Source: Sulfurimonas gotlandica GD1 (GTDB taxonomy: Bacteria; Campylobacterota; Campylobacteria; Campylobacterales; Sulfurimonadaceae). From it: a DNA stretch of 64,000 bases. The notes below the pieces were generated by a model. The model was given only the letters and a program-made list of their open reading frames with translations, searched no databases and was not told the DNA's origin. The position numbers and the translations under genes are program-made. The DNA is taken from NCBI RefSeq assembly GCF_000242915.1, contig NZ_AFRZ01000001.1:2604001-2668000 (forward strand), in the 5' to 3' direction. The stretch's first letter is position 1. Each line of letters starts with the position of its first letter. Shown one piece after another: positions 1 to 64,000 of this stretch.

Positions 1-629
1 TCCGTGAAGTATCTGCAAAAGGTCGTTACTGGGAAAATGGTGTATGGATAGAAACTGAGCCAATGGAGATTATGCAAGTTTGGGATTACCCAGAAGTAGG
101 GCCTAAAGACTCATACCTTCTTTACCATGAAGAGATGGAATCACTTGTAAAACACATCAAAGGTCTAAAGCGTATTAGATTTTTTATGACATTTGGTCAG
201 AGTTACCTGACTCACATGAAGTGTTTAGAAAATGTTGGAATGCTAGGGATTGAACCGGTTGAACACAAGGGAATGAAAATTATTCCAATGGAGTTTTTAA
301 AGACTCTTCTTCCAGACCCAGCATCTCTAGGACCTAGAACTACTGGTAAAACAAATATCGGAATTGTTGCTGAGGGTATCAAAGACGGTGTTAAAAAGAA
401 AATCTACATCTACCAAGTAAAAGACCATGAAGATTGTTACGCAGAGACTAACTCACAAGGTGTTTCTTACTCTACAGGTGTCCCTGCAATGATAGGTGCT
501 AAACTTATGTTACAAGGTAAGTGGAGTGGTACTGGCGTGTTTAACATGGAACAAATGGATCCAGATGCATTTATGGATGAGATGAATACTCAAGGTCTTC
601 CTTGGGAGATAAAAGAGCTAGAAGTATAA
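1..629 (+). CDS. Carboxynorspermidine dehydrogenase (saccharopine dehydrogenase family), 3' part
   Basis: The gene is cut by the left edge. The reading frame is open from base 3 and gives at least 208 residues before the TAA at 627-629. The visible part resembles the C-terminal catalytic half of saccharopine-dehydrogenase-like enzymes. In the alternative polyamine pathway these condense a diamine with aspartate semialdehyde using NADPH to make carboxy(nor)spermidine. The assignment is strengthened by the carboxynorspermidine decarboxylase gene 0.8 kb downstream on the same strand, which performs the next step. Whether the substrate is diaminopropane (norspermidine) or putrescine (spermidine) cannot be told from sequence; campylobacters use the route to make spermidine. 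The NAD(P)-binding N terminus is outside the window. Confidence 0.85.
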   Translation, partial: REVSAKGRYWENGVWIETEPMEIMQVWDYPEVGPKDSYLLYHEEMESLVKHIKGLKRIRFFMTFGQSYLTHMKCLENVGMLGIEPVEHKGMKIIPMEFLKTLLPDPASLGPRTTGKTNIGIVAEGIKDGVKKKIYIYQVKDHEDCYAETNSQGVSYSTGVPAMIGAKLMLQGKWSGTGVFNMEQMDPDAFMDEMNTQGLPWEIKELEV

Positions 630-630
630 G

Positions 631-1458
631 ATGAACTTCAAGGCCATAGTGCAGAGAGTAGAATCACTTCCTCCACTCTCAAATGCTACTGTTTTTGTTC
701 AACAGCTATATAAAGAAGGTGCAGAGAATGTTGATATCATAAAATTGGTTCGCATTATTGAATCAGACGCATTGCTGACATTAAATATTTTAAAAATGAT
801 AAATGCACCGATTTACGGATTTTCTCGAAAGATAGCATCTGTAGCTCAGGCTGTTACGCTCTTTGGCACAGAGATAATCTATGGTCTTGTGATGAACTAC
901 TCAATTATGGAAGCTTTAAAAGCAAATACATCTTCTTATGGCGTAACAAGTGCTGAGTTTAATGATGTTTGTCATCTTCAAAGTGCTTTGATGCTTCAGT
1001 GGTACTCAAAAGTAGACCTTAGACATTCTCAGTTCTTAGCTCCGTTAGCACTTGTTATGGAAGCTGGAAAACTGATACTTGTTCGTGAGATTGAAGCTAG
1101 TGACTATGTAAAAGATTTTAAAAATGGTCTTAAAGAGTGCAGTAGTATAGAAGTGTATGAACACTCTATGTTTGATACTACCTCATACTACATTACAGCT
1201 CTGCTGTTTGAGCACTGGAACCTTGAACCATTATATGTAGATATGTTAAAAGGGCTTGACTTTGACAATAATGAAGGCTTTAAAATGGAATACTACATAA
1301 ATACTCTTCATGTAGTTAGAACGGCGGTTAATGTTAAAGAAGTACTAACAGATGCATCTATAGAGAAAGCATGTTTGTTGGTTGAAGATATGGACTTAGA
1401 TAGTGATTATTTTAGACATGTCGCAAAAAGAATAAGAGCAGCTTATGAAAAATTTTGA
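631..1458 (+). CDS. HDOD domain protein
   Basis: A 275-residue soluble protein made almost entirely of an HDOD domain, a helical relative of HD phosphohydrolases that usually lacks the metal-binding residues and acts as a signalling or scaffold module. The typical opening is visible (VESLPPLSN near residue 11, then a region rich in ILKMINAP near 52-60 and AVTLFGTE near 73-80). No receiver, GGDEF or other output domain is attached. The ATG lies one base after the stop of the dehydrogenase gene, and the 3' end overlaps nspC by 14 bases, so it is co-transcribed with the polyamine genes. Its role there is unknown. Family assignment is firm; function is not. Confidence 0.85.
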   Translation: MNFKAIVQRVESLPPLSNATVFVQQLYKEGAENVDIIKLVRIIESDALLTLNILKMINAPIYGFSRKIASVAQAVTLFGTEIIYGLVMNYSIMEALKANTSSYGVTSAEFNDVCHLQSALMLQWYSKVDLRHSQFLAPLALVMEAGKLILVREIEASDYVKDFKNGLKECSSIEVYEHSMFDTTSYYITALLFEHWNLEPLYVDMLKGLDFDNNEGFKMEYYINTLHVVRTAVNVKEVLTDASIEKACLLVEDMDLDSDYFRHVAKRIRAAYEKF

Positions 1459-2578
1459 AAATATTAAAACACCTTGTTATATATGTGAAGAAGAACTTTT
1501 AGAAAAAAATCTCAAACTGTTGGATCATGTACAAAAAGAGAGTGGGGCTAAGATAATACTTGCTCTTAAGGGTTTTGCTATGTGGAGTACATTTCCACAA
1601 GTTAAAGAGTATCTGCATGGTTGTACAGCGAGTGGGCTTCATGAAGCAAAACTCGCTTTCGAGAAGTTCGGCAAAGAAGTTCATACTTACTCTCCTGCAT
1701 ACAAAGATGAAGATATTGATGAGATTGCACAAATCTCTGATCATGTAGTTTTTAATTCACCAAGCCAGCTATTTAAATATAGCGATAGAGTGAAAAAAAT
1801 CAATCCAGATGTTAGCATCTCGCTTAGAATAAACCCTGAACAATCAGCATCTCCAAAAGATATATACAATCCTTGTGGCATCTATAGCCGTTTAGGAACT
1901 ACTCTCGCGAACTTCGATGAAGAAGTCTTAAAGCATATAAACGGACTTAACTTTCATGCTCTTTGTGAACAGGGTGCAGATGAGTTAGAAGATGTTTTAG
2001 TTGCTTTTGAGGAGAAGTTTTCTAAGTATTTTAAGGGTCTTAAATACATTAACTTTGGTGGTGGGCACCATATAACTAAAAAGGGTTATGATGTTGAGAA
2101 GCTAATAAAAATAATAAAAGATTTTAAATCAAAATACAATGTTGAAGTCTATCTTGAACCTGGTGAAGCTATAGGCTGGGAAACTGGAGTCTTAGTCAGC
2201 TCAGTTTTAGATATAGTTCATAACGGTATGGATATTGCCATCTTAGATACTTCAGCAGAAGCACATATGCCCGATACTCTAGCTATGCCTTATCGTGCAG
2301 ATGTAAGAGACTCTGGTGAAGCGCTTGAGAAAGAATTTACTTACAGATTTGGCGGAAATACATGTCTAGCAGGTGATATTATGGGAGATTATTCCTTTGA
2401 TAAAGTCTTAAAAATTGGAGATAAAGTTATATTTGAAGACCAGATTCACTATACTTTTGTTAAAAATACTACATTCAATGGAATAAAACTTCCATCCTTA
2501 GCTATATATAGAAAAGATGGAACTTTAGAGGTAGTAAAAGAATTTGGTTATGAAGACTATAGAAATAGGCTTTCATGA
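1445..2578 (+). CDS. nspC: Carboxynorspermidine decarboxylase
   Basis: A 377-residue PLP enzyme of the alanine-racemase/group IV decarboxylase fold. It decarboxylates carboxynorspermidine or carboxyspermidine to the free triamine, the last step of the aspartate-semialdehyde-dependent polyamine route. The N terminus carries the family pattern TPCYICEE at 9-16, and the PLP lysine is expected in LALKGFAMW (residues 39-47). The C-terminal half has GEAIGWETG and GNTCLAGD, the active-site cysteine region of this family. Length matches NspC (about 370-380). The start overlaps the end of the HDOD gene and the enzyme for the preceding step lies upstream, so this is one operon. Substrate preference (norspermidine versus spermidine branch) cannot be read from sequence. 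Confidence 0.93.
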   Translation: MKNFENIKTPCYICEEELLEKNLKLLDHVQKESGAKIILALKGFAMWSTFPQVKEYLHGCTASGLHEAKLAFEKFGKEVHTYSPAYKDEDIDEIAQISDHVVFNSPSQLFKYSDRVKKINPDVSISLRINPEQSASPKDIYNPCGIYSRLGTTLANFDEEVLKHINGLNFHALCEQGADELEDVLVAFEEKFSKYFKGLKYINFGGGHHITKKGYDVEKLIKIIKDFKSKYNVEVYLEPGEAIGWETGVLVSSVLDIVHNGMDIAILDTSAEAHMPDTLAMPYRADVRDSGEALEKEFTYRFGGNTCLAGDIMGDYSFDKVLKIGDKVIFEDQIHYTFVKNTTFNGIKLPSLAIYRKDGTLEVVKEFGYEDYRNRLS

Positions 2579-2622
2579 TACTAAATAACTAAATAGCTAC
2601 TAAACTCTGGTATGATAGGTTT

Positions 2623-4911
2623 ATGATAATGCATAATAATATTTGGAAAGTCTTTTACTTAATGCTTTTGGGAGCTTTACTGCTCCTCATAGCACTTTTA
2701 TATCTTAGTTATACTAATGTAAAAGACAGACATCTTACATCAGCTGAACATCATACAGAAATTATCTCACGTTCAGTTAATGCAGATTTTTTACAAGAAG
2801 ATATTATCTTAGGTATAGTTGGAGAACAACTTTTTAAAGATGAAAACTACAAAAATGAAAAAAAAACAAAAGAGATATTAGATACTTTATTGAAACAAAA
2901 TCAATACTTAGTAAGTTTCGGTCTTGCAGATGTAAATGGAAATATTCTTATCTCAAACTCACAAGTAAAACTCAAGCATAAAAAAAACCTCCTAACAGAT
3001 AAAATAACAAGTTATGACTTTAAAAGATCTCTTACTAGCAATAATATGGTTGTTGCAAGAACATACTACTTTAAAACCATAAAAGAGTGGATAATCCCTT
3101 TACGAAAAGCAATTAGAGATAAAAATGGAAATGTAATAGGTGTTGTAATAGCCGGTATAAAAAACAATAAAAACAGCAATTATCTTGATGGTCTAAAGTT
3201 GTCAAAAGATAATGTAGTTCTTATTATAAAAGACTTTGATGATGAAAATAATGTCTATAGACTTTATAGTGGCGGAGGAAGTAATGTCTCAAATGAAACA
3301 TTATATGACTTCCCGATAGCAAGTGATGTTGCTGCTCTAGTAAATAAAAGAGTTAAAGAAAAATATAAATATTCCTTAAATGAACTAAGAACAAATGGAC
3401 AAACTGTTAGTATTTATATGACAGACGGTTTTAAAGAAGAAAAAATCGCTGGTCTAAAATATGATGAAAAATACAACCTATGGATTTCAGTTGAAGGCAA
3501 TGCCTCTGAAGTGTGGCATGAGTTTTTAAATATTTTATTGGCTCATGTGATTATGTTTACTCTTAGTTTTATAGTGTTTTTTCTATTGTTTAGAAATATT
3601 GCCACCTCTGAAGAGAGAAAAAATAGAGAACTTATTTATCAAGTACAGCATGACACTTTAACGGGTTTGCCAAATAGAACATATATGTATGAAAATATAA
3701 AAAAATACAAAACAAAACATAGAGAAATATATCACGTTCTTTATATTGATTTAGATAATTTTAAAAATATTAATGACAAGTTTGGACATACTGTTGGAGA
3801 CAAAATTTTAGTTGAAGTCGCTCATAGACTCAACTCTTTTTTTGATGAAGAAGATATGCTTATTCGTCAAGGTGGTGATGAGTTTATAGTTTTAAGAGAG
3901 TGTATTGATGAAACTAAAATAGAAGAAAATTTAGAAACTTTAATAACTTTAATATCTAAAGTTTATCATGTTGATAGTAAAGAATTTAGAATTGGTGCTA
4001 GTGTCGGAATAGCTCAGTATCCAGTAGATGCTCTAACAATTGAAGAGTTGTTAAGTCTTGCAGATACTGCAATGTATGAAGCAAAAAAACGTAAAAATTC
4101 ATACTGTCTATTTTCAGAAAAAATGCGTCACAATAATATTGTAAAAAGTGACATAGAATATGAACTTCGCGGGGCGATAGAAAACAACGAACTATGGATG
4201 GCTTATCAGCCACAAATAAATGCAGATGGAACTCTTTACGGGGTTGAAGCACTCATAAGATGGGAAAATAAAAAGCTTGGTTTTGTAGGGCCTGATAAGT
4301 TTATATCAATTGCTGAAGAGACAGGACTTATGCGGGAGTTGGGTGATTTTATAATCTCAACCTCATTAAGAGAGATAGAAAAGATTCAAACAAAACTGGA
4401 CATGAGATTTTACCTCTCAATAAATATTTCTGTTGTTCAACTCATAGAAGCAGATTTTTTAGCCAACCTTTTAAGAGAAGTTGAAAATGCAAAATTTGAT
4501 AGAGCTTCACTAACTTTAGAGATTACAGAGAGTCTCTCAATAGAGAGTTTAGATGATGTACTTCCTCTTCTTTATGAGATACAAGAACATAATATTAAGA
4601 TATCGTTAGATGACTTTGGTACGGGATACTCTTCACTTAGTATGTTAAGAGAATTACCTATTAATGAACTTAAAATTGATAAAAGCTTTATAGATAAGAT
4701 TTTATATGATGAAAATGAAAAAGCACTGGTTCAAAGTATTATTAATATAGGAAAAAACTTTAATATGAAGACTCTAGCTGAAGGTGTAGAAAGTAATGAT
4801 CAGGTTAAAGTATTAAAAGCACTTAATTGTGATATATTTCAAGGTTATTATTATTCTAAACCACTCTCTAAAGAGAATTTAATTGAATTTTTAAAAAAGG
4901 AAAAAATATGA
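2623..4911 (+). CDS. Membrane-bound GGDEF-EAL protein with periplasmic sensor
   Basis: A 762-residue cyclic-di-GMP protein. A first membrane segment (about residues 9-29) is followed by a roughly 270-residue periplasmic Cache-like sensor, a second membrane segment (about 300-322), a GGDEF domain with intact RQGGDEF near 415-421, and an EAL domain beginning VEALIRW near 540 with DDFGTGYSSL near 660. Both catalytic signatures look intact, so it could make or degrade c-di-GMP. The inhibitory RxxD site is not seen: the four residues at its expected place before GGDEF are DEED. It starts 44 bases after nspC and its stop overlaps the next start (ATGA). An ATG two codons downstream (2629) is an alternative start. 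Ligand and net activity are unknown. Confidence 0.93.
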   Translation: MIMHNNIWKVFYLMLLGALLLLIALLYLSYTNVKDRHLTSAEHHTEIISRSVNADFLQEDIILGIVGEQLFKDENYKNEKKTKEILDTLLKQNQYLVSFGLADVNGNILISNSQVKLKHKKNLLTDKITSYDFKRSLTSNNMVVARTYYFKTIKEWIIPLRKAIRDKNGNVIGVVIAGIKNNKNSNYLDGLKLSKDNVVLIIKDFDDENNVYRLYSGGGSNVSNETLYDFPIASDVAALVNKRVKEKYKYSLNELRTNGQTVSIYMTDGFKEEKIAGLKYDEKYNLWISVEGNASEVWHEFLNILLAHVIMFTLSFIVFFLLFRNIATSEERKNRELIYQVQHDTLTGLPNRTYMYENIKKYKTKHREIYHVLYIDLDNFKNINDKFGHTVGDKILVEVAHRLNSFFDEEDMLIRQGGDEFIVLRECIDETKIEENLETLITLISKVYHVDSKEFRIGASVGIAQYPVDALTIEELLSLADTAMYEAKKRKNSYCLFSEKMRHNNIVKSDIEYELRGAIENNELWMAYQPQINADGTLYGVEALIRWENKKLGFVGPDKFISIAEETGLMRELGDFIISTSLREIEKIQTKLDMRFYLSINISVVQLIEADFLANLLREVENAKFDRASLTLEITESLSIESLDDVLPLLYEIQEHNIKISLDDFGTGYSSLSMLRELPINELKIDKSFIDKILYDENEKALVQSIINIGKNFNMKTLAEGVESNDQVKVLKALNCDIFQGYYYSKPLSKENLIEFLKKEKI

Positions 4912-5462
4912 TAGAAGATAAACAAAGATGGAATGAGAAGTATCTGGAAAAGCCAAAGCAGGAAAATGTTTCGGCTCTTGTAGAAAAATACATAAATCAT
5001 GCAAATGTTGGTCATGCAATAGATTTAGCATGTGGAACAGGTAGGAATACTCATTTTTTAGCTTTAAAAGGTTTTGAAGTAGATGCTGTAGATATTTCAG
5101 ATGTAGCATTAAAAGAGGTTAAAAAAACTTCATCAATAAATAAGATAGATGCTGACTTGGACAAGTACAACATAGCTCCAAATAAGTATGATCTTATAGT
5201 AAATGTGAACTACTTAAACCGCCGTTTAGTTTCTCAAATGAAAGAAGCACTAAAACCAGGTGGAGTAGTGATATTTGAAACATTTTTAATTGCTCATGGT
5301 GACTTTAAACTGCCTACTATGAACCTTGACTACCTTTTACGCAAAAATGAGCTTCTGCACTATTTTATAGGCTTAGATGTTATCTACTACGAAGAGCGTA
5401 TAGATACAAACCTCAAAGGTGAGAGAGTTAAAGTTGCATCTATAGTTGCTAAGAAGGCTTAA
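4908..5462 (+). CDS. Class I SAM-dependent methyltransferase, TehB-like
   Basis: A 184-residue protein with a Rossmann methyltransferase core. The SAM-binding motif I is IDLACGTGRNTHFLA near residues 38-52 and the acidic end of beta-2 is VDAVDIS near 58-64. A PGG turn appears in ALKPGGVVIFET. The size and the DxACGxGRN motif resemble the TehB/tellurite-resistance-type small methyltransferases, but the substrate cannot be inferred. The ATG overlaps the stop of the GGDEF-EAL gene by four bases (ATGA), indicating translational coupling. It ends three bases from the convergent recO stop, with no obvious terminator between them. Confidence 0.85.
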   Translation: MIEDKQRWNEKYLEKPKQENVSALVEKYINHANVGHAIDLACGTGRNTHFLALKGFEVDAVDISDVALKEVKKTSSINKIDADLDKYNIAPNKYDLIVNVNYLNRRLVSQMKEALKPGGVVIFETFLIAHGDFKLPTMNLDYLLRKNELLHYFIGLDVIYYEERIDTNLKGERVKVASIVAKKA

Positions 5463-5465
5463 TTA

Positions 5466-6086
5466 CTACAAGCCCTCAAGCAAAATATACCAGAGTCTAT
5501 CTACTTCTTTATCACTTAAAAAAAGAGATGACTTGTTTTGGAAAAGTTCTACAAGGGCTTCTCTGTTCATACTAAGTGTGTGAGAGCATGCTTTGTGTGT
5601 AGGTAAAAATGCTCGTACTAATGATATTTCCTTCTCTTCTATAGGAAGTGAACATAAGAAACAGTTCAGCTCTTTATGAAGTCTACCTTCATTCTCCAGT
5701 AGTCTTACATATGACTCAATAGCTACTCTTTTTGGATTTTGCTTATTCCACTGTTGTGAGGCATGGTCTAAAAGTTCAAAGTAAAAATCATCAAGTTCTT
5801 GGGCATCTATCAGGTGTTTGTAAAAGAGAGATAAAAAGTCTTGCCAAAGCCTTAGAAGCTTATGGTCATTTATCCATTTAAAACCTATATGTACTACATC
5901 TTTTAGTCTTCCTATCGTTGACTTTGCACTATCTTCTATCTCATAGTCTATCTTAAAGCCTATATTTATAGTTCCATGTCTTGCTCCATAGAATCTATAA
6001 AGAGTCTCTAAGCTGCCCTTTGATATTATAGTTACTATTAAATCTTCATCTTTTACTTTATTAAGATTGATGATATAACCTTGCAT
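5466..6086 (-). CDS. recO: Recombination mediator protein RecO, epsilonproteobacterial type
   Basis: A 206-residue protein matching the short RecO of Campylobacterota. RecO has an N-terminal OB-fold that binds SSB and DNA and helps load RecA in the RecFOR pathway. The opening MQGYIINLNKVKDEDLIVTI corresponds to the OB-fold strand in which RecO proteins read 'vl..r.y.E.d.ivtl'. A pair of cysteines (CFLCSLP near 142-148) recalls the zinc-binding region of longer RecO proteins, but the full four-cysteine site is not evident. The gene is monocistronic, transcribed away from gltB, and has a TATAAT (minus strand) about 55 bases upstream. Divergence from E. coli RecO makes the call family-level. Confidence 0.8.
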   Translation of the reverse strand: MQGYIINLNKVKDEDLIVTIISKGSLETLYRFYGARHGTINIGFKIDYEIEDSAKSTIGRLKDVVHIGFKWINDHKLLRLWQDFLSLFYKHLIDAQELDDFYFELLDHASQQWNKQNPKRVAIESYVRLLENEGRLHKELNCFLCSLPIEEKEISLVRAFLPTHKACSHTLSMNREALVELFQNKSSLFLSDKEVDRLWYILLEGL

Positions 6087-6139
6087 CTTTTGCTTCTTTT
6101 ATACACATATTTGAAATTTATTTTAAAAATCTTCCTGAT

Positions 6140-6145
6140 ATTATA
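6140..6145 (-). promoter_or_regulatory. -10 element, probable recO promoter
   Basis: The minus strand reads TATAAT here, 54 bases upstream of the recO ATG, in an AT-rich region with no strong -35. Strong -10 with weak -35 is typical of housekeeping promoters in Campylobacterota. It lies in the 178-base divergent gap between recO and gltB. Confidence 0.45.
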
Positions 6146-6166
6146 CTTCTTTAAACCTTTAAATAG

Positions 6167-6172
6167 TACAAT
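6167..6172 (+). promoter_or_regulatory. -10-like element upstream of gltB
   Basis: TACAAT about 92 bases before the chosen gltB ATG at 6265 could drive gltBD. The sequence is one mismatch from consensus and no clear -35 is visible, so this is a weak call. The resulting leader would be about 85 bases, long enough to hold regulation, but no hairpin stands out in it. Confidence 0.3.
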
Positions 6173-6264
6173 TCATGACTTTGTCTCTAAATAGACTAAG
6201 TTTCTTTAAAAAGAGATTAAATTTATATAAATTTAGTAGCGAATTTACAAATTTGGGAGTGATT

Positions 6265-9200
6265 ATGACAAAACATCATGATTTATTAAGATCATTTAAG
6301 GATAACTGTGGTTTTGGACTTGTAGCCAATATCAAAAACAGAGCATCTCACAAGGTTCTAAATGATGCAGTAACTGCATTAGAGAGAATGATGCACCGTG
6401 GTGCAGTTGCAGCAGATGGTAAAACAGGTGACGGTAGTGGTCTATTACTATCTATGCCAGAAGAGTTTCTTCGTAACGAAGCTTCTAAAAATGGTGTTGA
6501 ACTACCTAAGCAATTTGCAGTAGCTTCTGTATTTACAAAAAATAGAGATCATTTAAAAATTATAGAAGAGATATGTGCAAATAATGACTTAAAAATAGTT
6601 CTTACTCGTGATGTACCGATTGATATAAATGCACTTGGAGATCAAGCTATAGCTTCATTACCTAGCATAGTTCAGTTATTTATTACTCCTAACTCTATTA
6701 TGGCTACAAATAGATTTGATGCACTTTTATATCTTTCCCGTAAAGAATCAGAGCACAAGCTAGTCGAAGATAGAGACTTCTACATCTCTTCTATGAGTTC
6801 AAAGGTTCTTTCATATAAAGGTCTTGTTATGCCTACGCATATTAAAGAGTTTTATAGAGACCTTCAAAGTGAAGACTTCAAAATCTCATTTTCACTTTTC
6901 CACCAAAGATTTTCAACTAATACTCTTCCTGAGTGGAGATTGGCTCAGCCGTTTCGTGCAGTAGCGCACAATGGTGAAATCAACTCAGTTGAAGGTAATC
7001 GTATAAATGTAGAGATCAAATCTGAGTCTATAAAGAGTGAAGTTTTTACAGATGAAGAGATTCAAAGAATACTTCCTATCTTACAACTCAACTCTTCTGA
7101 TAGTGCATCTGCGGATAACTTTTTTGAGTTTCTTATCGTTAACGGCATGGATTTTTTCAAAGCTGTTCGTGGTGTTATCCCTTCAGCTTGGCAAAATGCT
7201 CCACACATGGATCCTGAACTTCGTGCATTTTATGAGTATCACTCTACTGTATTTGAAGCTTGGGATGGTCCGGCAGCATTCTCTGTAACAGACGGTCGTT
7301 ATATCGGTTGTGTTCTTGACAGAAATGGTCTTCGCCCTTCAAAATACATCGTTACTAAAGATGATAATCTTCTTATTGCTAGTGAGTATGGTGTTGTGGA
7401 TATTGCAGAAGAGGACATCAAAGAGAGAGGTCGTCTTCAATCTGGTGAGATGATAGGTCTTGACCTTAAATTTGGAAAACTTCTTAAAAATGAGCAGATT
7501 AATGACTATCTAAAGAGTTCAAACCCTTATATGAAGTGGTTAAATGAACACATGATATATCTTCAAGAGCATGTAGAAATTCAATATACTGATAAATGTG
7601 ACTTTGAGAGAGAAGACTTTATTAAAAGACAGAGATTCTTTAATATTACTCAAGAAGTTGTTGAACAAGTTATTGAGCCGATGATTATGGAAGGTAAAGA
7701 AGCTGTTGGTTCAATGGGTGATGATACACCTCTTGCGGCATTTTCAAACAAACAAAGAAATTTTACTGATTATTTCAAGCAAAAATTTGCTCAAGTAACA
7801 AACCCACCGATTGATCCAATCCGTGAAAAAGTTGTTATGAGTCTAAATACTGGTTTTGGTGAAGTTCACAATATTCTTAATGAAATTCCAAGTCATGCAC
7901 ATCGTCTTAAATCTATCTCACCTATCATAACTCGTGAGAAATTAGATGTATTAAAATCATTTGGAGATAAAAGCTCACCTCGTTACCAGGCTTTTTATCA
8001 CAACACAACATTTTCAACTGCATATAAAGGTTCTTTAAAAGAAGCTCTAGATGCTTTAGTAGTTAAAGTTATTGATTCAATTAACAATGAAGGTACTAGA
8101 ATAATCATCTTAGATGATTATGAGTTTAACCTAAACAACAAAATTATGCCAATGGCTATGGTTGTTGGTCGCATTAATTTTGCACTTCTTAAAGCTAAGA
8201 TTCGTCATCTTGCATCTATCATCTGTATTACTGGTGAAGTTGTGGATTCTCACAGTGCTGCTGTGCTTATTGGTTATGGTGCAAGTGCTATCTATCCTAA
8301 CCTTCTTTTCTCAACAGTAATTGAAAAGATTGAAACATCAAAAATGATGACAATGGATTGCAACGAAGGCATCAAAGCGGTACATAGTTCACTAAATGCT
8401 GGTCTTCTTAAAATTATGTCTAAAATGGGAATAGCTACTATCGCTTCATATCGTAACGCTGGTCTATTTGACGTTCTTGGTCTTAATGATGAGATAGTTA
8501 AAGATTGTTTCGAGAGTTCAAACTCAGAACTTGGTGGTCTTAACTATAATGACATAGATGAAAGAATTTCTAAGTATCACAAAGAAGCATTTGTAGAAGA
8601 TGGTTTCAAGAAAATCTTTCCACTGAATATTGGTGGTTACTACAAATTCTATAGCGGACAAGAACACCATGACTTTGGTCCTGCAGTTATTCATGCTATA
8701 CACGCAATGGCTGATAGCGGTAAAACTGAAGATTATAATAAACTAAGAGATTTAGTAAATAAAAGAGGCTTGAAGTTTATTCGTGATTTCTTTGATCTTA
8801 AATCAGATAGAAAAGCTATTGATATTTCTGAGGTAGAGCCAAAAGAGAAAATCTTTAAAAGATTTGCATCTGCTGCTATGAGTCTTGGTTCAATATCTCC
8901 TGAGGCACATGAGACTATTGCAATTGCGATGAATAGAATCGGTTCTCAGTCAAATTCAGGAGAGGGTGGAGAAGATGTTGCACGTTTTGGTACTGAGCGC
9001 AATTCTAAAATCAAACAAGTTGCATCTGGAAGATTTGGTGTAACTCCTGCTTATCTTCGTTCTGCTGAAGAGATTCAGATTAAAGTTGCCCAAGGTGCAA
9101 AACCTGGTGAGGGTGGTCAACTTTCAGGTCATAAAGTTTCACCACTTATTGGTAAACTTCGTCACACAGTTCCAGGTGTTACACTTATTTCACCTCCTCC

Positions 9201-9621
9201 ACACCATGATATTTACTCTATTGAGGATTTATCACAGCTTATTTTTGACATCAAGCAGGTTAATCCTAAGTCAAGAGTAGCCGTTAAACTGGTTTCAACT
9301 CTGGGTGTTGGTACTATTGCAGCTGGTGTTGCAAAAGCATACGCTGATAAAATCATCATCTCTGGTGGTGACGGTGGTACAGGTGCTGCTCCACTTACTT
9401 CTATTAAATTTGCTGGTAACCCTTGGGAAATAGGTCTTAGTGAAGCTCACAATGCTCTTAAAGCAAATAACCTTCGTGGTCTTGTTGAACTTCAAACAGA
9501 CGGTGGTCTTAAATCAGGTTTAGATGTTGTCAAAGCTGCACTTTTGGGTGCTGAGTCTTACGCATTTGGTACTGGTGTTCTTACTATTGTTGGTGTAAAA
9601 TGCTTCGTATTTGTCACGTAA
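6265..9621 (+). CDS. gltB: Glutamate synthase large subunit, N-terminal part, ended early by a frameshift
   Basis: This carries the first 1,100 or so residues of GltB, which with GltD converts glutamine plus 2-oxoglutarate to two glutamates. I start it at ATG 6265, preceded by GGGAG at 6255-6259. Cys15 (DNCGFG) is then the expected mature N-terminal nucleophile of the class II glutaminase after loss of a 14-residue propeptide. The central domain and most of the FMN-binding synthase domain follow (EGGEDVARFG, PGEGGQLSGHKV, SGGDGGTGAAP). At 9595 the frame is lost: the family sequence GCKMLRICH is replaced by GVKCFVFVT and a stop. The remainder of the protein continues in the -1 frame from about 9600. 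An upstream in-frame ATG (6175) adds 30 residues that do not resemble GltB. Confidence 0.9.
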   Translation: MTKHHDLLRSFKDNCGFGLVANIKNRASHKVLNDAVTALERMMHRGAVAADGKTGDGSGLLLSMPEEFLRNEASKNGVELPKQFAVASVFTKNRDHLKIIEEICANNDLKIVLTRDVPIDINALGDQAIASLPSIVQLFITPNSIMATNRFDALLYLSRKESEHKLVEDRDFYISSMSSKVLSYKGLVMPTHIKEFYRDLQSEDFKISFSLFHQRFSTNTLPEWRLAQPFRAVAHNGEINSVEGNRINVEIKSESIKSEVFTDEEIQRILPILQLNSSDSASADNFFEFLIVNGMDFFKAVRGVIPSAWQNAPHMDPELRAFYEYHSTVFEAWDGPAAFSVTDGRYIGCVLDRNGLRPSKYIVTKDDNLLIASEYGVVDIAEEDIKERGRLQSGEMIGLDLKFGKLLKNEQINDYLKSSNPYMKWLNEHMIYLQEHVEIQYTDKCDFEREDFIKRQRFFNITQEVVEQVIEPMIMEGKEAVGSMGDDTPLAAFSNKQRNFTDYFKQKFAQVTNPPIDPIREKVVMSLNTGFGEVHNILNEIPSHAHRLKSISPIITREKLDVLKSFGDKSSPRYQAFYHNTTFSTAYKGSLKEALDALVVKVIDSINNEGTRIIILDDYEFNLNNKIMPMAMVVGRINFALLKAKIRHLASIICITGEVVDSHSAAVLIGYGASAIYPNLLFSTVIEKIETSKMMTMDCNEGIKAVHSSLNAGLLKIMSKMGIATIASYRNAGLFDVLGLNDEIVKDCFESSNSELGGLNYNDIDERISKYHKEAFVEDGFKKIFPLNIGGYYKFYSGQEHHDFGPAVIHAIHAMADSGKTEDYNKLRDLVNKRGLKFIRDFFDLKSDRKAIDISEVEPKEKIFKRFASAAMSLGSISPEAHETIAIAMNRIGSQSNSGEGGEDVARFGTERNSKIKQVASGRFGVTPAYLRSAEEIQIKVAQGAKPGEGGQLSGHKVSPLIGKLRHTVPGVTLISPPPHHDIYSIEDLSQLIFDIKQVNPKSRVAVKLVSTLGVGTIAAGVAKAYADKIIISGGDGGTGAAPLTSIKFAGNPWEIGLSEAHNALKANNLRGLVELQTDGGLKSGLDVVKAALLGAESYAFGTGVLTIVGVKCFVFVT
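9589..9602 (+). other. gltB: Frameshift junction within gltB (one missing T)
   Basis: The bases around 9592-9600 read GGTGTAAAA. Adding one T after GGT gives GGT TGT AAA ATG, that is Gly-Cys-Lys-Met, which restores the conserved GltB motif and joins both halves into a single protein of 1,479 residues, the normal length. The lost TGT codon is the first of three cysteines that bind the [3Fe-4S] cluster (C-x5-C-x4-C); the other two survive in LRICHVNKC. It is either a sequencing or assembly error or a real inactivating deletion. Confidence 0.85.
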
Positions 9622-10703
9622 ACAAATGTTCTGTCGGTATTGCAACTCAAAATGAGAAACTTCGTCAAGAGTTTTTTAAAGGGCATGTTGATCAAGTTAT
9701 CAATTACTTTACACTTTTAGCTGAAGATGTTCGTTCTATTATGGCTGAACTTGGATATGCAACTATGGAAGAGATGATAGGTCGTGTAGATCTACTTAAA
9801 GTTTCAAATGATCCTTTTGCTCAGAAATTTGACTTTTCTTCTATTCTTCATGAAGAAGAGGGAGTAAACACTCATCAGCAAAAATTCAATCATCCGTTTG
9901 ATGATAATGCATTTGAACATGGTGTTTTAAAAGAAGCTATGAGTGCAATCAAGCATCCAGAACATCCAATTCGTATTACTAGAGATATAAAAAATATTCA
10001 CAGAAGTTTCGGTGCATTAGTTTCCGGTGAAATTGCTCAGTACTATGGGGATGCAGGTTTAAAAGCTGACACTATTAAAATCAAACTGCGCGGTATTGCG
10101 GGTCAAGCATTTGGTGCATTCTTAATTCCTGGTGTATCAATTTACCTAAATGGTGTAGCGAATGATTACATCGGTAAAGGTATGCATGGTGGTAAAATCA
10201 TCATTACTTCTGAAAATGAGGGTGAAGAGTTTAGTGCAGGTGGTAACACTTGTCTATATGGTGCTACTGGCGGTAAGCTTTATATCACTGGCTCGGTTGG
10301 TGAGAGATTTGCTGTTCGTAACTCTGGTGCTTTAGCTATCGTTGAAGGTTCTGGAGATAATGCTTGTGAGTATATGACTGGTGGTGTTGTAGTTATCATT
10401 GGCCGTACAGGTATCAACTTCGGTGCCGGTATGACTGGTGGAGTTAGTTTTGTTTATGATGAAGATCACAGCTTTGTTGAAAATGTTAATCGTGAGCTGG
10501 TTGAAGCTATACGTATTGATACTGATGAGGGTGCAGATGCTAGACACTTACTTAAAAAATTACTAAGTGATTATGTAGTTGAGACACAAAGTGCAAAAGC
10601 CAAAGAGTTACTTGATAACTTTAGAGTAGAGGTAAGAAACTTCTGGTTGGTAAAACCTAAAAACTTAACCAAACTACCTCTTAACCTAGAGAATGGAGAC
10701 TAA
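9600..10703 (+). CDS. gltB: Glutamate synthase large subunit, C-terminal part (out of frame with N-terminal part)
   Basis: This frame encodes the last 367 residues of GltB. It opens at the cluster-binding region (MLRICHVNKCSVGIATQ), with two of the three [3Fe-4S] cysteines, and continues through the end of the synthase domain into the C-terminal glycine-rich beta-helix (GSGDNACEYMTGG, GRTGINFGAGMTGG), which has a structural role in GltB. The ATG at 9600 is not a natural start: no ribosome binding site precedes it and it corresponds to an internal Met of the intact protein. The sequence is well conserved after the frameshift with no further damage, so any mutation must be recent. It ends two bases before gltD. 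Confidence 0.88.
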   Translation: MLRICHVNKCSVGIATQNEKLRQEFFKGHVDQVINYFTLLAEDVRSIMAELGYATMEEMIGRVDLLKVSNDPFAQKFDFSSILHEEEGVNTHQQKFNHPFDDNAFEHGVLKEAMSAIKHPEHPIRITRDIKNIHRSFGALVSGEIAQYYGDAGLKADTIKIKLRGIAGQAFGAFLIPGVSIYLNGVANDYIGKGMHGGKIIITSENEGEEFSAGGNTCLYGATGGKLYITGSVGERFAVRNSGALAIVEGSGDNACEYMTGGVVVIIGRTGINFGAGMTGGVSFVYDEDHSFVENVNRELVEAIRIDTDEGADARHLLKKLLSDYVVETQSAKAKELLDNFRVEVRNFWLVKPKNLTKLPLNLENGD

Positions 10704-10705
10704 TT

Positions 10706-12091
10706 ATGAAAGAATATTTAACAACTGAAAGAATAGACCCTGCTAAGAGATTAGTAGTTGAGAGAACAAAAGATTTTGGTGAGATTTATGAGGTTTTTGA
10801 CCGTAGTGATGCAGCTACTCAGAGTGATAGATGTATCCAATGTGGTGACCCATTTTGTTTAAATAAATGTCCACTTCATAACTATATCCCTCAATGGTTA
10901 AAATCTGTAGCTGAGAAGGACTTGGAGTTTGCATTTAAACTATCAAATGAGCCTTCACCTTTCCCTGAGGTTATGGGTAGAGTTTGCCCACACGACAGAC
11001 TGTGTGAAGGTGACTGTACTCTAAATGACGGACATGGTGCTATCACTATCGGCTCTATTGAGACTCACATTACTGAAGAGGGATTTAAAGCTGGTTATAA
11101 ACCTGAATTTCCAGGAATCACTACTAATAAAAGCGTTGCTGTTATAGGTAGTGGTCCTGCCGGTTTATCCGCTGCTACATACCTTCTTCGTTCAGGAATT
11201 GCCGTAACTATGTATGAGAGAAGTGACCGTGCAGGTGGACTTCTTACTTATGGTATTCCAAACTTTAAACTTGACAAGAAAATAGTTGAGCGTCGTGTAA
11301 AACTACTTGTAGAAGCTGGTCTTAAACTGGTACTAAACTGTGAAGTTGGTAAAAGTATTACTTTTGAAGAAATTGCTGATTCTCACGATGCTATGTTTAT
11401 AGGTGTTGGTGCTACTAAAGCAAAAAGAGCTTCACTTGCAGGTGAGCAAGCTCATAATGTTTATGATGCAATGGAATACTTAACTGCTATGCAGAGAAAA
11501 AACTTCAAACTTCCATACGATAAAAAGTTTGACTTCAGAGACCTGAATGTTGTAGTAATCGGTGGTGGAGATACTGCCATGGATTGTCTAAGAACAGCTA
11601 AGCGTGAAGAGGCTAGAAGTGTAAACTGTCTTTACAGAAGAGATGCACTTAATATGCCTGGAAGTAAAAAAGAGTACAAAAATGCTATGGAAGAGGGTGT
11701 AGACTTTACGTTTAACGCTTCTCCAAAAGAGATAATTTTAAATGAAGCTTCACATGCGGTAGCTGTGAAAATCATTAAAACTAATCTTGGTGCAAAAGAT
11801 GAGAGCGGTCGTCAAAGAATGGAAGAGGTTAAAGGAAGTGAGACAAGAGTTAACGCTGATGTAGTTATCATGTCTCTAGGTTTTGACCCTGAAGTTCCAT
11901 CGTTTTTAGCAGAAAACGGCATTGAGACAAACAGCTGGGGTGGAATCGTTATAAACGAAGAAACTTATGAGACAACTACTTCTGGCATCTACTCTGGTGG
12001 TGACTGTTTCAGAGGTGCTGACCTTGTTGTAACAGCAGCACTTGACGGTCGTGAAGCGGCTAGAAGCATCGCTAAGTCTCTACTTAAATAA
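10706..12091 (+). CDS. gltD: Glutamate synthase small subunit
   Basis: A 461-residue flavoprotein that takes electrons from NADPH and passes them through [4Fe-4S] clusters to GltB. The N-terminal cluster region shows CIQCGDPFCLNKCP (residues 45-58) and CPHDRLCEGDC (about 94-104). The FAD-binding motif is VIGSGPAGLSAATYL near 147-161, and the NADPH-binding motif is VVIGGGDTAMDCLRTA near 286-301. Length is within the usual 450-490. The ATG is two bases after the gltB stop, so the pair forms an operon. A strong hairpin at 12110-12133 follows. The gene itself is intact despite the frameshift upstream in its partner. Confidence 0.95.
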   Translation: MKEYLTTERIDPAKRLVVERTKDFGEIYEVFDRSDAATQSDRCIQCGDPFCLNKCPLHNYIPQWLKSVAEKDLEFAFKLSNEPSPFPEVMGRVCPHDRLCEGDCTLNDGHGAITIGSIETHITEEGFKAGYKPEFPGITTNKSVAVIGSGPAGLSAATYLLRSGIAVTMYERSDRAGGLLTYGIPNFKLDKKIVERRVKLLVEAGLKLVLNCEVGKSITFEEIADSHDAMFIGVGATKAKRASLAGEQAHNVYDAMEYLTAMQRKNFKLPYDKKFDFRDLNVVVIGGGDTAMDCLRTAKREEARSVNCLYRRDALNMPGSKKEYKNAMEEGVDFTFNASPKEIILNEASHAVAVKIIKTNLGAKDESGRQRMEEVKGSETRVNADVVIMSLGFDPEVPSFLAENGIETNSWGGIVINEETYETTTSGIYSGGDCFRGADLVVTAALDGREAARSIAKSLLK

Positions 12092-12109
12092 ACTAACTTT
12101 TTTTATCTT

Positions 12110-12133
12110 AGTCCCACTCTTTTGAGTGGGACT
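12110..12133 (+). terminator. Hairpin downstream of gltBD, probable terminator
   Basis: A perfect 10-base stem (AGTCCCACTC / GAGTGGGACT) with a TTTT loop lies 18 bases after the gltD stop. The tract after it is TTCCCCTT, not a clean U run, while a run of seven Ts lies just before the stem. It is therefore a probable rather than textbook intrinsic terminator for gltBD. Confidence 0.6.
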
Positions 12134-12246
12134 TTCCCCTTAATGCACTTCCTATAAATTAACACTTTCAATAAACAACTCTTTTGAATTTTTACTATGT
12201 ATTTTCTATTTAAAGAAGTTTTTTTAATGTGAGAAGTGGAGTGGGG

Positions 12247-12252
12247 TATAAT
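12247..12252 (+). promoter_or_regulatory. Orphan -10 element in the gltD-lipoprotein gap
   Basis: GGGGTATAATTG contains a perfect TATAAT that points toward the hairpin at 12263-12287 and then into the 3' end of a minus-strand gene. No plus-strand gene follows, so it may start a short antisense or small RNA, or be chance in AT-rich DNA. Confidence 0.25.
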
Positions 12253-12262
12253 TGATGAAATG

Positions 12263-12287
12263 CATTCCCACTTAGAAAGTGGGAATG
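12263..12287 (-). terminator. Hairpin downstream of the DUF302-like lipoprotein gene
   Basis: A perfect 11-base stem (CATTCCCACTT / AAGTGGGAATG) with a three-base AGA loop lies 16 bases beyond the stop of the minus-strand lipoprotein gene. On the minus strand it is followed by an AT-rich but not U-rich stretch, so termination is plausible but not certain. Its stem shares the CCCACT core with the gltD hairpin 130 bases away. Confidence 0.5.
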
Positions 12288-12302
12288 AGTGAAAGAATTA
12301 AA

Positions 12303-12968
12303 TTATTTTTTGATAACAGGTAGTCTTTCTTTGATACCCTTCTCAGTATAATATTTAATCATTGCTTTATCAGCATCTGCTTGAGTGTCATAACCAGCAG
12401 CTTTTAAAGGAATCTTTTCCATTGCTGTTTTAACATTTTCCATATCAGCCATGAGTCCTGGATCAATTGGTTTTACATCAGTTCCACCATAAAGTGCAAG
12501 AGTCATATCCATAGATACTAAGTATCTTCTACCATCACCGTACTCAACATAGATAATACGACATGGCATGAAACCACCGTAAAAACGAGAGTGATCTAAC
12601 ATTTTCTTAGCAACACCTAGAGAACAAAACTCACCAATTCTAGCACGTGATACTTGGTTTGGCTTAGGATCTTTGATTCTAAACATTGGTTTTTCACCAA
12701 CAAATCTCATGTTGTGATCACCAGCTAGTGATTTCATCTCATCGAAGATATCTTCTTCGCTTAAGCTATCATCAGTAATTAACCATTCTTTCATCATGGC
12801 TTGAGCCGGATCACCTGTTTCATCAACTACATCCATCATTGCAGCATAAGATTCCTGTGTTTTTTCATCAAAGCCCATAAACTTAACACCTAAGTTCATC
12901 GCAGTACAACCGCTCATTGTAAATGCAGCAAATACTGTTGCTACCATCATTACTATTTTTCTTTTCAT
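12303..12968 (-). CDS. DUF302-like lipoprotein
   Basis: A 221-residue exported protein. The N terminus is a lipoprotein signal: positive start, hydrophobic stretch, then SGC with the lipidated Cys at residue 21. The region FCSLGVAKKMLD followed by FMPCRIIYVEYGDGRRYLVSM (about residues 113-153) resembles the C-terminal half of DUF302 domains, which have an alpha/beta fold of unknown role. The usual DUF302 N-terminal part is hard to see. The ribosome binding site is AGGAGA six bases before the ATG. It stands alone between the glt operon and a diguanylate cyclase gene transcribed in the same direction. No function is proposed. Confidence 0.7.
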   Translation of the reverse strand: MKRKIVMMVATVFAAFTMSGCTAMNLGVKFMGFDEKTQESYAAMMDVVDETGDPAQAMMKEWLITDDSLSEEDIFDEMKSLAGDHNMRFVGEKPMFRIKDPKPNQVSRARIGEFCSLGVAKKMLDHSRFYGGFMPCRIIYVEYGDGRRYLVSMDMTLALYGGTDVKPIDPGLMADMENVKTAMEKIPLKAAGYDTQADADKAMIKYYTEKGIKERLPVIKK

Positions 12969-13114
12969 TTTGTCTCCTAGTTAATGTTATCACTATCTTA
13001 TCATAATAAATAGTAATATATCAAAAAAAAGAGATATATAAGTGATAGGAATGTAACAAAATTACACTTTATGGATTCTGTATCTATTTTTCTATCTTAG
13101 AGCATAATTATTTA

Positions 13115-14509
13115 TCACTCTACTTCAACCCTGTTTCGTCCTTTTCCTTTTGCCATATAAAGTGCAGTATCAGCACGTGCAAAAGCAGAGTCACTGTTAG
13201 CATCATCAGATGCTATAGCTGTTAAACCTATGCTGACTGTAAAGTTTATAGAATTTCCATCAATTATTGTTTTTTTATTTGAGACTTCTTCTCGAATCCT
13301 ATTTGCTAAAACTTTTGCTTCTCTTATATTGGTACTTGGAAGTATCATTGCAAACTCTTCTCCGCCGATTCTTCCTGCAATATCTGATTTACGTAAATTT
13401 TTTTTCAAAATATCAGCAAATATTTTTAGTACAACATCTCCCATTAGATGCCCTAAAGTATCATTTATCAGTTTGAATTTATCCAAATCAAACATCAATA
13501 AAGAGCTTGTTACTTTTTTATCTCGCTTTATTCTCGCTACTTCTTCTTCTAGTCTGCTTGTAAAATATCTTCTATTATGAAGCTCAGTCAAATAATCTGT
13601 TGTAGCTTGTGTTTCAAGCTGCTCTTGTAAATTTTTTTTGGCTGTTATGTCCAAAATATTCCAGATTATATTTGTAGTGTCTTCTGTTATTTTTATTGGT
13701 GAACCAAAAAATTCACACCATATATTTTTATTGTCTTTAGTCTTAAGTTTATACTCAAGTTTCATGTAAGAACTATCTTTAGTCTTTGAAAAATTTTCTT
13801 TTCTTATCTTATCAGATGTATCATCTGTGTGAAAAATCCTTGAACTCTGTCCAATAAGTTCATCTTTTGAAAAACCTATGATGTCACAAAATTGTTTGTT
13901 CACCATATTTATTTTACAATTTTCATCAACAAGTAATATACCAGAAGCATTGTTCTCAAAAATCATCTCAAATCGTTTTTTTGTAAGGGAGAGCTCATCA
14001 TGAGCAAACTGTCTTTCTAAAAATGATCCAGCCCATCGAGCCAAAAGCTTCATAAACTCATCATCAATTTTGTCATACTCCAACTGTCTTGCACTTGGTG
14101 AAGAGAAATTGATAGTGCCATATACTTTAGAGTTTACTTTAACAGGAGCACCTATGTATGATACAAGCTCATAGTCTCTGTGACATGGATGACCAACATA
14201 TTTTGACTTTGTTACATCTGTAATAGCAAGAACATCATCTAGCTCCAAAGTAGTTTTACAGTATGTTGAACCAAATACAAACTCTTGCCCGTCAAACAGG
14301 GTTTCAGGAGGAGAAGCCTGAACATCAACTGTGTAAGTTTCATCTACAATATGACTAACGATTCCAAACTCTAAACCAAAATAATCTTTTCCAATACTCA
14401 AAGCTTTTCTTAGTGTTTCTTTAGGACTTATGTCTGATATTGCTGCAATTTCATTTAGTTTATTAAGTACACTATTCTGTCGTTCTATTATTTTTAGTTT
14501 ATCTTTCAA
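13115..14509 (-). CDS. GAF-PAS-GGDEF diguanylate cyclase
   Basis: A 464-residue cytoplasmic c-di-GMP synthase. A GAF domain occupies about residues 15-165, a PAS domain with PAC-like tail about 178-290, and a GGDEF domain about 300-464. The catalytic signature is GGEEF at 382-386, and an RxxD inhibitory site (RKSD) sits nine residues before it, so product feedback is likely. There are no membrane segments, which suggests an intracellular signal. HPCHRDYELVSYIGAP in the GAF domain contains Cys and His residues, but cofactor binding cannot be judged. It is a single gene with 150-170 bases of AT-rich DNA on each side. Confidence 0.93.
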   Translation of the reverse strand: MKDKLKIIERQNSVLNKLNEIAAISDISPKETLRKALSIGKDYFGLEFGIVSHIVDETYTVDVQASPPETLFDGQEFVFGSTYCKTTLELDDVLAITDVTKSKYVGHPCHRDYELVSYIGAPVKVNSKVYGTINFSSPSARQLEYDKIDDEFMKLLARWAGSFLERQFAHDELSLTKKRFEMIFENNASGILLVDENCKINMVNKQFCDIIGFSKDELIGQSSRIFHTDDTSDKIRKENFSKTKDSSYMKLEYKLKTKDNKNIWCEFFGSPIKITEDTTNIIWNILDITAKKNLQEQLETQATTDYLTELHNRRYFTSRLEEEVARIKRDKKVTSSLLMFDLDKFKLINDTLGHLMGDVVLKIFADILKKNLRKSDIAGRIGGEEFAMILPSTNIREAKVLANRIREEVSNKKTIIDGNSINFTVSIGLTAIASDDANSDSAFARADTALYMAKGKGRNRVEVE

Positions 14510-14649
14510 GAAGCACCTTTTTAATAATGTAAGCGTATTTTTTACTTGTATCTAAATTATATCTCTTTTAAAATTTAAAAGTAATATGATTAGTGATAGC
14601 TACAAAACTACAACATCATAAAAGAGACAACTTATAATATATTTGCTAA

Positions 14650-14655
14650 TATAAT
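14650..14655 (+). promoter_or_regulatory. -10 element, outer-membrane protein gene
   Basis: CTAATATAATTC contains TATAAT 23 bases before the ATG at 14679. A second TATAAT lies at 14633-14638. Either could be the promoter of the beta-barrel gene; the upstream copy leaves a more usual leader. Confidence 0.4.
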
Positions 14656-14678
14656 TCAAACCATTTAAGAGAAATAAA

Positions 14679-15494
14679 ATGAAAATTAATAAATCAAACA
14701 CTAAAATTATTTTATATATAGGTCTGCTTCTTAGTTTTACCATAAGTAACATCTCTGCAAAAGAGTCCTATATGACAGCTTCAGTTGCTATGGTGGGGAT
14801 GAGTATGGACTATAGAGAGTATAACAAAGCTGGAGCTATACTAGACAGTGAAGAGTCGCCATACACAGACATAACAGGTGCTGAGATGAGTTTTGGATAT
14901 GTGTTTGATAAAGATATATCAGCATACTCTTATATAAAGTTAAATCTACTGTTACTAAGTGGTGAGACAAAGTATGTAGGTTCATATCTTGGTAGTGGTC
15001 AACCATACGGTAGTGTAGTTTCTAAGACACAAAATACCATATTAGATACAGATGTTTCATTTGTACACACAAATATTTTAAAAAATAACTTCGAGTTTAG
15101 TTATGGTTTTGGGCTTGGTTATCGTGAGTGGGAGAGGGCACTTTCAGCATCACAGATAGAAGTATATAAGTGGTACTATTTAAAGCCGATTGTTGGTGTG
15201 AGTGTTATGGTTTCAGATAGAGTTAAAGTAGGTGCAAACATAGAATATCAGCATGGTTTTGATACTATTATGACATCATCAAATCCTAAACTTGACTTTA
15301 CACTTGGCGGGGCAAATATCTGGGAACTTTCTGTTCCAATTTCTTATGTTTACAACAAAAATATGGATATATTTTTTGAAGCAACTTTTTCAAAACAGAC
15401 CATAATTGAGTCAAATGTAAACAGTGGATATTACGAACCAGACAGCACAGCATATAACAATTATCTAAAATTTGGTGTCGCATTTAAGTTTTAA
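14679..15494 (+). CDS. Outer-membrane beta-barrel protein, unknown function
   Basis: A 271-residue protein with a signal peptide (basic MKINKSNTK, hydrophobic stretch, likely cleavage after NISAKE near residue 29). The mature part is dominated by alternating polar and aromatic residues in strands and ends in a phenylalanine (YLKFGVAFKF), the C-terminal signature that directs barrels to the BAM complex. The pattern suggests about 8-10 strands. It resembles the general OmpW/OMP_b-brl-type small barrels without a specific match I can name. It is monocistronic, with two possible -10 boxes upstream and an accD promoter just downstream. Confidence 0.75.
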   Translation: MKINKSNTKIILYIGLLLSFTISNISAKESYMTASVAMVGMSMDYREYNKAGAILDSEESPYTDITGAEMSFGYVFDKDISAYSYIKLNLLLLSGETKYVGSYLGSGQPYGSVVSKTQNTILDTDVSFVHTNILKNNFEFSYGFGLGYREWERALSASQIEVYKWYYLKPIVGVSVMVSDRVKVGANIEYQHGFDTIMTSSNPKLDFTLGGANIWELSVPISYVYNKNMDIFFEATFSKQTIIESNVNSGYYEPDSTAYNNYLKFGVAFKF

Positions 15495-15507
15495 AGTATA
15501 AATACGC

Positions 15508-15513
15508 TATAAT
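15508..15513 (+). promoter_or_regulatory. -10 element of the accD housekeeping operon
   Basis: CGCTATAATCGCG carries a perfect TATAAT 33 bases before the accD TTG start. Only 51 bases separate the two genes, so this is the natural promoter for the long plus-strand operon that runs to about 20.9 kb. An AAAAGGA ribosome binding site follows at 15534-15540. Confidence 0.55.
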
Positions 15514-15545
15514 CGCGGATAATTTTCACATAAAAAGGATACTTT

Positions 15546-16397
15546 TTGAACCTCTTAAGCATTTTTTCTTTTAACTCTGACAAAAAACAGGCGACTAAAA
15601 ACGAGTCATCTTCTCACTGGGTGAAGTGTAAGTCATGTCACTCTCTTATGTACTACAAAGAAGTTGAAAATCAAAACTATGTATGTCCTAAGTGTGGTTT
15701 TCACCTTCGTATAGGTGTGAAAGAGAGAATTGAACTATTAGAAGATGAAGGAACATTTGTTGAATTTGATGCAAATCTTTATCCAATTGATCCTTTAAAG
15801 TTTGTAGATTCTAAACCATATACAAAAAGAATAGAAGAAGGTTTTGCAAAAACTGGAAGAAAATCATCAGTAGTTAGTGGTGAAATCGTGATGAACGGTG
15901 TATCTGCTCAGATTGTAATATTTGACTTTGGTTTTATGGGTGGATCACTTGGTTCAGTTGAAGGCGAAAAGATAGTTAGAGCTGTAAAGCGTGCTATAGA
16001 GAAAAAAGAGGGACTAATCATTCTGAGTGCAAGTGGTGGTGCCAGAATGCAGGAGAGTACTTTCTCTCTTCTTCAAATGAGTAAGACTTCGGCTGCACTT
16101 GCAAAACTTGCAAATCACAATCTTCCATATATTTCTGTACTTACTGACCCTACTATGGGCGGTGTTAGTGCTTCTTTTGCAACACTTGGTGATATCATTA
16201 TAGCAGAACCTGGTGCTCTTATCGGGTTTGCTGGACAGAGAGTTATAGAGCAAACTATTGGTTCAGCTCTTCCTGATGGTTTTCAAAGGGCAGAGTTCTT
16301 GCTTGAAAAGGGTTCTGTTGATATGATAGTAAATAGAAACGAACTTAAAAAGACACTTTCAGATTTATTAATACTTTTAAATAATAAAGCTGCTTAA
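15546..16397 (+). CDS. accD: Acetyl-CoA carboxylase carboxyltransferase subunit beta
   Basis: A 283-residue subunit that, with AccA, transfers the carboxyl group from biotin to acetyl-CoA to give malonyl-CoA for fatty acid synthesis. The N-terminal zinc ribbon is complete (Cys28, Cys31, Cys47, Cys50). The crotonase-like core shows [10 protein letters not shown] and [13 protein letters not shown]. The start is TTG at 15546, placed five bases after AAAAGGA; no ATG is available before the zinc ribbon. The stop TAA overlaps the ATG of thiE (TAATG). The order accD, thiE, rlmH, dksA-like matches what I know of Campylobacter genomes. Confidence 0.95.
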
Positions 16398-16960
16398 TGC
16401 GTCTATATGCATTGTGTGACCAAGAGCTTCTTGATAAAAGAGGGCTCTCTTTAGAAGAGTTTATACAGATAGCTAAAGATCACAATGCAGAAATTATTCA
16501 GTATAGGAACAAGAATGCTGATGTTGCTTTCATAAAACAGCAACTTATCTTCATACGAAAAAATTATGATGGTTTTTTAATAGTAAATGATGCTTATGAA
16601 TTGATAGAGTTTTGTGATGGTGTTCATGTTGGACAAGAAGATTTAAAAGCCATAGATGAAGATGTTTTTAAAGCAGTAAAAATTCTCAGAAGTGTGATAA
16701 AAAAAGAGAAACTTTTAGGGATTTCTACTCATAATGAGCAAGAGGTTCTTCAAGCAAATGATATGGACTTAAACTATATAGGTCTAGGTGCGTACAGAGA
16801 GACAAGTACAAAAAAAGATATCTCTGGTGTTCTAGGTTCAAGTCTGGATGAAATAGCCTTAAAATCAAAGCATCTTGTAGCTGCCATTGGCGGTGTGAAA
16901 TTAGATGATAATTTTTCAAATGTAACTTATAAAGTTATAGGAAGTGGGCTGATAAAGTGA
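16397..16960 (+). CDS. thiE: Thiamine phosphate synthase family protein
   Basis: A 187-residue TIM-barrel protein of the ThiE/TenI family, which joins the thiazole and pyrimidine halves of thiamine. Visible features are the short N-terminal strand [15 protein letters not shown] near residue 33 (where ThiE has vQlR.K), VNDA near 63 and DGVHVGQED near 74-82, followed by GIS.H and [13 protein letters not shown] near 130-142. The phosphate-binding AIGGV is at about 162. It is a little shorter than E. coli ThiE, and TenI-like members can lack synthase activity, so the catalytic role is likely but not certain. It is coupled to accD and to rlmH (GTGA overlap). Confidence 0.8.
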
Positions 16961-17415
16961 ATATAGATATCATCTCAATAGCTAAAAAAGAGCGTTCAAC
17001 TTATGACCCTCTCTATAAAGAACTAACAAAAATGATTTCTCGCTTCGCAAAAGTGGAAGACATTGAGCTTTTTCCTAAAGATGTAGCAAAATCACACACT
17101 ATTTCACCAGAAGCCTCAAAAGAGGCATATACGCGTGCTTTTGAGCCATACGCAAAGAACAGTTTTTGCATAAGTTTACACCCTGATGGAAAATTAATCG
17201 ACAGTTTTGAATTTAGTAAGCTTTTAAATGATAAAATGTCCGTTAAATTTTTCGTAGGCGGTGCTTATGGCTTCGAAGACAGCTTTTTAAAACAAAGTGA
17301 TGCTGTCATAAGTCTAGGTAATATTACAATGAGTCACAAGATAGCAAAAGCAGTTTTGCTAGAGCAGATTTATAGAGGTTTCTCAATTTTGAGTAACCAT
17401 CCATATCATAAGTAA
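16957..17415 (+). CDS. rlmH: 23S rRNA pseudouridine-1915 N3-methyltransferase RlmH
   Basis: A 152-residue SPOUT-class methyltransferase that modifies pseudouridine 1915 in helix 69 of 23S rRNA on the assembled ribosome. The C-terminal knot motifs are visible: FFVGGAYGF near 103-111, [22 protein letters not shown] near 124-145 (SPOUT SAM-binding knot), and the family-typical ending NHPYHK. Length equals the family norm of about 155. Translation starts at GTG 16957, overlapping the thiE stop as GTGA. The gene sits in the accD operon. Confidence 0.93.
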
Positions 17416-17424
17416 GGAAAGTCA

Positions 17425-17775
17425 GTGCAAGAGAGCGAGTTAAACTACTTTAAAGAGATCTTAGAAAGTAGAAAAGTACAAATAATAAAAAATATTACAG
17501 GTGTTAATGATGAGCTGGCACAGCTGAGTTCTTTGGAGTTAAATGATGAAGGTGATCATGCATCTGTTAATAACAATTCTATGGTTGAAAGTGCGATAGT
17601 CAATCAACAAGAAAGAGAACTTAGAGAGATTCAAGTTACTTTAGGAAAAATAGTTCATGGTGATTATGGAATATGTGAAATGTGTGAAGACCCTATAGGT
17701 TTTCAACGTCTAAAAGTGAAACCTCATGCAATATACTGCATTGACTGTAGAGAAATTGTAGAAAAATCTAGTTAA
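17425..17775 (+). CDS. DksA/TraR-family zinc-finger transcription regulator
   Basis: A 116-residue protein with an N-terminal coiled coil and a C-terminal C4 zinc finger (Cys84, Cys87, Cys105, Cys108), the organisation of DksA, which binds RNA polymerase through its secondary channel and works with ppGpp. The finger reads CEMCEDP then CIDC, with GDYGICEMC typical of the family. It is shorter than E. coli DksA (151) but matches the DksA-like proteins of campylobacters. The start is GTG at 17425, preceded by AAGGAAAG. It lies ten bases after rlmH. Confidence 0.88.
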   Translation: MQESELNYFKEILESRKVQIIKNITGVNDELAQLSSLELNDEGDHASVNNNSMVESAIVNQQERELREIQVTLGKIVHGDYGICEMCEDPIGFQRLKVKPHAIYCIDCREIVEKSS

Positions 17776-17791
17776 TTTAAGGAGCAAATTT

Positions 17792-18808
17792 ATGTATATA
17801 AAAAGATATACAATAGCATCACTAATCCTGATTGCTTTAGTGGGATGGTATGTGTTCGCATACGTGTCTCAAGATACAACTGCTATAGAAGTATTTGGTA
17901 TAGCATTACCAGCTTTCCCTGTTGCAGTCTGGGTTATTGTTCCTCTTGTAATTCTATATATTGCTAGTGTCTTTCATATGTCATTATATTCTATGTTATC
18001 AAGTTTCAAACTTCGTAAATATGATAAAGACTATGAAAAAGTAATAGATGCAATAGCTGACGCTTACCTGGCAAAAGATGAAAGAAATCATATATATAAA
18101 ACTCCTAGATATCAACTTTTAGGTTCTATAATTGACAATACGACTCTGTTCCCAAGTGCAACTCTAAACGAGGGCACTCAAAATGATAAACTGGATGCTG
18201 TATTGAAAATTATTCAAGATATTAAAGATGGTGAAGTTGTAGAACTTAAAAAGTACTCACTTAAGCCTCAGAATGCTTTAGTAATTCAAAATGATAGAAA
18301 TCGTTATAAAAAAGGTGATATCACTGCTGATAATATCTTAAGTAATGCCCAAAACTACAATGAGAGTTTAGTAAAAGAAGCATATGCTGACTTAATCGTA
18401 ACTGCTCCACTTAGTAAAATCGAGCAATACAAGTCTTATTTAACTAAAGAATCACTGTTTGTAGTTCTATCAAGAATTAATGCAGATGAAAATACTTTAG
18501 AAATCTCAAATGAAGCACTAATATCACTTATTAGTGTTTTAGATTTAGATACAAAAGATCTTATTAAAATCTCTAGCGCTTTGTCAACTGGCATGATTCC
18601 GGAGCAGAGAATGAAGCTGTTTGATACCTTAAGTGATAAAAGGGAAGACGCTGTAGAAGCTTATCTTTTTACTCTTTTTGATTTAGAGATGATAGCTCCT
18701 GCTGATGAGTTACTGCATAACACACAAAGTGATGAATATCTTAATTTCAAAGCATATAGCGCACTAAAAGAGTGTGGTAAAAATTTCAATATAAACATGT
18801 TTGTTTAA
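17792..18808 (+). CDS. Conserved membrane-anchored protein, unknown function
   Basis: A 338-residue protein with two N-terminal membrane segments (about residues 8-27 and 42-68) and a cytoplasmic alpha-helical region of about 270 residues without recognisable motifs. I do not recognise a named family. A gene for a similar two-helix membrane protein lies at this position between dksA and dus in Campylobacter, so it is probably a lineage-specific conserved gene. AAGGAGC precedes the ATG and its stop overlaps the dus start (TAATG). Helical repeats in the C-terminal part might form a TPR-like scaffold, but this is a guess. Confidence 0.75.
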   Translation: MYIKRYTIASLILIALVGWYVFAYVSQDTTAIEVFGIALPAFPVAVWVIVPLVILYIASVFHMSLYSMLSSFKLRKYDKDYEKVIDAIADAYLAKDERNHIYKTPRYQLLGSIIDNTTLFPSATLNEGTQNDKLDAVLKIIQDIKDGEVVELKKYSLKPQNALVIQNDRNRYKKGDITADNILSNAQNYNESLVKEAYADLIVTAPLSKIEQYKSYLTKESLFVVLSRINADENTLEISNEALISLISVLDLDTKDLIKISSALSTGMIPEQRMKLFDTLSDKREDAVEAYLFTLFDLEMIAPADELLHNTQSDEYLNFKAYSALKECGKNFNINMFV

Positions 18809-19761
18809 TGATTGAAAAACTCTCTTTTGACAAACCTATCTATGTCCTAGCCCCTTTGGCTGGGTTTACAGACCTCCCATTTAGAAGCGTTGTTAAAAAG
18901 TTTGGAGCTGATCTTACAGTAAGTGAGATGCTAAGCTCAAACGCTCTTGCCCATGGCTCTGTTAAAACACTCCATATGTTGCAAAAAGCATCTATTGAAG
19001 ATCCTTACTCCGTTCAAATATCAGGCTCCCAGAGTGACATGATAAGACGTGCAGTGGAAGTTCTTAATGAACATGATGGTATAGATATTATTGATTTAAA
19101 CTGTGGATGCCCTGTTCCTAAGGTCGTTGGGCATGGAAGTGGAAGTTCTCTTCTTTTAAATCTTCCTCTTATGGGTGAGATAATAAGAACTATCAAAGAT
19201 ACTTCAAATAAAAGTCTGACAAGTGTAAAAATTAGACTAGGCTTTGAGAAAAAAAATCATATAGAGATTGCAAAAATGGTAGAAGATAGTGGAGCTGATT
19301 TTTTAGCTGTTCATGGTAGAACGCGCGCTGGAAAATTTAAAGCTGCAGTTGATTATGATGCAATTAAAGAGATAAAAGAGGCTGTATCTATACCTGTAAT
19401 AGCAAATGGAGATATAGACTCTTATGAGAAAGCAAAGTGGGTTTTAGAACATACAGGCGCTGATGGGGTTATGATTGGAAGAGGTGCAGTTGGCGCTCCT
19501 TGGATATTTCATCAACTTCGAACAGGCACTCAAGAGATTGACAATAATATTAAGCATGATATAATCATGGAGCACTTTGACAAAATGATAGAGTTTTATG
19601 GCGCACATGGCGTTGCTATGTTTAGAAAACATACTCATACCTACTCTAAAGGTTATAAGGGTGCTTCAGCACTTAGAAACAGCGTAAATAGTATATCTGA
19701 CATTAGTGAGTATCGCGCTGTAATAGATGACTTCTTTAAATATAGTGAACAGGTGAATTAA
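18808..19761 (+). CDS. dusB: tRNA-dihydrouridine synthase, DusB-like
   Basis: A 317-residue FMN enzyme that reduces uridines in the D-loop of tRNA with NADPH. The N-terminal LAPLAGFTDLPFR (residues 14-26) is the FMN-binding start of the TIM barrel. DLNCGCPVPKVVG near 96-108 holds the catalytic cysteine (NCGCP). VHGRTRAGKF near 168, ANGDID and GADGVMIGRGAVGAPWIF near 218-234 complete the FMN phosphate site. The pattern fits the DusB/nifR3 group best. It starts within the stop of the upstream membrane protein gene, so it is co-translated. Confidence 0.92.
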   Translation: MIEKLSFDKPIYVLAPLAGFTDLPFRSVVKKFGADLTVSEMLSSNALAHGSVKTLHMLQKASIEDPYSVQISGSQSDMIRRAVEVLNEHDGIDIIDLNCGCPVPKVVGHGSGSSLLLNLPLMGEIIRTIKDTSNKSLTSVKIRLGFEKKNHIEIAKMVEDSGADFLAVHGRTRAGKFKAAVDYDAIKEIKEAVSIPVIANGDIDSYEKAKWVLEHTGADGVMIGRGAVGAPWIFHQLRTGTQEIDNNIKHDIIMEHFDKMIEFYGAHGVAMFRKHTHTYSKGYKGASALRNSVNSISDISEYRAVIDDFFKYSEQVN

Positions 19762-19771
19762 TGGCTAATAC

Positions 19772-20920
19772 ATGCTAGAAATAAGTAAATCAATTCAGAC
19801 ATTAGATGATAGTGATATTGGTGATAATATTTTTCACTATGAGTATAATGTTAAGCATTTACTTTCTCTAATAAAAAAAGGTGTAGACGAAGAAGATACT
19901 CTTTTTTTAAGCTCATACCGTTCTTTTGAGGGTGAAGTATACGAAAACTTCATCTATGAAAAACTTTTAAGATATGCCGAAGAAAATGATAATATTGAGA
20001 AGTTTATTCTTAAAGGTTTCCATCAAGGCAGACAAAAAGCACACGCGAACACACTCTCAATAAGTGAAAAACAGCAGATAGTATATAGAACTAAGAGTAG
20101 AGAGATTAGCGAATTTGACGCTATGCTTATTACTAAAGATAAAGAACTTTATTTTGTTGAGATGACTCTAGTAAAGTCTGTTTTAAAATTAAGAAAGAGA
20201 CTTAGAAAGAAAAGAGCACTTCTGGAAACAATATTTCCAGACTACGATATTAAAGCACTTATTATACTGAATGAAGGTGCTACTGGAACAAGACAGTTTC
20301 CATCTTTTTGTAAAGTATGGTTCACAGATGAGTTTTCTGCTAAAAATGTATTAGATTACATAAAAGACCCAGATGCAAGAGAACTAGCTCCTATTTCTAG
20401 GGTCAAATCTCCTAAAATGATTGAAGCTCACTCTCTAAAACTTTATCAGTTTAGATATTACAACACAATGTCATGGATAACAAAAACTATAAGATCAAAC
20501 AAGCAACATATACTAGATATGAGCTTTTTAATGAAAGATACAATTCAAAGGTATCATGATTTATACAATAAATTCTATATTGGTTATTTGAGTGTTGAAA
20601 ATGCTAAAAATTTATTGAATCTTAATGAAGAATATGAAGAAAATCAAAGAGTTGTAGTAGCTTTAGAGAAAAAATATACTGATGAGATAGTTCTAACTTA
20701 CTACATACAAAAGGGCCGTAAGAATTTATATTTATACTCTTTTGATGATGGAAAAATAATTAAAGAGAAAAAAGATCCATACGGGATTACTGTAACTGAA
20801 GTTTTTCATATGAATAAGATGATGGATAATAGCTATGAGCTAAATATTTCAAATATTAAGATTATTAAAAAACTACTCAAAGAGAGATTTGAGAGAGACT
20901 TAAATAGTAATAAGTCTTAA
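19772..20920 (+). CDS. Unknown protein with a possible degenerate PD-(D/E)XK nuclease-like core
   Basis: A 382-residue soluble protein, last gene of the accD operon, ten bases after dus. I do not recognise a named family. Residues about 48-170 read like a restriction-endonuclease fold: a helix with a Glu (FEGEVYENFIYEKLLRYAEE), then SEFDAMLITKDKELYFVEMTLVKS, where the Asp and the Glu after a hydrophobic strand fall as in PD-(D/E)XK cores, but the usual lysine of E-x-K is a threonine. A strongly basic segment (KLRKRLRKKRALLE) follows. The C-terminal 150 residues are charged and structurally opaque. It converges on the fliO-like gene, overlapping it by four bases. Confidence 0.6.
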   Translation: MLEISKSIQTLDDSDIGDNIFHYEYNVKHLLSLIKKGVDEEDTLFLSSYRSFEGEVYENFIYEKLLRYAEENDNIEKFILKGFHQGRQKAHANTLSISEKQQIVYRTKSREISEFDAMLITKDKELYFVEMTLVKSVLKLRKRLRKKRALLETIFPDYDIKALIILNEGATGTRQFPSFCKVWFTDEFSAKNVLDYIKDPDARELAPISRVKSPKMIEAHSLKLYQFRYYNTMSWITKTIRSNKQHILDMSFLMKDTIQRYHDLYNKFYIGYLSVENAKNLLNLNEEYEENQRVVVALEKKYTDEIVLTYYIQKGRKNLYLYSFDDGKIIKEKKDPYGITVTEVFHMNKMMDNSYELNISNIKIIKKLLKERFERDLNSNKS

Positions 20921-21789
20921 GCTTCGTAAGCGATAGATGCTGCCCTCTCTTTATATGCCTGAAGAGGTTCTTTCGTCTTATCTTTTAAAGCTAAAAATTC
21001 ATCTAGCTCTTGATGTCTATTTTGTAAAATCGTTTCAAAATCTTCTTGTGTTACAGGTTTATTATCCGTAAATTTATCAAGTAGAATATTACTCGTACCC
21101 ATGAGTACCAAATAACTTTGTTCTCCAAAATCAAGCATAACTACGCTATTTGAATTGTCTATATTTTTTTGAAATCTAATAGATACATTGTTATTATTTG
21201 ATTCTGCAGGCGTCTGATTATTTGTCTGATTTTCTTTAAATAGCCAAGAACTTTGTTGCTCTTTATTCGCTTTTGGTGCCGCTTTTCTTTTTATAAAAAG
21301 TAATATTAAAATACCTATGATTAATATTGCAACTACTATATAATAACTCTGAGTCATTTCACCATCTTTTTTCGTAGGAAGAGAAGATAGAATATTATTG
21401 TTTGCTGTAGCAGAAGCTTTGGCTGGAATAGGAGACGATGAGCTAAATCTTAATCTTAATCCATAAGCATCTGATGTCTTAGAAGCTATTAATTTCACAG
21501 AATCTGAAACAGAAGCAACTATTTGAGTATAGCCTGCCATAGGAGTTATGCTAAGAGAGTGCAAAAACTTAGAAGATAACTTCTTAAGCTTTGCAGATTC
21601 TATCTGAGCATCTGTAAGTTTTATGATGATTTTAGATTGTGAAATACTTTGTTTAATTACACCTTCGTATGGAGTATCAAAAGTAATCATCACATCTGCT
21701 CTATCTGTTCTGTCATAAATATTGTAACTTAAAATTTTTGATGCATTAAGGGCTAGTGGAAGAAGAAAAATAAGTAAAAGTCTAATCAT
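20917..21789 (-). CDS. FliO-like flagellar export membrane protein
   Basis: A 290-residue protein with a signal peptide (residues 1-16), a periplasmic domain of about 110 residues resembling AMIN-type beta domains, one membrane segment near 147-165 (YYIVVAILIIGILILLFIK), a Gln/Asn-rich linker, and a cytoplasmic part containing VVMLDFGEQSYLVLMGTSNILLDKF, which matches the small beta domain of FliO. In Helicobacter the gene beside fliN encodes a FliO of similar layout, and here fliN is immediately upstream with an ATGA overlap. FliO stabilises the FliPQR export gate. The assignment rests on the cytoplasmic domain plus context. Confidence 0.72.
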   Translation of the reverse strand: MIRLLLIFLLPLALNASKILSYNIYDRTDRADVMITFDTPYEGVIKQSISQSKIIIKLTDAQIESAKLKKLSSKFLHSLSITPMAGYTQIVASVSDSVKLIASKTSDAYGLRLRFSSSSPIPAKASATANNNILSSLPTKKDGEMTQSYYIVVAILIIGILILLFIKRKAAPKANKEQQSSWLFKENQTNNQTPAESNNNNVSIRFQKNIDNSNSVVMLDFGEQSYLVLMGTSNILLDKFTDNKPVTQEDFETILQNRHQELDEFLALKDKTKEPLQAYKERAASIAYEA

Positions 21790-22127
21790 AGTCTCTCTTT
21801 TGAAAGATGGTATAAAACAGCACTAGAGTCTAGTACTTCATTGATACGAATAGCAAGATTTTTTTCATAAACCATTACTTCGCCTTTGCCGAGTATACGA
21901 CCATTTACATACGACTCTACACTTTCACCGGCTGGTTTTTTAAGATCTATAATTGAGCCTTTTTCTAGTTTTAATATTTCAGCAATTGTAAGTTCGGTTT
22001 CACCAAGGTCAGATACAAACTCTACTTCCATGTCCAAAAGCCCACTGTAGTTCATCCATGATAATTCTTTATCTTCATTAAATGGAAGAGCCTGTTCTCC
22101 ATAACTATGTTTTTTTTTCTTAGCCAC
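21786..22127 (-). CDS. fliN: Flagellar motor switch protein FliN
   Basis: A 113-residue C-ring component. The SpoA/FliN C-terminal domain is clear: LLDMEVEFVSDLGETELTIAEILKL, then GSIIDLKKPAGESVESYVNGR and GEVMVYEKNLAIRINEV, the typical pattern of FliN and the FliM C terminus. The N terminus is lysine-rich and variable. The start is GTG at 22127, directly after the stop of the CheX-like gene, so there is no intergenic space. FliN helps form the rotor switch and chaperone docking site for flagellar export. Confidence 0.92.
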   Translation of the reverse strand: MAKKKKHSYGEQALPFNEDKELSWMNYSGLLDMEVEFVSDLGETELTIAEILKLEKGSIIDLKKPAGESVESYVNGRILGKGEVMVYEKNLAIRINEVLDSSAVLYHLSKERL

Positions 22128-22550
22128 TCACAGTTCCTTGATTGCAATTATCATTTCATCGTTCTCTATCTTTAGAATTTTTGCTTCGTCATACTCAAAG
22201 TCAAAGTGGTCTATCTTTTCAAAGTGAGGCGTATTGATAGTGTACGGGTTTTCATCTGCTTCTTCTGCGATTACTTTTGCACTTCCAACAATCATATTTG
22301 TAGTTTCTAGCGTCATATCTATTAAAGTTTCCTCATCGCTCTCATCTTCTTCTAGAAAAAGCTTTGAAATTCTCTGCATAAATTTTTCATCAGATGCTAT
22401 ATATACTCTATGTTTTTTTCCATTTTTAGCTTCTATGTCTATATAAGCAATAAGTGTTCTCTTCTTGTTTATACCATCGCTGATAACATGAGGTTCACGG
22501 ATTTGATGGATACAAAAATTTTCTGAGGCTTGAATTATAGTTTTTAACAT
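22128..22550 (-). CDS. CheX-like chemotaxis phosphatase-fold protein
   Basis: A 140-residue single-domain protein resembling CheX/CheC-type CheY-P phosphatases. The region LIDMTLETTNMIVGSAKVIAEE (about residues 76-97) corresponds to the CheX signature helix with E-x2-N: the Glu and Asn that attack CheY-P are present as E82-T-T-N85. The rest forms alternating strands as in that family. It is first in a minus-strand operon with fliN and the fliO-like gene, so a role in clearing CheY-P at the motor is reasonable by context, similar to FliY. Activity is inferred, not shown. Confidence 0.78.
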   Translation of the reverse strand: MLKTIIQASENFCIHQIREPHVISDGINKKRTLIAYIDIEAKNGKKHRVYIASDEKFMQRISKLFLEEDESDEETLIDMTLETTNMIVGSAKVIAEEADENPYTINTPHFEKIDHFDFEYDEAKILKIENDEMIIAIKEL

Positions 22551-22573
22551 TTAAACACCCTTTATTGAACTTG

Positions 22574-22579
22574 ATTATA
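22574..22579 (-). promoter_or_regulatory. -10 element of the cheX-fliN-fliO operon
   Basis: The minus strand reads AAGTATAATC, with TATAAT 23 bases before the CheX-like ATG. No sigma-54 (TGGC-N8-TTGC) or sigma-28 pattern was seen, so these switch and export genes look constitutively (sigma-70) expressed, as expected for early flagellar genes in this phylum. Confidence 0.5.
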
Positions 22580-22644
22580 CTTCATTCAATCTCAAAGCAA
22601 AATTAAAGTATGAATAATAAATCAACTATAAAGCCTACTAGGGG

Positions 22645-22650
22645 TATAAT
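22645..22650 (+). promoter_or_regulatory. -10 element of the TauE-type exporter gene
   Basis: GGGGTATAATTCGCG has a perfect TATAAT about 26 bases before the ATG at 22676, in the divergent gap with the flagellar operon. Confidence 0.5.
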
Positions 22651-22675
22651 TCGCGAAAAGTTTTAGTGGTGATTG

Positions 22676-23407
22676 ATGATTGAATTGATGTTTCTTGGTG
22701 TAATTGTTGGAATAGTCTCCGGCTTCTTTGGTATTGGCGGGGGGACAATCTTAGTTCCTCTCCTTTTACTACTAGGATATGAAACTAAAATAGCAATTGG
22801 TATTGCTGTTGTACAGATGGTTTTCAGCTCTGTATTTGGGAGTTACCTTAACAATAAAAAAGGCACATTAGACATTTCAATGATAAGCACCATAGGTATT
22901 GGTGGCTTTATCGGAGCACTGTTAAGCGGAACCATAGCATCTAGCTTCAATGATGAAACACTTGAAATGATTTTTTTAGCTTTTGCAATATTTGCATTGC
23001 TAAGACTCTTCTTTAAGACAAAAGAAGAGAAGTCACAAAGAGAAGTAAACAAGATAGCACTTTTTATTATAGGCTTCTTTTTAGGAGCACTTAGTATGAC
23101 TATTGGCGTTGGTGGAAGTATTATATTAGTTCCTATTTTAGTAGGTTTCTTACATGTACCACTAAAAAAAGCCATATCAGCAGGTCTATTTTTTGTAGTC
23201 TTTTCTTCAATCGCAGGTTTTATATCACATGCCAGACTTGGGCATATTGATTTTGAGAGTGGTCTGATCATAGGATTAGCTTCTTTAGTTGGAGTTTATT
23301 TTGGAATCCATTTAAAAGATATTGTAAATACAGTTTTACAAAAGAGACTGCTGCTGAGTTTTTACTTTTTAGTGGTTATATATTTAGTTCAAAGAATATT
23401 TATTTAG
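22676..23407 (+). CDS. TauE/SafE-family sulfite/organosulfonate exporter-like permease
   Basis: A 243-residue membrane protein with about eight hydrophobic segments and the two internal family repeats: GIVSGFFGIGGGTILVP near the N terminus and LGALSMTIGVGGSIILVP in the second half. Members move small anions such as sulfite, thiosulfate or sulfoacetate; the true substrate is unknown. I prefer ATG 22676 to the TTG one codon upstream. The gene lies nine bases before uvrA. In a putative sulfur-oxidising organism a sulfur-anion role would fit, but no sulfur gene is nearby. Confidence 0.88.
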   Translation: MIELMFLGVIVGIVSGFFGIGGGTILVPLLLLLGYETKIAIGIAVVQMVFSSVFGSYLNNKKGTLDISMISTIGIGGFIGALLSGTIASSFNDETLEMIFLAFAIFALLRLFFKTKEEKSQREVNKIALFIIGFFLGALSMTIGVGGSIILVPILVGFLHVPLKKAISAGLFFVVFSSIAGFISHARLGHIDFESGLIIGLASLVGVYFGIHLKDIVNTVLQKRLLLSFYFLVVIYLVQRIFI

Positions 23408-23415
23408 AGGTTTAT

Positions 23416-26247
23416 ATGAAAAAAAAAGATGTAATAACAATAACTGGTGCAAGAGAAAATAATTTAAAAAATATAAATTTAACTATTCCTAAAAATGAGC
23501 TGGTTGTTATGACTGGTATTAGCGGTAGCGGTAAATCAACATTGGCATTTGGCACACTGTATGCAGAGGGACAGAGACGATATATGGAGTCTCTCTCTTC
23601 ATACGCCAGACAGTTTCTTGATCGTGTAGGCAAGCCTGATGTAGATAAGATAGAGGGACTTACTCCCGCTATTGCAATAGATCAAAAGACAACTTCAAAA
23701 AATCCACGTTCAACTGTTGGAACTATTACTGAAATATATGACTACTTTAGACTTCTGTATGCTCGTGTAGGTGTTCAGCACTGTCACAAATGTAAAAAAG
23801 TAATCTCGCAAATGTCAGCATCTGACATTATCGGTGAAGTTGCTAAACTACCTGAAGGTGCAAAACTTGTACTTTTAGCTCCCCTTGTTCGTGAGAAAAA
23901 AGGTTCTTATGCCGATATGTTAGAGTCTCTTGTTCATAAGGGATATGTGAGAGCTATGATAGATGGTGTGATGGTTAGACTTGATGAAGAGATTGAGCTT
24001 TCTAAGACTAAAAAACATACTATTAAAGTTGTTATAGACAGAGTTGTTGTTAAGGCTGAAAATAAAGAGCGTATCGCAGCTGATGTTGAAAAAGCTCTTA
24101 AAGAGAGTTATGGCGAACTAGAGATAGATATTTTAAATCACAAAGAACTTGGTTTAAATGTGTCTCAGATGCATTACAGTGAGCATAACGCTTGTTTTGA
24201 CTGTAAGATAAGTTTTGATCCGCTTGAACCTCTTTCATTTTCTTTTAACTCACCTAAGGGTGCTTGTAGTGAGTGTGATGGTCTTGGTCTTAGGTATGCA
24301 CTTGATCAAGATAAGATTATAGATATAGATTTATCAGTAGAAAAGGGTGCAGTTAAGATTGTTTACGGCTTTAACAAAGGTTACTACTTTACATTTTTAA
24401 AAGGCTTCTGTGCTCATAATGATATAGATATAACAGTTCCTTACTCTGAACTACCTGAGTACCAGAAGAAAGCAATTTTACACGGTGGCATAGAAGAAGT
24501 CAGTTTTCTATGGAAGAGTCATGAAGTAAAAAGAATGTGGCCAGGGATAGTGAAAATAGCATACGATATGTTCAAAGATGAAAAAGAATTAGCTGATTAT
24601 ATGAGTGAGAAAGTTTGTAATGTTTGTAATTCAAATAGACTTCGTCTTGAATCTTTAGCTGTTAGAGTAGGGCAAAAAGGTATATCTGACCTTCTAGAGA
24701 TGCCAATAGCCAAATCATATGAGTGGTTTGCAAATGAAGACAATTTTAAATATCTTGATGCTCAAGACACGCAAGTAGCACAGCCTATTTTAAATGAAAT
24801 CAGAGAGAGACTTTACTTTTTGTTTGATGTTGGACTTGGTTATATAACCCTAGGGCGTGATGCAAGAAGCATAAGTGGTGGTGAAGCTCAGAGAATCCGT
24901 ATAGCATCTCAGATAGGAAGCGGTCTTACTGGTGTTTTATATGTTTTAGATGAGCCTAGTATCGGCCTACATGAGAGAGATACTTTAAAATTAATCCGTA
25001 CTCTAAGAAATCTTCAAGAAAAAGGGAACAGCGTTATTGTTGTTGAGCATGATAAAGAGACCATAGAAAATGCTGACTTTATTGTAGATATCGGTAGCGG
25101 AGCCGGTAAATTTGGTGGAGAAGTTGTTTTTAGCGGAACCTTAGATAAGCTAAAAAAGGCTAAAACACTAACTGCTGATTATCTTTATGGAAGAAAAAAG
25201 ATAGAGTATTTTTACAGACGTTCACAAGATAAATATATAGAGATAAAAAACGTAACTATAAATAATATTGCTGACTTAAGTGCTAAAATACCTTTAAATA
25301 ATTTTGTATGTATCACAGGTGTAAGTGGAAGCGGAAAAAGTTCTTTGATGCTTCAAACTCTTCTGCCAACTGCAAGAGAGTTACTAAATCGTGCAAGAAA
25401 AGTCAATAAAGTAGCTGGTGTTGAGATAACAGGACTAGAACATGTTGATAAAGTAATCTACCTTGACCAAAGCCCGATAGGTAGAACTCCAAGAAGTAAT
25501 CCAGCAACTTACACAGGTGTAATGGATGAAATAAGAAATTTATTTTCTCAAACAAAAGAGTCTCAGATAAGAGGTTATACAACTTCTAGATTTAGCTTTA
25601 ACGTTAAGGGTGGACGTTGTGAAAAGTGTCAAGGTGAGGGTGAAATCAAGATAGAGATGCACTTTCTTCCTGATATCATGGTTAAGTGTGATACTTGTCT
25701 TGGAAGTAGATATAACAAACAGACTTTAGAAGTTTTTTACAAAGGTAAAACGATATCTGATGTTTTAAACATGAGTGTAGACGAGGCATTTGAGTTTTTT
25801 AAACCTATTCCAAAAATACACCAAATAATGAAAACACTTGTGGATGTCGGACTTGGTTATATTACATTAGGTCAAAATGCTGTAACACTCTCTGGTGGTG
25901 AGGCTCAAAGAATAAAACTAAGTAAAGAATTGAGTCGTAAAGATACTGGAAAAACTCTCTATATTTTAGATGAGCCAACAACAGGACTTCACTTTGCAGA
26001 TGTAGATAGGCTTACAAAAGTTCTTCACCACTTTGTAGAACTTGGAAACTCAGTTCTTATCATTGAGCATAATTTAGATATGATTAAAAATGCTGACTGG
26101 GTTATAGATATGGGTCCAGAAGGTGGCTCTGGTGGTGGTCTTATCATCGCTGAAGGCTCACCTGAAGACTTGGCAAGCAATCATGGAAAAACAGGCTCTT
26201 ATACTGGTGAATATTTAGAAAAAGAGTTAGCTTTACATAAGAAATAG
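23416..26247 (+). CDS. uvrA: Excinuclease ABC subunit A
   Basis: A 943-residue DNA damage sensor of nucleotide excision repair. Two ABC ATPase modules are seen with Walker A GISGSGKST (about residue 34) and GVSGSGKSS (about 635), and signatures ISGGEAQRIRIA and LSGGEAQRIKLS. Zinc-binding cysteines include CHKC (about 119), CSECDGLG and the C-terminal CEKCQGEGEIKI followed by KCDTCLGSRY, part of the DNA-binding finger. The length is typical (about 940). AGAGGT precedes the ATG. The convergence of domains and motifs leaves no doubt. Confidence 0.97.
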   Translation: MKKKDVITITGARENNLKNINLTIPKNELVVMTGISGSGKSTLAFGTLYAEGQRRYMESLSSYARQFLDRVGKPDVDKIEGLTPAIAIDQKTTSKNPRSTVGTITEIYDYFRLLYARVGVQHCHKCKKVISQMSASDIIGEVAKLPEGAKLVLLAPLVREKKGSYADMLESLVHKGYVRAMIDGVMVRLDEEIELSKTKKHTIKVVIDRVVVKAENKERIAADVEKALKESYGELEIDILNHKELGLNVSQMHYSEHNACFDCKISFDPLEPLSFSFNSPKGACSECDGLGLRYALDQDKIIDIDLSVEKGAVKIVYGFNKGYYFTFLKGFCAHNDIDITVPYSELPEYQKKAILHGGIEEVSFLWKSHEVKRMWPGIVKIAYDMFKDEKELADYMSEKVCNVCNSNRLRLESLAVRVGQKGISDLLEMPIAKSYEWFANEDNFKYLDAQDTQVAQPILNEIRERLYFLFDVGLGYITLGRDARSISGGEAQRIRIASQIGSGLTGVLYVLDEPSIGLHERDTLKLIRTLRNLQEKGNSVIVVEHDKETIENADFIVDIGSGAGKFGGEVVFSGTLDKLKKAKTLTADYLYGRKKIEYFYRRSQDKYIEIKNVTINNIADLSAKIPLNNFVCITGVSGSGKSSLMLQTLLPTARELLNRARKVNKVAGVEITGLEHVDKVIYLDQSPIGRTPRSNPATYTGVMDEIRNLFSQTKESQIRGYTTSRFSFNVKGGRCEKCQGEGEIKIEMHFLPDIMVKCDTCLGSRYNKQTLEVFYKGKTISDVLNMSVDEAFEFFKPIPKIHQIMKTLVDVGLGYITLGQNAVTLSGGEAQRIKLSKELSRKDTGKTLYILDEPTTGLHFADVDRLTKVLHHFVELGNSVLIIEHNLDMIKNADWVIDMGPEGGSGGGLIIAEGSPEDLASNHGKTGSYTGEYLEKELALHKK

Positions 26248-26280
26248 TTAGATATATAGAATAAAGAATAAAGAAATATT

Positions 26281-27672
26281 ATGAATAAACGTACGATAGC
26301 CATTATTACCATTCTTCCTTTGATTGCCTTTTTGGCATATAGATTTAACTATGTACACTCTGATGTAGATGAATCACCTTCTTATGTTGGTTCTGATAAT
26401 TGTAAATCTTGTCACCAAACACACTATGAGAGTTGGAAGCATAATACTTTGCACCCATTAATCTTTCTCCCTATAACTGATCTATCTCAGATTGTAGGTG
26501 ATTTTGAACAAAACAATCCTCTTGTAACTTTTAAAAAAGAAGAGATAACTCATGTTGTTGGTTCAAAATGGGAGCAAGTATATATGAGAGTTATAGATGG
26601 AGAGTATTACCCATTTACAGCAAAGTGGATGATTACTGCTCAAAAATGGGTTCCATATAAAGTACATAAATGGAAAGAAACACCTGCATCTACTAAGTGT
26701 AACGGTTGTCATACAACCGGTTACGATGCAAAAACTTATAATTTTTCTGAGTTTGGTGTAGCTTGTGAAGCTTGTCATGGTGGTGGAAGTTTGCATGTAA
26801 AGCATCAGAACATGGTTGTAGACACTGAGTGTGTGGCTTGTCATCGTAAACCTCACGTTGGAGAGGCAGATATAGTTGTATCTACTAAATCAACAGTATG
26901 TGGTCAGTGTCATAGTCGTGGTCAAAGCGTGAGAAAAGACTTAGATGGAAAAACAACATCATTTAATTTTCCTTTGGAGTATAAACCAGGAAATAATATT
27001 AGTGATACTTTTGTTGCATCTACAATCAACAATGATAAAAAAGGCAAAAATTGGTGGTGTAATGGTGTTTCTAAAAACCGTCATCAAGAGTTTGCAGATT
27101 TTTCGTTTTCAAAACATGCTAACTCTTTGGACGATTTAAGACAGAAAAAGAACCCTCATGGTGGAGAGAAAAATGATGACTGTCTGAAGTGTCACTCTCA
27201 AGATTATCGTTCAGCAAAAAAAGATGAAAAACCAACCCTCAAAACAGCTAAACATGGGCTTACTTGTGTGACATGTCATGAGCCACATGGAATAGATAGA
27301 AATATTAAAGGAAATGCAGGGCCTAATAAGTGTGGCGAATGTCACCTTAATACATATGCGACACTTGATCATAAAAATAATAACAAAAGAGCTGAGATAC
27401 ACTTCCCATGTCCGGTAGATAAAGTAAGCTGTGCTGATTGTCATATGCCGCGTATCGTTAAGACAGGTGGTGATTTCACGATTAGGAGTCATGCTTTTAG
27501 AATTATCCCGCCTTCAGCATCTATCAAATATGAGATGCCTAATTCTTGCCAAAATAGTGGCTGTCATGCTGATAAATCTCACGAAGAAATGAGTAGAATT
27601 TTTCATAAAAGTTATCCAAATTATCAACTAAAATCAATTAAAGAAGTCCTAAAAGAGGGCAAGAAAAAGTAA
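26281..27672 (+). CDS. Multiheme cytochrome c, up to ten haems
   Basis: A 463-residue exported protein with an N-terminal signal anchor (residues 5-20). Nine CxxCH haem sites are visible in order (CKSCH, CNGCH, CEACH, CVACH, CGQCH, CLKCH, CVTCH, CGECH, CADCH), plus a tenth possible site CQNSGCH, which is the rarer CX4CH spacing. The layout resembles cytochrome c554/tetrahaem-type electron carriers that work in the periplasm; NrfA-type CxxCK sites are absent, so it is not obviously a nitrite reductase. The stop TAA shares its last base with the ATG of the next gene, a diguanylate cyclase (TAATG), which implies co-translation. The redox partner is unknown. Confidence 0.9.
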   Translation: MNKRTIAIITILPLIAFLAYRFNYVHSDVDESPSYVGSDNCKSCHQTHYESWKHNTLHPLIFLPITDLSQIVGDFEQNNPLVTFKKEEITHVVGSKWEQVYMRVIDGEYYPFTAKWMITAQKWVPYKVHKWKETPASTKCNGCHTTGYDAKTYNFSEFGVACEACHGGGSLHVKHQNMVVDTECVACHRKPHVGEADIVVSTKSTVCGQCHSRGQSVRKDLDGKTTSFNFPLEYKPGNNISDTFVASTINNDKKGKNWWCNGVSKNRHQEFADFSFSKHANSLDDLRQKKNPHGGEKNDDCLKCHSQDYRSAKKDEKPTLKTAKHGLTCVTCHEPHGIDRNIKGNAGPNKCGECHLNTYATLDHKNNNKRAEIHFPCPVDKVSCADCHMPRIVKTGGDFTIRSHAFRIIPPSASIKYEMPNSCQNSGCHADKSHEEMSRIFHKSYPNYQLKSIKEVLKEGKKK

Positions 27673-29663
27673 TGAAAAAACGCTTTTTATTCCCTATTGC
27701 TCTTAAAATATCCATATTTTTTATGGTTGTTTTATTAGTAATACTTTTTGGGAGTGCTTACTACGTTAGTAAAGAGAGTGATAGTACTGTAAATAATATG
27801 ATTAATGGACAGTTTAAGCAGGCCTTGAATATGGCAGAAAATCATATTGAACTAATCGAGCAGATGAATAAAACACTTGTAAATAATTTAGCTGAAGATC
27901 ATGAATTAATTAATTATATTGTTACAAAAAACACAGATAAACTAAAAGATTTAATAGTTGACAAACGCTATGATATACAGTGTGACCAGATAATTTTACT
28001 TGATAACAAAGCAAATGTAATAACACAATCAGGAAGTGCACCTTTTGATGGAGAAAAGCTACAAAATCTCGAAATTGTAGAAAAAACGTTAAATCAACAT
28101 ACTTCATTTACAACTATTATAAGACAGTTTGATATCTTTGTTCTTTATGCTTCTGCACCTATTGTGATTGCTAATAAACAGAATGGAATGGTTCTTATTG
28201 GTTTTAGCATTAATAATAATATGATGAAAAATATTAAAAAAGATACAGTTATGGATTTTACTGTAATTGGTGATAGAACAGTAGCTGCCACATCGCTAAA
28301 AGTTGCTAATGAACTTATGAAAACTTTGCCAATCCCTTATATGGATTATCTCTGGCTTTTGAAATATCCTGATAGGTTTTATGAGGCGAAGATAGGAAAT
28401 AAAGACTACTATTTAACTGCTCGTCCTCTAAAAAACATGGATGTAACCTCTACAGCTTCTTTTATGATGGCATATCCTTCTGCTGAGATTAAAAAACATG
28501 AAGAGCATCTTTTTAATTCAATCTTATTAGCAACATTTTCCGCACTTGGTTTTTCTATCATAGTTGTATTTGTATTTGCCAGAAAAATCCGAAGTATATT
28601 CAAAATGATGATTTCGCAAACTCAAAAAATTAAAGATGGAGATTATGAACAGGGTTTAGAACTTCACACTAATGATGAGTTTGAGCTTCTCTCACGAAAC
28701 TTTAATTCTATGAGTAAATCATTGCAAAAACAACGTAAAACAATTATGGACTACACAAACTCTTTAGAAAGTAAAGTAGAAAAAAGAACAGAAGAATTAA
28801 ATAAACAAAAAGAATCATTGGAGCATATATTGGATCTTCATAGCAGTATGATTTTGAGAATAGAAGGAGATAGAGTTATCTATGCAAATAGAGCTTTTCT
28901 GGATTTTTTCAATATAGATTCTGTCGGTTTTGTAAAGAACAAGAAATATTTATGTGAATTGTTTGGAGCAAAACTAGAAAATTGTGATGAATATAAATCT
29001 ATAAAAACCTTTATTACATCTTTTTTTGATGAGACAAAAAATACTATTTATTTACACACTAAAGATAATAAACGCAAAATATTTGAAATAAATTTTATAT
29101 CAATGCTTGGTAAAGAAGATAATGAGGTTGTTGTCTTTAATGATGTAACACGTTTAAGCAGCGAAAACGAGCGTTTAGAGATACAAGCTACTCGCGATGT
29201 ATTAACCGGACAGTATAATCGAGTGAAATTTAATCAAGAGTTGGATAAAGCACTTTATGCAGTAGATCGCTATAAAGAAGTTTATTCTTTAGTGCTTTGT
29301 GACATAGATAATTTTAAGAAGATTAACGATACTTACGGGCATGTCGTTGGTGATTATGCATTAGTTACATTAGCGAATATATTTTCTAAACGTATCCGTC
29401 CAACAGATATTTTTGCACGATGGGGTGGTGAGGAATTTGTTCTTTTACTGCCTTCTACTGAGGCAAATGAAGCAGAGAGTTTTTCTAACTCTCTGCGTGA
29501 AGCATTAAGTGCATTTTCTTTTGAGCATTTTGGGCAACTAAGCTGTAGTTTTGGAGTAACAAAAATATTAGAAGATGATAGTGCTAAAAGTTTACTTGAG
29601 CGAGCTGATAAAGGTCTTTACTTCTCAAAAGCTCATGGTAGAAATATGGTTAAAGTTGTATAA
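27672..29663 (+). CDS. Membrane diguanylate cyclase with periplasmic sensor, HAMP and PAS
   Basis: A 663-residue protein: membrane segment about 10-31, periplasmic Cache-like sensor about 32-280, membrane segment about 283-303, HAMP about 304-355, a coiled coil to about 385, a PAS domain about 388-495 and a GGDEF domain with intact GGEEF at 585-589. RPTD nine residues before it forms an RxxD feedback site. It should make c-di-GMP in response to a periplasmic signal. The start overlaps the stop of the multiheme cytochrome gene by one base, which suggests that the cytochrome and the cyclase act together, perhaps reporting on redox state. The last 14 bases overlap the convergent transporter gene. 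Confidence 0.94.
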   Translation: MKKRFLFPIALKISIFFMVVLLVILFGSAYYVSKESDSTVNNMINGQFKQALNMAENHIELIEQMNKTLVNNLAEDHELINYIVTKNTDKLKDLIVDKRYDIQCDQIILLDNKANVITQSGSAPFDGEKLQNLEIVEKTLNQHTSFTTIIRQFDIFVLYASAPIVIANKQNGMVLIGFSINNNMMKNIKKDTVMDFTVIGDRTVAATSLKVANELMKTLPIPYMDYLWLLKYPDRFYEAKIGNKDYYLTARPLKNMDVTSTASFMMAYPSAEIKKHEEHLFNSILLATFSALGFSIIVVFVFARKIRSIFKMMISQTQKIKDGDYEQGLELHTNDEFELLSRNFNSMSKSLQKQRKTIMDYTNSLESKVEKRTEELNKQKESLEHILDLHSSMILRIEGDRVIYANRAFLDFFNIDSVGFVKNKKYLCELFGAKLENCDEYKSIKTFITSFFDETKNTIYLHTKDNKRKIFEINFISMLGKEDNEVVVFNDVTRLSSENERLEIQATRDVLTGQYNRVKFNQELDKALYAVDRYKEVYSLVLCDIDNFKKINDTYGHVVGDYALVTLANIFSKRIRPTDIFARWGGEEFVLLLPSTEANEAESFSNSLREALSAFSFEHFGQLSCSFGVTKILEDDSAKSLLERADKGLYFSKAHGRNMVKVV

Positions 29664-30552
29664 GTTTAAATAAAATCCATGTTGTTAAAAATGACAACAG
29701 TACTCCATATCCAACTATCGCAGAACTTAGCCTTGGTGCTAAACCTGCCATAGATGCTACAGCTCCTGCAGTTATCATAGGCCCCATCCCGGCTTCCATT
29801 ATAGAGACCATAGAAGCTTGATTATCCCATGAAAATATAAAAGATATAAGAATTGCTATGATTGGTGATAAAAGTAGTTTTACACCTAATGCACTAAAAA
29901 AAGGTTTTACATCTTCAGATGGCAATTTGAATTTTAGTTGCAGACCTACTGCAACGAGAGCAAGTGGGACTATTGTCCCTGCCAGTGAAGATAGAACACT
30001 AGTTATGACAGGATGAAAAGTTGTGCCGATAAAAAATAGTGCAACAAGTAGAGATAAAAATGGTGGGAATGTAATAATTTTAATCGCTATTGCTTTTACA
30101 TCTACATCTTTGGCACTTGAATAGTAGACTGAGATAAATGTTCCATAGGTAGATAGCATTATAAATGATCCAAGTTGGTCATACATTAAAACGTAAGGCA
30201 GTGCAGAATCACCAAAATATGCTTGAATAACTGGAATACCTACAAATGAAGTGTTTCCCAAAACACCAACAAGCATCAAAGCTCCGGTGATTTCTTTAGA
30301 AAATTTTAAAATCTTTGAGATATAAAAAATAACAAGAGCACTGATGCCCATAACTAGCCATGCTATGATAATAGGTATAAGAACTTCAAAAGAAAAACTT
30401 AGTTTTGGTATCTGCAGCAGAGCCATTGCCGGTAGTGAGATGTACAAAATAAATTGATTTAATATGATGGGAGTATCTTTAGGGAAGATATCTCGTTTAT
30501 TAATGATATAGCCGATAATGAGCGCTACAAAGATAAGTGCAAAATTTTCCAT
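29650..30552 (-). CDS. AEC-family (auxin efflux carrier-type) transporter
   Basis: A 300-residue membrane permease with about ten hydrophobic segments. The family marks are the N-terminal GYIINKRDIFP and the middle LGNTSFVGIPVIQAYFG with the conserved Asn-Thr and Pro that break the transport helix. AEC carriers move organic anions such as malonate, malate or related acids; the substrate is not predictable here. It is translated from an ATG overlapping the stop of the HxlR regulator (TAATG), so both genes share a promoter. A role in exporting a product of the divergent redox genes is possible. Confidence 0.85.
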   Translation of the reverse strand: MENFALIFVALIIGYIINKRDIFPKDTPIILNQFILYISLPAMALLQIPKLSFSFEVLIPIIIAWLVMGISALVIFYISKILKFSKEITGALMLVGVLGNTSFVGIPVIQAYFGDSALPYVLMYDQLGSFIMLSTYGTFISVYYSSAKDVDVKAIAIKIITFPPFLSLLVALFFIGTTFHPVITSVLSSLAGTIVPLALVAVGLQLKFKLPSEDVKPFFSALGVKLLLSPIIAILISFIFSWDNQASMVSIMEAGMGPMITAGAVASMAGLAPRLSSAIVGYGVLLSFLTTWILFKLIQL

Positions 30553-30926
30553 TATCTTTTAAATAGCTTCACTTCACATGCATTGTCACCTGAGATAGTA
30601 CCATGCTCTTGAACATAATCTATACCCCAGTTAAACATACTTTCTAAAACAGGTCTTAGTTTTTTGCCAATAGGAGTAAGAGAATAGACTACTTTAGGTG
30701 GAACTTCCGGAAAAACTTCTCTATGGATTATCTTTTTACTTTCTAGTTCTTTTAGTTTTACTGTTAAAGTTTTTTGAGTTATCTCAGATATCTCTTCGTG
30801 TAGGTCTTTAAATCTTTTATCATTCTCAAGTAGATGCCAAATAATGCTCATCTTCCATTTGTCATTAAAAATATCTAGAGTTACTCCCACAGAGCACTTA
30901 AACTCTTTATCATTTACATAGTACAT
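30552..30926 (-). CDS. HxlR-family winged-helix transcription regulator
   Basis: A 124-residue MarR-like regulator of the HxlR/DUF24 group. Typical features are CSVGVTLDIFNDKWKMSIIWHL (residues 11-32) with Cys11 at the position of the redox-sensing cysteine known in YodB and related regulators, then RFKDLHEEISEITQKTLTVKLKELE (the recognition helix) and the wing PPKVVYSLTPIGKKL. It is divergent from a Fe-alcohol dehydrogenase, quinone reductase and nitroreductase gene series and co-transcribed with a permease. HxlR regulators with an N-terminal Cys repress azoreductase, nitroreductase and quinone-reductase genes and respond to quinones or aldehydes, so the same role is inferred here. Confidence 0.9.
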   Translation of the reverse strand: MYYVNDKEFKCSVGVTLDIFNDKWKMSIIWHLLENDKRFKDLHEEISEITQKTLTVKLKELESKKIIHREVFPEVPPKVVYSLTPIGKKLRPVLESMFNWGIDYVQEHGTISGDNACEVKLFKR

Positions 30927-30944
30927 AATATTCCTTGTTGTGTA

Positions 30945-30950
30945 ATTATA
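30945..30950 (-). promoter_or_regulatory. -10 element of the HxlR-transporter operon
   Basis: The minus strand reads GATATAATTAC, with TATAAT 18 bases before the HxlR ATG. The TSS would be very close to the start codon. An inverted repeat lies immediately upstream, so autorepression is plausible. Confidence 0.45.
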
Positions 30951-30955
30951 TCATA

Positions 30956-30995
30956 AAGTAAATTTAACTCCATTACTTACCTAAAGTATCGTAAG
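30956..30995. promoter_or_regulatory. Candidate HxlR operators in the divergent promoter region
   Basis: Two inverted repeats lie between the divergent promoters: AAGTAA (30956-30961) with TTACTT (30973-30978), and CTTAC (30976-30980) with GTAAG (30991-30995). They interlock through a shared TTACTTAC segment. HxlR proteins such as YodB bind TACT-N7-AGTA type palindromes, which these resemble in composition. The sites overlap or flank both -10 boxes, so one regulator could control both directions. Confidence 0.4.
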
Positions 30996-31017
30996 CAACA
31001 ATTAAGTTCATAAGCTA

Positions 31018-31023
31018 TATAAT
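31018..31023 (+). promoter_or_regulatory. -10 element of the alcohol dehydrogenase operon
   Basis: GCTATATAATTTTC contains TATAAT 34 bases before the ATG at 31058, followed by an AAGGA ribosome binding site. It is the plus-strand promoter of the HxlR divergon. Confidence 0.5.
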
Positions 31024-31057
31024 TTTCAAAAGTTAATAAAAATAAGGACACTCCAAG

Positions 31058-32203
31058 ATGAATGATTTTATGTATCACAATCCTACTACAATAGAATTTG
31101 GTAGAGCAAAAGAGAATAGTATAGGTCAATATATTAAAGAAGCAAATATCGAGAGTGTTTTACTTGTATATGGAACTGGTAGTATCAAGAAAAATGGACT
31201 TTATGAGAGAGTTATAGCATCTCTAAAGAGTAATGGCATCTCGTATGAAGAGCTAGATGAAGTTGTTAGTAATCCTCTTCTGAGTAGGGTAAATGATGGT
31301 ATAAAAATAGTAAAAGATAAAAATATTCAGGCTGTTCTTGGTGTTGGTGGTGGTTCTGTTGCAGACTCAGCTAAAGCTATAGCTGCTGGTGCGAAGTATG
31401 ATGGTGATGTATGGGACTTTTTTATTAATAAAGCACAGATAAGTGAAGCTCTTCCAGTATTTACGGTAATGACATTAGCTGCAACAGCTAGTGAGATGAA
31501 TGGTAACTCTGTTATTATTAATGATGAGACTTCTCAGAAATACTCTATTAGCTCTGTCCTTGTTAATCCTGTTGTATCAGTAGTAAATCCAGAACTTATG
31601 GCTACAGTATCAAAAGAGTATTTGGCTTATTCAGCAGTTGATATTATTGCTCACTCTATCGAGGTCTATTTTACAGCTTCACTGCACCCAAACTTTAACT
31701 CTAGAATAGTTGAGTCAATTATAAAGACAGTTATAGAGACCACGGAAGTTCTGATAGAAAATCCAGATGATTACGATGCAAGAGCGGAGTTTGCATGGGT
31801 AGCTATTCAAGCTCTTAATGGACTTACACCTGCAGGAACAGAGGGTGGAAACTTTCCAAACCATATGATAGAACACTCTTTATCTGCTATATATAACGTA
31901 GCTCACGGTGCTGGTTTATCTGTTGTAATACCGGCTTGGATGAAATGGTATGAAAATCAAAATCCAGAGCAATTTAAAAGATTTGCTAAAGAGATTTTCA
32001 GTGAAGAAGAATCAAGTAAAGGTATAGAAAAACTTGAAGAGTGGTTCGCTAAAATAGGAGCACCAACAACACTTGAAGCTGCAGGTATTCCTAGAAGTGG
32101 GATCCAAGCCTTAGCTCAAAATGCAAATGCTTTAGCATCTGTATGGGGAATTGGTGATATTTACTCTAGTGATACAATTGCAGAGATTTTAGAAAAAGCA
32201 TAA
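31058..32203 (+). CDS. Iron-containing alcohol/aldehyde dehydrogenase (YqhD/BDH-like)
   Basis: A 381-residue group III alcohol dehydrogenase. The nucleotide-binding GVGGGSVADSAKAIAAGA is near residues 95-112, and the metal ligands appear as Asp and His in VDIIAHSIE (about 196-204), His in NHMIEHSLSA and His in VAHGAGLSVVIP. Length and motifs match the YqhD/butanol dehydrogenase branch, NADPH-dependent enzymes that reduce toxic aldehydes. It starts the plus-strand arm of the HxlR divergon and is followed by a quinone reductase gene 11 bases later. Detoxification of reactive aldehydes is the most likely role; an alternative is fermentative alcohol formation. Confidence 0.9.
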   Translation: MNDFMYHNPTTIEFGRAKENSIGQYIKEANIESVLLVYGTGSIKKNGLYERVIASLKSNGISYEELDEVVSNPLLSRVNDGIKIVKDKNIQAVLGVGGGSVADSAKAIAAGAKYDGDVWDFFINKAQISEALPVFTVMTLAATASEMNGNSVIINDETSQKYSISSVLVNPVVSVVNPELMATVSKEYLAYSAVDIIAHSIEVYFTASLHPNFNSRIVESIIKTVIETTEVLIENPDDYDARAEFAWVAIQALNGLTPAGTEGGNFPNHMIEHSLSAIYNVAHGAGLSVVIPAWMKWYENQNPEQFKRFAKEIFSEEESSKGIEKLEEWFAKIGAPTTLEAAGIPRSGIQALAQNANALASVWGIGDIYSSDTIAEILEKA

Positions 32204-32214
32204 AAGGAATACTT

Positions 32215-32814
32215 ATGAAAAATGTATTAATTATAAATGGACATCAAAGATATGATGAAGTTGCCGAAGGTAACCTGACAAGAATGTATATTGACTCTGC
32301 ATCTGAGTTTTTTGAAAAGAATGGATTTAATCTAAAATATAGTGTGGTTGAGAGTGATTATGATGTTAAAGAAGAAGTTGAAAAGTTTGTTTGGGCTGAT
32401 TATATCTTCTTGCAATATCCTATTTACTGGATGGGTGTTCCCTGGATTACTAAAAAGTATATAGATGAAGTTTTTTCTGCCGGTGATCATAATGGTTTGT
32501 ATATAAATGATGGTAGAAGTAGAAGTGATCCAACAAAACGTTATGGCAGTGGTGGTTTGATGCAAGGTACAAAGTATATGATTTCACTTACATACAACTG
32601 CCCGACAAGTGAATTTTCTGCTAAAGACGGTTTCTTTGATGGTCTATCTTTGGATGAAGCAAATATTGCTACTCATAAAACATTTCAGTTTTGTGGTGCA
32701 GAACCACTAAAGACATACTCAGTTCATGATATATTTAAAGGTGACTTGGATATGATAACTGAATTAAAAAATTTTAATAATGTACTAGAGAAAAATTTTA
32801 TAGATGCTAAATAA
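32215..32814 (+). CDS. MdaB-like NAD(P)H quinone reductase, flavodoxin fold
   Basis: A 199-residue protein of the NQO1/MdaB flavodoxin-like family. Family patterns are INGHQ near residue 8, DYIFLQYPIYWMGVPWITKKYIDEVF (about 61-86) and the glycine-rich GSGGLMQGTKYMISLTYN (about 107-124), which together form the FAD/FMN site. Helicobacter MdaB is a two-electron quinone reductase that avoids semiquinones and protects from oxidative stress. Position between an aldehyde reductase and a nitroreductase in an HxlR-controlled region supports an electrophile-defence role. AAGGAAT precedes the ATG. Confidence 0.85.
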   Translation: MKNVLIINGHQRYDEVAEGNLTRMYIDSASEFFEKNGFNLKYSVVESDYDVKEEVEKFVWADYIFLQYPIYWMGVPWITKKYIDEVFSAGDHNGLYINDGRSRSDPTKRYGSGGLMQGTKYMISLTYNCPTSEFSAKDGFFDGLSLDEANIATHKTFQFCGAEPLKTYSVHDIFKGDLDMITELKNFNNVLEKNFIDAK

Positions 32815-32845
32815 AAAGTTACTATAAAGAAAACAAAGAGGATAG

Positions 32846-33718
32846 ATGGCTAAAAGAAAAATGCAAAAAGTCTACATAGAACTAACATCAAAATGTGGAC
32901 TCTCTTGTGATTTTTGCCCATCTTCTAACAGATCATTTTCTACGATGGACATAGACTTATTTAAAAAGTTGAACTTAGAAGTAAAAGCCTTTACTGATGA
33001 TATAGCATATCATGTAGTCGGAGACCCGCTTTTAGTTGATAATATCAAAGAATATCTGGATATTAGTGAAAATTGCGGTTTAAATGTACATATTACTACT
33101 GCAGGGTATTATCTAAAGCCTTGGCATCTAGATGCTTTGAATCATAAGGCGATTAAGCAGATAAATTTTTCACTAAATAGTTATCGTGGAAATAGTTTAC
33201 CTATCTCCTTGGAAGAATATCTTGAAAAAATAGCTAGTTTTACTTTGGCTTTTCGAGAGATTAATTCAAAATCTTTTATAAACTATAGACTTTGGAATGA
33301 AGAGAAAAACAACTCTCATGAAGATTATAATAAAGAAGTTATATCTATAATGTTTAATAAACTAGGTGTTGAATTATCAAAAGTTGAAGCTGATACAAAA
33401 AAAAGCTTACGAGTAATATCAAAAGTACTTTTTAACTTTGATTCTCTTTTTACTTGGCCATCTTTAGAAGCACCTTTTGTTAGTGATAAGGGCTATTGTC
33501 ATGGGCTTAGTTCACAAATGGCAATTTTGAGTAGTGGTGAAGTTGTTCCATGTTGCTTTGATTATGAAGCAGTTGTCAATCTTGGTAATATTAAAGATGA
33601 ATCTTTGGAAAAAATAGTTGCCAGCTCTCGCTCTTATGATATGATAGAGGGCTTTAAATCTGGAAACATCCTAGAAGAGTTGTGCAAACATTGTGCATAT
33701 AGAACTAAATTTGAGTAA
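32846..33718 (+). CDS. Radical SAM protein with SPASM-like C terminus
   Basis: A 290-residue enzyme. The radical SAM cluster is CX3CX2C at Cys17, Cys21 and Cys24 (KCGLSCDFCPSSN), followed by a partial barrel. The C-terminal 70 residues have PCCFDYEAVVNLGNIKDESLEKI and ELCKHCAYRT, the shape of a SPASM auxiliary cluster region. Such proteins modify peptides or carry out other radical chemistry, but no precursor peptide gene was found nearby, so the substrate is open. AGAGGAT precedes the ATG. It lies 31 bases after the MdaB-like gene and 22 bases before the nitroreductase gene. Confidence 0.85.
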   Translation: MAKRKMQKVYIELTSKCGLSCDFCPSSNRSFSTMDIDLFKKLNLEVKAFTDDIAYHVVGDPLLVDNIKEYLDISENCGLNVHITTAGYYLKPWHLDALNHKAIKQINFSLNSYRGNSLPISLEEYLEKIASFTLAFREINSKSFINYRLWNEEKNNSHEDYNKEVISIMFNKLGVELSKVEADTKKSLRVISKVLFNFDSLFTWPSLEAPFVSDKGYCHGLSSQMAILSSGEVVPCCFDYEAVVNLGNIKDESLEKIVASSRSYDMIEGFKSGNILEELCKHCAYRTKFE

Positions 33719-33740
33719 ACATTAATATTAAAAAGGAAAA

Positions 33741-34373
33741 ATGATGGAAAAAACATTTGAAGAATCATTGGGATTTAGACATGCCTGTAAGGTATTTGAC
33801 GATGAAAAAAAGATATCTGATGAAGATATAAAGTATATACTTGAAGCTGGAAGAAGATCTCCTTCATCGTTTGGGATGGAAGCTTGGAAGTTTTTGGTTA
33901 TAACAAATGAAGAGTTGAAATTAAAACTTAGACCAGCGTGTTGGAGCCAAGCTCAGATTACTACTTGTTCGCATCTGGTGATTATTTTAGCCGGTATTGA
34001 GTCTGTAAAACCTGAATCTGGAATTCCTAAGAAGAGATTTGCTAGACGTAATATGCCTCAAGAGAGTTTAGACTTTTATTTAAAACTATATGCAGAACAT
34101 TTAGCGGATACTCTAAGCAGTGATGAAAATATCTATGCTTGGACAGCTAAGCAGACTGCATTCGCAGGCGCAAATATGATGAGTGCAGCTGCAGTAAGAG
34201 GAATAGACTCTTGCCCGATAGAAGGTTTTGATAGAGATCAGGTTGAAGATATTTTAAACATAGATAAAAGTAAGTTTAGACTATCTATGGCAATTCCATT
34301 TGGATATAGATTAAATGAGCAGTCCTCACAGGTAAGACTTGATTTTGATGAAGTGGTAGAATTTATAAATTAA
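33741..34373 (+). CDS. Nitroreductase-family FMN oxidoreductase (NfsB-like)
   Basis: A 210-residue FMN enzyme with the family's N-terminal RHACKVFDDEKKISDEDIKYILEAGRRSPSSFGMEAWKF, including the R-x-x-x-x-F/Y start and the SPSSFGMEAW FMN-contact region (about 37-46). NFSB-like members reduce quinones, nitro compounds and enones with NAD(P)H. ATG 33744 is an equally good start one codon downstream, with AAAAGGAAAA upstream. It belongs to the same plus-strand run as the aldehyde and quinone reductase genes. Confidence 0.88.
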   Translation: MMEKTFEESLGFRHACKVFDDEKKISDEDIKYILEAGRRSPSSFGMEAWKFLVITNEELKLKLRPACWSQAQITTCSHLVIILAGIESVKPESGIPKKRFARRNMPQESLDFYLKLYAEHLADTLSSDENIYAWTAKQTAFAGANMMSAAAVRGIDSCPIEGFDRDQVEDILNIDKSKFRLSMAIPFGYRLNEQSSQVRLDFDEVVEFIN

Positions 34374-34399
34374 AAGAAACTATTTTAAGGGTGGATTAT

Positions 34400-34837
34400 A
34401 TGAAAAAGTTTTTATATATATTAATAGCTATTACACTTATGATTAGCGGCTGTGCAACAAATGAAGGTCCTGAGTATGATGGTAGAAATTATAATCAAAT
34501 AAAAAGATATGAAATTGGCACTGTAATTACATCTAAACCAGTCGTTATAAAAGATGATGGTTCCGGTAAATTTTTCGGTGCTTTAATTGGTACAGTTTTA
34601 GGTTCTTTAGTTGGCAGTGGAGCTGGAAAGACTTTAGCAACACTTGGTGGTGGACTTGGTGGTTATTATGCTGGAAGTGAAGTTGGAAAAGCCAATGGAG
34701 AAGAACTCAGTGTTGAGCTAGACAGCGGTGAACAAGTTGTAATAGTAATAAAAGGAAATCGCTTTGTTGCAGGTGATCGTGTGAAAATCATTAAAGATGG
34801 AAATAAAGTAGCACAAGTGGACAAGATAAATAAATGA
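34400..34837 (+). CDS. Glycine-zipper lipoprotein (SlyB/Pcp-like)
   Basis: A 145-residue lipoprotein. The signal ends in MISGCATNEG, with the lipidated Cys near residue 18. Residues about 55-95 (GKFFGALIGTVLGSLVGSGAGKTLATLGGGLGGYYAGSEVG, in pieces) form a glycine-zipper 2TM segment, as in SlyB/Pcp, followed by a small beta domain ending AQVDKINK. Such proteins sit in the outer membrane and affect envelope integrity. I choose ATG 34400 because AAGGGTGG (34387-34394) is placed correctly for it; the in-frame GTG at 34391 overlaps that site. It is probably the last gene of the run from 31.06 kb. Confidence 0.85.
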   Translation: MKKFLYILIAITLMISGCATNEGPEYDGRNYNQIKRYEIGTVITSKPVVIKDDGSGKFFGALIGTVLGSLVGSGAGKTLATLGGGLGGYYAGSEVGKANGEELSVELDSGEQVVIVIKGNRFVAGDRVKIIKDGNKVAQVDKINK

Positions 34838-34880
34838 GCGTATCGTATATGTTGTACTAATACTATAATATTTAATATGT

Positions 34881-34886
34881 TATAAT
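34881..34886 (+). promoter_or_regulatory. -10 element of the HD-GYP / hybrid kinase operon
   Basis: ATGTTATAATTAATTC contains TATAAT 30 bases before the ATG at 34917; another TATAAT lies at 34864-34869. No -35 is clear. It would drive both the HD-GYP regulator and the hybrid kinase genes. Confidence 0.45.
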
Positions 34887-34916
34887 TAATTCAGTTAAGA
34901 ATATTAGGATTAATTA

Positions 34917-35963
34917 ATGGATTTATCGTACAATATTTTGATTGTTGATGATGTTAGTGATAACATAAAAGTCGCTATGAATATTTTAAAAGAAAATAAC
35001 TATAATTTTTCATTTGCCATAAATGGAAACCAAGCACTAGATATTGTTAAAACTAAAGATTTTGATCTTATTCTTCTTGATATTATGATGCCTGATTTAA
35101 ATGGTTTTGATGTCATAAAAGCTCTGAAAAATAATTCTTCTACCAAAAATATTCCTATAATTTTTTTAACTGCAAAAGCTGATATAGACTCTATTACAGA
35201 AGGCTTTGAGCTTGGTGCAGTTGATTACATTACAAAACCTTTTCATCCATCAGAACTTATCTCAAGAGTCTCTACGCACCTAGAGCTCTACAGATCTAGA
35301 AAGGTGTTGGAGCAGAATAATCTAAACTTGAATGTAAAGATTAAACATAATGAAAATAGACTTTTATCAGAGTTAGAAGCAACACAAAGAGAAATTATAT
35401 ACATACTCACAGAAGTCATGGAATCTTCTTCAGATGAGACAGGTAGACATATTAAAAGAGTAGCACATCTCTCAGAGTTCTTAGCAGAATTGCATGAATC
35501 AATAAGTGATGATGAAGCCTTAATAATCAAACATGCTTCTGCTCTTCATGACATCGGTAAAATAACAATAGATCAAAATATTTTAAATAAACCGGATAAA
35601 TTGAGCGAAGAAGAGTTCTGTGCGATGAAAGAACATACGATAAATGCACATACTCTACTAAAAAATTCCAAGAGAAAACTTATTCAAGCTAGTGATATTA
35701 TTGCTTATCAACATCATGAAAAATACAATGGTAAAGGTTATCCTCAAGGTCTCAAAGGTGAGGAAATTCATATCTATGGACGGATAGTGGCACTTGCAGA
35801 TGTTTTAGACGCATTAATGCATAAAAGAGCATATAAAGATTCATGGACTTTTGAAGAGGCAGCGAAATATATCATAGAGCATAAAGGTACACAATTTGAT
35901 CCATATTTGGTTGAACTTTTTGAAAATAATTTAGACGACTTTAGAGATATTGTAGAAGAATAG
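34917..35963 (+). CDS. Response regulator with HD-GYP c-di-GMP phosphodiesterase domain
   Basis: A 348-residue two-domain protein: a receiver (about 1-120) with phospho-acceptor Asp55 in LILLDIMMPD, the Lys of TKPF near 103-106, and an HD-GYP domain (about 155-345). Metal ligands are visible in SALHDIGK (HD pair), EHTINAH, AYQHHEKYNGKGYPQGL (HH and the GYP loop) and VALADVLDALMH, so it should hydrolyse c-di-GMP. It is the likely output of the hybrid kinase gene that begins one base after its stop. It needs no other DNA-binding part; the response is enzymatic. Confidence 0.95.
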   Translation: MDLSYNILIVDDVSDNIKVAMNILKENNYNFSFAINGNQALDIVKTKDFDLILLDIMMPDLNGFDVIKALKNNSSTKNIPIIFLTAKADIDSITEGFELGAVDYITKPFHPSELISRVSTHLELYRSRKVLEQNNLNLNVKIKHNENRLLSELEATQREIIYILTEVMESSSDETGRHIKRVAHLSEFLAELHESISDDEALIIKHASALHDIGKITIDQNILNKPDKLSEEEFCAMKEHTINAHTLLKNSKRKLIQASDIIAYQHHEKYNGKGYPQGLKGEEIHIYGRIVALADVLDALMHKRAYKDSWTFEEAAKYIIEHKGTQFDPYLVELFENNLDDFRDIVEE

Positions 35964-35964
35964 A

Positions 35965-38900
35965 GTGAAGCCTCTCTTAGTATATTTAGCATCTTTTGTT
36001 TTATTTGTAACTTCGTTGTTCTCATCAGAACTTAACTTATCAAAAGATGAGATTGAGTGGATTAAAAATAACCCTGTAGTAAAATTTGGTGCTGATAAAG
36101 GATGGCCGCCTTTTGATTTTCTTGATAAAAATGGAAATTATGCAGGTCTTTCATCTGAGTATATAAAAATCATTGAGAAAAAAAGTGGTTTAAAAATCAA
36201 AGTTTATCCTGTTGTATGGGCGGATGCTTTGAAATCTGCAAAAAGTAAAGAGTATGACGGTCTTACTTGTGTGGTTGAAACTGAAGATAGAAAAAAATAT
36301 CTAAGATTCTCAGATGCTTACCTTAACGTTCCAATGGTGATTATAAATAGGTCAAAAAACAGTGATATAAAGTCTATGGAAGATCTTGTCGGTAAAAGTG
36401 TTTCTATCAATAAAGATTCATATGTACACGAATGGTTAAAGTCTAATCACCCTAAAATAAAGCTGCATCTGACAAAGTCAAATGAAGAGTCTCTCGAAGC
36501 AGTTTCAGTTGGTAAGGCTGAAGCCTATATTGGTAATTTAGCGGTTGCTACATATATTATAAATAAATATCTAATTAACAATTTAAAGGTAATTACTAAA
36601 GTTAAAGGCTTTAACACATCTATTGGTATGGCAGTAGATAAAGATAACGAGATACTCTTTAGCATTATTCAAAAGAGTCTTAAAAGCATCACTACGCAAG
36701 AAGATCAAGAGATAAAAAGCAGATGGAGAAGAGTTTTTAGCCTTGAAGAAAAAAGCCAACTATTGGAATTTTCAAAAAAACAGCAAGATTGGATAAGCAG
36801 ACATCAAGTCATAGAATATACAGGTGATCCGGATTGGCTTCCTTTTGAAGCTGCTGATAAAGATAAGCAACATATAGGAATAGCAGCAGAGTATGTTAAA
36901 GAGATTCAAAAGTATACAGGTATTACATTTAAATATGTTGCCTCTTCAACGTGGCAAGAAGCAATTAGCAAAGTAAAAGACGCTAGTGTCTCTATGATAG
37001 TTGAAACTATAGACTCTAAGTTAGATTTACAGTATACGCAAGCATTTATATCCAACTCAATAATTATTGTAATGAATGATGATTCTAGCTATGTAGAAAA
37101 TTTAAATATGATAGCTGACAAAAAGATAGCGGTTATAAAAGAGTATGGATATGTTCCAAAACTAAGACAAGAATATAAAAATATTGTTTTTTATGAAGTT
37201 AATAATATACAAGAAGGTTTAAGTGCTATCTCAACCGGTAAGTATGATGCTTTGTTATGTACATTCACATTAGGCAGCTATATGATTTCTGAGATGGGAC
37301 TGCATAATGTTCAAATTGTTGGTAAAACAATGGTGTCTGCAGATGTTGGTTTTGGGGTTGTAAAAGAGTATTCACCATTAGTTGAGATAATAAATAAAGT
37401 TCTAAATAGCATTGATAAAAAACAAAAACACGATATTTTAACTAAATGGACAAATCAAAAATATGTAGAAAAAGTTGATTACACGCTTGTTTGGCAATTA
37501 GTCGGTATATTTATATTCTTTATTTTTGGAACACTATATTGGAATAGAAAACTATCTGTTGAGATAGCTAAAAGAAAGCAGGCTCAAGAGGAGTTGTTTG
37601 AAGTAAATAAAAAGCTTGAAGAGGCAAAAGACATAGCTGTAAATGCCAACAAAGCAAAGAGTGACTTTTTGTCCAATATGAGTCATGAGATACGAACGCC
37701 GATGAATGCAATTTTAGGTTTTGCTGAACTTCTTGATAAAAGAGTAGAAGATAAAAAATCAAAATCATTTATTAAAACTATTCGCTCTTCAGGACAAACA
37801 CTTCTATATTTAATCAATGATATTTTAAACCTCTCAAAAATAGAATCAGGAAAACTTGAATTAGTAAAAAGTAGAGTAAATATACAAAATATATGTGAAG
37901 AAACTATAAATATTTTTAAATTGCAAGCTAAACAAAAAGGTCTGCAATTACAACTAGACATTAATAAAGAGATGCCAAAAGCTATATTGATTGATTCAAT
38001 AAGATTGAGCGAAATACTAATAAACTTAATAGGAAATGCGATTAAGTTTACAGAAGAAGGCTATGTAAAATTAGTTGTAAATGTTGATGAAGTATATGAA
38101 CATACCAGTAAAGTTGATCTAACTATAAGAGTTGAGGACAGTGGTATAGGAATAGAAAAAATTAATCAAGATAAAATTTTTAATATATTTGAGCAGACAG
38201 AAAATCAAGACGTTAAAAAGTATGGTGGCACTGGACTCGGTCTTGCTATTAGTAGAAAATTATCAAAACTAATGGGTGGATCACTTGAAGTTGAGAGTGT
38301 GCTGGGTAAAGGGTCTAGTTTTATTATTGAATTTAAGAGTATTGATATAGCTTCTGTAAGTGATGAAGAACACGTTAGAGAGAGTGAAGAAATTGAAGAG
38401 AATATAAAATTTGAAAAATCAGTTGTTTTAGTTGTAGATGATGTTCAGGAGAATCGAGACTTGGTTAGAGAGAGTCTAGTCGAAGCAGGTGTAGAAATAT
38501 TAGAAGCAGTTAATGGAAAAGAAGCAATAGAAGTTTTCAATCGTAAAGATATTGATTTGATATTAATGGATATTAGAATGCCGATTATGGATGGATATAC
38601 GGCAACTAAGCTTATTAAAGCATCTAGTTCAGTCCCAATTGTTGCATTAACAGCATCTATAATGCAAGATGAACTTAAAAAACTAGAGGATGAAAGGTTT
38701 GATGGATACTTAAGAAAACCAGTTTCAAAAAAAGCCTTATACAAAGAAATATCAAAGTTCTTAGATTTTAAAAGCACTCCTTCTTCTTCTGAAAAAAGTA
38801 TAGATGACATCAGTGTTGATAATACTGAGAATTTAATAATATTTTTAAATCGTGTAGAAAAAGAAATAGAAGAATTATATGTAGAAGCTTTACAAACAAA

Positions 38901-39087
38901 TGATATAAACAAAATAGAAAATTTTGCTTTAATATTAAAAGAAATAGCTTCTGAGTATATGATAAACTATATCATAAAATATTCTGAAGAACTTTTAGAA
39001 AAAGTTGACTCGTTTGACATAACTGGGATAAGTCTAATGTTAGACAAATATGAAAATATAATTAAAGATTTAAAATCTAAATTATAG
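35965..39087 (+). CDS. BvgS-like hybrid histidine kinase with two periplasmic SBP domains
   Basis: A 1,040-residue sensor kinase: signal peptide (1-22), two tandem SBP_bac_3 (Venus-flytrap) domains (about 28-260 and 265-495), one membrane segment near 508-527, coiled coil, HisKA with phospho-accepting His574 (NMSHEIRTP), ATPase (N box, DSGIGI, GGTGLGLAIS), and a receiver with Asp869 (ILMDIRMPIMDG). The tail (about 950-1040) is helical and looks like an HPt domain whose His is missing. Unlike classic BvgS there is no PAS domain after the membrane segment. GTG start at 35965; genes separated by one base from the HD-GYP regulator. The ligands are probably amino acids or similar small molecules, as for SBP_bac_3. 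Confidence 0.93.
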   Translation: MKPLLVYLASFVLFVTSLFSSELNLSKDEIEWIKNNPVVKFGADKGWPPFDFLDKNGNYAGLSSEYIKIIEKKSGLKIKVYPVVWADALKSAKSKEYDGLTCVVETEDRKKYLRFSDAYLNVPMVIINRSKNSDIKSMEDLVGKSVSINKDSYVHEWLKSNHPKIKLHLTKSNEESLEAVSVGKAEAYIGNLAVATYIINKYLINNLKVITKVKGFNTSIGMAVDKDNEILFSIIQKSLKSITTQEDQEIKSRWRRVFSLEEKSQLLEFSKKQQDWISRHQVIEYTGDPDWLPFEAADKDKQHIGIAAEYVKEIQKYTGITFKYVASSTWQEAISKVKDASVSMIVETIDSKLDLQYTQAFISNSIIIVMNDDSSYVENLNMIADKKIAVIKEYGYVPKLRQEYKNIVFYEVNNIQEGLSAISTGKYDALLCTFTLGSYMISEMGLHNVQIVGKTMVSADVGFGVVKEYSPLVEIINKVLNSIDKKQKHDILTKWTNQKYVEKVDYTLVWQLVGIFIFFIFGTLYWNRKLSVEIAKRKQAQEELFEVNKKLEEAKDIAVNANKAKSDFLSNMSHEIRTPMNAILGFAELLDKRVEDKKSKSFIKTIRSSGQTLLYLINDILNLSKIESGKLELVKSRVNIQNICEETINIFKLQAKQKGLQLQLDINKEMPKAILIDSIRLSEILINLIGNAIKFTEEGYVKLVVNVDEVYEHTSKVDLTIRVEDSGIGIEKINQDKIFNIFEQTENQDVKKYGGTGLGLAISRKLSKLMGGSLEVESVLGKGSSFIIEFKSIDIASVSDEEHVRESEEIEENIKFEKSVVLVVDDVQENRDLVRESLVEAGVEILEAVNGKEAIEVFNRKDIDLILMDIRMPIMDGYTATKLIKASSSVPIVALTASIMQDELKKLEDERFDGYLRKPVSKKALYKEISKFLDFKSTPSSSEKSIDDISVDNTENLIIFLNRVEKEIEELYVEALQTNDINKIENFALILKEIASEYMINYIIKYSEELLEKVDSFDITGISLMLDKYENIIKDLKSKL

Positions 39088-39102
39088 TTTTGAAAACTAC
39101 AG

Positions 39103-39108
39103 TATAAT
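39103..39108 (+). promoter_or_regulatory. -10 element of the pyrophosphatase gene
   Basis: CAGTATAATTACG has TATAAT 29 bases before the ppaC ATG, with AAAGGTC as ribosome binding site about nine bases before the start. Confidence 0.5.
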
Positions 39109-39136
39109 TACGAAAAAATTTACAAAGGTCAATTAA

Positions 39137-40054
39137 ATGTCAACATATATTTTTGGACATACAAATCCTGATTCTGATTCTATCGTTGGGGCTATCTCTC
39201 TTGCATATCTTAAAAATCACCTTGGTGAAGAGTGTATACCGACACGTCAAGGTGAAATATCTCCTGAGACTGAGTTTATACTAAATAAGTTTGGAGCAGA
39301 TGTACCTGAGCTTAAGACTTCTTATGCTGGTGAAAAAGTTTATATAGTTGATTTTTCTGATTTAGGACAAGCTCCTAAAGATATTATGGAAGCTACTATT
39401 TTAGGAATATATGATCATCATAAACTTGGTGACTTAACTACTTCTACTCCGCTAGAGTGCTGGATCAGACCTATTGGTTGTTCAAACACTGTAATTAAAG
39501 AAGCTTATGATTATCACGGTGTAGAGATTCCAAAAGATATTGCAGGAATGATGCTATGTGCAATCCTAAGTGATACTGTAATCTTTAAATCTCCAACATG
39601 TACTAAAATAGATACTAAAGCAGTTAAAGAACTAGCAGCTATAGCTGGAGTTGAAGACTACAAAGCTCTTGGTATGGAGATGTTCATTGTTAAATCTGCA
39701 GTAGAGGGCGCAACTGCTCGTGCATTAAATACTCGTGATTACAAAGAGTTTGCAATGGGTAACGAGAAGTTAGGTGTTGGACAACTTGAAGTAGTTGATT
39801 TAAGTGTGTTTGATAAGATGAAAGATGATCTTTTTGCAGATATGAAAAAGTTAAAAGAAGAGGGTGGTTTACACTCAGTAATCATTCTTTTAACAGACAT
39901 CATGAAAGAAGGGTCTCAACTTCTTGTAGTTAGTGATGATGAGAGTAAAATAGAGAGTGCTTTTGATTGTAAACTAGAAGACTCTCAAGTTTGGCTAGAC
40001 GGTGTTCTTAGCCGTAAGAAACAAGTTATTCCTTTCTTACAACCTCAATTTTAA
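39137..40054 (+). CDS. ppaC: Manganese-dependent inorganic pyrophosphatase (family II)
   Basis: A 305-residue DHH-family enzyme that hydrolyses pyrophosphate released in biosynthesis. Metal-binding motifs are GHTNPDSDSIVGA (residues 7-19), VDFSD near 72-76 and YDHHKLGD near 94-101 (the DHH motif), with the C-terminal DHHA2 domain ending in SRKKQVIPFL, where the basic residues contact substrate. No CBS domains are inserted, so this is the unregulated form. It converges on the FliL-like gene with only two bases between the stops. Confidence 0.95.
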   Translation: MSTYIFGHTNPDSDSIVGAISLAYLKNHLGEECIPTRQGEISPETEFILNKFGADVPELKTSYAGEKVYIVDFSDLGQAPKDIMEATILGIYDHHKLGDLTTSTPLECWIRPIGCSNTVIKEAYDYHGVEIPKDIAGMMLCAILSDTVIFKSPTCTKIDTKAVKELAAIAGVEDYKALGMEMFIVKSAVEGATARALNTRDYKEFAMGNEKLGVGQLEVVDLSVFDKMKDDLFADMKKLKEEGGLHSVIILLTDIMKEGSQLLVVSDDESKIESAFDCKLEDSQVWLDGVLSRKKQVIPFLQPQF

Positions 40055-40056
40055 TT

Positions 40057-40587
40057 CTACTGAATTATAAACCTATTAAAATAAACTTCTTCTACCTCTC
40101 CATCTGAGAGGTGGTTATTTATATTATTAACCAACTCTTTTTTCATTAGATTATTTGCTACGGTAGCGTTTTTACTACCAGAAATCGTATGTATAACAGC
40201 ACTTCTTAAAATATCACCTTTAGCGATAATTTCTTCTTCAACACTATCCCCGCTTAACCAGCTATTACTTTTTTTCTCTTTGAATTTTAAAGATATATTT
40301 GCAGTTAGTTTTCTGTTTCCAGAGATATTTACAGTAAAATCACCAAGACTAGCCATACTGCCTTCTTTAATTTTTACTTTTGTAGTGTAGTAACGCTCTT
40401 TAGCTATTTTTTCTTTTTGTTCAGATGGACCTTTCATTCTGCTTCTTACATCACTGATACTATTGTCTTTTTCATCATATTTTTGTATCTTGCTAAAATC
40501 TGACTTAGAGACACCATATACAAGTAGCATCCCTACAATAAGTGTTACAATGATGCCTATAAGTATTTTTACAACTTTTTGAAACAT
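40057..40587 (-). CDS. FliL-like membrane protein
   Basis: A 176-residue protein with one N-terminal membrane segment (about residues 7-27) and a periplasmic C-terminal domain. LGDFTVNISGNRKLTANISLKF and the ending VNNINNHLSDGEVEEVYFNRFIIQ match the FliL pattern (the last residues 'VyFt.FviQ'). FliL surrounds the stator and aids torque or surface sensing. A long charged linker follows the membrane segment. It lies nine bases after the acyl-CoA ligase gene rather than with flagellar genes, so it may be a FliL paralogue. Whether it acts in the motor is not settled by context. Confidence 0.78.
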   Translation of the reverse strand: MFQKVVKILIGIIVTLIVGMLLVYGVSKSDFSKIQKYDEKDNSISDVRSRMKGPSEQKEKIAKERYYTTKVKIKEGSMASLGDFTVNISGNRKLTANISLKFKEKKSNSWLSGDSVEEEIIAKGDILRSAVIHTISGSKNATVANNLMKKELVNNINNHLSDGEVEEVYFNRFIIQ

Positions 40588-40596
40588 TAATATCTC

Positions 40597-42270
40597 CTAC
40601 TCAACATAGAGGTAGCGTTTAATTTTTTTAGTTGGAGTTTTTATAAACGGTTCTATCTGTTCAACAAATTTATTTACTTTAGAAAAAGATGCAACTTGAG
40701 TGTTTACATCAACTCTTAACTCTTCTAAAAAGTTTGCTATATCTTCTTTAACCTTAGCATCTGAAGCTCTATCTGCTTTAAACATCTCATCAATCATCTC
40801 ATAGTCTAAATGTACTCTTGCTATTAGTTTAGAATCCTGCTCCATTACAAGTGAATCAAGAACAGCTTCGTTTTGGTTAATAACAGCTTCTATCTGTTCT
40901 GGATAGATGTTTTCCCCACCTGAGCCGATTATTACATTTTTGCTTCGTCCACTGATAAATAAAAATCCGTCTTCATCCATATAGCCTAAGTCTCCGGTTA
41001 AAAACCATCCATCTTCCATGACTTCTTTTGTTTTTTCTTCATCTTTGTAGTAACCAAGCATCACGCTGGGAGATTTAACTATGATTTCTCCTTCACCTGT
41101 TTTTGGATCTTTGTCTTTTATCTTAACTGTTACACCATAAAAAGGAGTTCCTGTTGATTTTACTTTAACAATGCCATCTATAATCGAGCCACCGGCAATA
41201 AGAGGAGATGTCTCTGTTAAGCCGTAACCAATAATATAAGGAAACTCTGCTTCCATTAGAAACTGCTCTACAAAAGGAGATAGAGCTGCTCCTCCTATAC
41301 CGAAGAATCTTACTCTTCCACCAAATGTTTCTATCAGCTTTTTTCCAGCAGCTTTGTTTAGTATTTTTCTGAAAAATGGTATTTTATATAGATGCTTTAG
41401 AATAAATGAACTGTTAAATTTAGCTAGAACTTTGTTCTTGTAGATTTTTTCTATGATTAAAGGAACGCTTAACATCATAGTCGGTCGTACAACACTAAAT
41501 GCTTTTAAAAGTACACTAGGAGTTGGTACCTTATCTATGTAATGAACACTACTGCCATGAAGTATGGGAACTATTAAACCAACTGTACACTCTAGAGTAT
41601 GTGCCAAAGGAAGTATAGATAAGAAAATATCACTCTTATGTATTGTAATTTTAGAAAATGATGAAAGAGCATTTGTAACAAGATTTTTATGAGAGAGCAT
41701 TACTCCTTTAGAATGTCCTGTTGTGCCAGAAGTGTATATGATTGCCGCTAAGTCATCTTCTTTTGGCTCTGTAATCTTAATAGAAGATTTAGAGATTTTT
41801 TGCTTTAGTTGAGATATATAACTTTGATTGCTTATCTCTTCAATTATCTCAAGTTTTTCCAAGTTTATTACCAGTTGTATATTTAAATCGTTGGCATCTT
41901 CAATCGTTGGTAAAAATTTATCTGATACAAAAACAGCTTTAGCTTCTGAGTGTCTAATGATATGGTGAACATCAGAAGGATGAAAATCTGGAAGAATAGG
42001 AACAATAACAGCATTAAAATAAGTAACAGAAAAGTAAGCTACTGCCCAGTTAGGCATATTTTCACTTAAAAGTACAACTTTATCACCTTTTGAGATACCG
42101 CTTTTTTGAAGTAGTTGTACTGTTGCTTTAACTTTTTCGTTTAGTTGATTATAGCTCATAGGCTCTTCGCCTACCTTCGCCAGTGAGGGCTCCTCTCCAT
42201 ATCTATTTACAGATCTGTCGAATAGTCTTGGAAGTGTAAAGTTTTCTAAATTTTCATATGGGTAGTTCAT
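40597..42270 (-). CDS. AMP-forming long-chain acyl-CoA ligase-like protein
   Basis: A 557-residue member of the ANL superfamily that adenylates a carboxylic acid and usually transfers it to CoA. The AMP-binding P-loop IIYTSGTTGHSKGVMLSH is near residues 176-193, the A5 motif is GYGLTETSP near 346-354, and GWFLTGDLGYMDEDGFLFISGRSKNVI holds the A7/A8 hinge (about 418-445). Length and motif match long-chain fatty acyl-CoA ligases (FadD-like). The substrate chain length is not predictable, and acyl-ACP ligation is possible. It is followed by the FliL-like gene on the same strand, probably co-transcribed. Confidence 0.87.
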   Translation of the reverse strand: MNYPYENLENFTLPRLFDRSVNRYGEEPSLAKVGEEPMSYNQLNEKVKATVQLLQKSGISKGDKVVLLSENMPNWAVAYFSVTYFNAVIVPILPDFHPSDVHHIIRHSEAKAVFVSDKFLPTIEDANDLNIQLVINLEKLEIIEEISNQSYISQLKQKISKSSIKITEPKEDDLAAIIYTSGTTGHSKGVMLSHKNLVTNALSSFSKITIHKSDIFLSILPLAHTLECTVGLIVPILHGSSVHYIDKVPTPSVLLKAFSVVRPTMMLSVPLIIEKIYKNKVLAKFNSSFILKHLYKIPFFRKILNKAAGKKLIETFGGRVRFFGIGGAALSPFVEQFLMEAEFPYIIGYGLTETSPLIAGGSIIDGIVKVKSTGTPFYGVTVKIKDKDPKTGEGEIIVKSPSVMLGYYKDEEKTKEVMEDGWFLTGDLGYMDEDGFLFISGRSKNVIIGSGGENIYPEQIEAVINQNEAVLDSLVMEQDSKLIARVHLDYEMIDEMFKADRASDAKVKEDIANFLEELRVDVNTQVASFSKVNKFVEQIEPFIKTPTKKIKRYLYVE

Positions 42271-42303
42271 CTATAATCTCTTATTTTAAATTGATTTAGT
42301 ATT

Positions 42304-42309
42304 ATTATA
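42304..42309 (-). promoter_or_regulatory. -10 element of the acyl-CoA ligase gene
   Basis: The minus strand carries TATAAT 33 bases before the ligase ATG, in the 66-base divergent gap to the YgiQ gene. Confidence 0.4.
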
Positions 42310-42336
42310 CATAAATATTAGAAAAATTGGATTAGC

Positions 42337-44112
42337 TTGAGCAGAAGAAGTAAAACACAACAACCAGCGCGAAACACCGTAACATTTAGTGAAAAAGATT
42401 TCCTGCCTACGACTAGAGCAGAGATGGATGCCTTAGGCTGGGATCAGTGTGATGTGATTTTAGTTAGTGGAGATGCATATATTGATTCTCCATTTATCGG
42501 TGTAGCTATGGTTGGTCGCATGCTGGAGCGTCTTGGTTATAAAGTAGGTATGATAGGTCAGCCTGATATCAAAAGTGATGTTGATATTAAGAGACTTGGT
42601 GAGCCTAGACTCTACTGGGGTGTAAGTGGCGGCAGTGTTGATAGTATGGTTTCAAACTATACCGCTACAAAGAAGTTTAGAAACTCTGATGACTATACTC
42701 CTGGCGGGAAAAATGACAAAAGGCCAGATCGTGCTCTTAGTGTTTACTGTAATCTTATCCGCCAACACTTTAAAGGTACAGTTCCGTTAGTCCTTGGCGG
42801 TATTGAAGCAAGTTTGCGAAGAGTTACTCACTATGATTATTGGGTTGACAAGCTCAAAAAACCGGTTATCTTTGATGCTAAAGCCGATATACTTATCTAT
42901 GGTATGGGTGAAATAGCACTAGAACAAGTAACAGCTGCTCTGGCATCTGGAGATGATTATAGAGATATACGAGGTGTTTGTTATATTTCAAAAGAGCCTG
43001 TTCATGAATATATACAACTCCCATCACATCAAGAGTGTTTAGATGATAAAGAGAAGTATATAGACCTCTTTGATGATTTCTATGATAACAATGACCCCAT
43101 AAGTGCAAAAGGACTTTGTCAGCCTGTAGATAGCCGTTACCTTATTCAAAATCCTCCATGTGATTACTTGGATGAAAGAGAGATGGATGCTAACTCTAAT
43201 TTGCCATTTACAAGAGAGTTGCATCCTTACTATGCAAAGATGGGCAAGGTAAAGTGTTTAGAGACAATAAAGTTCTCTATCATGACTCACCATGGATGCT
43301 GGGGAGAGTGTAACTTCTGTGCTATTGGTGTTCACCAAGGTAGAACAATCCGTACTCGCACAGAGGGAAACATACTTGAAGAAGCAAAAGAGTTCAACAA
43401 GTACAAAGACTACAAAGGCATCATAAGTGATGTTGGAGGTCCAACTGCTAACATGTACGGATATGAGTGTGGGAAGAAGCTTAAAAAGGGTACATGTGAT
43501 GATATTCGTTGTGTAGATGCTGATCGTCTATGTAAGGTTATGCATGTTGACCATGGAAGAAATATAAACCTGCTTAGAAAAATAAGAGAAGTGGACGGTG
43601 TCAGAAAAGCCTTTGTAGCATCTGGTGTTAGATATGACCTAATTACTGCAGATAAAAAGCATGGATACTCTTACTTAAAAGAGATGGTTGACCATCACAT
43701 ATCAGGACAGATGAAAGTTGCCCCTGAACATACACAACAACATGTTCTTGAACTTATGGGTAAACCTGGCAAAGAGACACTGGTTGACTTTAAAAAGATG
43801 TATGATAAGTTAAATAAAGAGTCCGGAAAACCACAGTTTTTAACTTACTATCTTATTGCAGCGCATCCGGGATGTGAAGAAAAAGATATGCATGAGTTAA
43901 AGAGATTTACAACAGACGAGTTAAAGATGAATCCAGAACAGGCTCAGGTATTTACTCCTACTCCTGGAACTTACTCGGCTGTTATGTATTATACAGAGTT
44001 AGATCCAAAAACTCGTAAGAAAATCTTTGTAGAAAAAGATACAAAAAGAAAAGAAAAACAGAAGCAGATTGTAGTTAAAAAAGATAGCTTTTGTAGTGGA
44101 TTTGCTTCTTAA
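42337..44112 (+). CDS. YgiQ-family radical SAM protein
   Basis: A 591-residue protein of the UPF0313/YgiQ family. It has an N-terminal cobalamin-like region (VILVSGDAYIDSPFIGVAMVGRMLERLGYKVG in pieces), and a radical SAM core with CX3CX2C in HHGCWGECNFCAIG (about residues 324-337). The N-terminal Asp-Ala-Tyr-x-Asp motif and the Cys-rich insertion (CGKKLKKGTCDDIRC, residues about 382-397) are characteristic. The function of YgiQ is unknown. It starts at TTG 42337 after a weak purine stretch; an ATG alternative would cut into the conserved N terminus. It lacks the long C-terminal tail of E. coli YgiQ. Confidence 0.88.
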   Translation: MSRRSKTQQPARNTVTFSEKDFLPTTRAEMDALGWDQCDVILVSGDAYIDSPFIGVAMVGRMLERLGYKVGMIGQPDIKSDVDIKRLGEPRLYWGVSGGSVDSMVSNYTATKKFRNSDDYTPGGKNDKRPDRALSVYCNLIRQHFKGTVPLVLGGIEASLRRVTHYDYWVDKLKKPVIFDAKADILIYGMGEIALEQVTAALASGDDYRDIRGVCYISKEPVHEYIQLPSHQECLDDKEKYIDLFDDFYDNNDPISAKGLCQPVDSRYLIQNPPCDYLDEREMDANSNLPFTRELHPYYAKMGKVKCLETIKFSIMTHHGCWGECNFCAIGVHQGRTIRTRTEGNILEEAKEFNKYKDYKGIISDVGGPTANMYGYECGKKLKKGTCDDIRCVDADRLCKVMHVDHGRNINLLRKIREVDGVRKAFVASGVRYDLITADKKHGYSYLKEMVDHHISGQMKVAPEHTQQHVLELMGKPGKETLVDFKKMYDKLNKESGKPQFLTYYLIAAHPGCEEKDMHELKRFTTDELKMNPEQAQVFTPTPGTYSAVMYYTELDPKTRKKIFVEKDTKRKEKQKQIVVKKDSFCSGFAS

Positions 44113-44118
44113 ATATTG

Positions 44119-44688
44119 TTACGAAGTCAGTTTATTTATAGTTTTAAAAAACTCAGAGACTAAGTTTTTTTGTTGAGTCAACTCTGCGACATATTGATCG
44201 TATGTTTTACCTTCTTTCATAAGATATTTGATAAGATAATCTTGTGAAGCATGGATTCCATATTTTGCTTCTATATTTCTGAGTCTTTTGTACAGAGGCT
44301 CTATGGCTCTTATTGCATTTTTTGGAGCAGCGTGTAAAATTGCTAAATATCCATCACTCTCTTTAGTTACTGGATGATACTTTTTTTCAAAGAAAGTTGT
44401 AACCCAATAGTATTTTCCATCTTTAGCTCTGTTTTTTACAATCATTGATACATTGTTATCATCTTTGATTCGATCCCACATAAGTTTAAACATTACTTTT
44501 GGCATATCAGGATGACGAATTATATTGTGTGGAGAGCCAAGAAGCTCCTTTTTTGAATATCCACTAACCTCACTAAAATAAGGATTTGTATATTTAATTG
44601 TTCCCTTGAGATCTGTTGTACTTAATATACATTTTACATCGTCTAATACAATTTCATGAGATAAGTTATGATTTTTTTGCAGTGTCAT
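44119..44688 (-). CDS. CetB-like stand-alone PAS domain protein (energy taxis type)
   Basis: A 189-residue protein with one PAS domain (about residues 12-120) of the Aer/CetB group: GTIKYTNPYFSEVSGYSKKELLGSPHNIIRHPDMP is typical of FAD-binding aerotaxis PAS domains, and YWVTTFFEKKYHP and GYLAILHAAP follow. The C-terminal 65 residues are helical without a receptor signalling domain. In Campylobacter CetB a lone PAS protein pairs with a receptor, CetA, to sense redox state; no CetA gene is beside this one. I place the start at ATG 44688 because AGGAG lies seven bases upstream; longer starts are unlikely. Confidence 0.75.
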   Translation of the reverse strand: MTLQKNHNLSHEIVLDDVKCILSTTDLKGTIKYTNPYFSEVSGYSKKELLGSPHNIIRHPDMPKVMFKLMWDRIKDDNNVSMIVKNRAKDGKYYWVTTFFEKKYHPVTKESDGYLAILHAAPKNAIRAIEPLYKRLRNIEAKYGIHASQDYLIKYLMKEGKTYDQYVAELTQQKNLVSEFFKTINKLTS

Positions 44689-44868
44689 AAGAACTCCTAT
44701 AATGGGATATACAGCCATAAATTATTTCAATTTTAATATAAGTTTTCTTAATTAAACTTAATGAAAATAATTAAATAAGAGCATTGAAATTTGGATAAAA
44801 AATACACTTTTGAATAAATTAATGCAAAAATTGTTCCAACTCTTACATTGCTCTCAGTTTTAATATTC

Positions 44869-44874
44869 TACAAT
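44869..44874 (+). promoter_or_regulatory. -10-like element of the S4-trpD-tsaE-lptB-rpoN operon
   Basis: TATTCTACAATACACC holds TACAAT about 31 bases before the S4-protein ATG at 44905. The 216-base gap to the divergent PAS gene holds nothing else I can support. Confidence 0.35.
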
Positions 44875-44904
44875 ACACCAATAAATAACTAGAAAGTATG
44901 AAAA

Positions 44905-45150
44905 ATGAGAATTGATAAATTTTTAAATTCAGTAAATATAACTAAACGTCGCTCCGTCGCTCAAGACATGATAAGTAATAAAGTTGTTTTGATAAATGAA
45001 ATAGTAGCAAAAGCTAGTAAAAACGTTGACGTAGGCAGTATTATAAGTATTATCTATCTTAATGAAACAAAAAAATATGAAGTACTTCAAATCCCTACAA
45101 CAAAATCAACACCAAAATCACTGCAAGATCAATATATAAAGGAAGTGTAA
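44905..45150 (+). CDS. S4-domain RNA-binding protein (Hsp15-like)
   Basis: An 81-residue protein consisting mainly of an S4 domain: MRIDKFLNSVNITKRRSVAQDMISNKVVLINEIVAKASKNVDVGS, with the RxDkfL start and the RS-A-Q-x2-I pattern. The short RNA-binding module is as in Hsp15/RlbA, which bind the 50S subunit with stalled nascent chains. Its stop TAA shares a base with the trpD ATG (TAATG). Role inferred only from domain. Confidence 0.85.
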   Translation: MRIDKFLNSVNITKRRSVAQDMISNKVVLINEIVAKASKNVDVGSIISIIYLNETKKYEVLQIPTTKSTPKSLQDQYIKEV

Positions 45151-46136
45151 TGACTTATAAAGAAGCAAAAGAGCAATTTACTTCACTTTTTAATGATGAG
45201 ATGAGTGATGATGAGATGCGAGAGTTCTTAGTTAGCATGAAACTTGATGAAAATACATCTGTAGAAGCAATAGCTGCTGCTGCTGAAGTGATGAGAAGTA
45301 ATGCAATCCCTTTGCCTATATCTGGAGAACTTCGTCGTAAGGCAATAGATATAGTTGGTACTGGAGGAGATAAAATCGGAAGTTTTAATATCTCTTCTAC
45401 TGTTGCACTTTTAGTTGCTGCATCTGGAAGTTATGTTGCAAAGCATGGAAGTCGCTCTGTTACTTCAAAATCAGGTAGTGCAGATATGTTCGAAAAGCTT
45501 GGAGTCAGACTTGATCTGAGTATTGAAAACAGTGCCAGACTTTTAGAGGAATCAGGCTTTACTTTTATGTTTGCACAAAATCATCATCCTGCAATGGAAT
45601 TTATTATGCCTGTTAGAAAAAGCATCCCTGACAAGACTATATTTAACATACTTGGACCTTTAACAAATCCTGCCGGTGTCGAGAAGTCATTGCTTGGTGT
45701 ATTTGATAAAGCGTTTGTACCAAAAATGGCAGAAGCACTAAAAATAAACGGTGCAAAATCTACCATGGTCGTAAGTTCAAAAGAGGGTATGGATGAGATC
45801 AGCATCTCTAATATCACATATGCATCAAGACTTCACAAGGGGCAAGTTCATGAGTTTAAAATAGATCCCCAAGAGTATGGAATAAAACGAGCTCCCCTTA
45901 GTGCTATTGTTGGTGGAGATGCATCTTTTAATGCTGGAATTTTGCACAATATTTTTAATTCAGTGGCTACGGATGCACAGAGAGATATTGTACTTATTAA
46001 TGCAGCATCTGCGCTTATGGTCGATGGAATGGCTAGGGATATTCAAGATGGGCTTGAAATTGCACGTGAAGTGATAAAAAAAGGAAAAGCCAAAGAGAAA
46101 TTGAAACAAATCATAGAGATTTCAAACAAATTATGA
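45150..46136 (+). CDS. trpD: Anthranilate phosphoribosyltransferase
   Basis: A 328-residue enzyme of tryptophan synthesis that joins anthranilate and PRPP. The PRPP/Mg site is visible as DIVGTGGDKIGSFNIS (about residues 66-81), followed by KHGSRSVTSKSGSADMFEKLG (about 96-116), and the second metal site with Asp-Glu in MDEIS. No other trp gene is nearby, so tryptophan synthesis is dispersed here. Its stop overlaps the tsaE ATG (ATGA). Confidence 0.95.
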   Translation: MTYKEAKEQFTSLFNDEMSDDEMREFLVSMKLDENTSVEAIAAAAEVMRSNAIPLPISGELRRKAIDIVGTGGDKIGSFNISSTVALLVAASGSYVAKHGSRSVTSKSGSADMFEKLGVRLDLSIENSARLLEESGFTFMFAQNHHPAMEFIMPVRKSIPDKTIFNILGPLTNPAGVEKSLLGVFDKAFVPKMAEALKINGAKSTMVVSSKEGMDEISISNITYASRLHKGQVHEFKIDPQEYGIKRAPLSAIVGGDASFNAGILHNIFNSVATDAQRDIVLINAASALMVDGMARDIQDGLEIAREVIKKGKAKEKLKQIIEISNKL

Positions 46137-46552
46137 TAGATTATCAACTAAAATTAGATGAACTTCACACTTTAGTGAAGGAAATTAGCGAAAAATTTCA
46201 AAATGGAGTCATTATTTTAAAAGGTGACTTAGCATCTGGTAAGACAACATTTGTAAAAGCTTTAGCTTTGCATCTAGGTGTAGATGATGATGTGACTTCT
46301 CCTACATTTTCTCTGCAGCAATGCTATGGAAATAGAATTTTTCACTATGATATTTATAATCATGGTATAGAACATTTTATATCTTTAGGTATGTTAGAAG
46401 AGTTAGACAGAGATGGACTTCATTTAGTAGAGTGGGGTGATGACAGACTTGTTGATATCTTAGAGTCTGCAGGTATAAAAACATTAACGATTACAATTGG
46501 AAAACTAGATAATAATAGTAGAAATTATAAGGTAGATTATGCACACGCTTAA
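46133..46552 (+). CDS. tsaE: tRNA threonylcarbamoyladenosine biosynthesis ATPase TsaE
   Basis: A 139-residue P-loop protein needed for t6A37 modification of ANN-decoding tRNAs with TsaB, TsaC and TsaD. The Walker A is [16 protein letters not shown] (about residues 30-45), followed by SPTFSL and FHYDIYN, and the family motif HLVEWGD near 104-110. It is coupled to trpD by a four-base overlap and overlaps lptB by 14 bases. The tsaE-lptB-rpoN order is conserved in Campylobacterota. Confidence 0.93.
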
Positions 46553-47261
46553 AGCAGTTGACTTAAAGAAAAGAATAAAAGATTTAGAAATAGTAAAAGG
46601 GATGAGTCTTGAGGTGAGTAGTGGAGAAGTTGTTGGACTTCTTGGACCAAATGGTGCCGGGAAGACTACTACTTTTTACATGATTTGTGGGCTTGTTGAA
46701 GCTAGCGGTGGTGAAGTATTTTTTGATGGTGAGAACCTATCAAATATGCCACTTCATCAAAGAGCAATCAAAGGTATTGGTTATCTTCCTCAAGAAGCTT
46801 CTATATTTAAAGACTTAACAGTTGAAGATAATCTTATGGTAGCTGCACAAGTTGGCATTGAAGGCAAAGAAGCACAAGAAGCGAGAATCTTAGAACTTTT
46901 GGATATGTTTAATATTGAACCGATTCGTTACCGTAAGGGTATTAGCCTTAGTGGTGGTGAAAGACGTCGTGTAGAAATAGCAAGAGCTCTTGTTAATAAA
47001 CCAAAGTTTTTACTTCTTGATGAGCCATTTGCAGGTGTTGACCCTATTGCTGTTATGGATATTCAAAAGGTAATACATCAGCTTGTATCTTATGATATAG
47101 GTGTGCTTATAACAGACCATAATGTTCGTGAGACTTTAGCTGTATGTGATAGAGCCTATGTTATTAAAGCAGGAGAGCTTCTGGCTTCTGGAACTAGTGA
47201 TGAAATAGGACAAAATGCAGATGTGCGTACACACTACTTAGGTGAGGGATTCAAACTCTAA
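46539..47261 (+). CDS. lptB: LPS export ABC transporter ATPase LptB
   Basis: A 240-residue ABC ATPase that powers lipopolysaccharide extraction from the inner membrane with LptFG and LptC. It shows Walker [15 protein letters not shown] (about residues 35-48), the signature [15 protein letters not shown] and Walker [17 protein letters not shown], all closest to LptB (YhbG). The [12 protein letters not shown] pattern is typical of LptB rather than of amino-acid transporters. Its place directly before rpoN is the common gammaproteobacterial and epsilonproteobacterial arrangement. The ATG lies within the end of tsaE. Confidence 0.95.
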
Positions 47262-47276
47262 GGAGTTTATCATAAT

Positions 47277-48545
47277 ATGGCAGGATTAAGACAAAATACC
47301 AGCGTAGAGACAAAGCATAAACTTTCGAATACTCTACGTAACTGGCTGCCTATTTTGCACTCCAGTCTGGGTGATCTTAGTGATGCTATGGCCCCTTTTA
47401 TAGAGTCTAACCCTGTTGTAGAAATAGAGTCCGGTTATGAAGATGATTTTGAGAAAAGAATCCCTAAAAAAATCATAAGCGGACAAGTAAGCAACTCACG
47501 TACTGAGCAGATAGAAGCTTTAACAATACAGAAAAAATCTCTTTATGAAGTTTTGGATGAGCAGATAGGCAAACCACTTTTCCCAACTCCAGTCTCTCAG
47601 GAAGTGGCATTTTTTGTTGTGGAAAATTTAGATGAAAATGGTTACTACGAGGGTGATAGTGAGTCATTTTGCAGTAAAAACGGCATCTCAATAGATGAAT
47701 TTGAAAAAATTCGACTTAGATTCGCTCATTTAGAACCTGTTGGAATTGCCGCAAAAGATTTAGCAGAATCTTTTTTATTTCAATTAGATTCTTCAGATAT
47801 AAGTGATGAAGCTTATCCACTATGTGTGGAAATTATAAAAGATATACAGGCTATACATAACTTTTCAGACAAAGAACATTTTAGTGAAGTTATGCGAGTA
47901 CTTGGGACATTTAAAAACCCTCCGGCAATTGAGTATCAAGAAGAGTCTGCTCATGTAGTTCCTGATCTTATGATATTTTTTAATGACGAAAACTCTATAG
48001 AGATAAAGCTAAACGATGCATATTATCCGACTATAAAAATAGATAGTAACTATGCTGTTGAGCATGAGTTTATTACCCAAAAGATAAAAGAGGCTAAAAG
48101 CTTGGTAGATGCACTAGACATGAGACGTGCAACACTCTACAAAGTCGGTCTTATGATAGTTGAATACCAGTATGAGTTTTTTACGGGTGGGCAGGTTATG
48201 CCACTTACATTAAAGACTCTTGCTGATGAATTTGGACATAACCCATCAACTATATCACGTGCAATTGCTAACAAGTACATTGCCTGTGACAGAGGAGTAT
48301 TTGCCATGAAAGAATTCTTTACAACTGCAATAGATGAAGATGTATCAAATGCAGCTATTAAAGAGTTCCTTGTTGGTTTAGTAAAACAAGAAAGTCGTGA
48401 AAAACCTCTTAGTGATATGAAACTCCTAGATTTGATTCAAGATAAATTCAAAGTAAAAATGGTTAGACGTACTATTGCTAAGTATAGAAAACAGCTAAAT
48501 ATAGCCGGCTCAAGTGAAAGGAAAAAACTCTATCATTTACATTAA
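47277..48545 (+). CDS. rpoN: RNA polymerase sigma-54 factor
   Basis: A 422-residue sigma-54. The C-terminal RpoN box is clear (VRRTIAKYRKQLNIAGS, about residues 394-410), as is the helix-turn-helix core (LADEFGHNPSTISRAIANKYI near 314-334). The N-terminal activator-interacting region I (QNTSVETKHKLSNTLRNWLPILHSS) is shortened and lacks the Gln-rich composition of enterobacterial RpoN, as usual in this phylum. Sigma-54 controls middle flagellar genes (hook, basal body) here. It follows lptB by 15 bases and its 3' end overlaps the next gene by 32 bases. Confidence 0.95.
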   Translation: MAGLRQNTSVETKHKLSNTLRNWLPILHSSLGDLSDAMAPFIESNPVVEIESGYEDDFEKRIPKKIISGQVSNSRTEQIEALTIQKKSLYEVLDEQIGKPLFPTPVSQEVAFFVVENLDENGYYEGDSESFCSKNGISIDEFEKIRLRFAHLEPVGIAAKDLAESFLFQLDSSDISDEAYPLCVEIIKDIQAIHNFSDKEHFSEVMRVLGTFKNPPAIEYQEESAHVVPDLMIFFNDENSIEIKLNDAYYPTIKIDSNYAVEHEFITQKIKEAKSLVDALDMRRATLYKVGLMIVEYQYEFFTGGQVMPLTLKTLADEFGHNPSTISRAIANKYIACDRGVFAMKEFFTTAIDEDVSNAAIKEFLVGLVKQESREKPLSDMKLLDLIQDKFKVKMVRRTIAKYRKQLNIAGSSERKKLYHLH

Positions 48546-49278
48546 AAAAAGACTGGACGAAGAAGCAAAAAAGCGTAACAACGCAGATGAAGTCTCCGTC
48601 GATAAATTGGACCCAATTTTAGTAGCGCATCGCTACAGAGATCCTACTATTTCACTTATCTGTGCACTCTTTGCATACGGTAATGTTAAGCAGATAGTTA
48701 AGTTTTTAGATTCTTTGGATTTTTCGTTGCTAACAAAAAGTGATGATGAAATAAAAGAAGCTCTGAAAAACCACTATTACAGGTTCCAAAAGAGTGAAGA
48801 TGTTATAGCTCTCTTTATTGCCCTAAAGCGCCTAAATGAGACTACAACTCTTGAAGAAGTTTTTGTAGATGCTTATAACACAAGCTCTAACGTTATAGAT
48901 GGAATAAATGCTCTTATAGAGATGCTAATATCTCTCTACCCTCATAATACACAAGGGTATAATTTTTTGACCTCAAAAATCACAACAAAGACAAAAGGGG
49001 CCGGTGCCCTAAAGAGATGGATGATGTTTCTTCGATGGATGGTTAGAGAAGACAATATCGATATGGGTTTATGGAGTGGTGTTAGTAAAAAAGATCTGAT
49101 TATGCCTCTTGATACTCATACTTTTAATGTCTCCAAAAAACTTGGATTACTACAGAGAAAAACATATGATCTTCAAGCTGCCATAGAACTTACAGAGACA
49201 CTGCGAAGTTTCGATAAAGATGACCCTTTAAAGTATGATTTTGCACTCTATCGCATAGGACAAGAGAAGATTCTATAA
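48514..49278 (+). CDS. TIGR02757-family protein, unknown function
   Basis: A 254-residue soluble protein. It matches the TIGR02757/DUF2400 family by AHRYRDPTISLICALFAYGNVKQIVKFLDSL (in pieces, residues about 31-65), GAGALKRWMMFLRWMVRED near 164-182, and HTFNVSKKLGLLQRKTYDLQAAIELTE (in pieces, about 200-227). The fold is helical, related to HhH DNA glycosylases, but no activity is known. The start is GTG at 48514 inside the rpoN 3' end, with GAAAG upstream; no ATG occurs early in the frame. It is the last gene of the operon. Confidence 0.8.
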   Translation: MKGKNSIIYIKKRLDEEAKKRNNADEVSVDKLDPILVAHRYRDPTISLICALFAYGNVKQIVKFLDSLDFSLLTKSDDEIKEALKNHYYRFQKSEDVIALFIALKRLNETTTLEEVFVDAYNTSSNVIDGINALIEMLISLYPHNTQGYNFLTSKITTKTKGAGALKRWMMFLRWMVREDNIDMGLWSGVSKKDLIMPLDTHTFNVSKKLGLLQRKTYDLQAAIELTETLRSFDKDDPLKYDFALYRIGQEKIL

Positions 49279-49351
49279 TATAAATGAGACTTTTTAGCTA
49301 CTTTTATTAATTGTTAATTAATAAATGTGTATATTAAGTCAAAGGACATTT

Positions 49352-50260
49352 ATGCGACAGATTATTTTAATCTTTTTACTTACTCTTGGCCTGTTCGCCA
49401 AAACAATAACTCCAAATGAAGTTTACACTCAGGCAATGCTTATTTCAGATGAAACACATTACTTACTTAAACATTATGGCATCAAGCATGATCATGATGG
49501 CATTGTAAGTCGTACTGCTATAAAAACACAACTCAAGCCACGCAATGTTTGGCAGATGACTTATGAGATAGCTATTAAGATGAATATTCTTAGAACTGCC
49601 CATAAGCTACCTATCATAGAACCGGTTAATATGTCTCCTGTACTTAACTTAAACCCTGATCTAGTGTATGAACAGACACAAAGAATATTGACTGAGATAA
49701 AGATATTTAAATATAGAATGGGCATAAAAAACAGAGAGTTAAAGGAAAAGATATATACAAATAAAACACCATTGGATGTTTTTAATCTTCTTCGAAAAAT
49801 CAGCGCTTCTTTTGATGAACTAAATCAAGCAGAATTTACACCATCTTATGTATTTGGTGAAACAATGCGCGTGTATGATGATCTAACCGAAATTCTGGCG
49901 CATCTAAAAATAAAAGATAATACTATTCCGACAGCCAGAAATGATAAAGCTACGCCAAAAGACACATTTAAAGTATCTATGAATATTTTAACAAAGATAA
50001 AACAGATACAGTTTTCTATGGGGGTAGAGAGCGTTGATTTTTCAGTATTTAAGAAAGATGAGCTAACACCAAGTGATGTCTTTACTATGAGTCAAATGAT
50101 TATAGCTGAACTTCAAACTATTAAGGCATATATAGGGTTGGAACACTATATAACACCTGCTGCTACAACTTACACAGGTAAAACACCTACTGATGTTGAG
50201 CAATTGATGAATTGGAACCTTAGAAAAGTATCATTGATTGATATAAAAGCAGGGGAATAA
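49352..50260 (+). CDS. Periplasmic helical repeat protein, unknown function
   Basis: A 302-residue exported protein; signal peptide MRQIILIFLLTLGLFA, cleaved near residue 16. ATG 49352 follows AAAGGA. The mature part is built of about eight copies of a 38-residue unit beginning with a T/N/K-P-x-D/E-V-F/Y/W motif and continuing as an amphipathic helix, often closing in G-I/V. I see unit starts near residues 20, 61, 101, 139, 163, 201, 239 and 278. I do not recognise a family. It sits one base before a large hybrid kinase and starts the sensory operon, so it may bind or present a periplasmic ligand to the kinase sensor domain. Confidence 0.85.
   Translation: MRQIILIFLLTLGLFAKTITPNEVYTQAMLISDETHYLLKHYGIKHDHDGIVSRTAIKTQLKPRNVWQMTYEIAIKMNILRTAHKLPIIEPVNMSPVLNLNPDLVYEQTQRILTEIKIFKYRMGIKNRELKEKIYTNKTPLDVFNLLRKISASFDELNQAEFTPSYVFGETMRVYDDLTEILAHLKIKDNTIPTARNDKATPKDTFKVSMNILTKIKQIQFSMGVESVDFSVFKKDELTPSDVFTMSQMIIAELQTIKAYIGLEHYITPAATTYTGKTPTDVEQLMNWNLRKVSLIDIKAGE
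49409..50245 (+). repeat. Coding repeat: eight helical units of about 38 residues
   Basis: Protein-level tandem repeat within the periplasmic protein. The units begin TPNEVYTQ, LKPRNVWQ, NPDLVYEQ, TPLDVFNL, TPSYVFGE, TPKDTFKV, TPSDVFTM and TPTDVEQL, and each continues with a helix. The bases have diverged, so it is an old duplication and not a DNA repeat. Spacing between starts varies from about 24 to 41 residues. Confidence 0.7.
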
Positions 50261-50261
50261 T

Positions 50262-53200
50262 ATGAATTTAAATATGTCACTGCAAAATAAGATATTTTCT
50301 ATTTTTATTGTTGTGTTAACTCTTGGTATTGGCTTTGTTGGATGGTATGGATATAAAACTGCTTCTGAAGGTTATATTGAAAGTGCCTATAAGCTTAGTG
50401 AACGTGATACAAATAATCTTACTATTGAGATAGAAGGAAACTTGGGGCATGTTACAAAAGATGCACTCTATATAAAAGAGTTTTATGCCCTTAAAAGATA
50501 TATGATCTGGAAATCAATGTCTGTAGATACAAAAGCACAAATGTGGAAAGATATATTCTCAGATGCACTGCTGGACTTTTTAAAAGCACAAAAAGACTAC
50601 TATAAAATTAGAGTAGTTGATTTAGATGGAAAGGAACTGCTTGTAGTCAAGTATGATGAAAAGAGTAATAGCGCCTATTTGTTGGCAGATTCAGAGCTTC
50701 AAAATAATAGTGGAAGAAACTATTTAGAAGTGCCTAAGACACTAAAGAAAGATGAGTTCTTTATATCAGATATGAATCTAAATATTGAATATGGAAAGAT
50801 TGAACAACCTTTTATTCCTGTTGTAAGATATTCTACACCTATCATCAGTGATAATGGAAATATGATAGGAGTTTTTGTAGTAAATATCTATGCGAATAAT
50901 ATACTTAATATTGTTAATCAAGCGTCTATTAATGGTGCTAAAAAAGGTTTTTCTTACTTTTTAATAGACAAAGAGGGAAATTACCTCTTTAATAAAGATG
51001 AGAGTAAGACATGGGGTTCTCAGATAAAAGGAAAGTCGAACTTTAATGATGATCATTTTAATCTAAAGAAGTTCATGAAAGACAAATCAAAAGGAACTTT
51101 TATACATAACAATAAGATTTACTCTTATCGCGCAGTTCATCCGCTGAAGCAAAACAGTGAGAACTATTGGTACGCAATTTCAAGTGTGGATACGAATATT
51201 GCACTTGAGAAGTTAGATGATTTTAAACAGTTATTTATCTTTATATTACTATTTGTAGTAATTATTAGTTTCTTTATTATTAAGTTTTATTTATTAAAAA
51301 TAACAACGCCATTAGCTCAGGTAACTTCTCAACTAAAAGCACTCTCAAGGGGTGAAATTAAAAAAGAAGAGATCAACTATAGCGGTAATGATGAAATAAG
51401 TGAGATAGTAAATTCAACTCAAAAAGTTATAGATGCTATTGAGACAACAATATCTCAAGCTAATGCAGTTGCAGATGGTGATTTTTCTAAGGAGATAGAA
51501 CTTCTTGGTAAGAATGATCAACTTGGTCTTGCAATTACAGATATGACAAAAAGACTCAAAGAGATAACTTCTTTAGCTAAAAAACTCTCTACTGGAAATT
51601 ATGATACAAAAATCATTGCTAAAAGCAGTGAGGACAGACTTGGTATGGCGCTAATTGATATGATTAAATATCTTGAAGTAGTAGCAAGTGTCGCTGAGTC
51701 AATTGCTGAAGGTAATATTGATGTAGATTACAAAATCGTCGGTGAGGAGGATAGGTTAGGTATTGCAATGCTTAAAATGATTGCTTACCTAAGAGGAATA
51801 GTCTCTCAAGCTGATGCCATAACTAAAAATGATTTTTCTAAGAATATTGAAGTGAAATCAAAAAATGATGAGCTAGGTATTGCTCTTGGCATCATGACTA
51901 ATATGCTACAAGAAAATGATATAAAAAATAAAAATGAAATCTACTTTAGCGATGGTATTGGTGAGTTTAGCGATAAACTTACAGGTATTAGTGACACTAT
52001 GGAACTCTCTAAAAAAGCTATAACAATGGCAAGCAGATATGTAGATGCTTGTAGTGGTGTCGCATATATTTATGACAAAGAAAAAGGTGAACTTGGTCTT
52101 ATCGCATCGTACTCGTTTAATCCAAAAGACAGTTCTTCAAACATATTTAAACTAGGAAATGGAGTAATCGGGCAAGTTGGATTAGAGAAGAAATCTATTC
52201 TTCTTAAAAACGTAGAAAACGAGCACTATGATGTGAAAACAGGCACAACCCTATCAAAGCCCAAGGAAGTATTTGTTCTTCCCCTCATCCATGAAGGGGA
52301 ACTCTTTGGTGTTGCAGAGCTTATGACTTTTGAAAGTTTCAGCAAGGTGCAAAAAGATTATCTTAAAAAGGCCTCTGAAATCTTTACAACATCACTTTTC
52401 GCTGCTACTCAAAATATGCAGATAAAAGTATTACTTGAAGATTCTAAGCGAGCTTATGAAGAGCTGCAAGTGCAGAGTGAAGAACTTCAGGAATCAAACG
52501 TTCAGATGGAGGAGCAACAGCAGCAGCTCACTCTTCAAGCCAAAAGTATGAAAATTAAAAACGATGAATTGCTTCAGGCTAAAGAAGACCTTGATAAGAG
52601 AGCAGATGATTTAGAAAAAGCCAGTAAATATAAAAGCGAGTTCTTGGCAAATATGTCGCATGAACTTCGTACTCCGCTTAACTCGATTATATTACTCTCA
52701 AAACTCCTTACTCAAAACAAGAAAGAGACATTGAGTGATAGTGATGTATCAAAAACTTCGGTTATACATAAAGCAGGTAACGACTTACTACTTCTTATCA
52801 ATGACATTTTGGACTTAAGCAAGATAGAATCTGGGAATATGGAATTAAATGAGAGTGAATTTGATACTAGCGAAATTAGAGAAGAGATTGAAGGTCTTTT
52901 CTCTGAAGTAGCAAAAGAAAAAAATCTAAATTTTGAGGTAAGAGATAGTTTTAACAGAAGTTTTATAGTTGATAAAACAAAACTGCTGCAAATTATTAAA
53001 AACCTTCTCTCTAATGCATTTAAGTTCACAAAATCAGGGGAAGTGTCTCTTTCTGTATTTAAGAAAAATAGAGATATAGTTTTTGAGGTGTCAGACACGG
53101 GTATAGGCATCCCAGAAGCTAAACTAGCTCTTATCTTTGAAGCGTTTAAGCAGGTTGATGGAAGTATAAGCAGAGAGTATGGCGGAACGGGGCTTGGTCT

Positions 53201-53768
53201 TTCTATAAGTAAAACATTCATAAACTTGATGGGTGGGCGTATAGAAGTAGATTCAAAAGAGGGTATAGGCTCCAGCTTTTTGGTAATTCTTCCAATTGAA
53301 AAAGATGACTATGAGAAAGAAACTTCAAGCAAGATAGAAGTCACAGATATTATTCTTGCAGATGATGAGATAGAACTATTTGACAAAGAACTTTTAAAGT
53401 CTAAGAACATCCTAATAGTAGATGATGACAGTAGAAATATTTTTACTCTCTCTTCAGTAGTTCAAGAACTTGGAGCGGATACATACAGTGCCTTAAACGG
53501 TGAAGATGCATTTAAACTTCTAGAAGAGGAAGAAGCAAATATGGATGTTATTCTTATGGATATTATGATGCCTATTATGGACGGATTAAAAACCATTGAG
53601 AAGATTAAAGCAGATGAAAGATTTAAACATATTCCTATCATCGCAGTAACTGCAAAAGTCATGAAAGAAGATAAGAGAATGTGCTATGAAGCCGGTGCAA
53701 ATGATTATCTTGCAAAGCCAATAGACCAAAATGCTCTTATCTCTATGTTAAAAGCGTGGAGCAAGTAG
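50262..53768 (+). CDS. Hybrid histidine kinase with dCache sensor, five HAMP-like repeats, GAF and receiver
   Basis: A 1,168-residue kinase. Membrane segments (about 12-30 and 321-343) flank a Cache-type periplasmic sensor. The cytoplasmic side holds a HAMP domain followed by four tandem HAMP-like units (VADGDFSKEIE, LSTGNYDTKII, IAEGNIDVDYK and ITKNDFSKNIE, each ending in an L-G-I/L-A helix). A GAF domain (about 590-715), a long coiled coil, HisKA with His800 (NMSHELRTP), an ATPase domain (DTGIGI, GGTGLGLSIS) and a receiver with Asp1100 (ILMDIMMPIMDG) follow. It is one base downstream of the repeat-protein gene and directly joined to the CheB-CheR gene, so these act as a unit. It has no HPt; transfer to the downstream receivers needs one. 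Confidence 0.93.
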   Translation: MNLNMSLQNKIFSIFIVVLTLGIGFVGWYGYKTASEGYIESAYKLSERDTNNLTIEIEGNLGHVTKDALYIKEFYALKRYMIWKSMSVDTKAQMWKDIFSDALLDFLKAQKDYYKIRVVDLDGKELLVVKYDEKSNSAYLLADSELQNNSGRNYLEVPKTLKKDEFFISDMNLNIEYGKIEQPFIPVVRYSTPIISDNGNMIGVFVVNIYANNILNIVNQASINGAKKGFSYFLIDKEGNYLFNKDESKTWGSQIKGKSNFNDDHFNLKKFMKDKSKGTFIHNNKIYSYRAVHPLKQNSENYWYAISSVDTNIALEKLDDFKQLFIFILLFVVIISFFIIKFYLLKITTPLAQVTSQLKALSRGEIKKEEINYSGNDEISEIVNSTQKVIDAIETTISQANAVADGDFSKEIELLGKNDQLGLAITDMTKRLKEITSLAKKLSTGNYDTKIIAKSSEDRLGMALIDMIKYLEVVASVAESIAEGNIDVDYKIVGEEDRLGIAMLKMIAYLRGIVSQADAITKNDFSKNIEVKSKNDELGIALGIMTNMLQENDIKNKNEIYFSDGIGEFSDKLTGISDTMELSKKAITMASRYVDACSGVAYIYDKEKGELGLIASYSFNPKDSSSNIFKLGNGVIGQVGLEKKSILLKNVENEHYDVKTGTTLSKPKEVFVLPLIHEGELFGVAELMTFESFSKVQKDYLKKASEIFTTSLFAATQNMQIKVLLEDSKRAYEELQVQSEELQESNVQMEEQQQQLTLQAKSMKIKNDELLQAKEDLDKRADDLEKASKYKSEFLANMSHELRTPLNSIILLSKLLTQNKKETLSDSDVSKTSVIHKAGNDLLLLINDILDLSKIESGNMELNESEFDTSEIREEIEGLFSEVAKEKNLNFEVRDSFNRSFIVDKTKLLQIIKNLLSNAFKFTKSGEVSLSVFKKNRDIVFEVSDTGIGIPEAKLALIFEAFKQVDGSISREYGGTGLGLSISKTFINLMGGRIEVDSKEGIGSSFLVILPIEKDDYEKETSSKIEVTDIILADDEIELFDKELLKSKNILIVDDDSRNIFTLSSVVQELGADTYSALNGEDAFKLLEEEEANMDVILMDIMMPIMDGLKTIEKIKADERFKHIPIIAVTAKVMKEDKRMCYEAGANDYLAKPIDQNALISMLKAWSK

Positions 53769-55439
53769 TTGTTAAAGTTTGTAAAGCAGGGTAGAGAGTG
53801 CAAGATAGAGATTTATGACAATGTAAGTAGTGAAGAAGTTCTTCAACTTAAAGAGCTTTTGGATGAAAGTTTTTATCTCTTTAGCATAAACTTTGCGCGT
53901 ATATATAATATACCGGCTTCTCTTGTAGAATTGCTGTACGAATACATAGAAGTGCTACAAAAAAATATAAACATAGTGGTAAATAAAAGTAGGCTCTCTA
54001 GATACTTGAACTATGTAGGTCTAAAGGGTATATTTGTATCTAAGATAAAAGATAGACAGAGTACAAATCCAAATATAAATATAATAGCTATTGGCGGAAG
54101 TGCAAATAGCAGTGCAAAGATTATAGAGATACTCTCAAATATTGATACTACAAAATTTGCAATTTTTTTAATTCAGCATATCGATCCTCTAAAAGATGGC
54201 ATCTTTGATGAGATATTAGAAAACTACGTAGATAGTAATATCTTCTATGCATCTGAAGGAATGGATGTAAAAGTAGGGCAGATATATTTGGCCTCTAAAG
54301 ATAGACATATGACTGTTAAGAATTCTAAAATACATTTAGAAGATTCTGCTCTTAAAAATGGAGCAAGACCATCTATATCTGTTAGCTTTGAATCTTTGAG
54401 CCAAGAGTATAAAGATAATTTTTGTGGAATTATTACTTGCGGATATGCAACAGACGGTGTTGACTCTCTTGCAACTCTAAAAAGGAACAACTCCGTTGTC
54501 TTAGTTCAGAACCCTGATGATTGTGAGGCCAGCTCAATTCCTAAACAAGCAAAGAATCAAAAAATATATAACTTTATATTTGACACAAGAGATATAGCTT
54601 TTTATCTAAGATGTATGAGTCTACAATATGATACTCTTGATGAGTGGATAACTTTTCTTTTTGATGCAATATACACTAGATATGAGTACGATTTTAGGCT
54701 TTACCAAAGAGATTCTGTGAAGAGAAGAGTTGAGCAGTTTATGATAAAGCATAGAATAGTTGACGTAAAGACATTTGTTGTTTTAGTGATCTTTGACAAG
54801 TCTGCCTTTAAATCTCTTTTTTTAGACCTTTCCATAAATGTAACAGAGTTTTTTAGAGATGTAGAAGCTTCTAAAAAAATGATTGAAATCATCAAAAAAG
54901 AGCACAAAAACTGTTACAATATAAAAATATGGAGTGCAGGTTGCAGCAGTGGAGAAGAGGTTTATTCTACGGCTATTATCTTAAATGAGTTGGGGTTGCT
55001 GCATAAGAGCATACTGTATTCAACAGATTTTAATCCAATAGTAATTGAAGAAGCAAAAAATTCTATTTACTCAATAGAGCGCTTTAACAAGGCAAAAAAA
55101 GCTTACGAAGAGTTAGGCTTTAAGATGCCACTAGAGAACTACTTTGAGATAAATACAAAGTTTGTAAAAGTAAAAGAATATGTAAAACAGAATGTGCTGT
55201 TTTTTGTACATAATTTAGAAAAGGACAGTGTGTTTAATGAGTTTGATATGATTGAGTGTAAAAATGTAATGATTTATTTTAACGAAGAACTAAAGCAAAA
55301 TATTTTTAAGATGTTTTACGATTCACTAAAGTTTGGTGGTCATCTACTTTTAGGACCAAGTGAGAAGCTCCCTGCAAACTTTGAAGACAGGTTTGAAGTA
55401 TGTGATGATGTAAATAAGATATATAGGAAAGTGGCTTAA
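53769..55439 (+). CDS. STAS-CheB-CheR fusion: methylesterase and methyltransferase in one protein
   Basis: A 556-residue fusion. Residues 1-95 resemble a STAS domain, about 102-285 is CheB methylesterase, and about 295-556 is a CheR methyltransferase. The CheB triad appears intact: Ser111 (AIGGSANS), His137 (LIQHID) and Asp229 (GYATDG). CheR shows NVTEFFRD (357-364), the SAM motif IWSAGCSSGEEVYS (387-400) and ENVMIYFN-like KNVMIYFN. Free CheB and CheR act in opposite directions on chemoreceptors. The receiver domain that controls CheB is missing and replaced by STAS. The start is TTG 53769 directly after the kinase stop. No chemoreceptor or CheA gene lies nearby, so the substrate may be the upstream kinase. 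Confidence 0.9.
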   Translation: MLKFVKQGRECKIEIYDNVSSEEVLQLKELLDESFYLFSINFARIYNIPASLVELLYEYIEVLQKNINIVVNKSRLSRYLNYVGLKGIFVSKIKDRQSTNPNINIIAIGGSANSSAKIIEILSNIDTTKFAIFLIQHIDPLKDGIFDEILENYVDSNIFYASEGMDVKVGQIYLASKDRHMTVKNSKIHLEDSALKNGARPSISVSFESLSQEYKDNFCGIITCGYATDGVDSLATLKRNNSVVLVQNPDDCEASSIPKQAKNQKIYNFIFDTRDIAFYLRCMSLQYDTLDEWITFLFDAIYTRYEYDFRLYQRDSVKRRVEQFMIKHRIVDVKTFVVLVIFDKSAFKSLFLDLSINVTEFFRDVEASKKMIEIIKKEHKNCYNIKIWSAGCSSGEEVYSTAIILNELGLLHKSILYSTDFNPIVIEEAKNSIYSIERFNKAKKAYEELGFKMPLENYFEINTKFVKVKEYVKQNVLFFVHNLEKDSVFNEFDMIECKNVMIYFNEELKQNIFKMFYDSLKFGGHLLLGPSEKLPANFEDRFEVCDDVNKIYRKVA

Positions 55440-56710
55440 TGAAGAGAGTTTTATGTGTTGATGATATAGAAACAAATCTTTTTACTTTAGAAGCTCTTTT
55501 TGAGACTCATCATAGTGATAAGTACGTTGTAGTTACAGCAATGTCTGGAAAAGAAGCACTAGAGATTTTACTTTGCCAAAAAATAGATATGATACTGCTT
55601 GATGTAATGATGCCAGAACTTGACGGCTATGAGACTGCAAAACTTATTCTTAGCAATAAAAAGACAAAAGATATCCCGATTATCTTTATAACAGCGAAAA
55701 AAGATCAGGACACAATCTCTAGATGCTACGATGTTGGTGGCGTTGACTATTTGAGTAAGCCATATAATGAGCAAGAGTTGTTTGTAAGAATAAAGTTTCA
55801 TCTTGATATGGTTGAAAATAAAAGAGTTTTAGAAGTTGAGAAAAAATTTACTCAAGATATCTTAGACATGCAAGATAATTTAGTCGTTATTTCAGATGGG
55901 AAAAAGGTTGTAAAGATAAATAGAGCTGTAACAAAGCTTTTTTGTCTTAAAAGCATTGATGACTTTATAGCTCAACATACATGTATTTGTTTCACATTTG
56001 TACATGAAGATGGATATTTTCACTTAGGTTTAGTAAATGATGATGAGCTTTGGATAGATGTATTGCTAGAGCAACTAAAATCAAAAGATGTTCTCGTCTT
56101 AATAAATGATATAGAAAATTCACAATTAAACTCGTTTGATATAAAAGCAAAAGTTTTTGGAAAAGATTTTCTTGTTACATTGACAAATATAACATCATTT
56201 GATGCCGAATCAAAATATAATGAGCATGAAGCATCTTACGACAGTCTTACAAATATTTATAACAGAACTAAGTTAAATAACCTTTTTACTATACAGATAG
56301 AGACAGCAAAAGTAAATAATAACACTTTTGCTTTTGTTATGCTCGACATTGATTACTTTAAAGCTGTAAATGATAATTATGGGCACTTAATCGGAGATGC
56401 AGTTTTAATACAGATGACAGATCTGATTAAGAAGCATATACGTGATAGTGATATCTTCGCAAGATGGGGTGGAGAAGAGTTTGTACTTCTTCTTCCACAT
56501 GTAGGTTTGAAAAAAGCTGAGGAAATAGCGAACTATTTAAGAACTAAAATAGAAGCAGATAAGTTTCCAGAAATAGATAGCATTACCTGTAGTTTTGGTG
56601 TTACGTGCTACAAAGATGGAGATAACATAGACAGTATTATAAAAAGGGCAGATTCAGCTCTTTATGATGCAAAAGATGCAGGAAGAAACATAGTATGCAC
56701 AGTCAGTTAA
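55439..56710 (+). CDS. Response regulator diguanylate cyclase (REC-GGDEF)
   Basis: A 423-residue protein: receiver (1-125) with Asp55 (MILLDVMMPELDG) and Lys in LSKPYNEQE, a linker about 130-255 with a weak PAS-like pattern (QDNLVVISDGKKVVKINRA), and a GGDEF domain with GGEEF at 344-348. RDSD nine residues before GGEEF is an RxxD feedback site. Output is c-di-GMP synthesis on phosphorylation by the kinase. The start shares a base with the stop of the CheB-CheR gene (TAATG), and the 3' end overlaps the next gene by 16 bases. Confidence 0.94.
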   Translation: MKRVLCVDDIETNLFTLEALFETHHSDKYVVVTAMSGKEALEILLCQKIDMILLDVMMPELDGYETAKLILSNKKTKDIPIIFITAKKDQDTISRCYDVGGVDYLSKPYNEQELFVRIKFHLDMVENKRVLEVEKKFTQDILDMQDNLVVISDGKKVVKINRAVTKLFCLKSIDDFIAQHTCICFTFVHEDGYFHLGLVNDDELWIDVLLEQLKSKDVLVLINDIENSQLNSFDIKAKVFGKDFLVTLTNITSFDAESKYNEHEASYDSLTNIYNRTKLNNLFTIQIETAKVNNNTFAFVMLDIDYFKAVNDNYGHLIGDAVLIQMTDLIKKHIRDSDIFARWGGEEFVLLLPHVGLKKAEEIANYLRTKIEADKFPEIDSITCSFGVTCYKDGDNIDSIIKRADSALYDAKDAGRNIVCTVS

Positions 56711-58530
56711 TAAATAACTACAACATCCTGTGTGTTGATGATAATCAGAATAACCTTTTTACACTAAGTGCACTGCTTGAAAATAGTGGCAATATTAATG
56801 TCATAGAGGCTTTGGGTGCAAAGGCAGGACTTGATAAGTTGCTTTTGGAAAAGATAGATCTTATTCTTCTTGATGTTCAGATGCCTGAGATGAACGGTTT
56901 TGAAGTAGCAAGGCTTGTAAAAGCAAATAGGAAAACAAAAGATATCCCTATTATCTTTGTAACAGCCGTCTTTAAAAGTGAAGAGTTCATAAAAGAGGGC
57001 TTTGAGATAGGGGCTGTTGATTATTTAACTAAGCCTATAGATGATAATCAACTACTAAATAAGATAATGCTTTATTTAGAGATATTTGAAAAAAATCATA
57101 AGATTATGCAGAGTGAGAAAAAGTTTGTTGACATAGCTCAAAGTATTGGTGATGGTATTTATACTCTAGACCTAAACAATAAAGCCACTTTTATAAATAA
57201 TCAGGCACTTAATAAGCTTGGGTTTGACTACAGAGAACTTATGGGAAAAGAGATTCATGATTATATTCACTATAAAGACATTAATAATAGACCTATAAAA
57301 TCCAGTGAGTGTAAAATTCATAAAGCGATGATAAGTGGTGAAGCTTATAAAGATGACAATGAATATTTTATAAAAAAAGACGGTAGCTTTTTATCTGTCT
57401 CAGTACTCGCTACACCACTGTATATAGACAGTGAAATTGTTGGATCAGTTACGGTCTTTAGAGATAACACAGAAAAAGAAAAGATTCTCACACTAGAAGA
57501 AGAGAAGATTAAAAATCAAGAGCAGATAATTCATTCTATGATTGATATGATTGAGTCTCGTGACTCCTATACAGCCGGTCATACAAAAAGAGTTGCACAC
57601 TATTGTGAGCTTATTGCAACCGAGATGCAATACTCTAAAGATGATATAAATCTCTTAAAAAAAGCAGCTTGGTTACACGACATAGGAAAAATATCTACAC
57701 CTGACAGTGTACTTCTTAAGCCAAACAGATTAAATAAAGTAGAATATAAACTTATTCAAGAACACTTATCAAGTGGTTATGAGATGCTAAGCAAGATAGA
57801 TGACTATAGAGTTATTGCAGATATTATGAGGGAGCATCATGAAAAGTACGATGGAAGTGGATATCCAAGAGGTTTAAAGGCAAACGCTATTATGCCGCTA
57901 AGCCGGATTATGATAGTGGCAGATGCTTTTGATGCCATGACAACTAACAGAGTTTATAAGCCTAAGAAAAGTCTGTCAGTTGCACTTCAAGAACTTGAAG
58001 ATTTAAGTGCTGAGCATTTTCATCCAGAAGTAGTTGAGGCTTCTTTAAAGGCACTGGCTAATGTAGATGTAAGTGATGATACTTCTCAACTTCCTAAGAC
58101 ATCTATGGAAGAGCATAGATTTTCTTACTTTTACAAAGACAGACTTACTGATCTTTTTATCATAGACTATCTCTCTTTGATTTTAAGATACCATTTAGAT
58201 TCTGATTCTGTATATCTTTACAGTGTTAAGCTCAATAACTTTACTGAGTACAACAGAAAATTTGGCTGGTCAAATGGCGATAAATTTCTTATAGCTTTCG
58301 CAAGTTTTATAGATAATCTTTATGATAATACTGTTGTATTTAGAATAGAGGGTGATGACTTTATGATTTTGAGTGAGATCAAAAGAGCAACTTTAAAAGA
58401 AGATATTCTAAAAAGTAATATTTTAAAAGATACACAACTTGGTCTTGGTGTTAGTGAAAAATATATTGAAAATATTAGAGCAAAAGATGAGAAAACACTA
58501 TCTGAAGAGTTTAAAAAAGACCTTAGTTAG
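56695..58530 (+). CDS. Response regulator REC-PAS-HD-GYP with degenerate GGDEF tail
   Basis: A 611-residue protein: receiver (about 8-130) with Asp60 (LILLDVQMPEMNG), a PAS domain (about 140-260), an HD-GYP domain (about 278-460) and a C-terminal GGDEF-like fold (about 475-605). The HD-GYP motifs are complete (WLHDIGK, HHEKYDGSGYPRG, ADAFDAMTTNRVY), so it should degrade c-di-GMP. The tail carries RIEGDDF (550-556) where an active cyclase has GGDEF, and no inhibitory RxxD, so it probably senses or binds nucleotide rather than making c-di-GMP. It ends the sensory operon beside its opposite enzyme. Confidence 0.9.
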   Translation: MHSQLINNYNILCVDDNQNNLFTLSALLENSGNINVIEALGAKAGLDKLLLEKIDLILLDVQMPEMNGFEVARLVKANRKTKDIPIIFVTAVFKSEEFIKEGFEIGAVDYLTKPIDDNQLLNKIMLYLEIFEKNHKIMQSEKKFVDIAQSIGDGIYTLDLNNKATFINNQALNKLGFDYRELMGKEIHDYIHYKDINNRPIKSSECKIHKAMISGEAYKDDNEYFIKKDGSFLSVSVLATPLYIDSEIVGSVTVFRDNTEKEKILTLEEEKIKNQEQIIHSMIDMIESRDSYTAGHTKRVAHYCELIATEMQYSKDDINLLKKAAWLHDIGKISTPDSVLLKPNRLNKVEYKLIQEHLSSGYEMLSKIDDYRVIADIMREHHEKYDGSGYPRGLKANAIMPLSRIMIVADAFDAMTTNRVYKPKKSLSVALQELEDLSAEHFHPEVVEASLKALANVDVSDDTSQLPKTSMEEHRFSYFYKDRLTDLFIIDYLSLILRYHLDSDSVYLYSVKLNNFTEYNRKFGWSNGDKFLIAFASFIDNLYDNTVVFRIEGDDFMILSEIKRATLKEDILKSNILKDTQLGLGVSEKYIENIRAKDEKTLSEEFKKDLS

Positions 58531-58549
58531 TGGATGTCAGGAGTAGATA

Positions 58550-59104
58550 ATGATTATTTATATTCATGGTTTTAGTGGAAGTGGAGAAGGTGTTAAAGCC
58601 AGAGCTTTTAGAGAGTATTTTAAAAATAAAGGTGATAGTTATATTGCTCCATCTTTGTCCTATGTTCCAGACTTGGCTATAAAAACTTTAGAAGAATTAA
58701 TTGAGTCTTATGATGGAGATGTAAAGCTTATCGGCTCTTCTCTTGGTGGTTTCTACTCTATCTATTTAGCTAATAAGTATAACTTAAAAGCAGTTCTTAT
58801 AAACCCTTCAATACACCCATATATAACACTTAAGCAAGTGCTCGGGAGTGCTCCTAGTTTTTATGATGAGAGCAGTTTTACGTGGATGGAGTCTCATATT
58901 GAGATGCTAGAAAAGTATGAAACAAAAGTACAAAACCAGAGTGACTTTATGCTTTTGGTTCAAAAAGGTGATGAGCTGCTTGACTATAAAGAAGCTGTAG
59001 ATAAACTACCAGAAGCCAAGGTTCTTGTCGAAGATGGTGGAAGCCATGGATTTGACGGTATAGAGAAACATTTTGAGGGAGTAAGTGTCTTTTTCTCCTT
59101 TTGA
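58550..59104 (+). CDS. YqiA-like alpha/beta-hydrolase esterase
   Basis: A 184-residue hydrolase of the YqiA/UPF0227 group. Marks are the N-terminal IIYIHGFSGSGEG, the nucleophile elbow LIGSSLGGFYS (Ser near residue 64), and the C-terminal VEDGGSHGFDGIEK with the catalytic His; the Asp is expected in LVQKGDELLDY. YqiA cleaves palmitoyl-CoA and p-nitrophenyl esters. The substrate is unknown. It follows the sensory operon by 19 bases and could be part of it or independent. Confidence 0.85.
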   Translation: MIIYIHGFSGSGEGVKARAFREYFKNKGDSYIAPSLSYVPDLAIKTLEELIESYDGDVKLIGSSLGGFYSIYLANKYNLKAVLINPSIHPYITLKQVLGSAPSFYDESSFTWMESHIEMLEKYETKVQNQSDFMLLVQKGDELLDYKEAVDKLPEAKVLVEDGGSHGFDGIEKHFEGVSVFFSF

Positions 59105-59140
59105 ATAGTGTTCTTTATAAATTACTTTAACTATTTTCGA

Positions 59141-59146
59141 TATAAT
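59141..59146 (+). promoter_or_regulatory. -10 element of the CoA-binding protein/ilvA genes
   Basis: TTCGATATAATCG contains TATAAT 59 bases before the ATG at 59205, with AAAGGATAAA as ribosome binding site. It would also drive ilvA downstream. Confidence 0.45.
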
Positions 59147-59204
59147 CGTTGATAAAAATATACTACTATTTTAATATATTAAAAATTATGATAAAGGATA
59201 AAAT

Positions 59205-59636
59205 ATGGAATGCGAATTTCCTTCAGTTAATTCAAACAAACAAGAGATAAAAGAAATTTTTCAAGAGGTTAAGACTATTGCTGTTTTAGGTTTATCACCA
59301 GATCCTGAAAAACCAAGTTATAGAGTTGCTAAATATTTACAAGGAGAGGGTTTTAGAATAGTTCCTGTATATCCTAAAGAAGATACTATCTTAGGTGAAA
59401 AAGTTTACAGATCACTTGCTGAAATCCCATTTCCAATAGATATGGTAGACATATTCAGAGCAGCTAAAGCACTGGATGCTGTTGCTGATGCCTGTATTGC
59501 GAGAGGTGATGTAAAGGTTTTTTGGGCTCAAAAAGAGATAGTTAACAATGTTGCAGCACAAAAAGCAAAAGATGCAGGAATGAAAGCCGTACAAAATATG
59601 TGTACAATGATAGAGCACGAAGCACTAAAAGGTTAA
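59205..59636 (+). CDS. CoA-binding domain protein (YccU-like)
   Basis: A 143-residue single-domain protein of the CoA-binding family, Rossmann-like. The motifs are VKTIAVLGLSPDPEKPSYRVAKYLQ (about 20-44, in pieces) and FRIVPVYPKEDTILGEKVYRSLAEIP, and the C-terminal WAQKEIVNNVAAQKAKDAG. It resembles succinyl-CoA synthetase alpha N domains and YccU, whose function is unclear. The 3' end abuts the ilvA start region, so they are co-transcribed. Confidence 0.85.
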   Translation: MECEFPSVNSNKQEIKEIFQEVKTIAVLGLSPDPEKPSYRVAKYLQGEGFRIVPVYPKEDTILGEKVYRSLAEIPFPIDMVDIFRAAKALDAVADACIARGDVKVFWAQKEIVNNVAAQKAKDAGMKAVQNMCTMIEHEALKG

Positions 59637-59641
59637 AAATA

Positions 59642-60847
59642 TTGTTAGATATAAATAAAATTTACGAAGCACGAGAGCGTATAAAAGATGTCATAGTTAA
59701 TACACCTTTCTCGTACGCACCATATTTAAGTGAAATGACATCTTGTGAGGTTTATCTTAAAAAAGAGAATCTTCAAATTACAGGTGCTTTTAAAATAAGA
59801 GGTGCATATAACAAAATAGCATCTCTAACAGATGCTCAAAGAGCTTGCGGTGTAGTAGCAGCAAGTGCCGGGAATCACGCTCAGGGAGTTGCTCTTTCTG
59901 CTTCAAAGTTCAAGATACGTGCAGTAATCGTAATGCCTGAGTCAACACCACTTACAAAAATTGATGGTGTTAAGTATTACGGTGCAGAAGTTATCTTAGC
60001 CGGTGCAAATTATGATGAAGCTTATGCTTATGCACTTACGTACGGAGAAGAAAACTCTTTAACTTTTGTTCATCCATTTGAAGATGAAGAAGTTATGGCA
60101 GGTCAGGGTACTTTAGCTCTTGATATTTTAGATAGTTGCCAAGATCTAGATGCTGTAGTTATTCCAGTAGGTGGCGGTGGTCTTATTGCCGGAATGGCAA
60201 CAGCTATAAAAAGTATAAATCCCAGTATTGAGGTAATTGGTGTTAGTGCTAAAGGTGCACCTGCTTTTAAAAACTCTTATGAACTTAAAAAAGCAGTTGA
60301 TAGTCTGAGTGTAAGAACAATTGCTGATGGTATTGCAGTCCGTGATACTTCTGAGATAACTCTAAAGTATGCCCTAGAGAGCGTAGATAATATTATTAGT
60401 GTTGATGATGAAGAGATAGCAAGCGCAATTTTATTTCTTTTAGAGAAACAAAAACTTGTTGTAGAGGGTGCTGGAGCAGCATCTGTAGCTGCAATACTTC
60501 ATAATAAATTAGGTCATCTTAGAGGTAAAAAAGTTGCACTTGTCCTTAGTGGCGGGAATATGGATGTAACTCTGCTTTCTGTAATCATTGAAAAGGGTCT
60601 TTTAAAATCTGGTAGAAAAATGAAAGTAACAGTTACTTTAATAGATAAACCAGGTTCACTTATGAGATTTACAGAGCTACTTAAAGAGTTAAATGCAAAT
60701 ATAGTACACATTGCTTACGATAGAACTTCTATCTCTCTAGATTATGGTGATGCTAACGTGACTGTGCACATGGAAACAAAAGGTGAAGCGCATCAGCAAG
60801 AAATTAAAGATGTTCTTAAAAATGAAGGTTATTTGAGAGATAATTAA
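59642..60847 (+). CDS. ilvA: Threonine ammonia-lyase (threonine dehydratase)
   Basis: A PLP enzyme that deaminates threonine to 2-oxobutanoate, first step of isoleucine synthesis. PLP Lys is in TGAFKIRGAYNK (about residues 43-54), SAGNHAQGVA follows, and the phosphate-binding loop is PVGGGGLIAGMA. The C-terminal ACT domain (about 318-401; MKVTVTLIDKPGSLMRF) suggests allosteric control. I set the start at TTG 59642 (401 residues), because the longer in-frame GTG at 59600 lies inside the CoA-binding gene and adds non-homologous residues; AAAAGG upstream is a weak ribosome binding site. A catabolic threonine dehydratase (TdcB-type) is the alternative. ilvB lies 2.2 kb downstream. Confidence 0.88.
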   Translation: MLDINKIYEARERIKDVIVNTPFSYAPYLSEMTSCEVYLKKENLQITGAFKIRGAYNKIASLTDAQRACGVVAASAGNHAQGVALSASKFKIRAVIVMPESTPLTKIDGVKYYGAEVILAGANYDEAYAYALTYGEENSLTFVHPFEDEEVMAGQGTLALDILDSCQDLDAVVIPVGGGGLIAGMATAIKSINPSIEVIGVSAKGAPAFKNSYELKKAVDSLSVRTIADGIAVRDTSEITLKYALESVDNIISVDDEEIASAILFLLEKQKLVVEGAGAASVAAILHNKLGHLRGKKVALVLSGGNMDVTLLSVIIEKGLLKSGRKMKVTVTLIDKPGSLMRFTELLKELNANIVHIAYDRTSISLDYGDANVTVHMETKGEAHQQEIKDVLKNEGYLRDN

Positions 60848-60849
60848 CT

Positions 60850-62976
60850 ATGAAAGCAATAAAAGAAGTAAATTTTAAAGACGCGATAATTAAGATTAAG
60901 ATTCTTGATGATGGTAAGCTTTTAGTTGTTGATTCTAAAACAGTAGTTAGATTTTTAGATATCAACTCACTAAGTACTATCTCTGGATTTAAAGGTGGTA
61001 TATCTCACTTAAGATTCAGAAATCATGTTGTAGATTTCAGCAGTGATGCCAGTTATTTTACAGTATTAAATGCTAGCTGTAGTGAAGCTCTTCTTTTCGA
61101 TGCAAAAACCAAAAAAGTACTCACAAAGATTGATAGACACCATGGTGAGGTTACCTGTGTAGCTATTGAGCCTAAAAATAAATATATGTTTTCGTGCGGT
61201 GATGATGGAAAATCATATGGTATAGATATAGAAAATAAAAAAATTGCCTTTACTCTTCCAGTGCATGTTGATGCTGTTAATGATATAGCTTTTAGCGAAA
61301 ATGGACAGTGGGTTGCAACTGCTAGTTATGATAAAAAAGTTCAAATATTCAACATGACAATGATGGCTAGAAAGCATAGACTGGTTGCGCATGGCGATCC
61401 TGTAATGAAAGTACATTTTTTAAGTGAACATAGACTTGTAAGTATAGATAAAAAAAGTAGTGCAATCATTTGGGATTATTACACTGGAAAAGTAATTACA
61501 AGACTTGAAGGTATCCATGATGATGTGTTACATATTACAACAAGTGCGGATGGTAAATTTCTATTTTTTGGTACTCAGCTTGGTTATATTCTAGTATATG
61601 AATTAGAGAGTTATAAGGTACTTTCAAAAAAATATATAAAACTAACTTCGTCTATTACAGCCCTTGGTTTTGATAAAAGCACTGATCAGTTAATGGTTGG
61701 AACTCAAAGTGGTGACTTGCTCTTTTATAGCATCTATGAAGGTGAAGAATATATAAAAGAACAACTGCAGGTTAAAGACTATGAAGCTATTCAAAGATTT
61801 GTTGAGAAAAATCCATTGTTAGCATATACAAAAATATATCAGCTTGTTATAAATTTGTGGGAAACAACACTCAAAAAAGCAAAGCTTTCTCTTGAAGCAG
61901 GTGACAAACAGAGTGCCATCAACCTTTTTAAACATTTTAAAAATATACCTTCTAAAAACTCTATTATGCAAAAAGTTATGCTTGAATATGAGGAATTTGA
62001 AAGATTTGCAATGCTTGCAAAACAGGGTAAATTAGCTCTTGCGTATTCTCTTGCTCTTAAGCATCCAATGTATCAAGACTCAAAAATTTACAGAAGCTTA
62101 GAAGCAGGTTGGAGAAAAGCATTTACAGCAGCCCAAAAACATGCTATTGATCCAAAGGGTGCTGATATAGCTCGTGATATCTTAGCTCCATATAGAGGAA
62201 TAACACAAAAAACAAAACTAATACAAGAACTTTTAACAAAGAGTGAAGTGTATAAGCGTTTTCGTGTTGCTATTGGTCAAAAAGATTTTAGAGTTGCATT
62301 TGAACTTATCAAGCAACATTCATTTTTAAAAGAGTTCGCAGATTATGATGCATTGATGAACTATGCAGACTCACTATATATTAAAAGTCAAAAACTTCTT
62401 CAAGATGGTGATACTCACGCTGCTATAAAAGTTCTTAGAATATTGGTTGATTTTAGTGATTTTACTCTTGAAGTTAAAGAGTTGATGAGAGATATAGAGA
62501 ATAAACAGAAGTTTTATAATGCTATGGAAGATGGTGATGCAGAATCTGCGTATAACCTTCTGTCAATAAATGATGAACTTCAAGATTCTGAAGATGGAAA
62601 GTTGCTGCAAGAAGAGTGGAATAATGATCTTTTAAAAGCAAATGAGTATGCACTTGAAGGCAATGTAAAACAATTAAATGAAGTGTTGAATAAATATATG
62701 AAGATCAGTTCTAAAAACAATGCTTTAGCAAACATATATGGTTGGTGCTACATGGCACAGCTTGAGAAAGCAGTGAAAAATAAAAAAGAGCAGGCTGTTA
62801 TCGAAAATGGTATAAAAAACTATATTTTATACTTCGGATTACAAGATCAGATAGAGAGTTTTTTCCATATTTTTAAGAAAAATTATCCAGCTACTAAACT
62901 AAACTTAAATCTCCAGACAAAAGGCTCTATAAGCATGTGGAGAGCTTCTATGATTGTTAAGTCTATCTTAGATTAA
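60850..62976 (+). CDS. WD40 repeat protein with long helical C terminus, unknown function
   Basis: A 708-residue soluble protein. Residues about 1-300 form a WD40-like beta-propeller with repeats such as HHGEVTCVAIEPKNKYMFSCGDDGKSYGID and HVDAVNDIAFSENGQWVATASYDKKVQIFN (in pieces). The remaining 400 residues are alpha-helical with TPR- or clathrin-like character (KAKLSLEAGDKQSAINLFKHF, and ALAYSLALKHPMY). The combination looks like a scaffold. It starts two bases after ilvA and lacks a signal peptide. WD40 proteins of this kind are conserved in Campylobacterota, but I know of no function. Confidence 0.8.
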   Translation: MKAIKEVNFKDAIIKIKILDDGKLLVVDSKTVVRFLDINSLSTISGFKGGISHLRFRNHVVDFSSDASYFTVLNASCSEALLFDAKTKKVLTKIDRHHGEVTCVAIEPKNKYMFSCGDDGKSYGIDIENKKIAFTLPVHVDAVNDIAFSENGQWVATASYDKKVQIFNMTMMARKHRLVAHGDPVMKVHFLSEHRLVSIDKKSSAIIWDYYTGKVITRLEGIHDDVLHITTSADGKFLFFGTQLGYILVYELESYKVLSKKYIKLTSSITALGFDKSTDQLMVGTQSGDLLFYSIYEGEEYIKEQLQVKDYEAIQRFVEKNPLLAYTKIYQLVINLWETTLKKAKLSLEAGDKQSAINLFKHFKNIPSKNSIMQKVMLEYEEFERFAMLAKQGKLALAYSLALKHPMYQDSKIYRSLEAGWRKAFTAAQKHAIDPKGADIARDILAPYRGITQKTKLIQELLTKSEVYKRFRVAIGQKDFRVAFELIKQHSFLKEFADYDALMNYADSLYIKSQKLLQDGDTHAAIKVLRILVDFSDFTLEVKELMRDIENKQKFYNAMEDGDAESAYNLLSINDELQDSEDGKLLQEEWNNDLLKANEYALEGNVKQLNEVLNKYMKISSKNNALANIYGWCYMAQLEKAVKNKKEQAVIENGIKNYILYFGLQDQIESFFHIFKKNYPATKLNLNLQTKGSISMWRASMIVKSILD

Positions 62977-63030
62977 TTTTAATAGATAAAATTCTGTGGA
63001 CACTTAACCTGAAATATAGCTCCTTTTAAA

Positions 63031-63036
63031 TATAAT
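63031..63036 (+). promoter_or_regulatory. -10 element of ilvB
   Basis: TTAAATATAATAAGCG contains TATAAT 35 bases before the ilvB ATG; GAGGAGA at 63054-63060 is a strong ribosome binding site. No leader peptide or attenuator is visible in this short space. Confidence 0.5.
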
Positions 63037-63065
63037 AAGCGAATTTTTTATTAGAGGAGACTTTT

Positions 63066-64000
63066 ATGCAGATTAGTGGCGCACAGATGGTCATTGAAGC
63101 TTTAATCGCAGAGGGTGTAGATACAGTATTTGGCTACCCTGGTGGAGCGATAATGAATGTCTACGACGAGATTTACAAACAAGACAACTTTCAACATATT
63201 TTGACAAGACATGAACAAGCTGCTGTACATGCTGCAGAGGGTTATTCAAAGGTTAGTGGCAAGGTCGGCGTTGCTTTGATTACTAGTGGACCAGGATTTA
63301 CAAACGCTGTAACAGGTTTAGCAGATGCTTACATGGATTCTATTCCACTGGTTGTAATTAGTGGACAAGTTCCAATGAGTCTTATCGGTACAGATGCATT
63401 TCAAGAGATTGATGCTGTTGGAATAAGTCGTTCATGTACTAAGCATAATTACCTTGTAACACAGGCAAGTGATCTGCCTCGTATCTTAAAAGAAGCATTT
63501 TATATTGCAGCTTCTGGTCGTCCAGGTCCTGTTCATGTTGATATTCCTAAAGATGTTACGGCAGAAATAGCAGAATTTGATTACTCTGCTGAAATTGATT
63601 TAGAAACTTATAAACCTCATACAAAAGGTAATCCACGCCAAATTAAAAAAGCTATGGAAGCTATTGCTAAAGCTAAAAGACCAGTCTTTTATTTAGGTGG
63701 CGGTATCATCAATGCTAATGCTGCTGATGAAGTAAGAGAATTAGTTCATAAGACAGGGATTCCTGCAGTTGAGACATTTATGGCAAGAGGTGTTTTATCT
63801 CATGATGATGATCTTTTAATCGGTATGCTGGGTATGCATGGCTCATACGCTTCAAATATGGCTATGAGTGAAACAGACTTAGTTATTGGTTTAGGGGCTA
63901 GATTTGATGACCGTGTAACAGGTAAGCTTTCAGAGTTTGCTAAAAATGCAGGTGTTATCCATGTAGATATTGATCCAGCATCTATTTCTAAACTTGTTAA
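63066..64000 (+). CDS. ilvB: Acetolactate synthase large subunit, 5' part
   Basis: The gene runs off the right edge; 311 complete codons are in the window. It begins MQISGAQMVIEALIAEGVDTVFGYPGGAIMNVYD, with the GYPGG and catalytic Glu region (RHEQAAVHAAEGYSKVSGKVG; Glu in HEQAA) of ThDP-dependent acetolactate synthases, and SGPGFTNAVTGLADAYMDSIPLVVISGQVP. It makes acetolactate or acetohydroxybutyrate for branched-chain amino acids. GARFDDRVTGKL near the edge is the family FAD-region motif. The small subunit gene, if adjacent, would lie beyond the window. Confidence 0.95.
   Translation, partial: MQISGAQMVIEALIAEGVDTVFGYPGGAIMNVYDEIYKQDNFQHILTRHEQAAVHAAEGYSKVSGKVGVALITSGPGFTNAVTGLADAYMDSIPLVVISGQVPMSLIGTDAFQEIDAVGISRSCTKHNYLVTQASDLPRILKEAFYIAASGRPGPVHVDIPKDVTAEIAEFDYSAEIDLETYKPHTKGNPRQIKKAMEAIAKAKRPVFYLGGGIINANAADEVRELVHKTGIPAVETFMARGVLSHDDDLLIGMLGMHGSYASNMAMSETDLVIGLGARFDDRVTGKLSEFAKNAGVIHVDIDPASISKLV

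Follow-up and report, generated by a model that had tools for sequence, protein, structure and literature searches.

Repeat gene and downstream operon

The window, i.e., the whole stretch of 64,000 nucleotides that was analyzed, carries on its forward strand a gene for an eight-helix repeat protein of 302 amino acids plus stop codon (positions 49352..50260), which was delimited from the open reading frame, a profile of the repeat unit, an AlphaFold2 model, and homologues. An alternative, longer reading frame would start at 49325. The start at 49352 is preferred because the sequence AAAGGA (49341..49346, forward strand), which we infer to resemble a ribosome-binding site, lies five bases 5' of it, and because the resulting product would begin with a typical signal peptide. 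The likely signal peptide comprises residues 1-16 (49352..49399, forward strand). A crude hydropathy rule detects an N-terminal hydrophobic stretch in 68 of the 73 distinct proteins of the family, and it is from this that export is inferred. A residue check of the sequence indicates that the protein of the window has no cysteine. No promoter was identifiable, there being five consensus sites vs 8.2 expected by chance.

The repeat gene had been predicted to be the first gene of a kinase operon, a placement supported by the poor conservation of the genes upstream of it across relatives vs the conservation of those downstream. One base after its stop codon begins a gene for a hybrid histidine kinase of 1168 amino acids (50262..53768, forward strand), for which Pfam recognizes a PF21623/dCache sensor (residues 89-297) together with HAMP, GAF, HisKA, HATPase, and receiver domains. 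Among solved domains, 2P7J (E value 7e-10) and 3LID (E value 8e-10) are relatives of this sensor. Pfam further identifies, on the same strand, a CheB-CheR fusion of 556 amino acids (53769..55439), a receiver-GGDEF protein (55439..56710) whose GGEEF motif leads us to infer synthesis of c-di-GMP, and a receiver-PAS-HD_5 protein with a partial GGDEF domain (56695..58530). The last is inferred to break down c-di-GMP, and its HD_5 domain is one which we take to be of the HD-GYP type. The CheB-CheR fusion is situated between the hybrid kinase and the receiver-GGDEF protein, and no chemoreceptor is present among the five genes of the operon. Its homologue occupies the equivalent place at two other loci (L031 and L036), and genes of equal length (555 amino acids; sequences not compared) are found at five more (L051, L052, L055, L056, and L060).

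Repeat units, predicted structure and database comparisons

The unit profile has 24 positions and was trained on 241 units from 31 other rows of the family alignment. It finds exactly eight non-overlapping matches in the protein of the window, at residues 19-41, 62-81, 101-122, 138-159, 162-185, 201-222, 238-260, and 277-296, with a total of 135.4 bits, vs a maximum of 8.2 bits among shuffles of the mature sequence (n = 300). Because the training units were cut at the positions given by the original prediction (unit 2 at residue 62), the profile is not blind to those positions. When the profile was compared with itself, the predicted register gave the best score for each of the 21 unit pairs that leave out unit 2, and all seven pairs that include unit 2 score best one residue off. 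Thus the predicted starts stand for seven units, while unit 2 begins at residue 62 rather than 61. The T-P-x-D-V-F motif that had been taken to typify the repeat occurs in strict form in some units only, and is replaced elsewhere, e.g., by K-P-R-N-V-W in unit 2 and N-P-D-L-V-Y in unit 3.

AlphaFold2, run with 32 sequences, returned a model of the protein of the window with a pLDDT of 92.3 and a pTM of 0.89. The model includes helices at residues 21-41, 63-83, 102-123, 140-158, 164-184, 202-222, 240-260, and 279-293, along with a signal helix and two short helices, and it has no strand. These eight helices are 15-22 residues long, each starting at a unit, and fall at the positions foreseen for the repeats; the linkers between them are 16-21 residues long, with the exception of five residues between helices 4 and 5. 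With the profile and the model both giving eight, the claim of eight tandem repeats is borne out, and the repeat architecture can be regarded as confirmed. From profile and model taken together, the units (all on the forward strand) are assigned to residues 20-41 (unit 1; 49409..49474), 62-83 (unit 2; 49535..49600), 101-123 (unit 3; 49652..49720), 139-158 (unit 4; 49766..49825), 163-184 (unit 5, after the short linker from unit 4; 49838..49903), 201-222 (unit 6; 49952..50017), 239-260 (unit 7; 50066..50131), and 278-293 (unit 8; 50183..50230). An analysis of residue conservation additionally marks R64, Q68, K76, N78, and R81 in unit 2, R111 and E115 in unit 3, S151 and D155 in unit 4, and E253, Q255, and K258 in unit 7.

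For a relative of 596 amino acids, the AlphaFold2 model (pLDDT 82.6, pTM 0.64) shows sixteen helices of this kind besides a few short ones; the short linker recurs, following helices 4 and 12, and the whole would correspond to the eight-helix module present twice. Because the helices are about 20 residues long and all linkers but the one of five residues measure 16-21, the model of the protein of the window suggests, by inference, that its helices run parallel to one another and do not form a classical helix-hairpin solenoid. A shorter member, from genome G406, matches positions 131-283 of the profile only; beyond its likely signal peptide it is 174 residues long and, judged by eye, seemingly comprises about five units. 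At locus L044 (G159:C43), an in-frame stop near the start, from either sequencing error or decay, splits a repeat gene of ~600 amino acids.

No Pfam family lies above its cut-off for the protein of the window. The best match, PexRD54_WY (PF22748), was rejected, since it reaches 16.6 bits vs a cut-off of 27 and covers 14 residues only, and EzrA-like matches were rejected as short or far below cut-off. Among 32 family members, the commonest sub-threshold Pfam match occurs in two only (best E value 0.0098). NCBIfam likewise has nothing above cut-off for the protein of the window (one match, 12.5 bits vs a cut-off of 1073), PHROGs has nothing at an E value of 1 or below, and no PDB sequence matches at an E value of 10 or below, with a single match (E value 0.17) for the family profile. 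Foldseek found nothing in the PDB at an E value of 0.001 or below for the models of the 302-residue protein (best E value 1.4) or the 596-residue relative (best E value 0.23), and nothing at that threshold in BFVD (best E value 0.92). A second look at the PDB with VIA-align gave a best Z of 5.9 over 102 residues, which is in the range common for helical bundles. Known classes of protein were also considered individually. Pfam families of solute-binding proteins (SBPs) are not matched at an E value of 1 or below by the protein of the window, and none is among the nine families matched at 0.1 or below by the 32 members; nor is the two-lobed alpha/beta (Venus flytrap) form of an SBP met by the confident model, which is all-helical. 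The protein has no LTXXQ-type (CpxP/Spy) Pfam match at an E value of 1 or below, and TPR, HEAT, and ARM repeat profiles of Pfam are unmatched at 1 or below by this protein and at 0.1 or below by the 32 members.

The original prediction had recognized no family, and with nothing acceptable in Pfam, NCBIfam, PHROGs, PDB sequences, or the Foldseek searches of the PDB and BFVD, that statement holds. A new fold is suggested and not shown, the structure comparison having been limited to the PDB and BFVD. A literature search, which did not extend to the full-text level, found no description of the repeat family and no paper naming PF21623. We propose a family characterized by units that the profile detects and by a receptor or Cache gene next downstream, and the protein of the window meets both criteria.

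Distribution, neighbouring genes and sensor relationships

Three samples were searched: the window's own order (298 genomes), the order of G298, which is the genome of the record 'Thiotrichaceae bacterium BB3' (42 genomes), and the class of G298, which we take to be Gammaproteobacteria (369 genomes). The profile search found 23 family genes in 19 of the 298 genomes of the first sample, the window's genome having a single copy, and 19 genes in 17 of the 42 genomes of the second. In the third, the family is present in 17 of 369 genomes, with 16 genes beyond those already counted. A search of the window's order with the single protein had matched 23 of 298 genomes at an E value of 0.01 or below; four of these (G130, G155, G262, and G266; E values 0.003-0.007) were later excluded, as their matches have internal stops and were not recovered by the profile at 1e-6 or below. 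Named records with the family (n = 33) include Sulfurimonas, Arcobacteraceae, Hydrogenimonas, Thiovulum, Thiotrichaceae, Thiomargarita, a Methylococcales, a Magnetococcales, Mariprofundus, Candidatus Magnetocorallium, and bins labelled Nitrospinota and Persephonella. Many of these genera inhabit redox gradients, where sulfur or iron sustains them. The titles of 31 of the 33 records describe them as metagenome bins, so that an isolated unexpected placement could stem from faulty binning. No copy of the protein of the window was found on plasmids at an E value of 0.001 or below.

Directly downstream of the 58 family genes from the three samples is a gene with a PF21623 dCache-type sensor in 32 cases, another receptor (chemoreceptors, GGDEF or PAS proteins, kinases) in 12, a secreted Cache-like protein in six, no receptor or Cache gene in seven, and a contig end in one. 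In the window's order, a PF21623 kinase or SpoIIE protein is next downstream on the same strand in 18 of 23 cases, and in 17 of these 18 it lies within 20 bases or overlaps. Within G004, two family genes are followed by PAS and PAS-GGDEF-EAL proteins, whose membrane segments were assigned by eye, and a third is followed by a chemoreceptor (HAMP, MCPsignal). Locus L049 (G004:C44) has the appearance of a small signalling island, two repeat paralogues being interspersed among PAS, GGDEF, and EAL proteins and a receiver. The 19 genes from the order of G298 are followed by eight PF21623-type kinases (at gaps of up to about 450 bases), six secreted Cache-like proteins, and one contig end, with four lacking such neighbours. 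The 16 further genes from its class are followed by six PF21623-type kinases, five chemoreceptors, one chemoreceptor split in two frames, one HAMP-GGDEF protein, and two other hybrid kinases, with one lacking a receptor. Copies without an adjoining receptor or Cache gene are those of G079, G011:C67 (Mur ligase next), G468 (methyltransferase next), G298, and G314, and the second copies in G304 and G305. The copy in G011:C67 (L050) encodes a member of 569 amino acids without a visible signal peptide, beside Mur ligase and Omp85 genes and no receptor. Among the 33 named records, which partly overlap the genome samples, our own sensor profile indicates a PF21623-type partner in 29; two have contig ends, and two (L062 and L065) have no such partner.

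When loci are compared in pairs, homology (BLASTP, E value 1e-5 or below) joins the downstream neighbours in 1147 of 2485 pairs and the upstream neighbours in only 41 of 2016, which places the family's link with the downstream gene, shared kinase domains inflating the downstream count. All 19 genomes of the window's order with a strong family match carry PF21623 vs 72 of 298 overall; the corresponding hypergeometric value, 2.5e-13, takes no account of relatedness and is not read as a probability here. Beside the constant repeat and sensor, the output modules vary, and include a hybrid kinase with GAF, a plain kinase, a kinase with Hpt, and a SpoIIE phosphatase. Since our sensor profile was built from six repeat-linked proteins, its E values favour linked proteins. 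PF21623 itself was confirmed at all 18 linked loci in the window's order and elsewhere at L184, L192, L201, L240, L241, L242, L243, and L251, while for the partner at L239, and for six of the eight kinases from the order of G298, the assignment comes from our profile and not from PF21623. Gene calls are longest open reading frames, so that starts and small overlaps are approximate, and the repeat frame of L067 was placed by hand. The association of the family with receptors is well supported, and common descent of a two-gene cassette accounts for some of the adjacency and some of the residue pattern described below.

The secreted Cache-like neighbours (set L193-L197 and L199) are proteins of ~243 amino acids with a likely signal peptide in G309-G312, and tandem duplicates of 462-465 amino acids in G330 and G331. 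Three of the six match dCache_1 weakly (E values 0.0044, 0.053, and 0.047), all below the cut-off. Every one of the 42 genomes in the order of G298 has relatives of the Cache-like domain, which, among the matches listed, lie mostly in frames of 800-1700 amino acids; in the chemoreceptor of L209, the matching stretch overlaps a dCache_1 match (42.1 bits, cut-off 45). Because their relatives sit in such large frames, including that chemoreceptor, we infer that the secreted proteins may be free copies of a receptor sensor domain without the signalling part. The chemoreceptors beside the repeat gene at L244-L247, L249, and L255 have no recognized periplasmic Pfam domain at an E value of 0.01 or below (0.001 for L245); that of L246 has a sub-threshold Tweety match in its periplasmic part.

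A tree of the sensors was made with 106 rows, following an earlier one of 94, both by short searches without bootstrap and with only part of the PF21623 matches as unlinked rows. The 94-row tree omits 16 loci that duplicate others and 10 identical domains, and the 106-row tree four identical domains and one short one; in the latter, L201 (G298) was entered twice under two labels. A branch with SH-aLRT 97 separates 46 labelled repeat-linked sensors, L136, L201 (twice), L251, and four unlinked sensors from the other 52 unlinked sensors, and the 94-row tree gives the same split. L251 is labelled unlinked, yet a repeat gene ends three bases before its kinase, an opposite-strand frame having been called in its place. 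L136 (G079) and L201 (G298) come from genomes whose repeat gene sits elsewhere, on another contig; as the other-contig kinase of G298 starts only 151 bases from the contig end, it may have a repeat gene of its own beyond. In the genomes of the four unlinked sensors inside the linked side (L088, L140, L141, and L144) no repeat gene was found; they could reflect partner loss and be useful as natural controls.

The kinases paired with ~600-residue proteins form a clade (SH-aLRT 99), and the ~300- and ~600-residue proteins pair with different sensor clades across phyla with one short exception, the protein of G406, which pairs with a sensor of the ~600-residue clade (L251), against a strict length rule. 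Two ~600-residue proteins found in the order and class of G298 after the pattern was first seen (L192 and L243) have sensors in the ~600-residue clade, and two ~300-residue pairs that are also present in G556 have theirs in the other. Therefore, from one phylum to another, a given repeat length mostly comes with the same sensor subtype. It is in this respect that the protein being a mere operon neighbour with an unrelated periplasmic role, carried along with the receptor gene as a cassette, seems very improbable, for although unlinked copies and non-receptor neighbours exist, the receptor neighbours are of several unrelated kinds, length class tracks sensor clade with the one exception, and in two genomes whose copy is unlinked a kinase of the clade is still present at another site.

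Possible function and comparison with known systems

Seven polar residues follow the class of partner. In the family profile alignment, R64, Q68, N78, R81, R111, E115, and Q255 are each kept in 42-46 of the 46 PF21623-linked members, in 0-4 of the 10 members beside other receptors, and in none of the seven rows of the secreted-Cache subgroup, which consists of the six with an adjoining Cache-like gene and L198 at a contig end. The counts for other receptors are lowered because helix 2 is a gap in three of those 10 rows; both PAS-linked members keep R64 and N78 and not the other five. K76, S151, D155, E253, and K258 are conserved more widely. Each of the seven residues is retained by 5-7 of the eight members that adjoin neither PF21623 nor another receptor, which is consistent with a partner encoded at another place in the genome or, for L069, beyond the contig end. 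Going by the alignment alone, the seven are candidates for a docking face or ligand site used with the PF21623 receptor class, for which there are no binding data; because partner class follows phylogeny, the pattern is a lead and not proof.

The original prediction had further suggested that the protein is a partner of the kinase sensor. Adjacency across phyla, the sensor tree, and the residues that follow partner class lend this strong support from gene context, while evidence of physical interaction is absent. We consider it probable, though far from settled, that the exported all-helical repeat proteins are periplasmic accessory subunits (co-receptors) of transmembrane receptors, with the protein of the window serving the hybrid kinase; binding is inferred. 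According to one source, it may be a binding protein carrying its ligand, rather than the ligand itself, that stimulates a receptor, as is stated there of SBPs acting on chemoreceptors, on sensor kinases, and on diguanylate cyclases or phosphodiesterases (PMC9602780). We take the repeat family to work like SBPs because the same kinds of receptor adjoin it and most of its members have a likely signal peptide by the crude hydropathy rule, yet they are not SBPs. The protein of the window would be secreted to the periplasm, dock on the PF21623 dCache-type domain of the adjoining kinase, and present or report an external signal; ligand binding and the direction of control are likewise inferred. The kinase would then act on the CheB-CheR, receiver-GGDEF, and receiver-HD_5 proteins, and it is because the operon adds these three that we infer a probable c-di-GMP output. 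More broadly, and only tentatively, since it may well prove wrong, we suggest that SBPs are not alone in loading receptors from the periplasm and that a second class does so with a repeat fold unmatched in the PDB. It would turn some external signal into a response of kinases, chemoreceptors, and diguanylate cyclases alike, would be spread among bacteria of habitats marked by sulfur, metals, or redox gradients, and would carry a partner code in the polar residues of units 2, 3, and 7.

The same residue set would fit a docking face as well as a pocket, and this leaves room for a periplasmic inhibitor or stress gauge resembling CpxP, one that holds the sensor off until titrated by a surface, misfolded protein, or an envelope component, without a small ligand. 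An all-helical protein, by inference exported and linked 1:1 with a sensor, would suit that role. We nonetheless regard it as unlikely, given that LTXXQ-type Pfam matches are lacking at the threshold stated above and that the family also adjoins chemoreceptors and a diguanylate cyclase, receptor types that ligand-loaded SBPs are described as targeting (PMC9602780). The long arrays of eight or 16 predicted helices, the c-di-GMP-type genes of the operon, and the one copy adjoining a Mur ligase could instead point to a binder of an envelope polymer (peptidoglycan or polysaccharide) that anchors or spaces the receptor, which would read mechanical or surface contact. This appears improbable, as no polymer-binding Pfam domain is present and the Mur ligase is a neighbour at a single locus, where the copy has no visible signal peptide.

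Beyond the original prediction, the analysis adds a family with several receptor classes, a match between protein length and sensor, and a short list of residues. The signal is unknown for many transmembrane receptors. Should the repeat proteins prove to be signal-binding subunits, their own sensor domain would not by itself suffice to understand such kinases and chemoreceptors or to screen them for ligands. The family offers a countable set of receptor pairs for direct tests of the partner, the docking residues, and the signal.

TPR, HEAT, and other helical solenoids are built of tandem helical units of roughly 40 residues. The repeat protein shares tandem helical units of about this length, but it has one helix per unit followed by a long linker, and no Pfam match. 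CpxP and Spy are periplasmic helical regulators, exported helical proteins of the kind that controls a kinase. The repeat protein resembles them as an exported helical protein found with a kinase, its control of the kinase being inferred, and differs in architecture, in the range of receptors, and in the missing LTXXQ-type match. According to a further source, LuxQ, which has tandem PDCs, senses AI-2 via LuxP (PMC8534201). LuxP-LuxQ and other SBP/receptor pairs have in common with the present pairs an exported soluble protein that goes with a transmembrane receptor of the PDC/dCache type, and an overlapping range of receptors; unlike the SBPs, the repeat protein is all-helical, without strands or an SBP Pfam match. 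The same source tabulates the TorT-TorS pair and describes the TorS sensor as all-helical (PMC8534201). On that account, both systems join a partner protein to a kinase, but in TorS it is the sensor that is all-helical, whereas in the present pairs that description applies to the partner, the sensor being of the dCache type.
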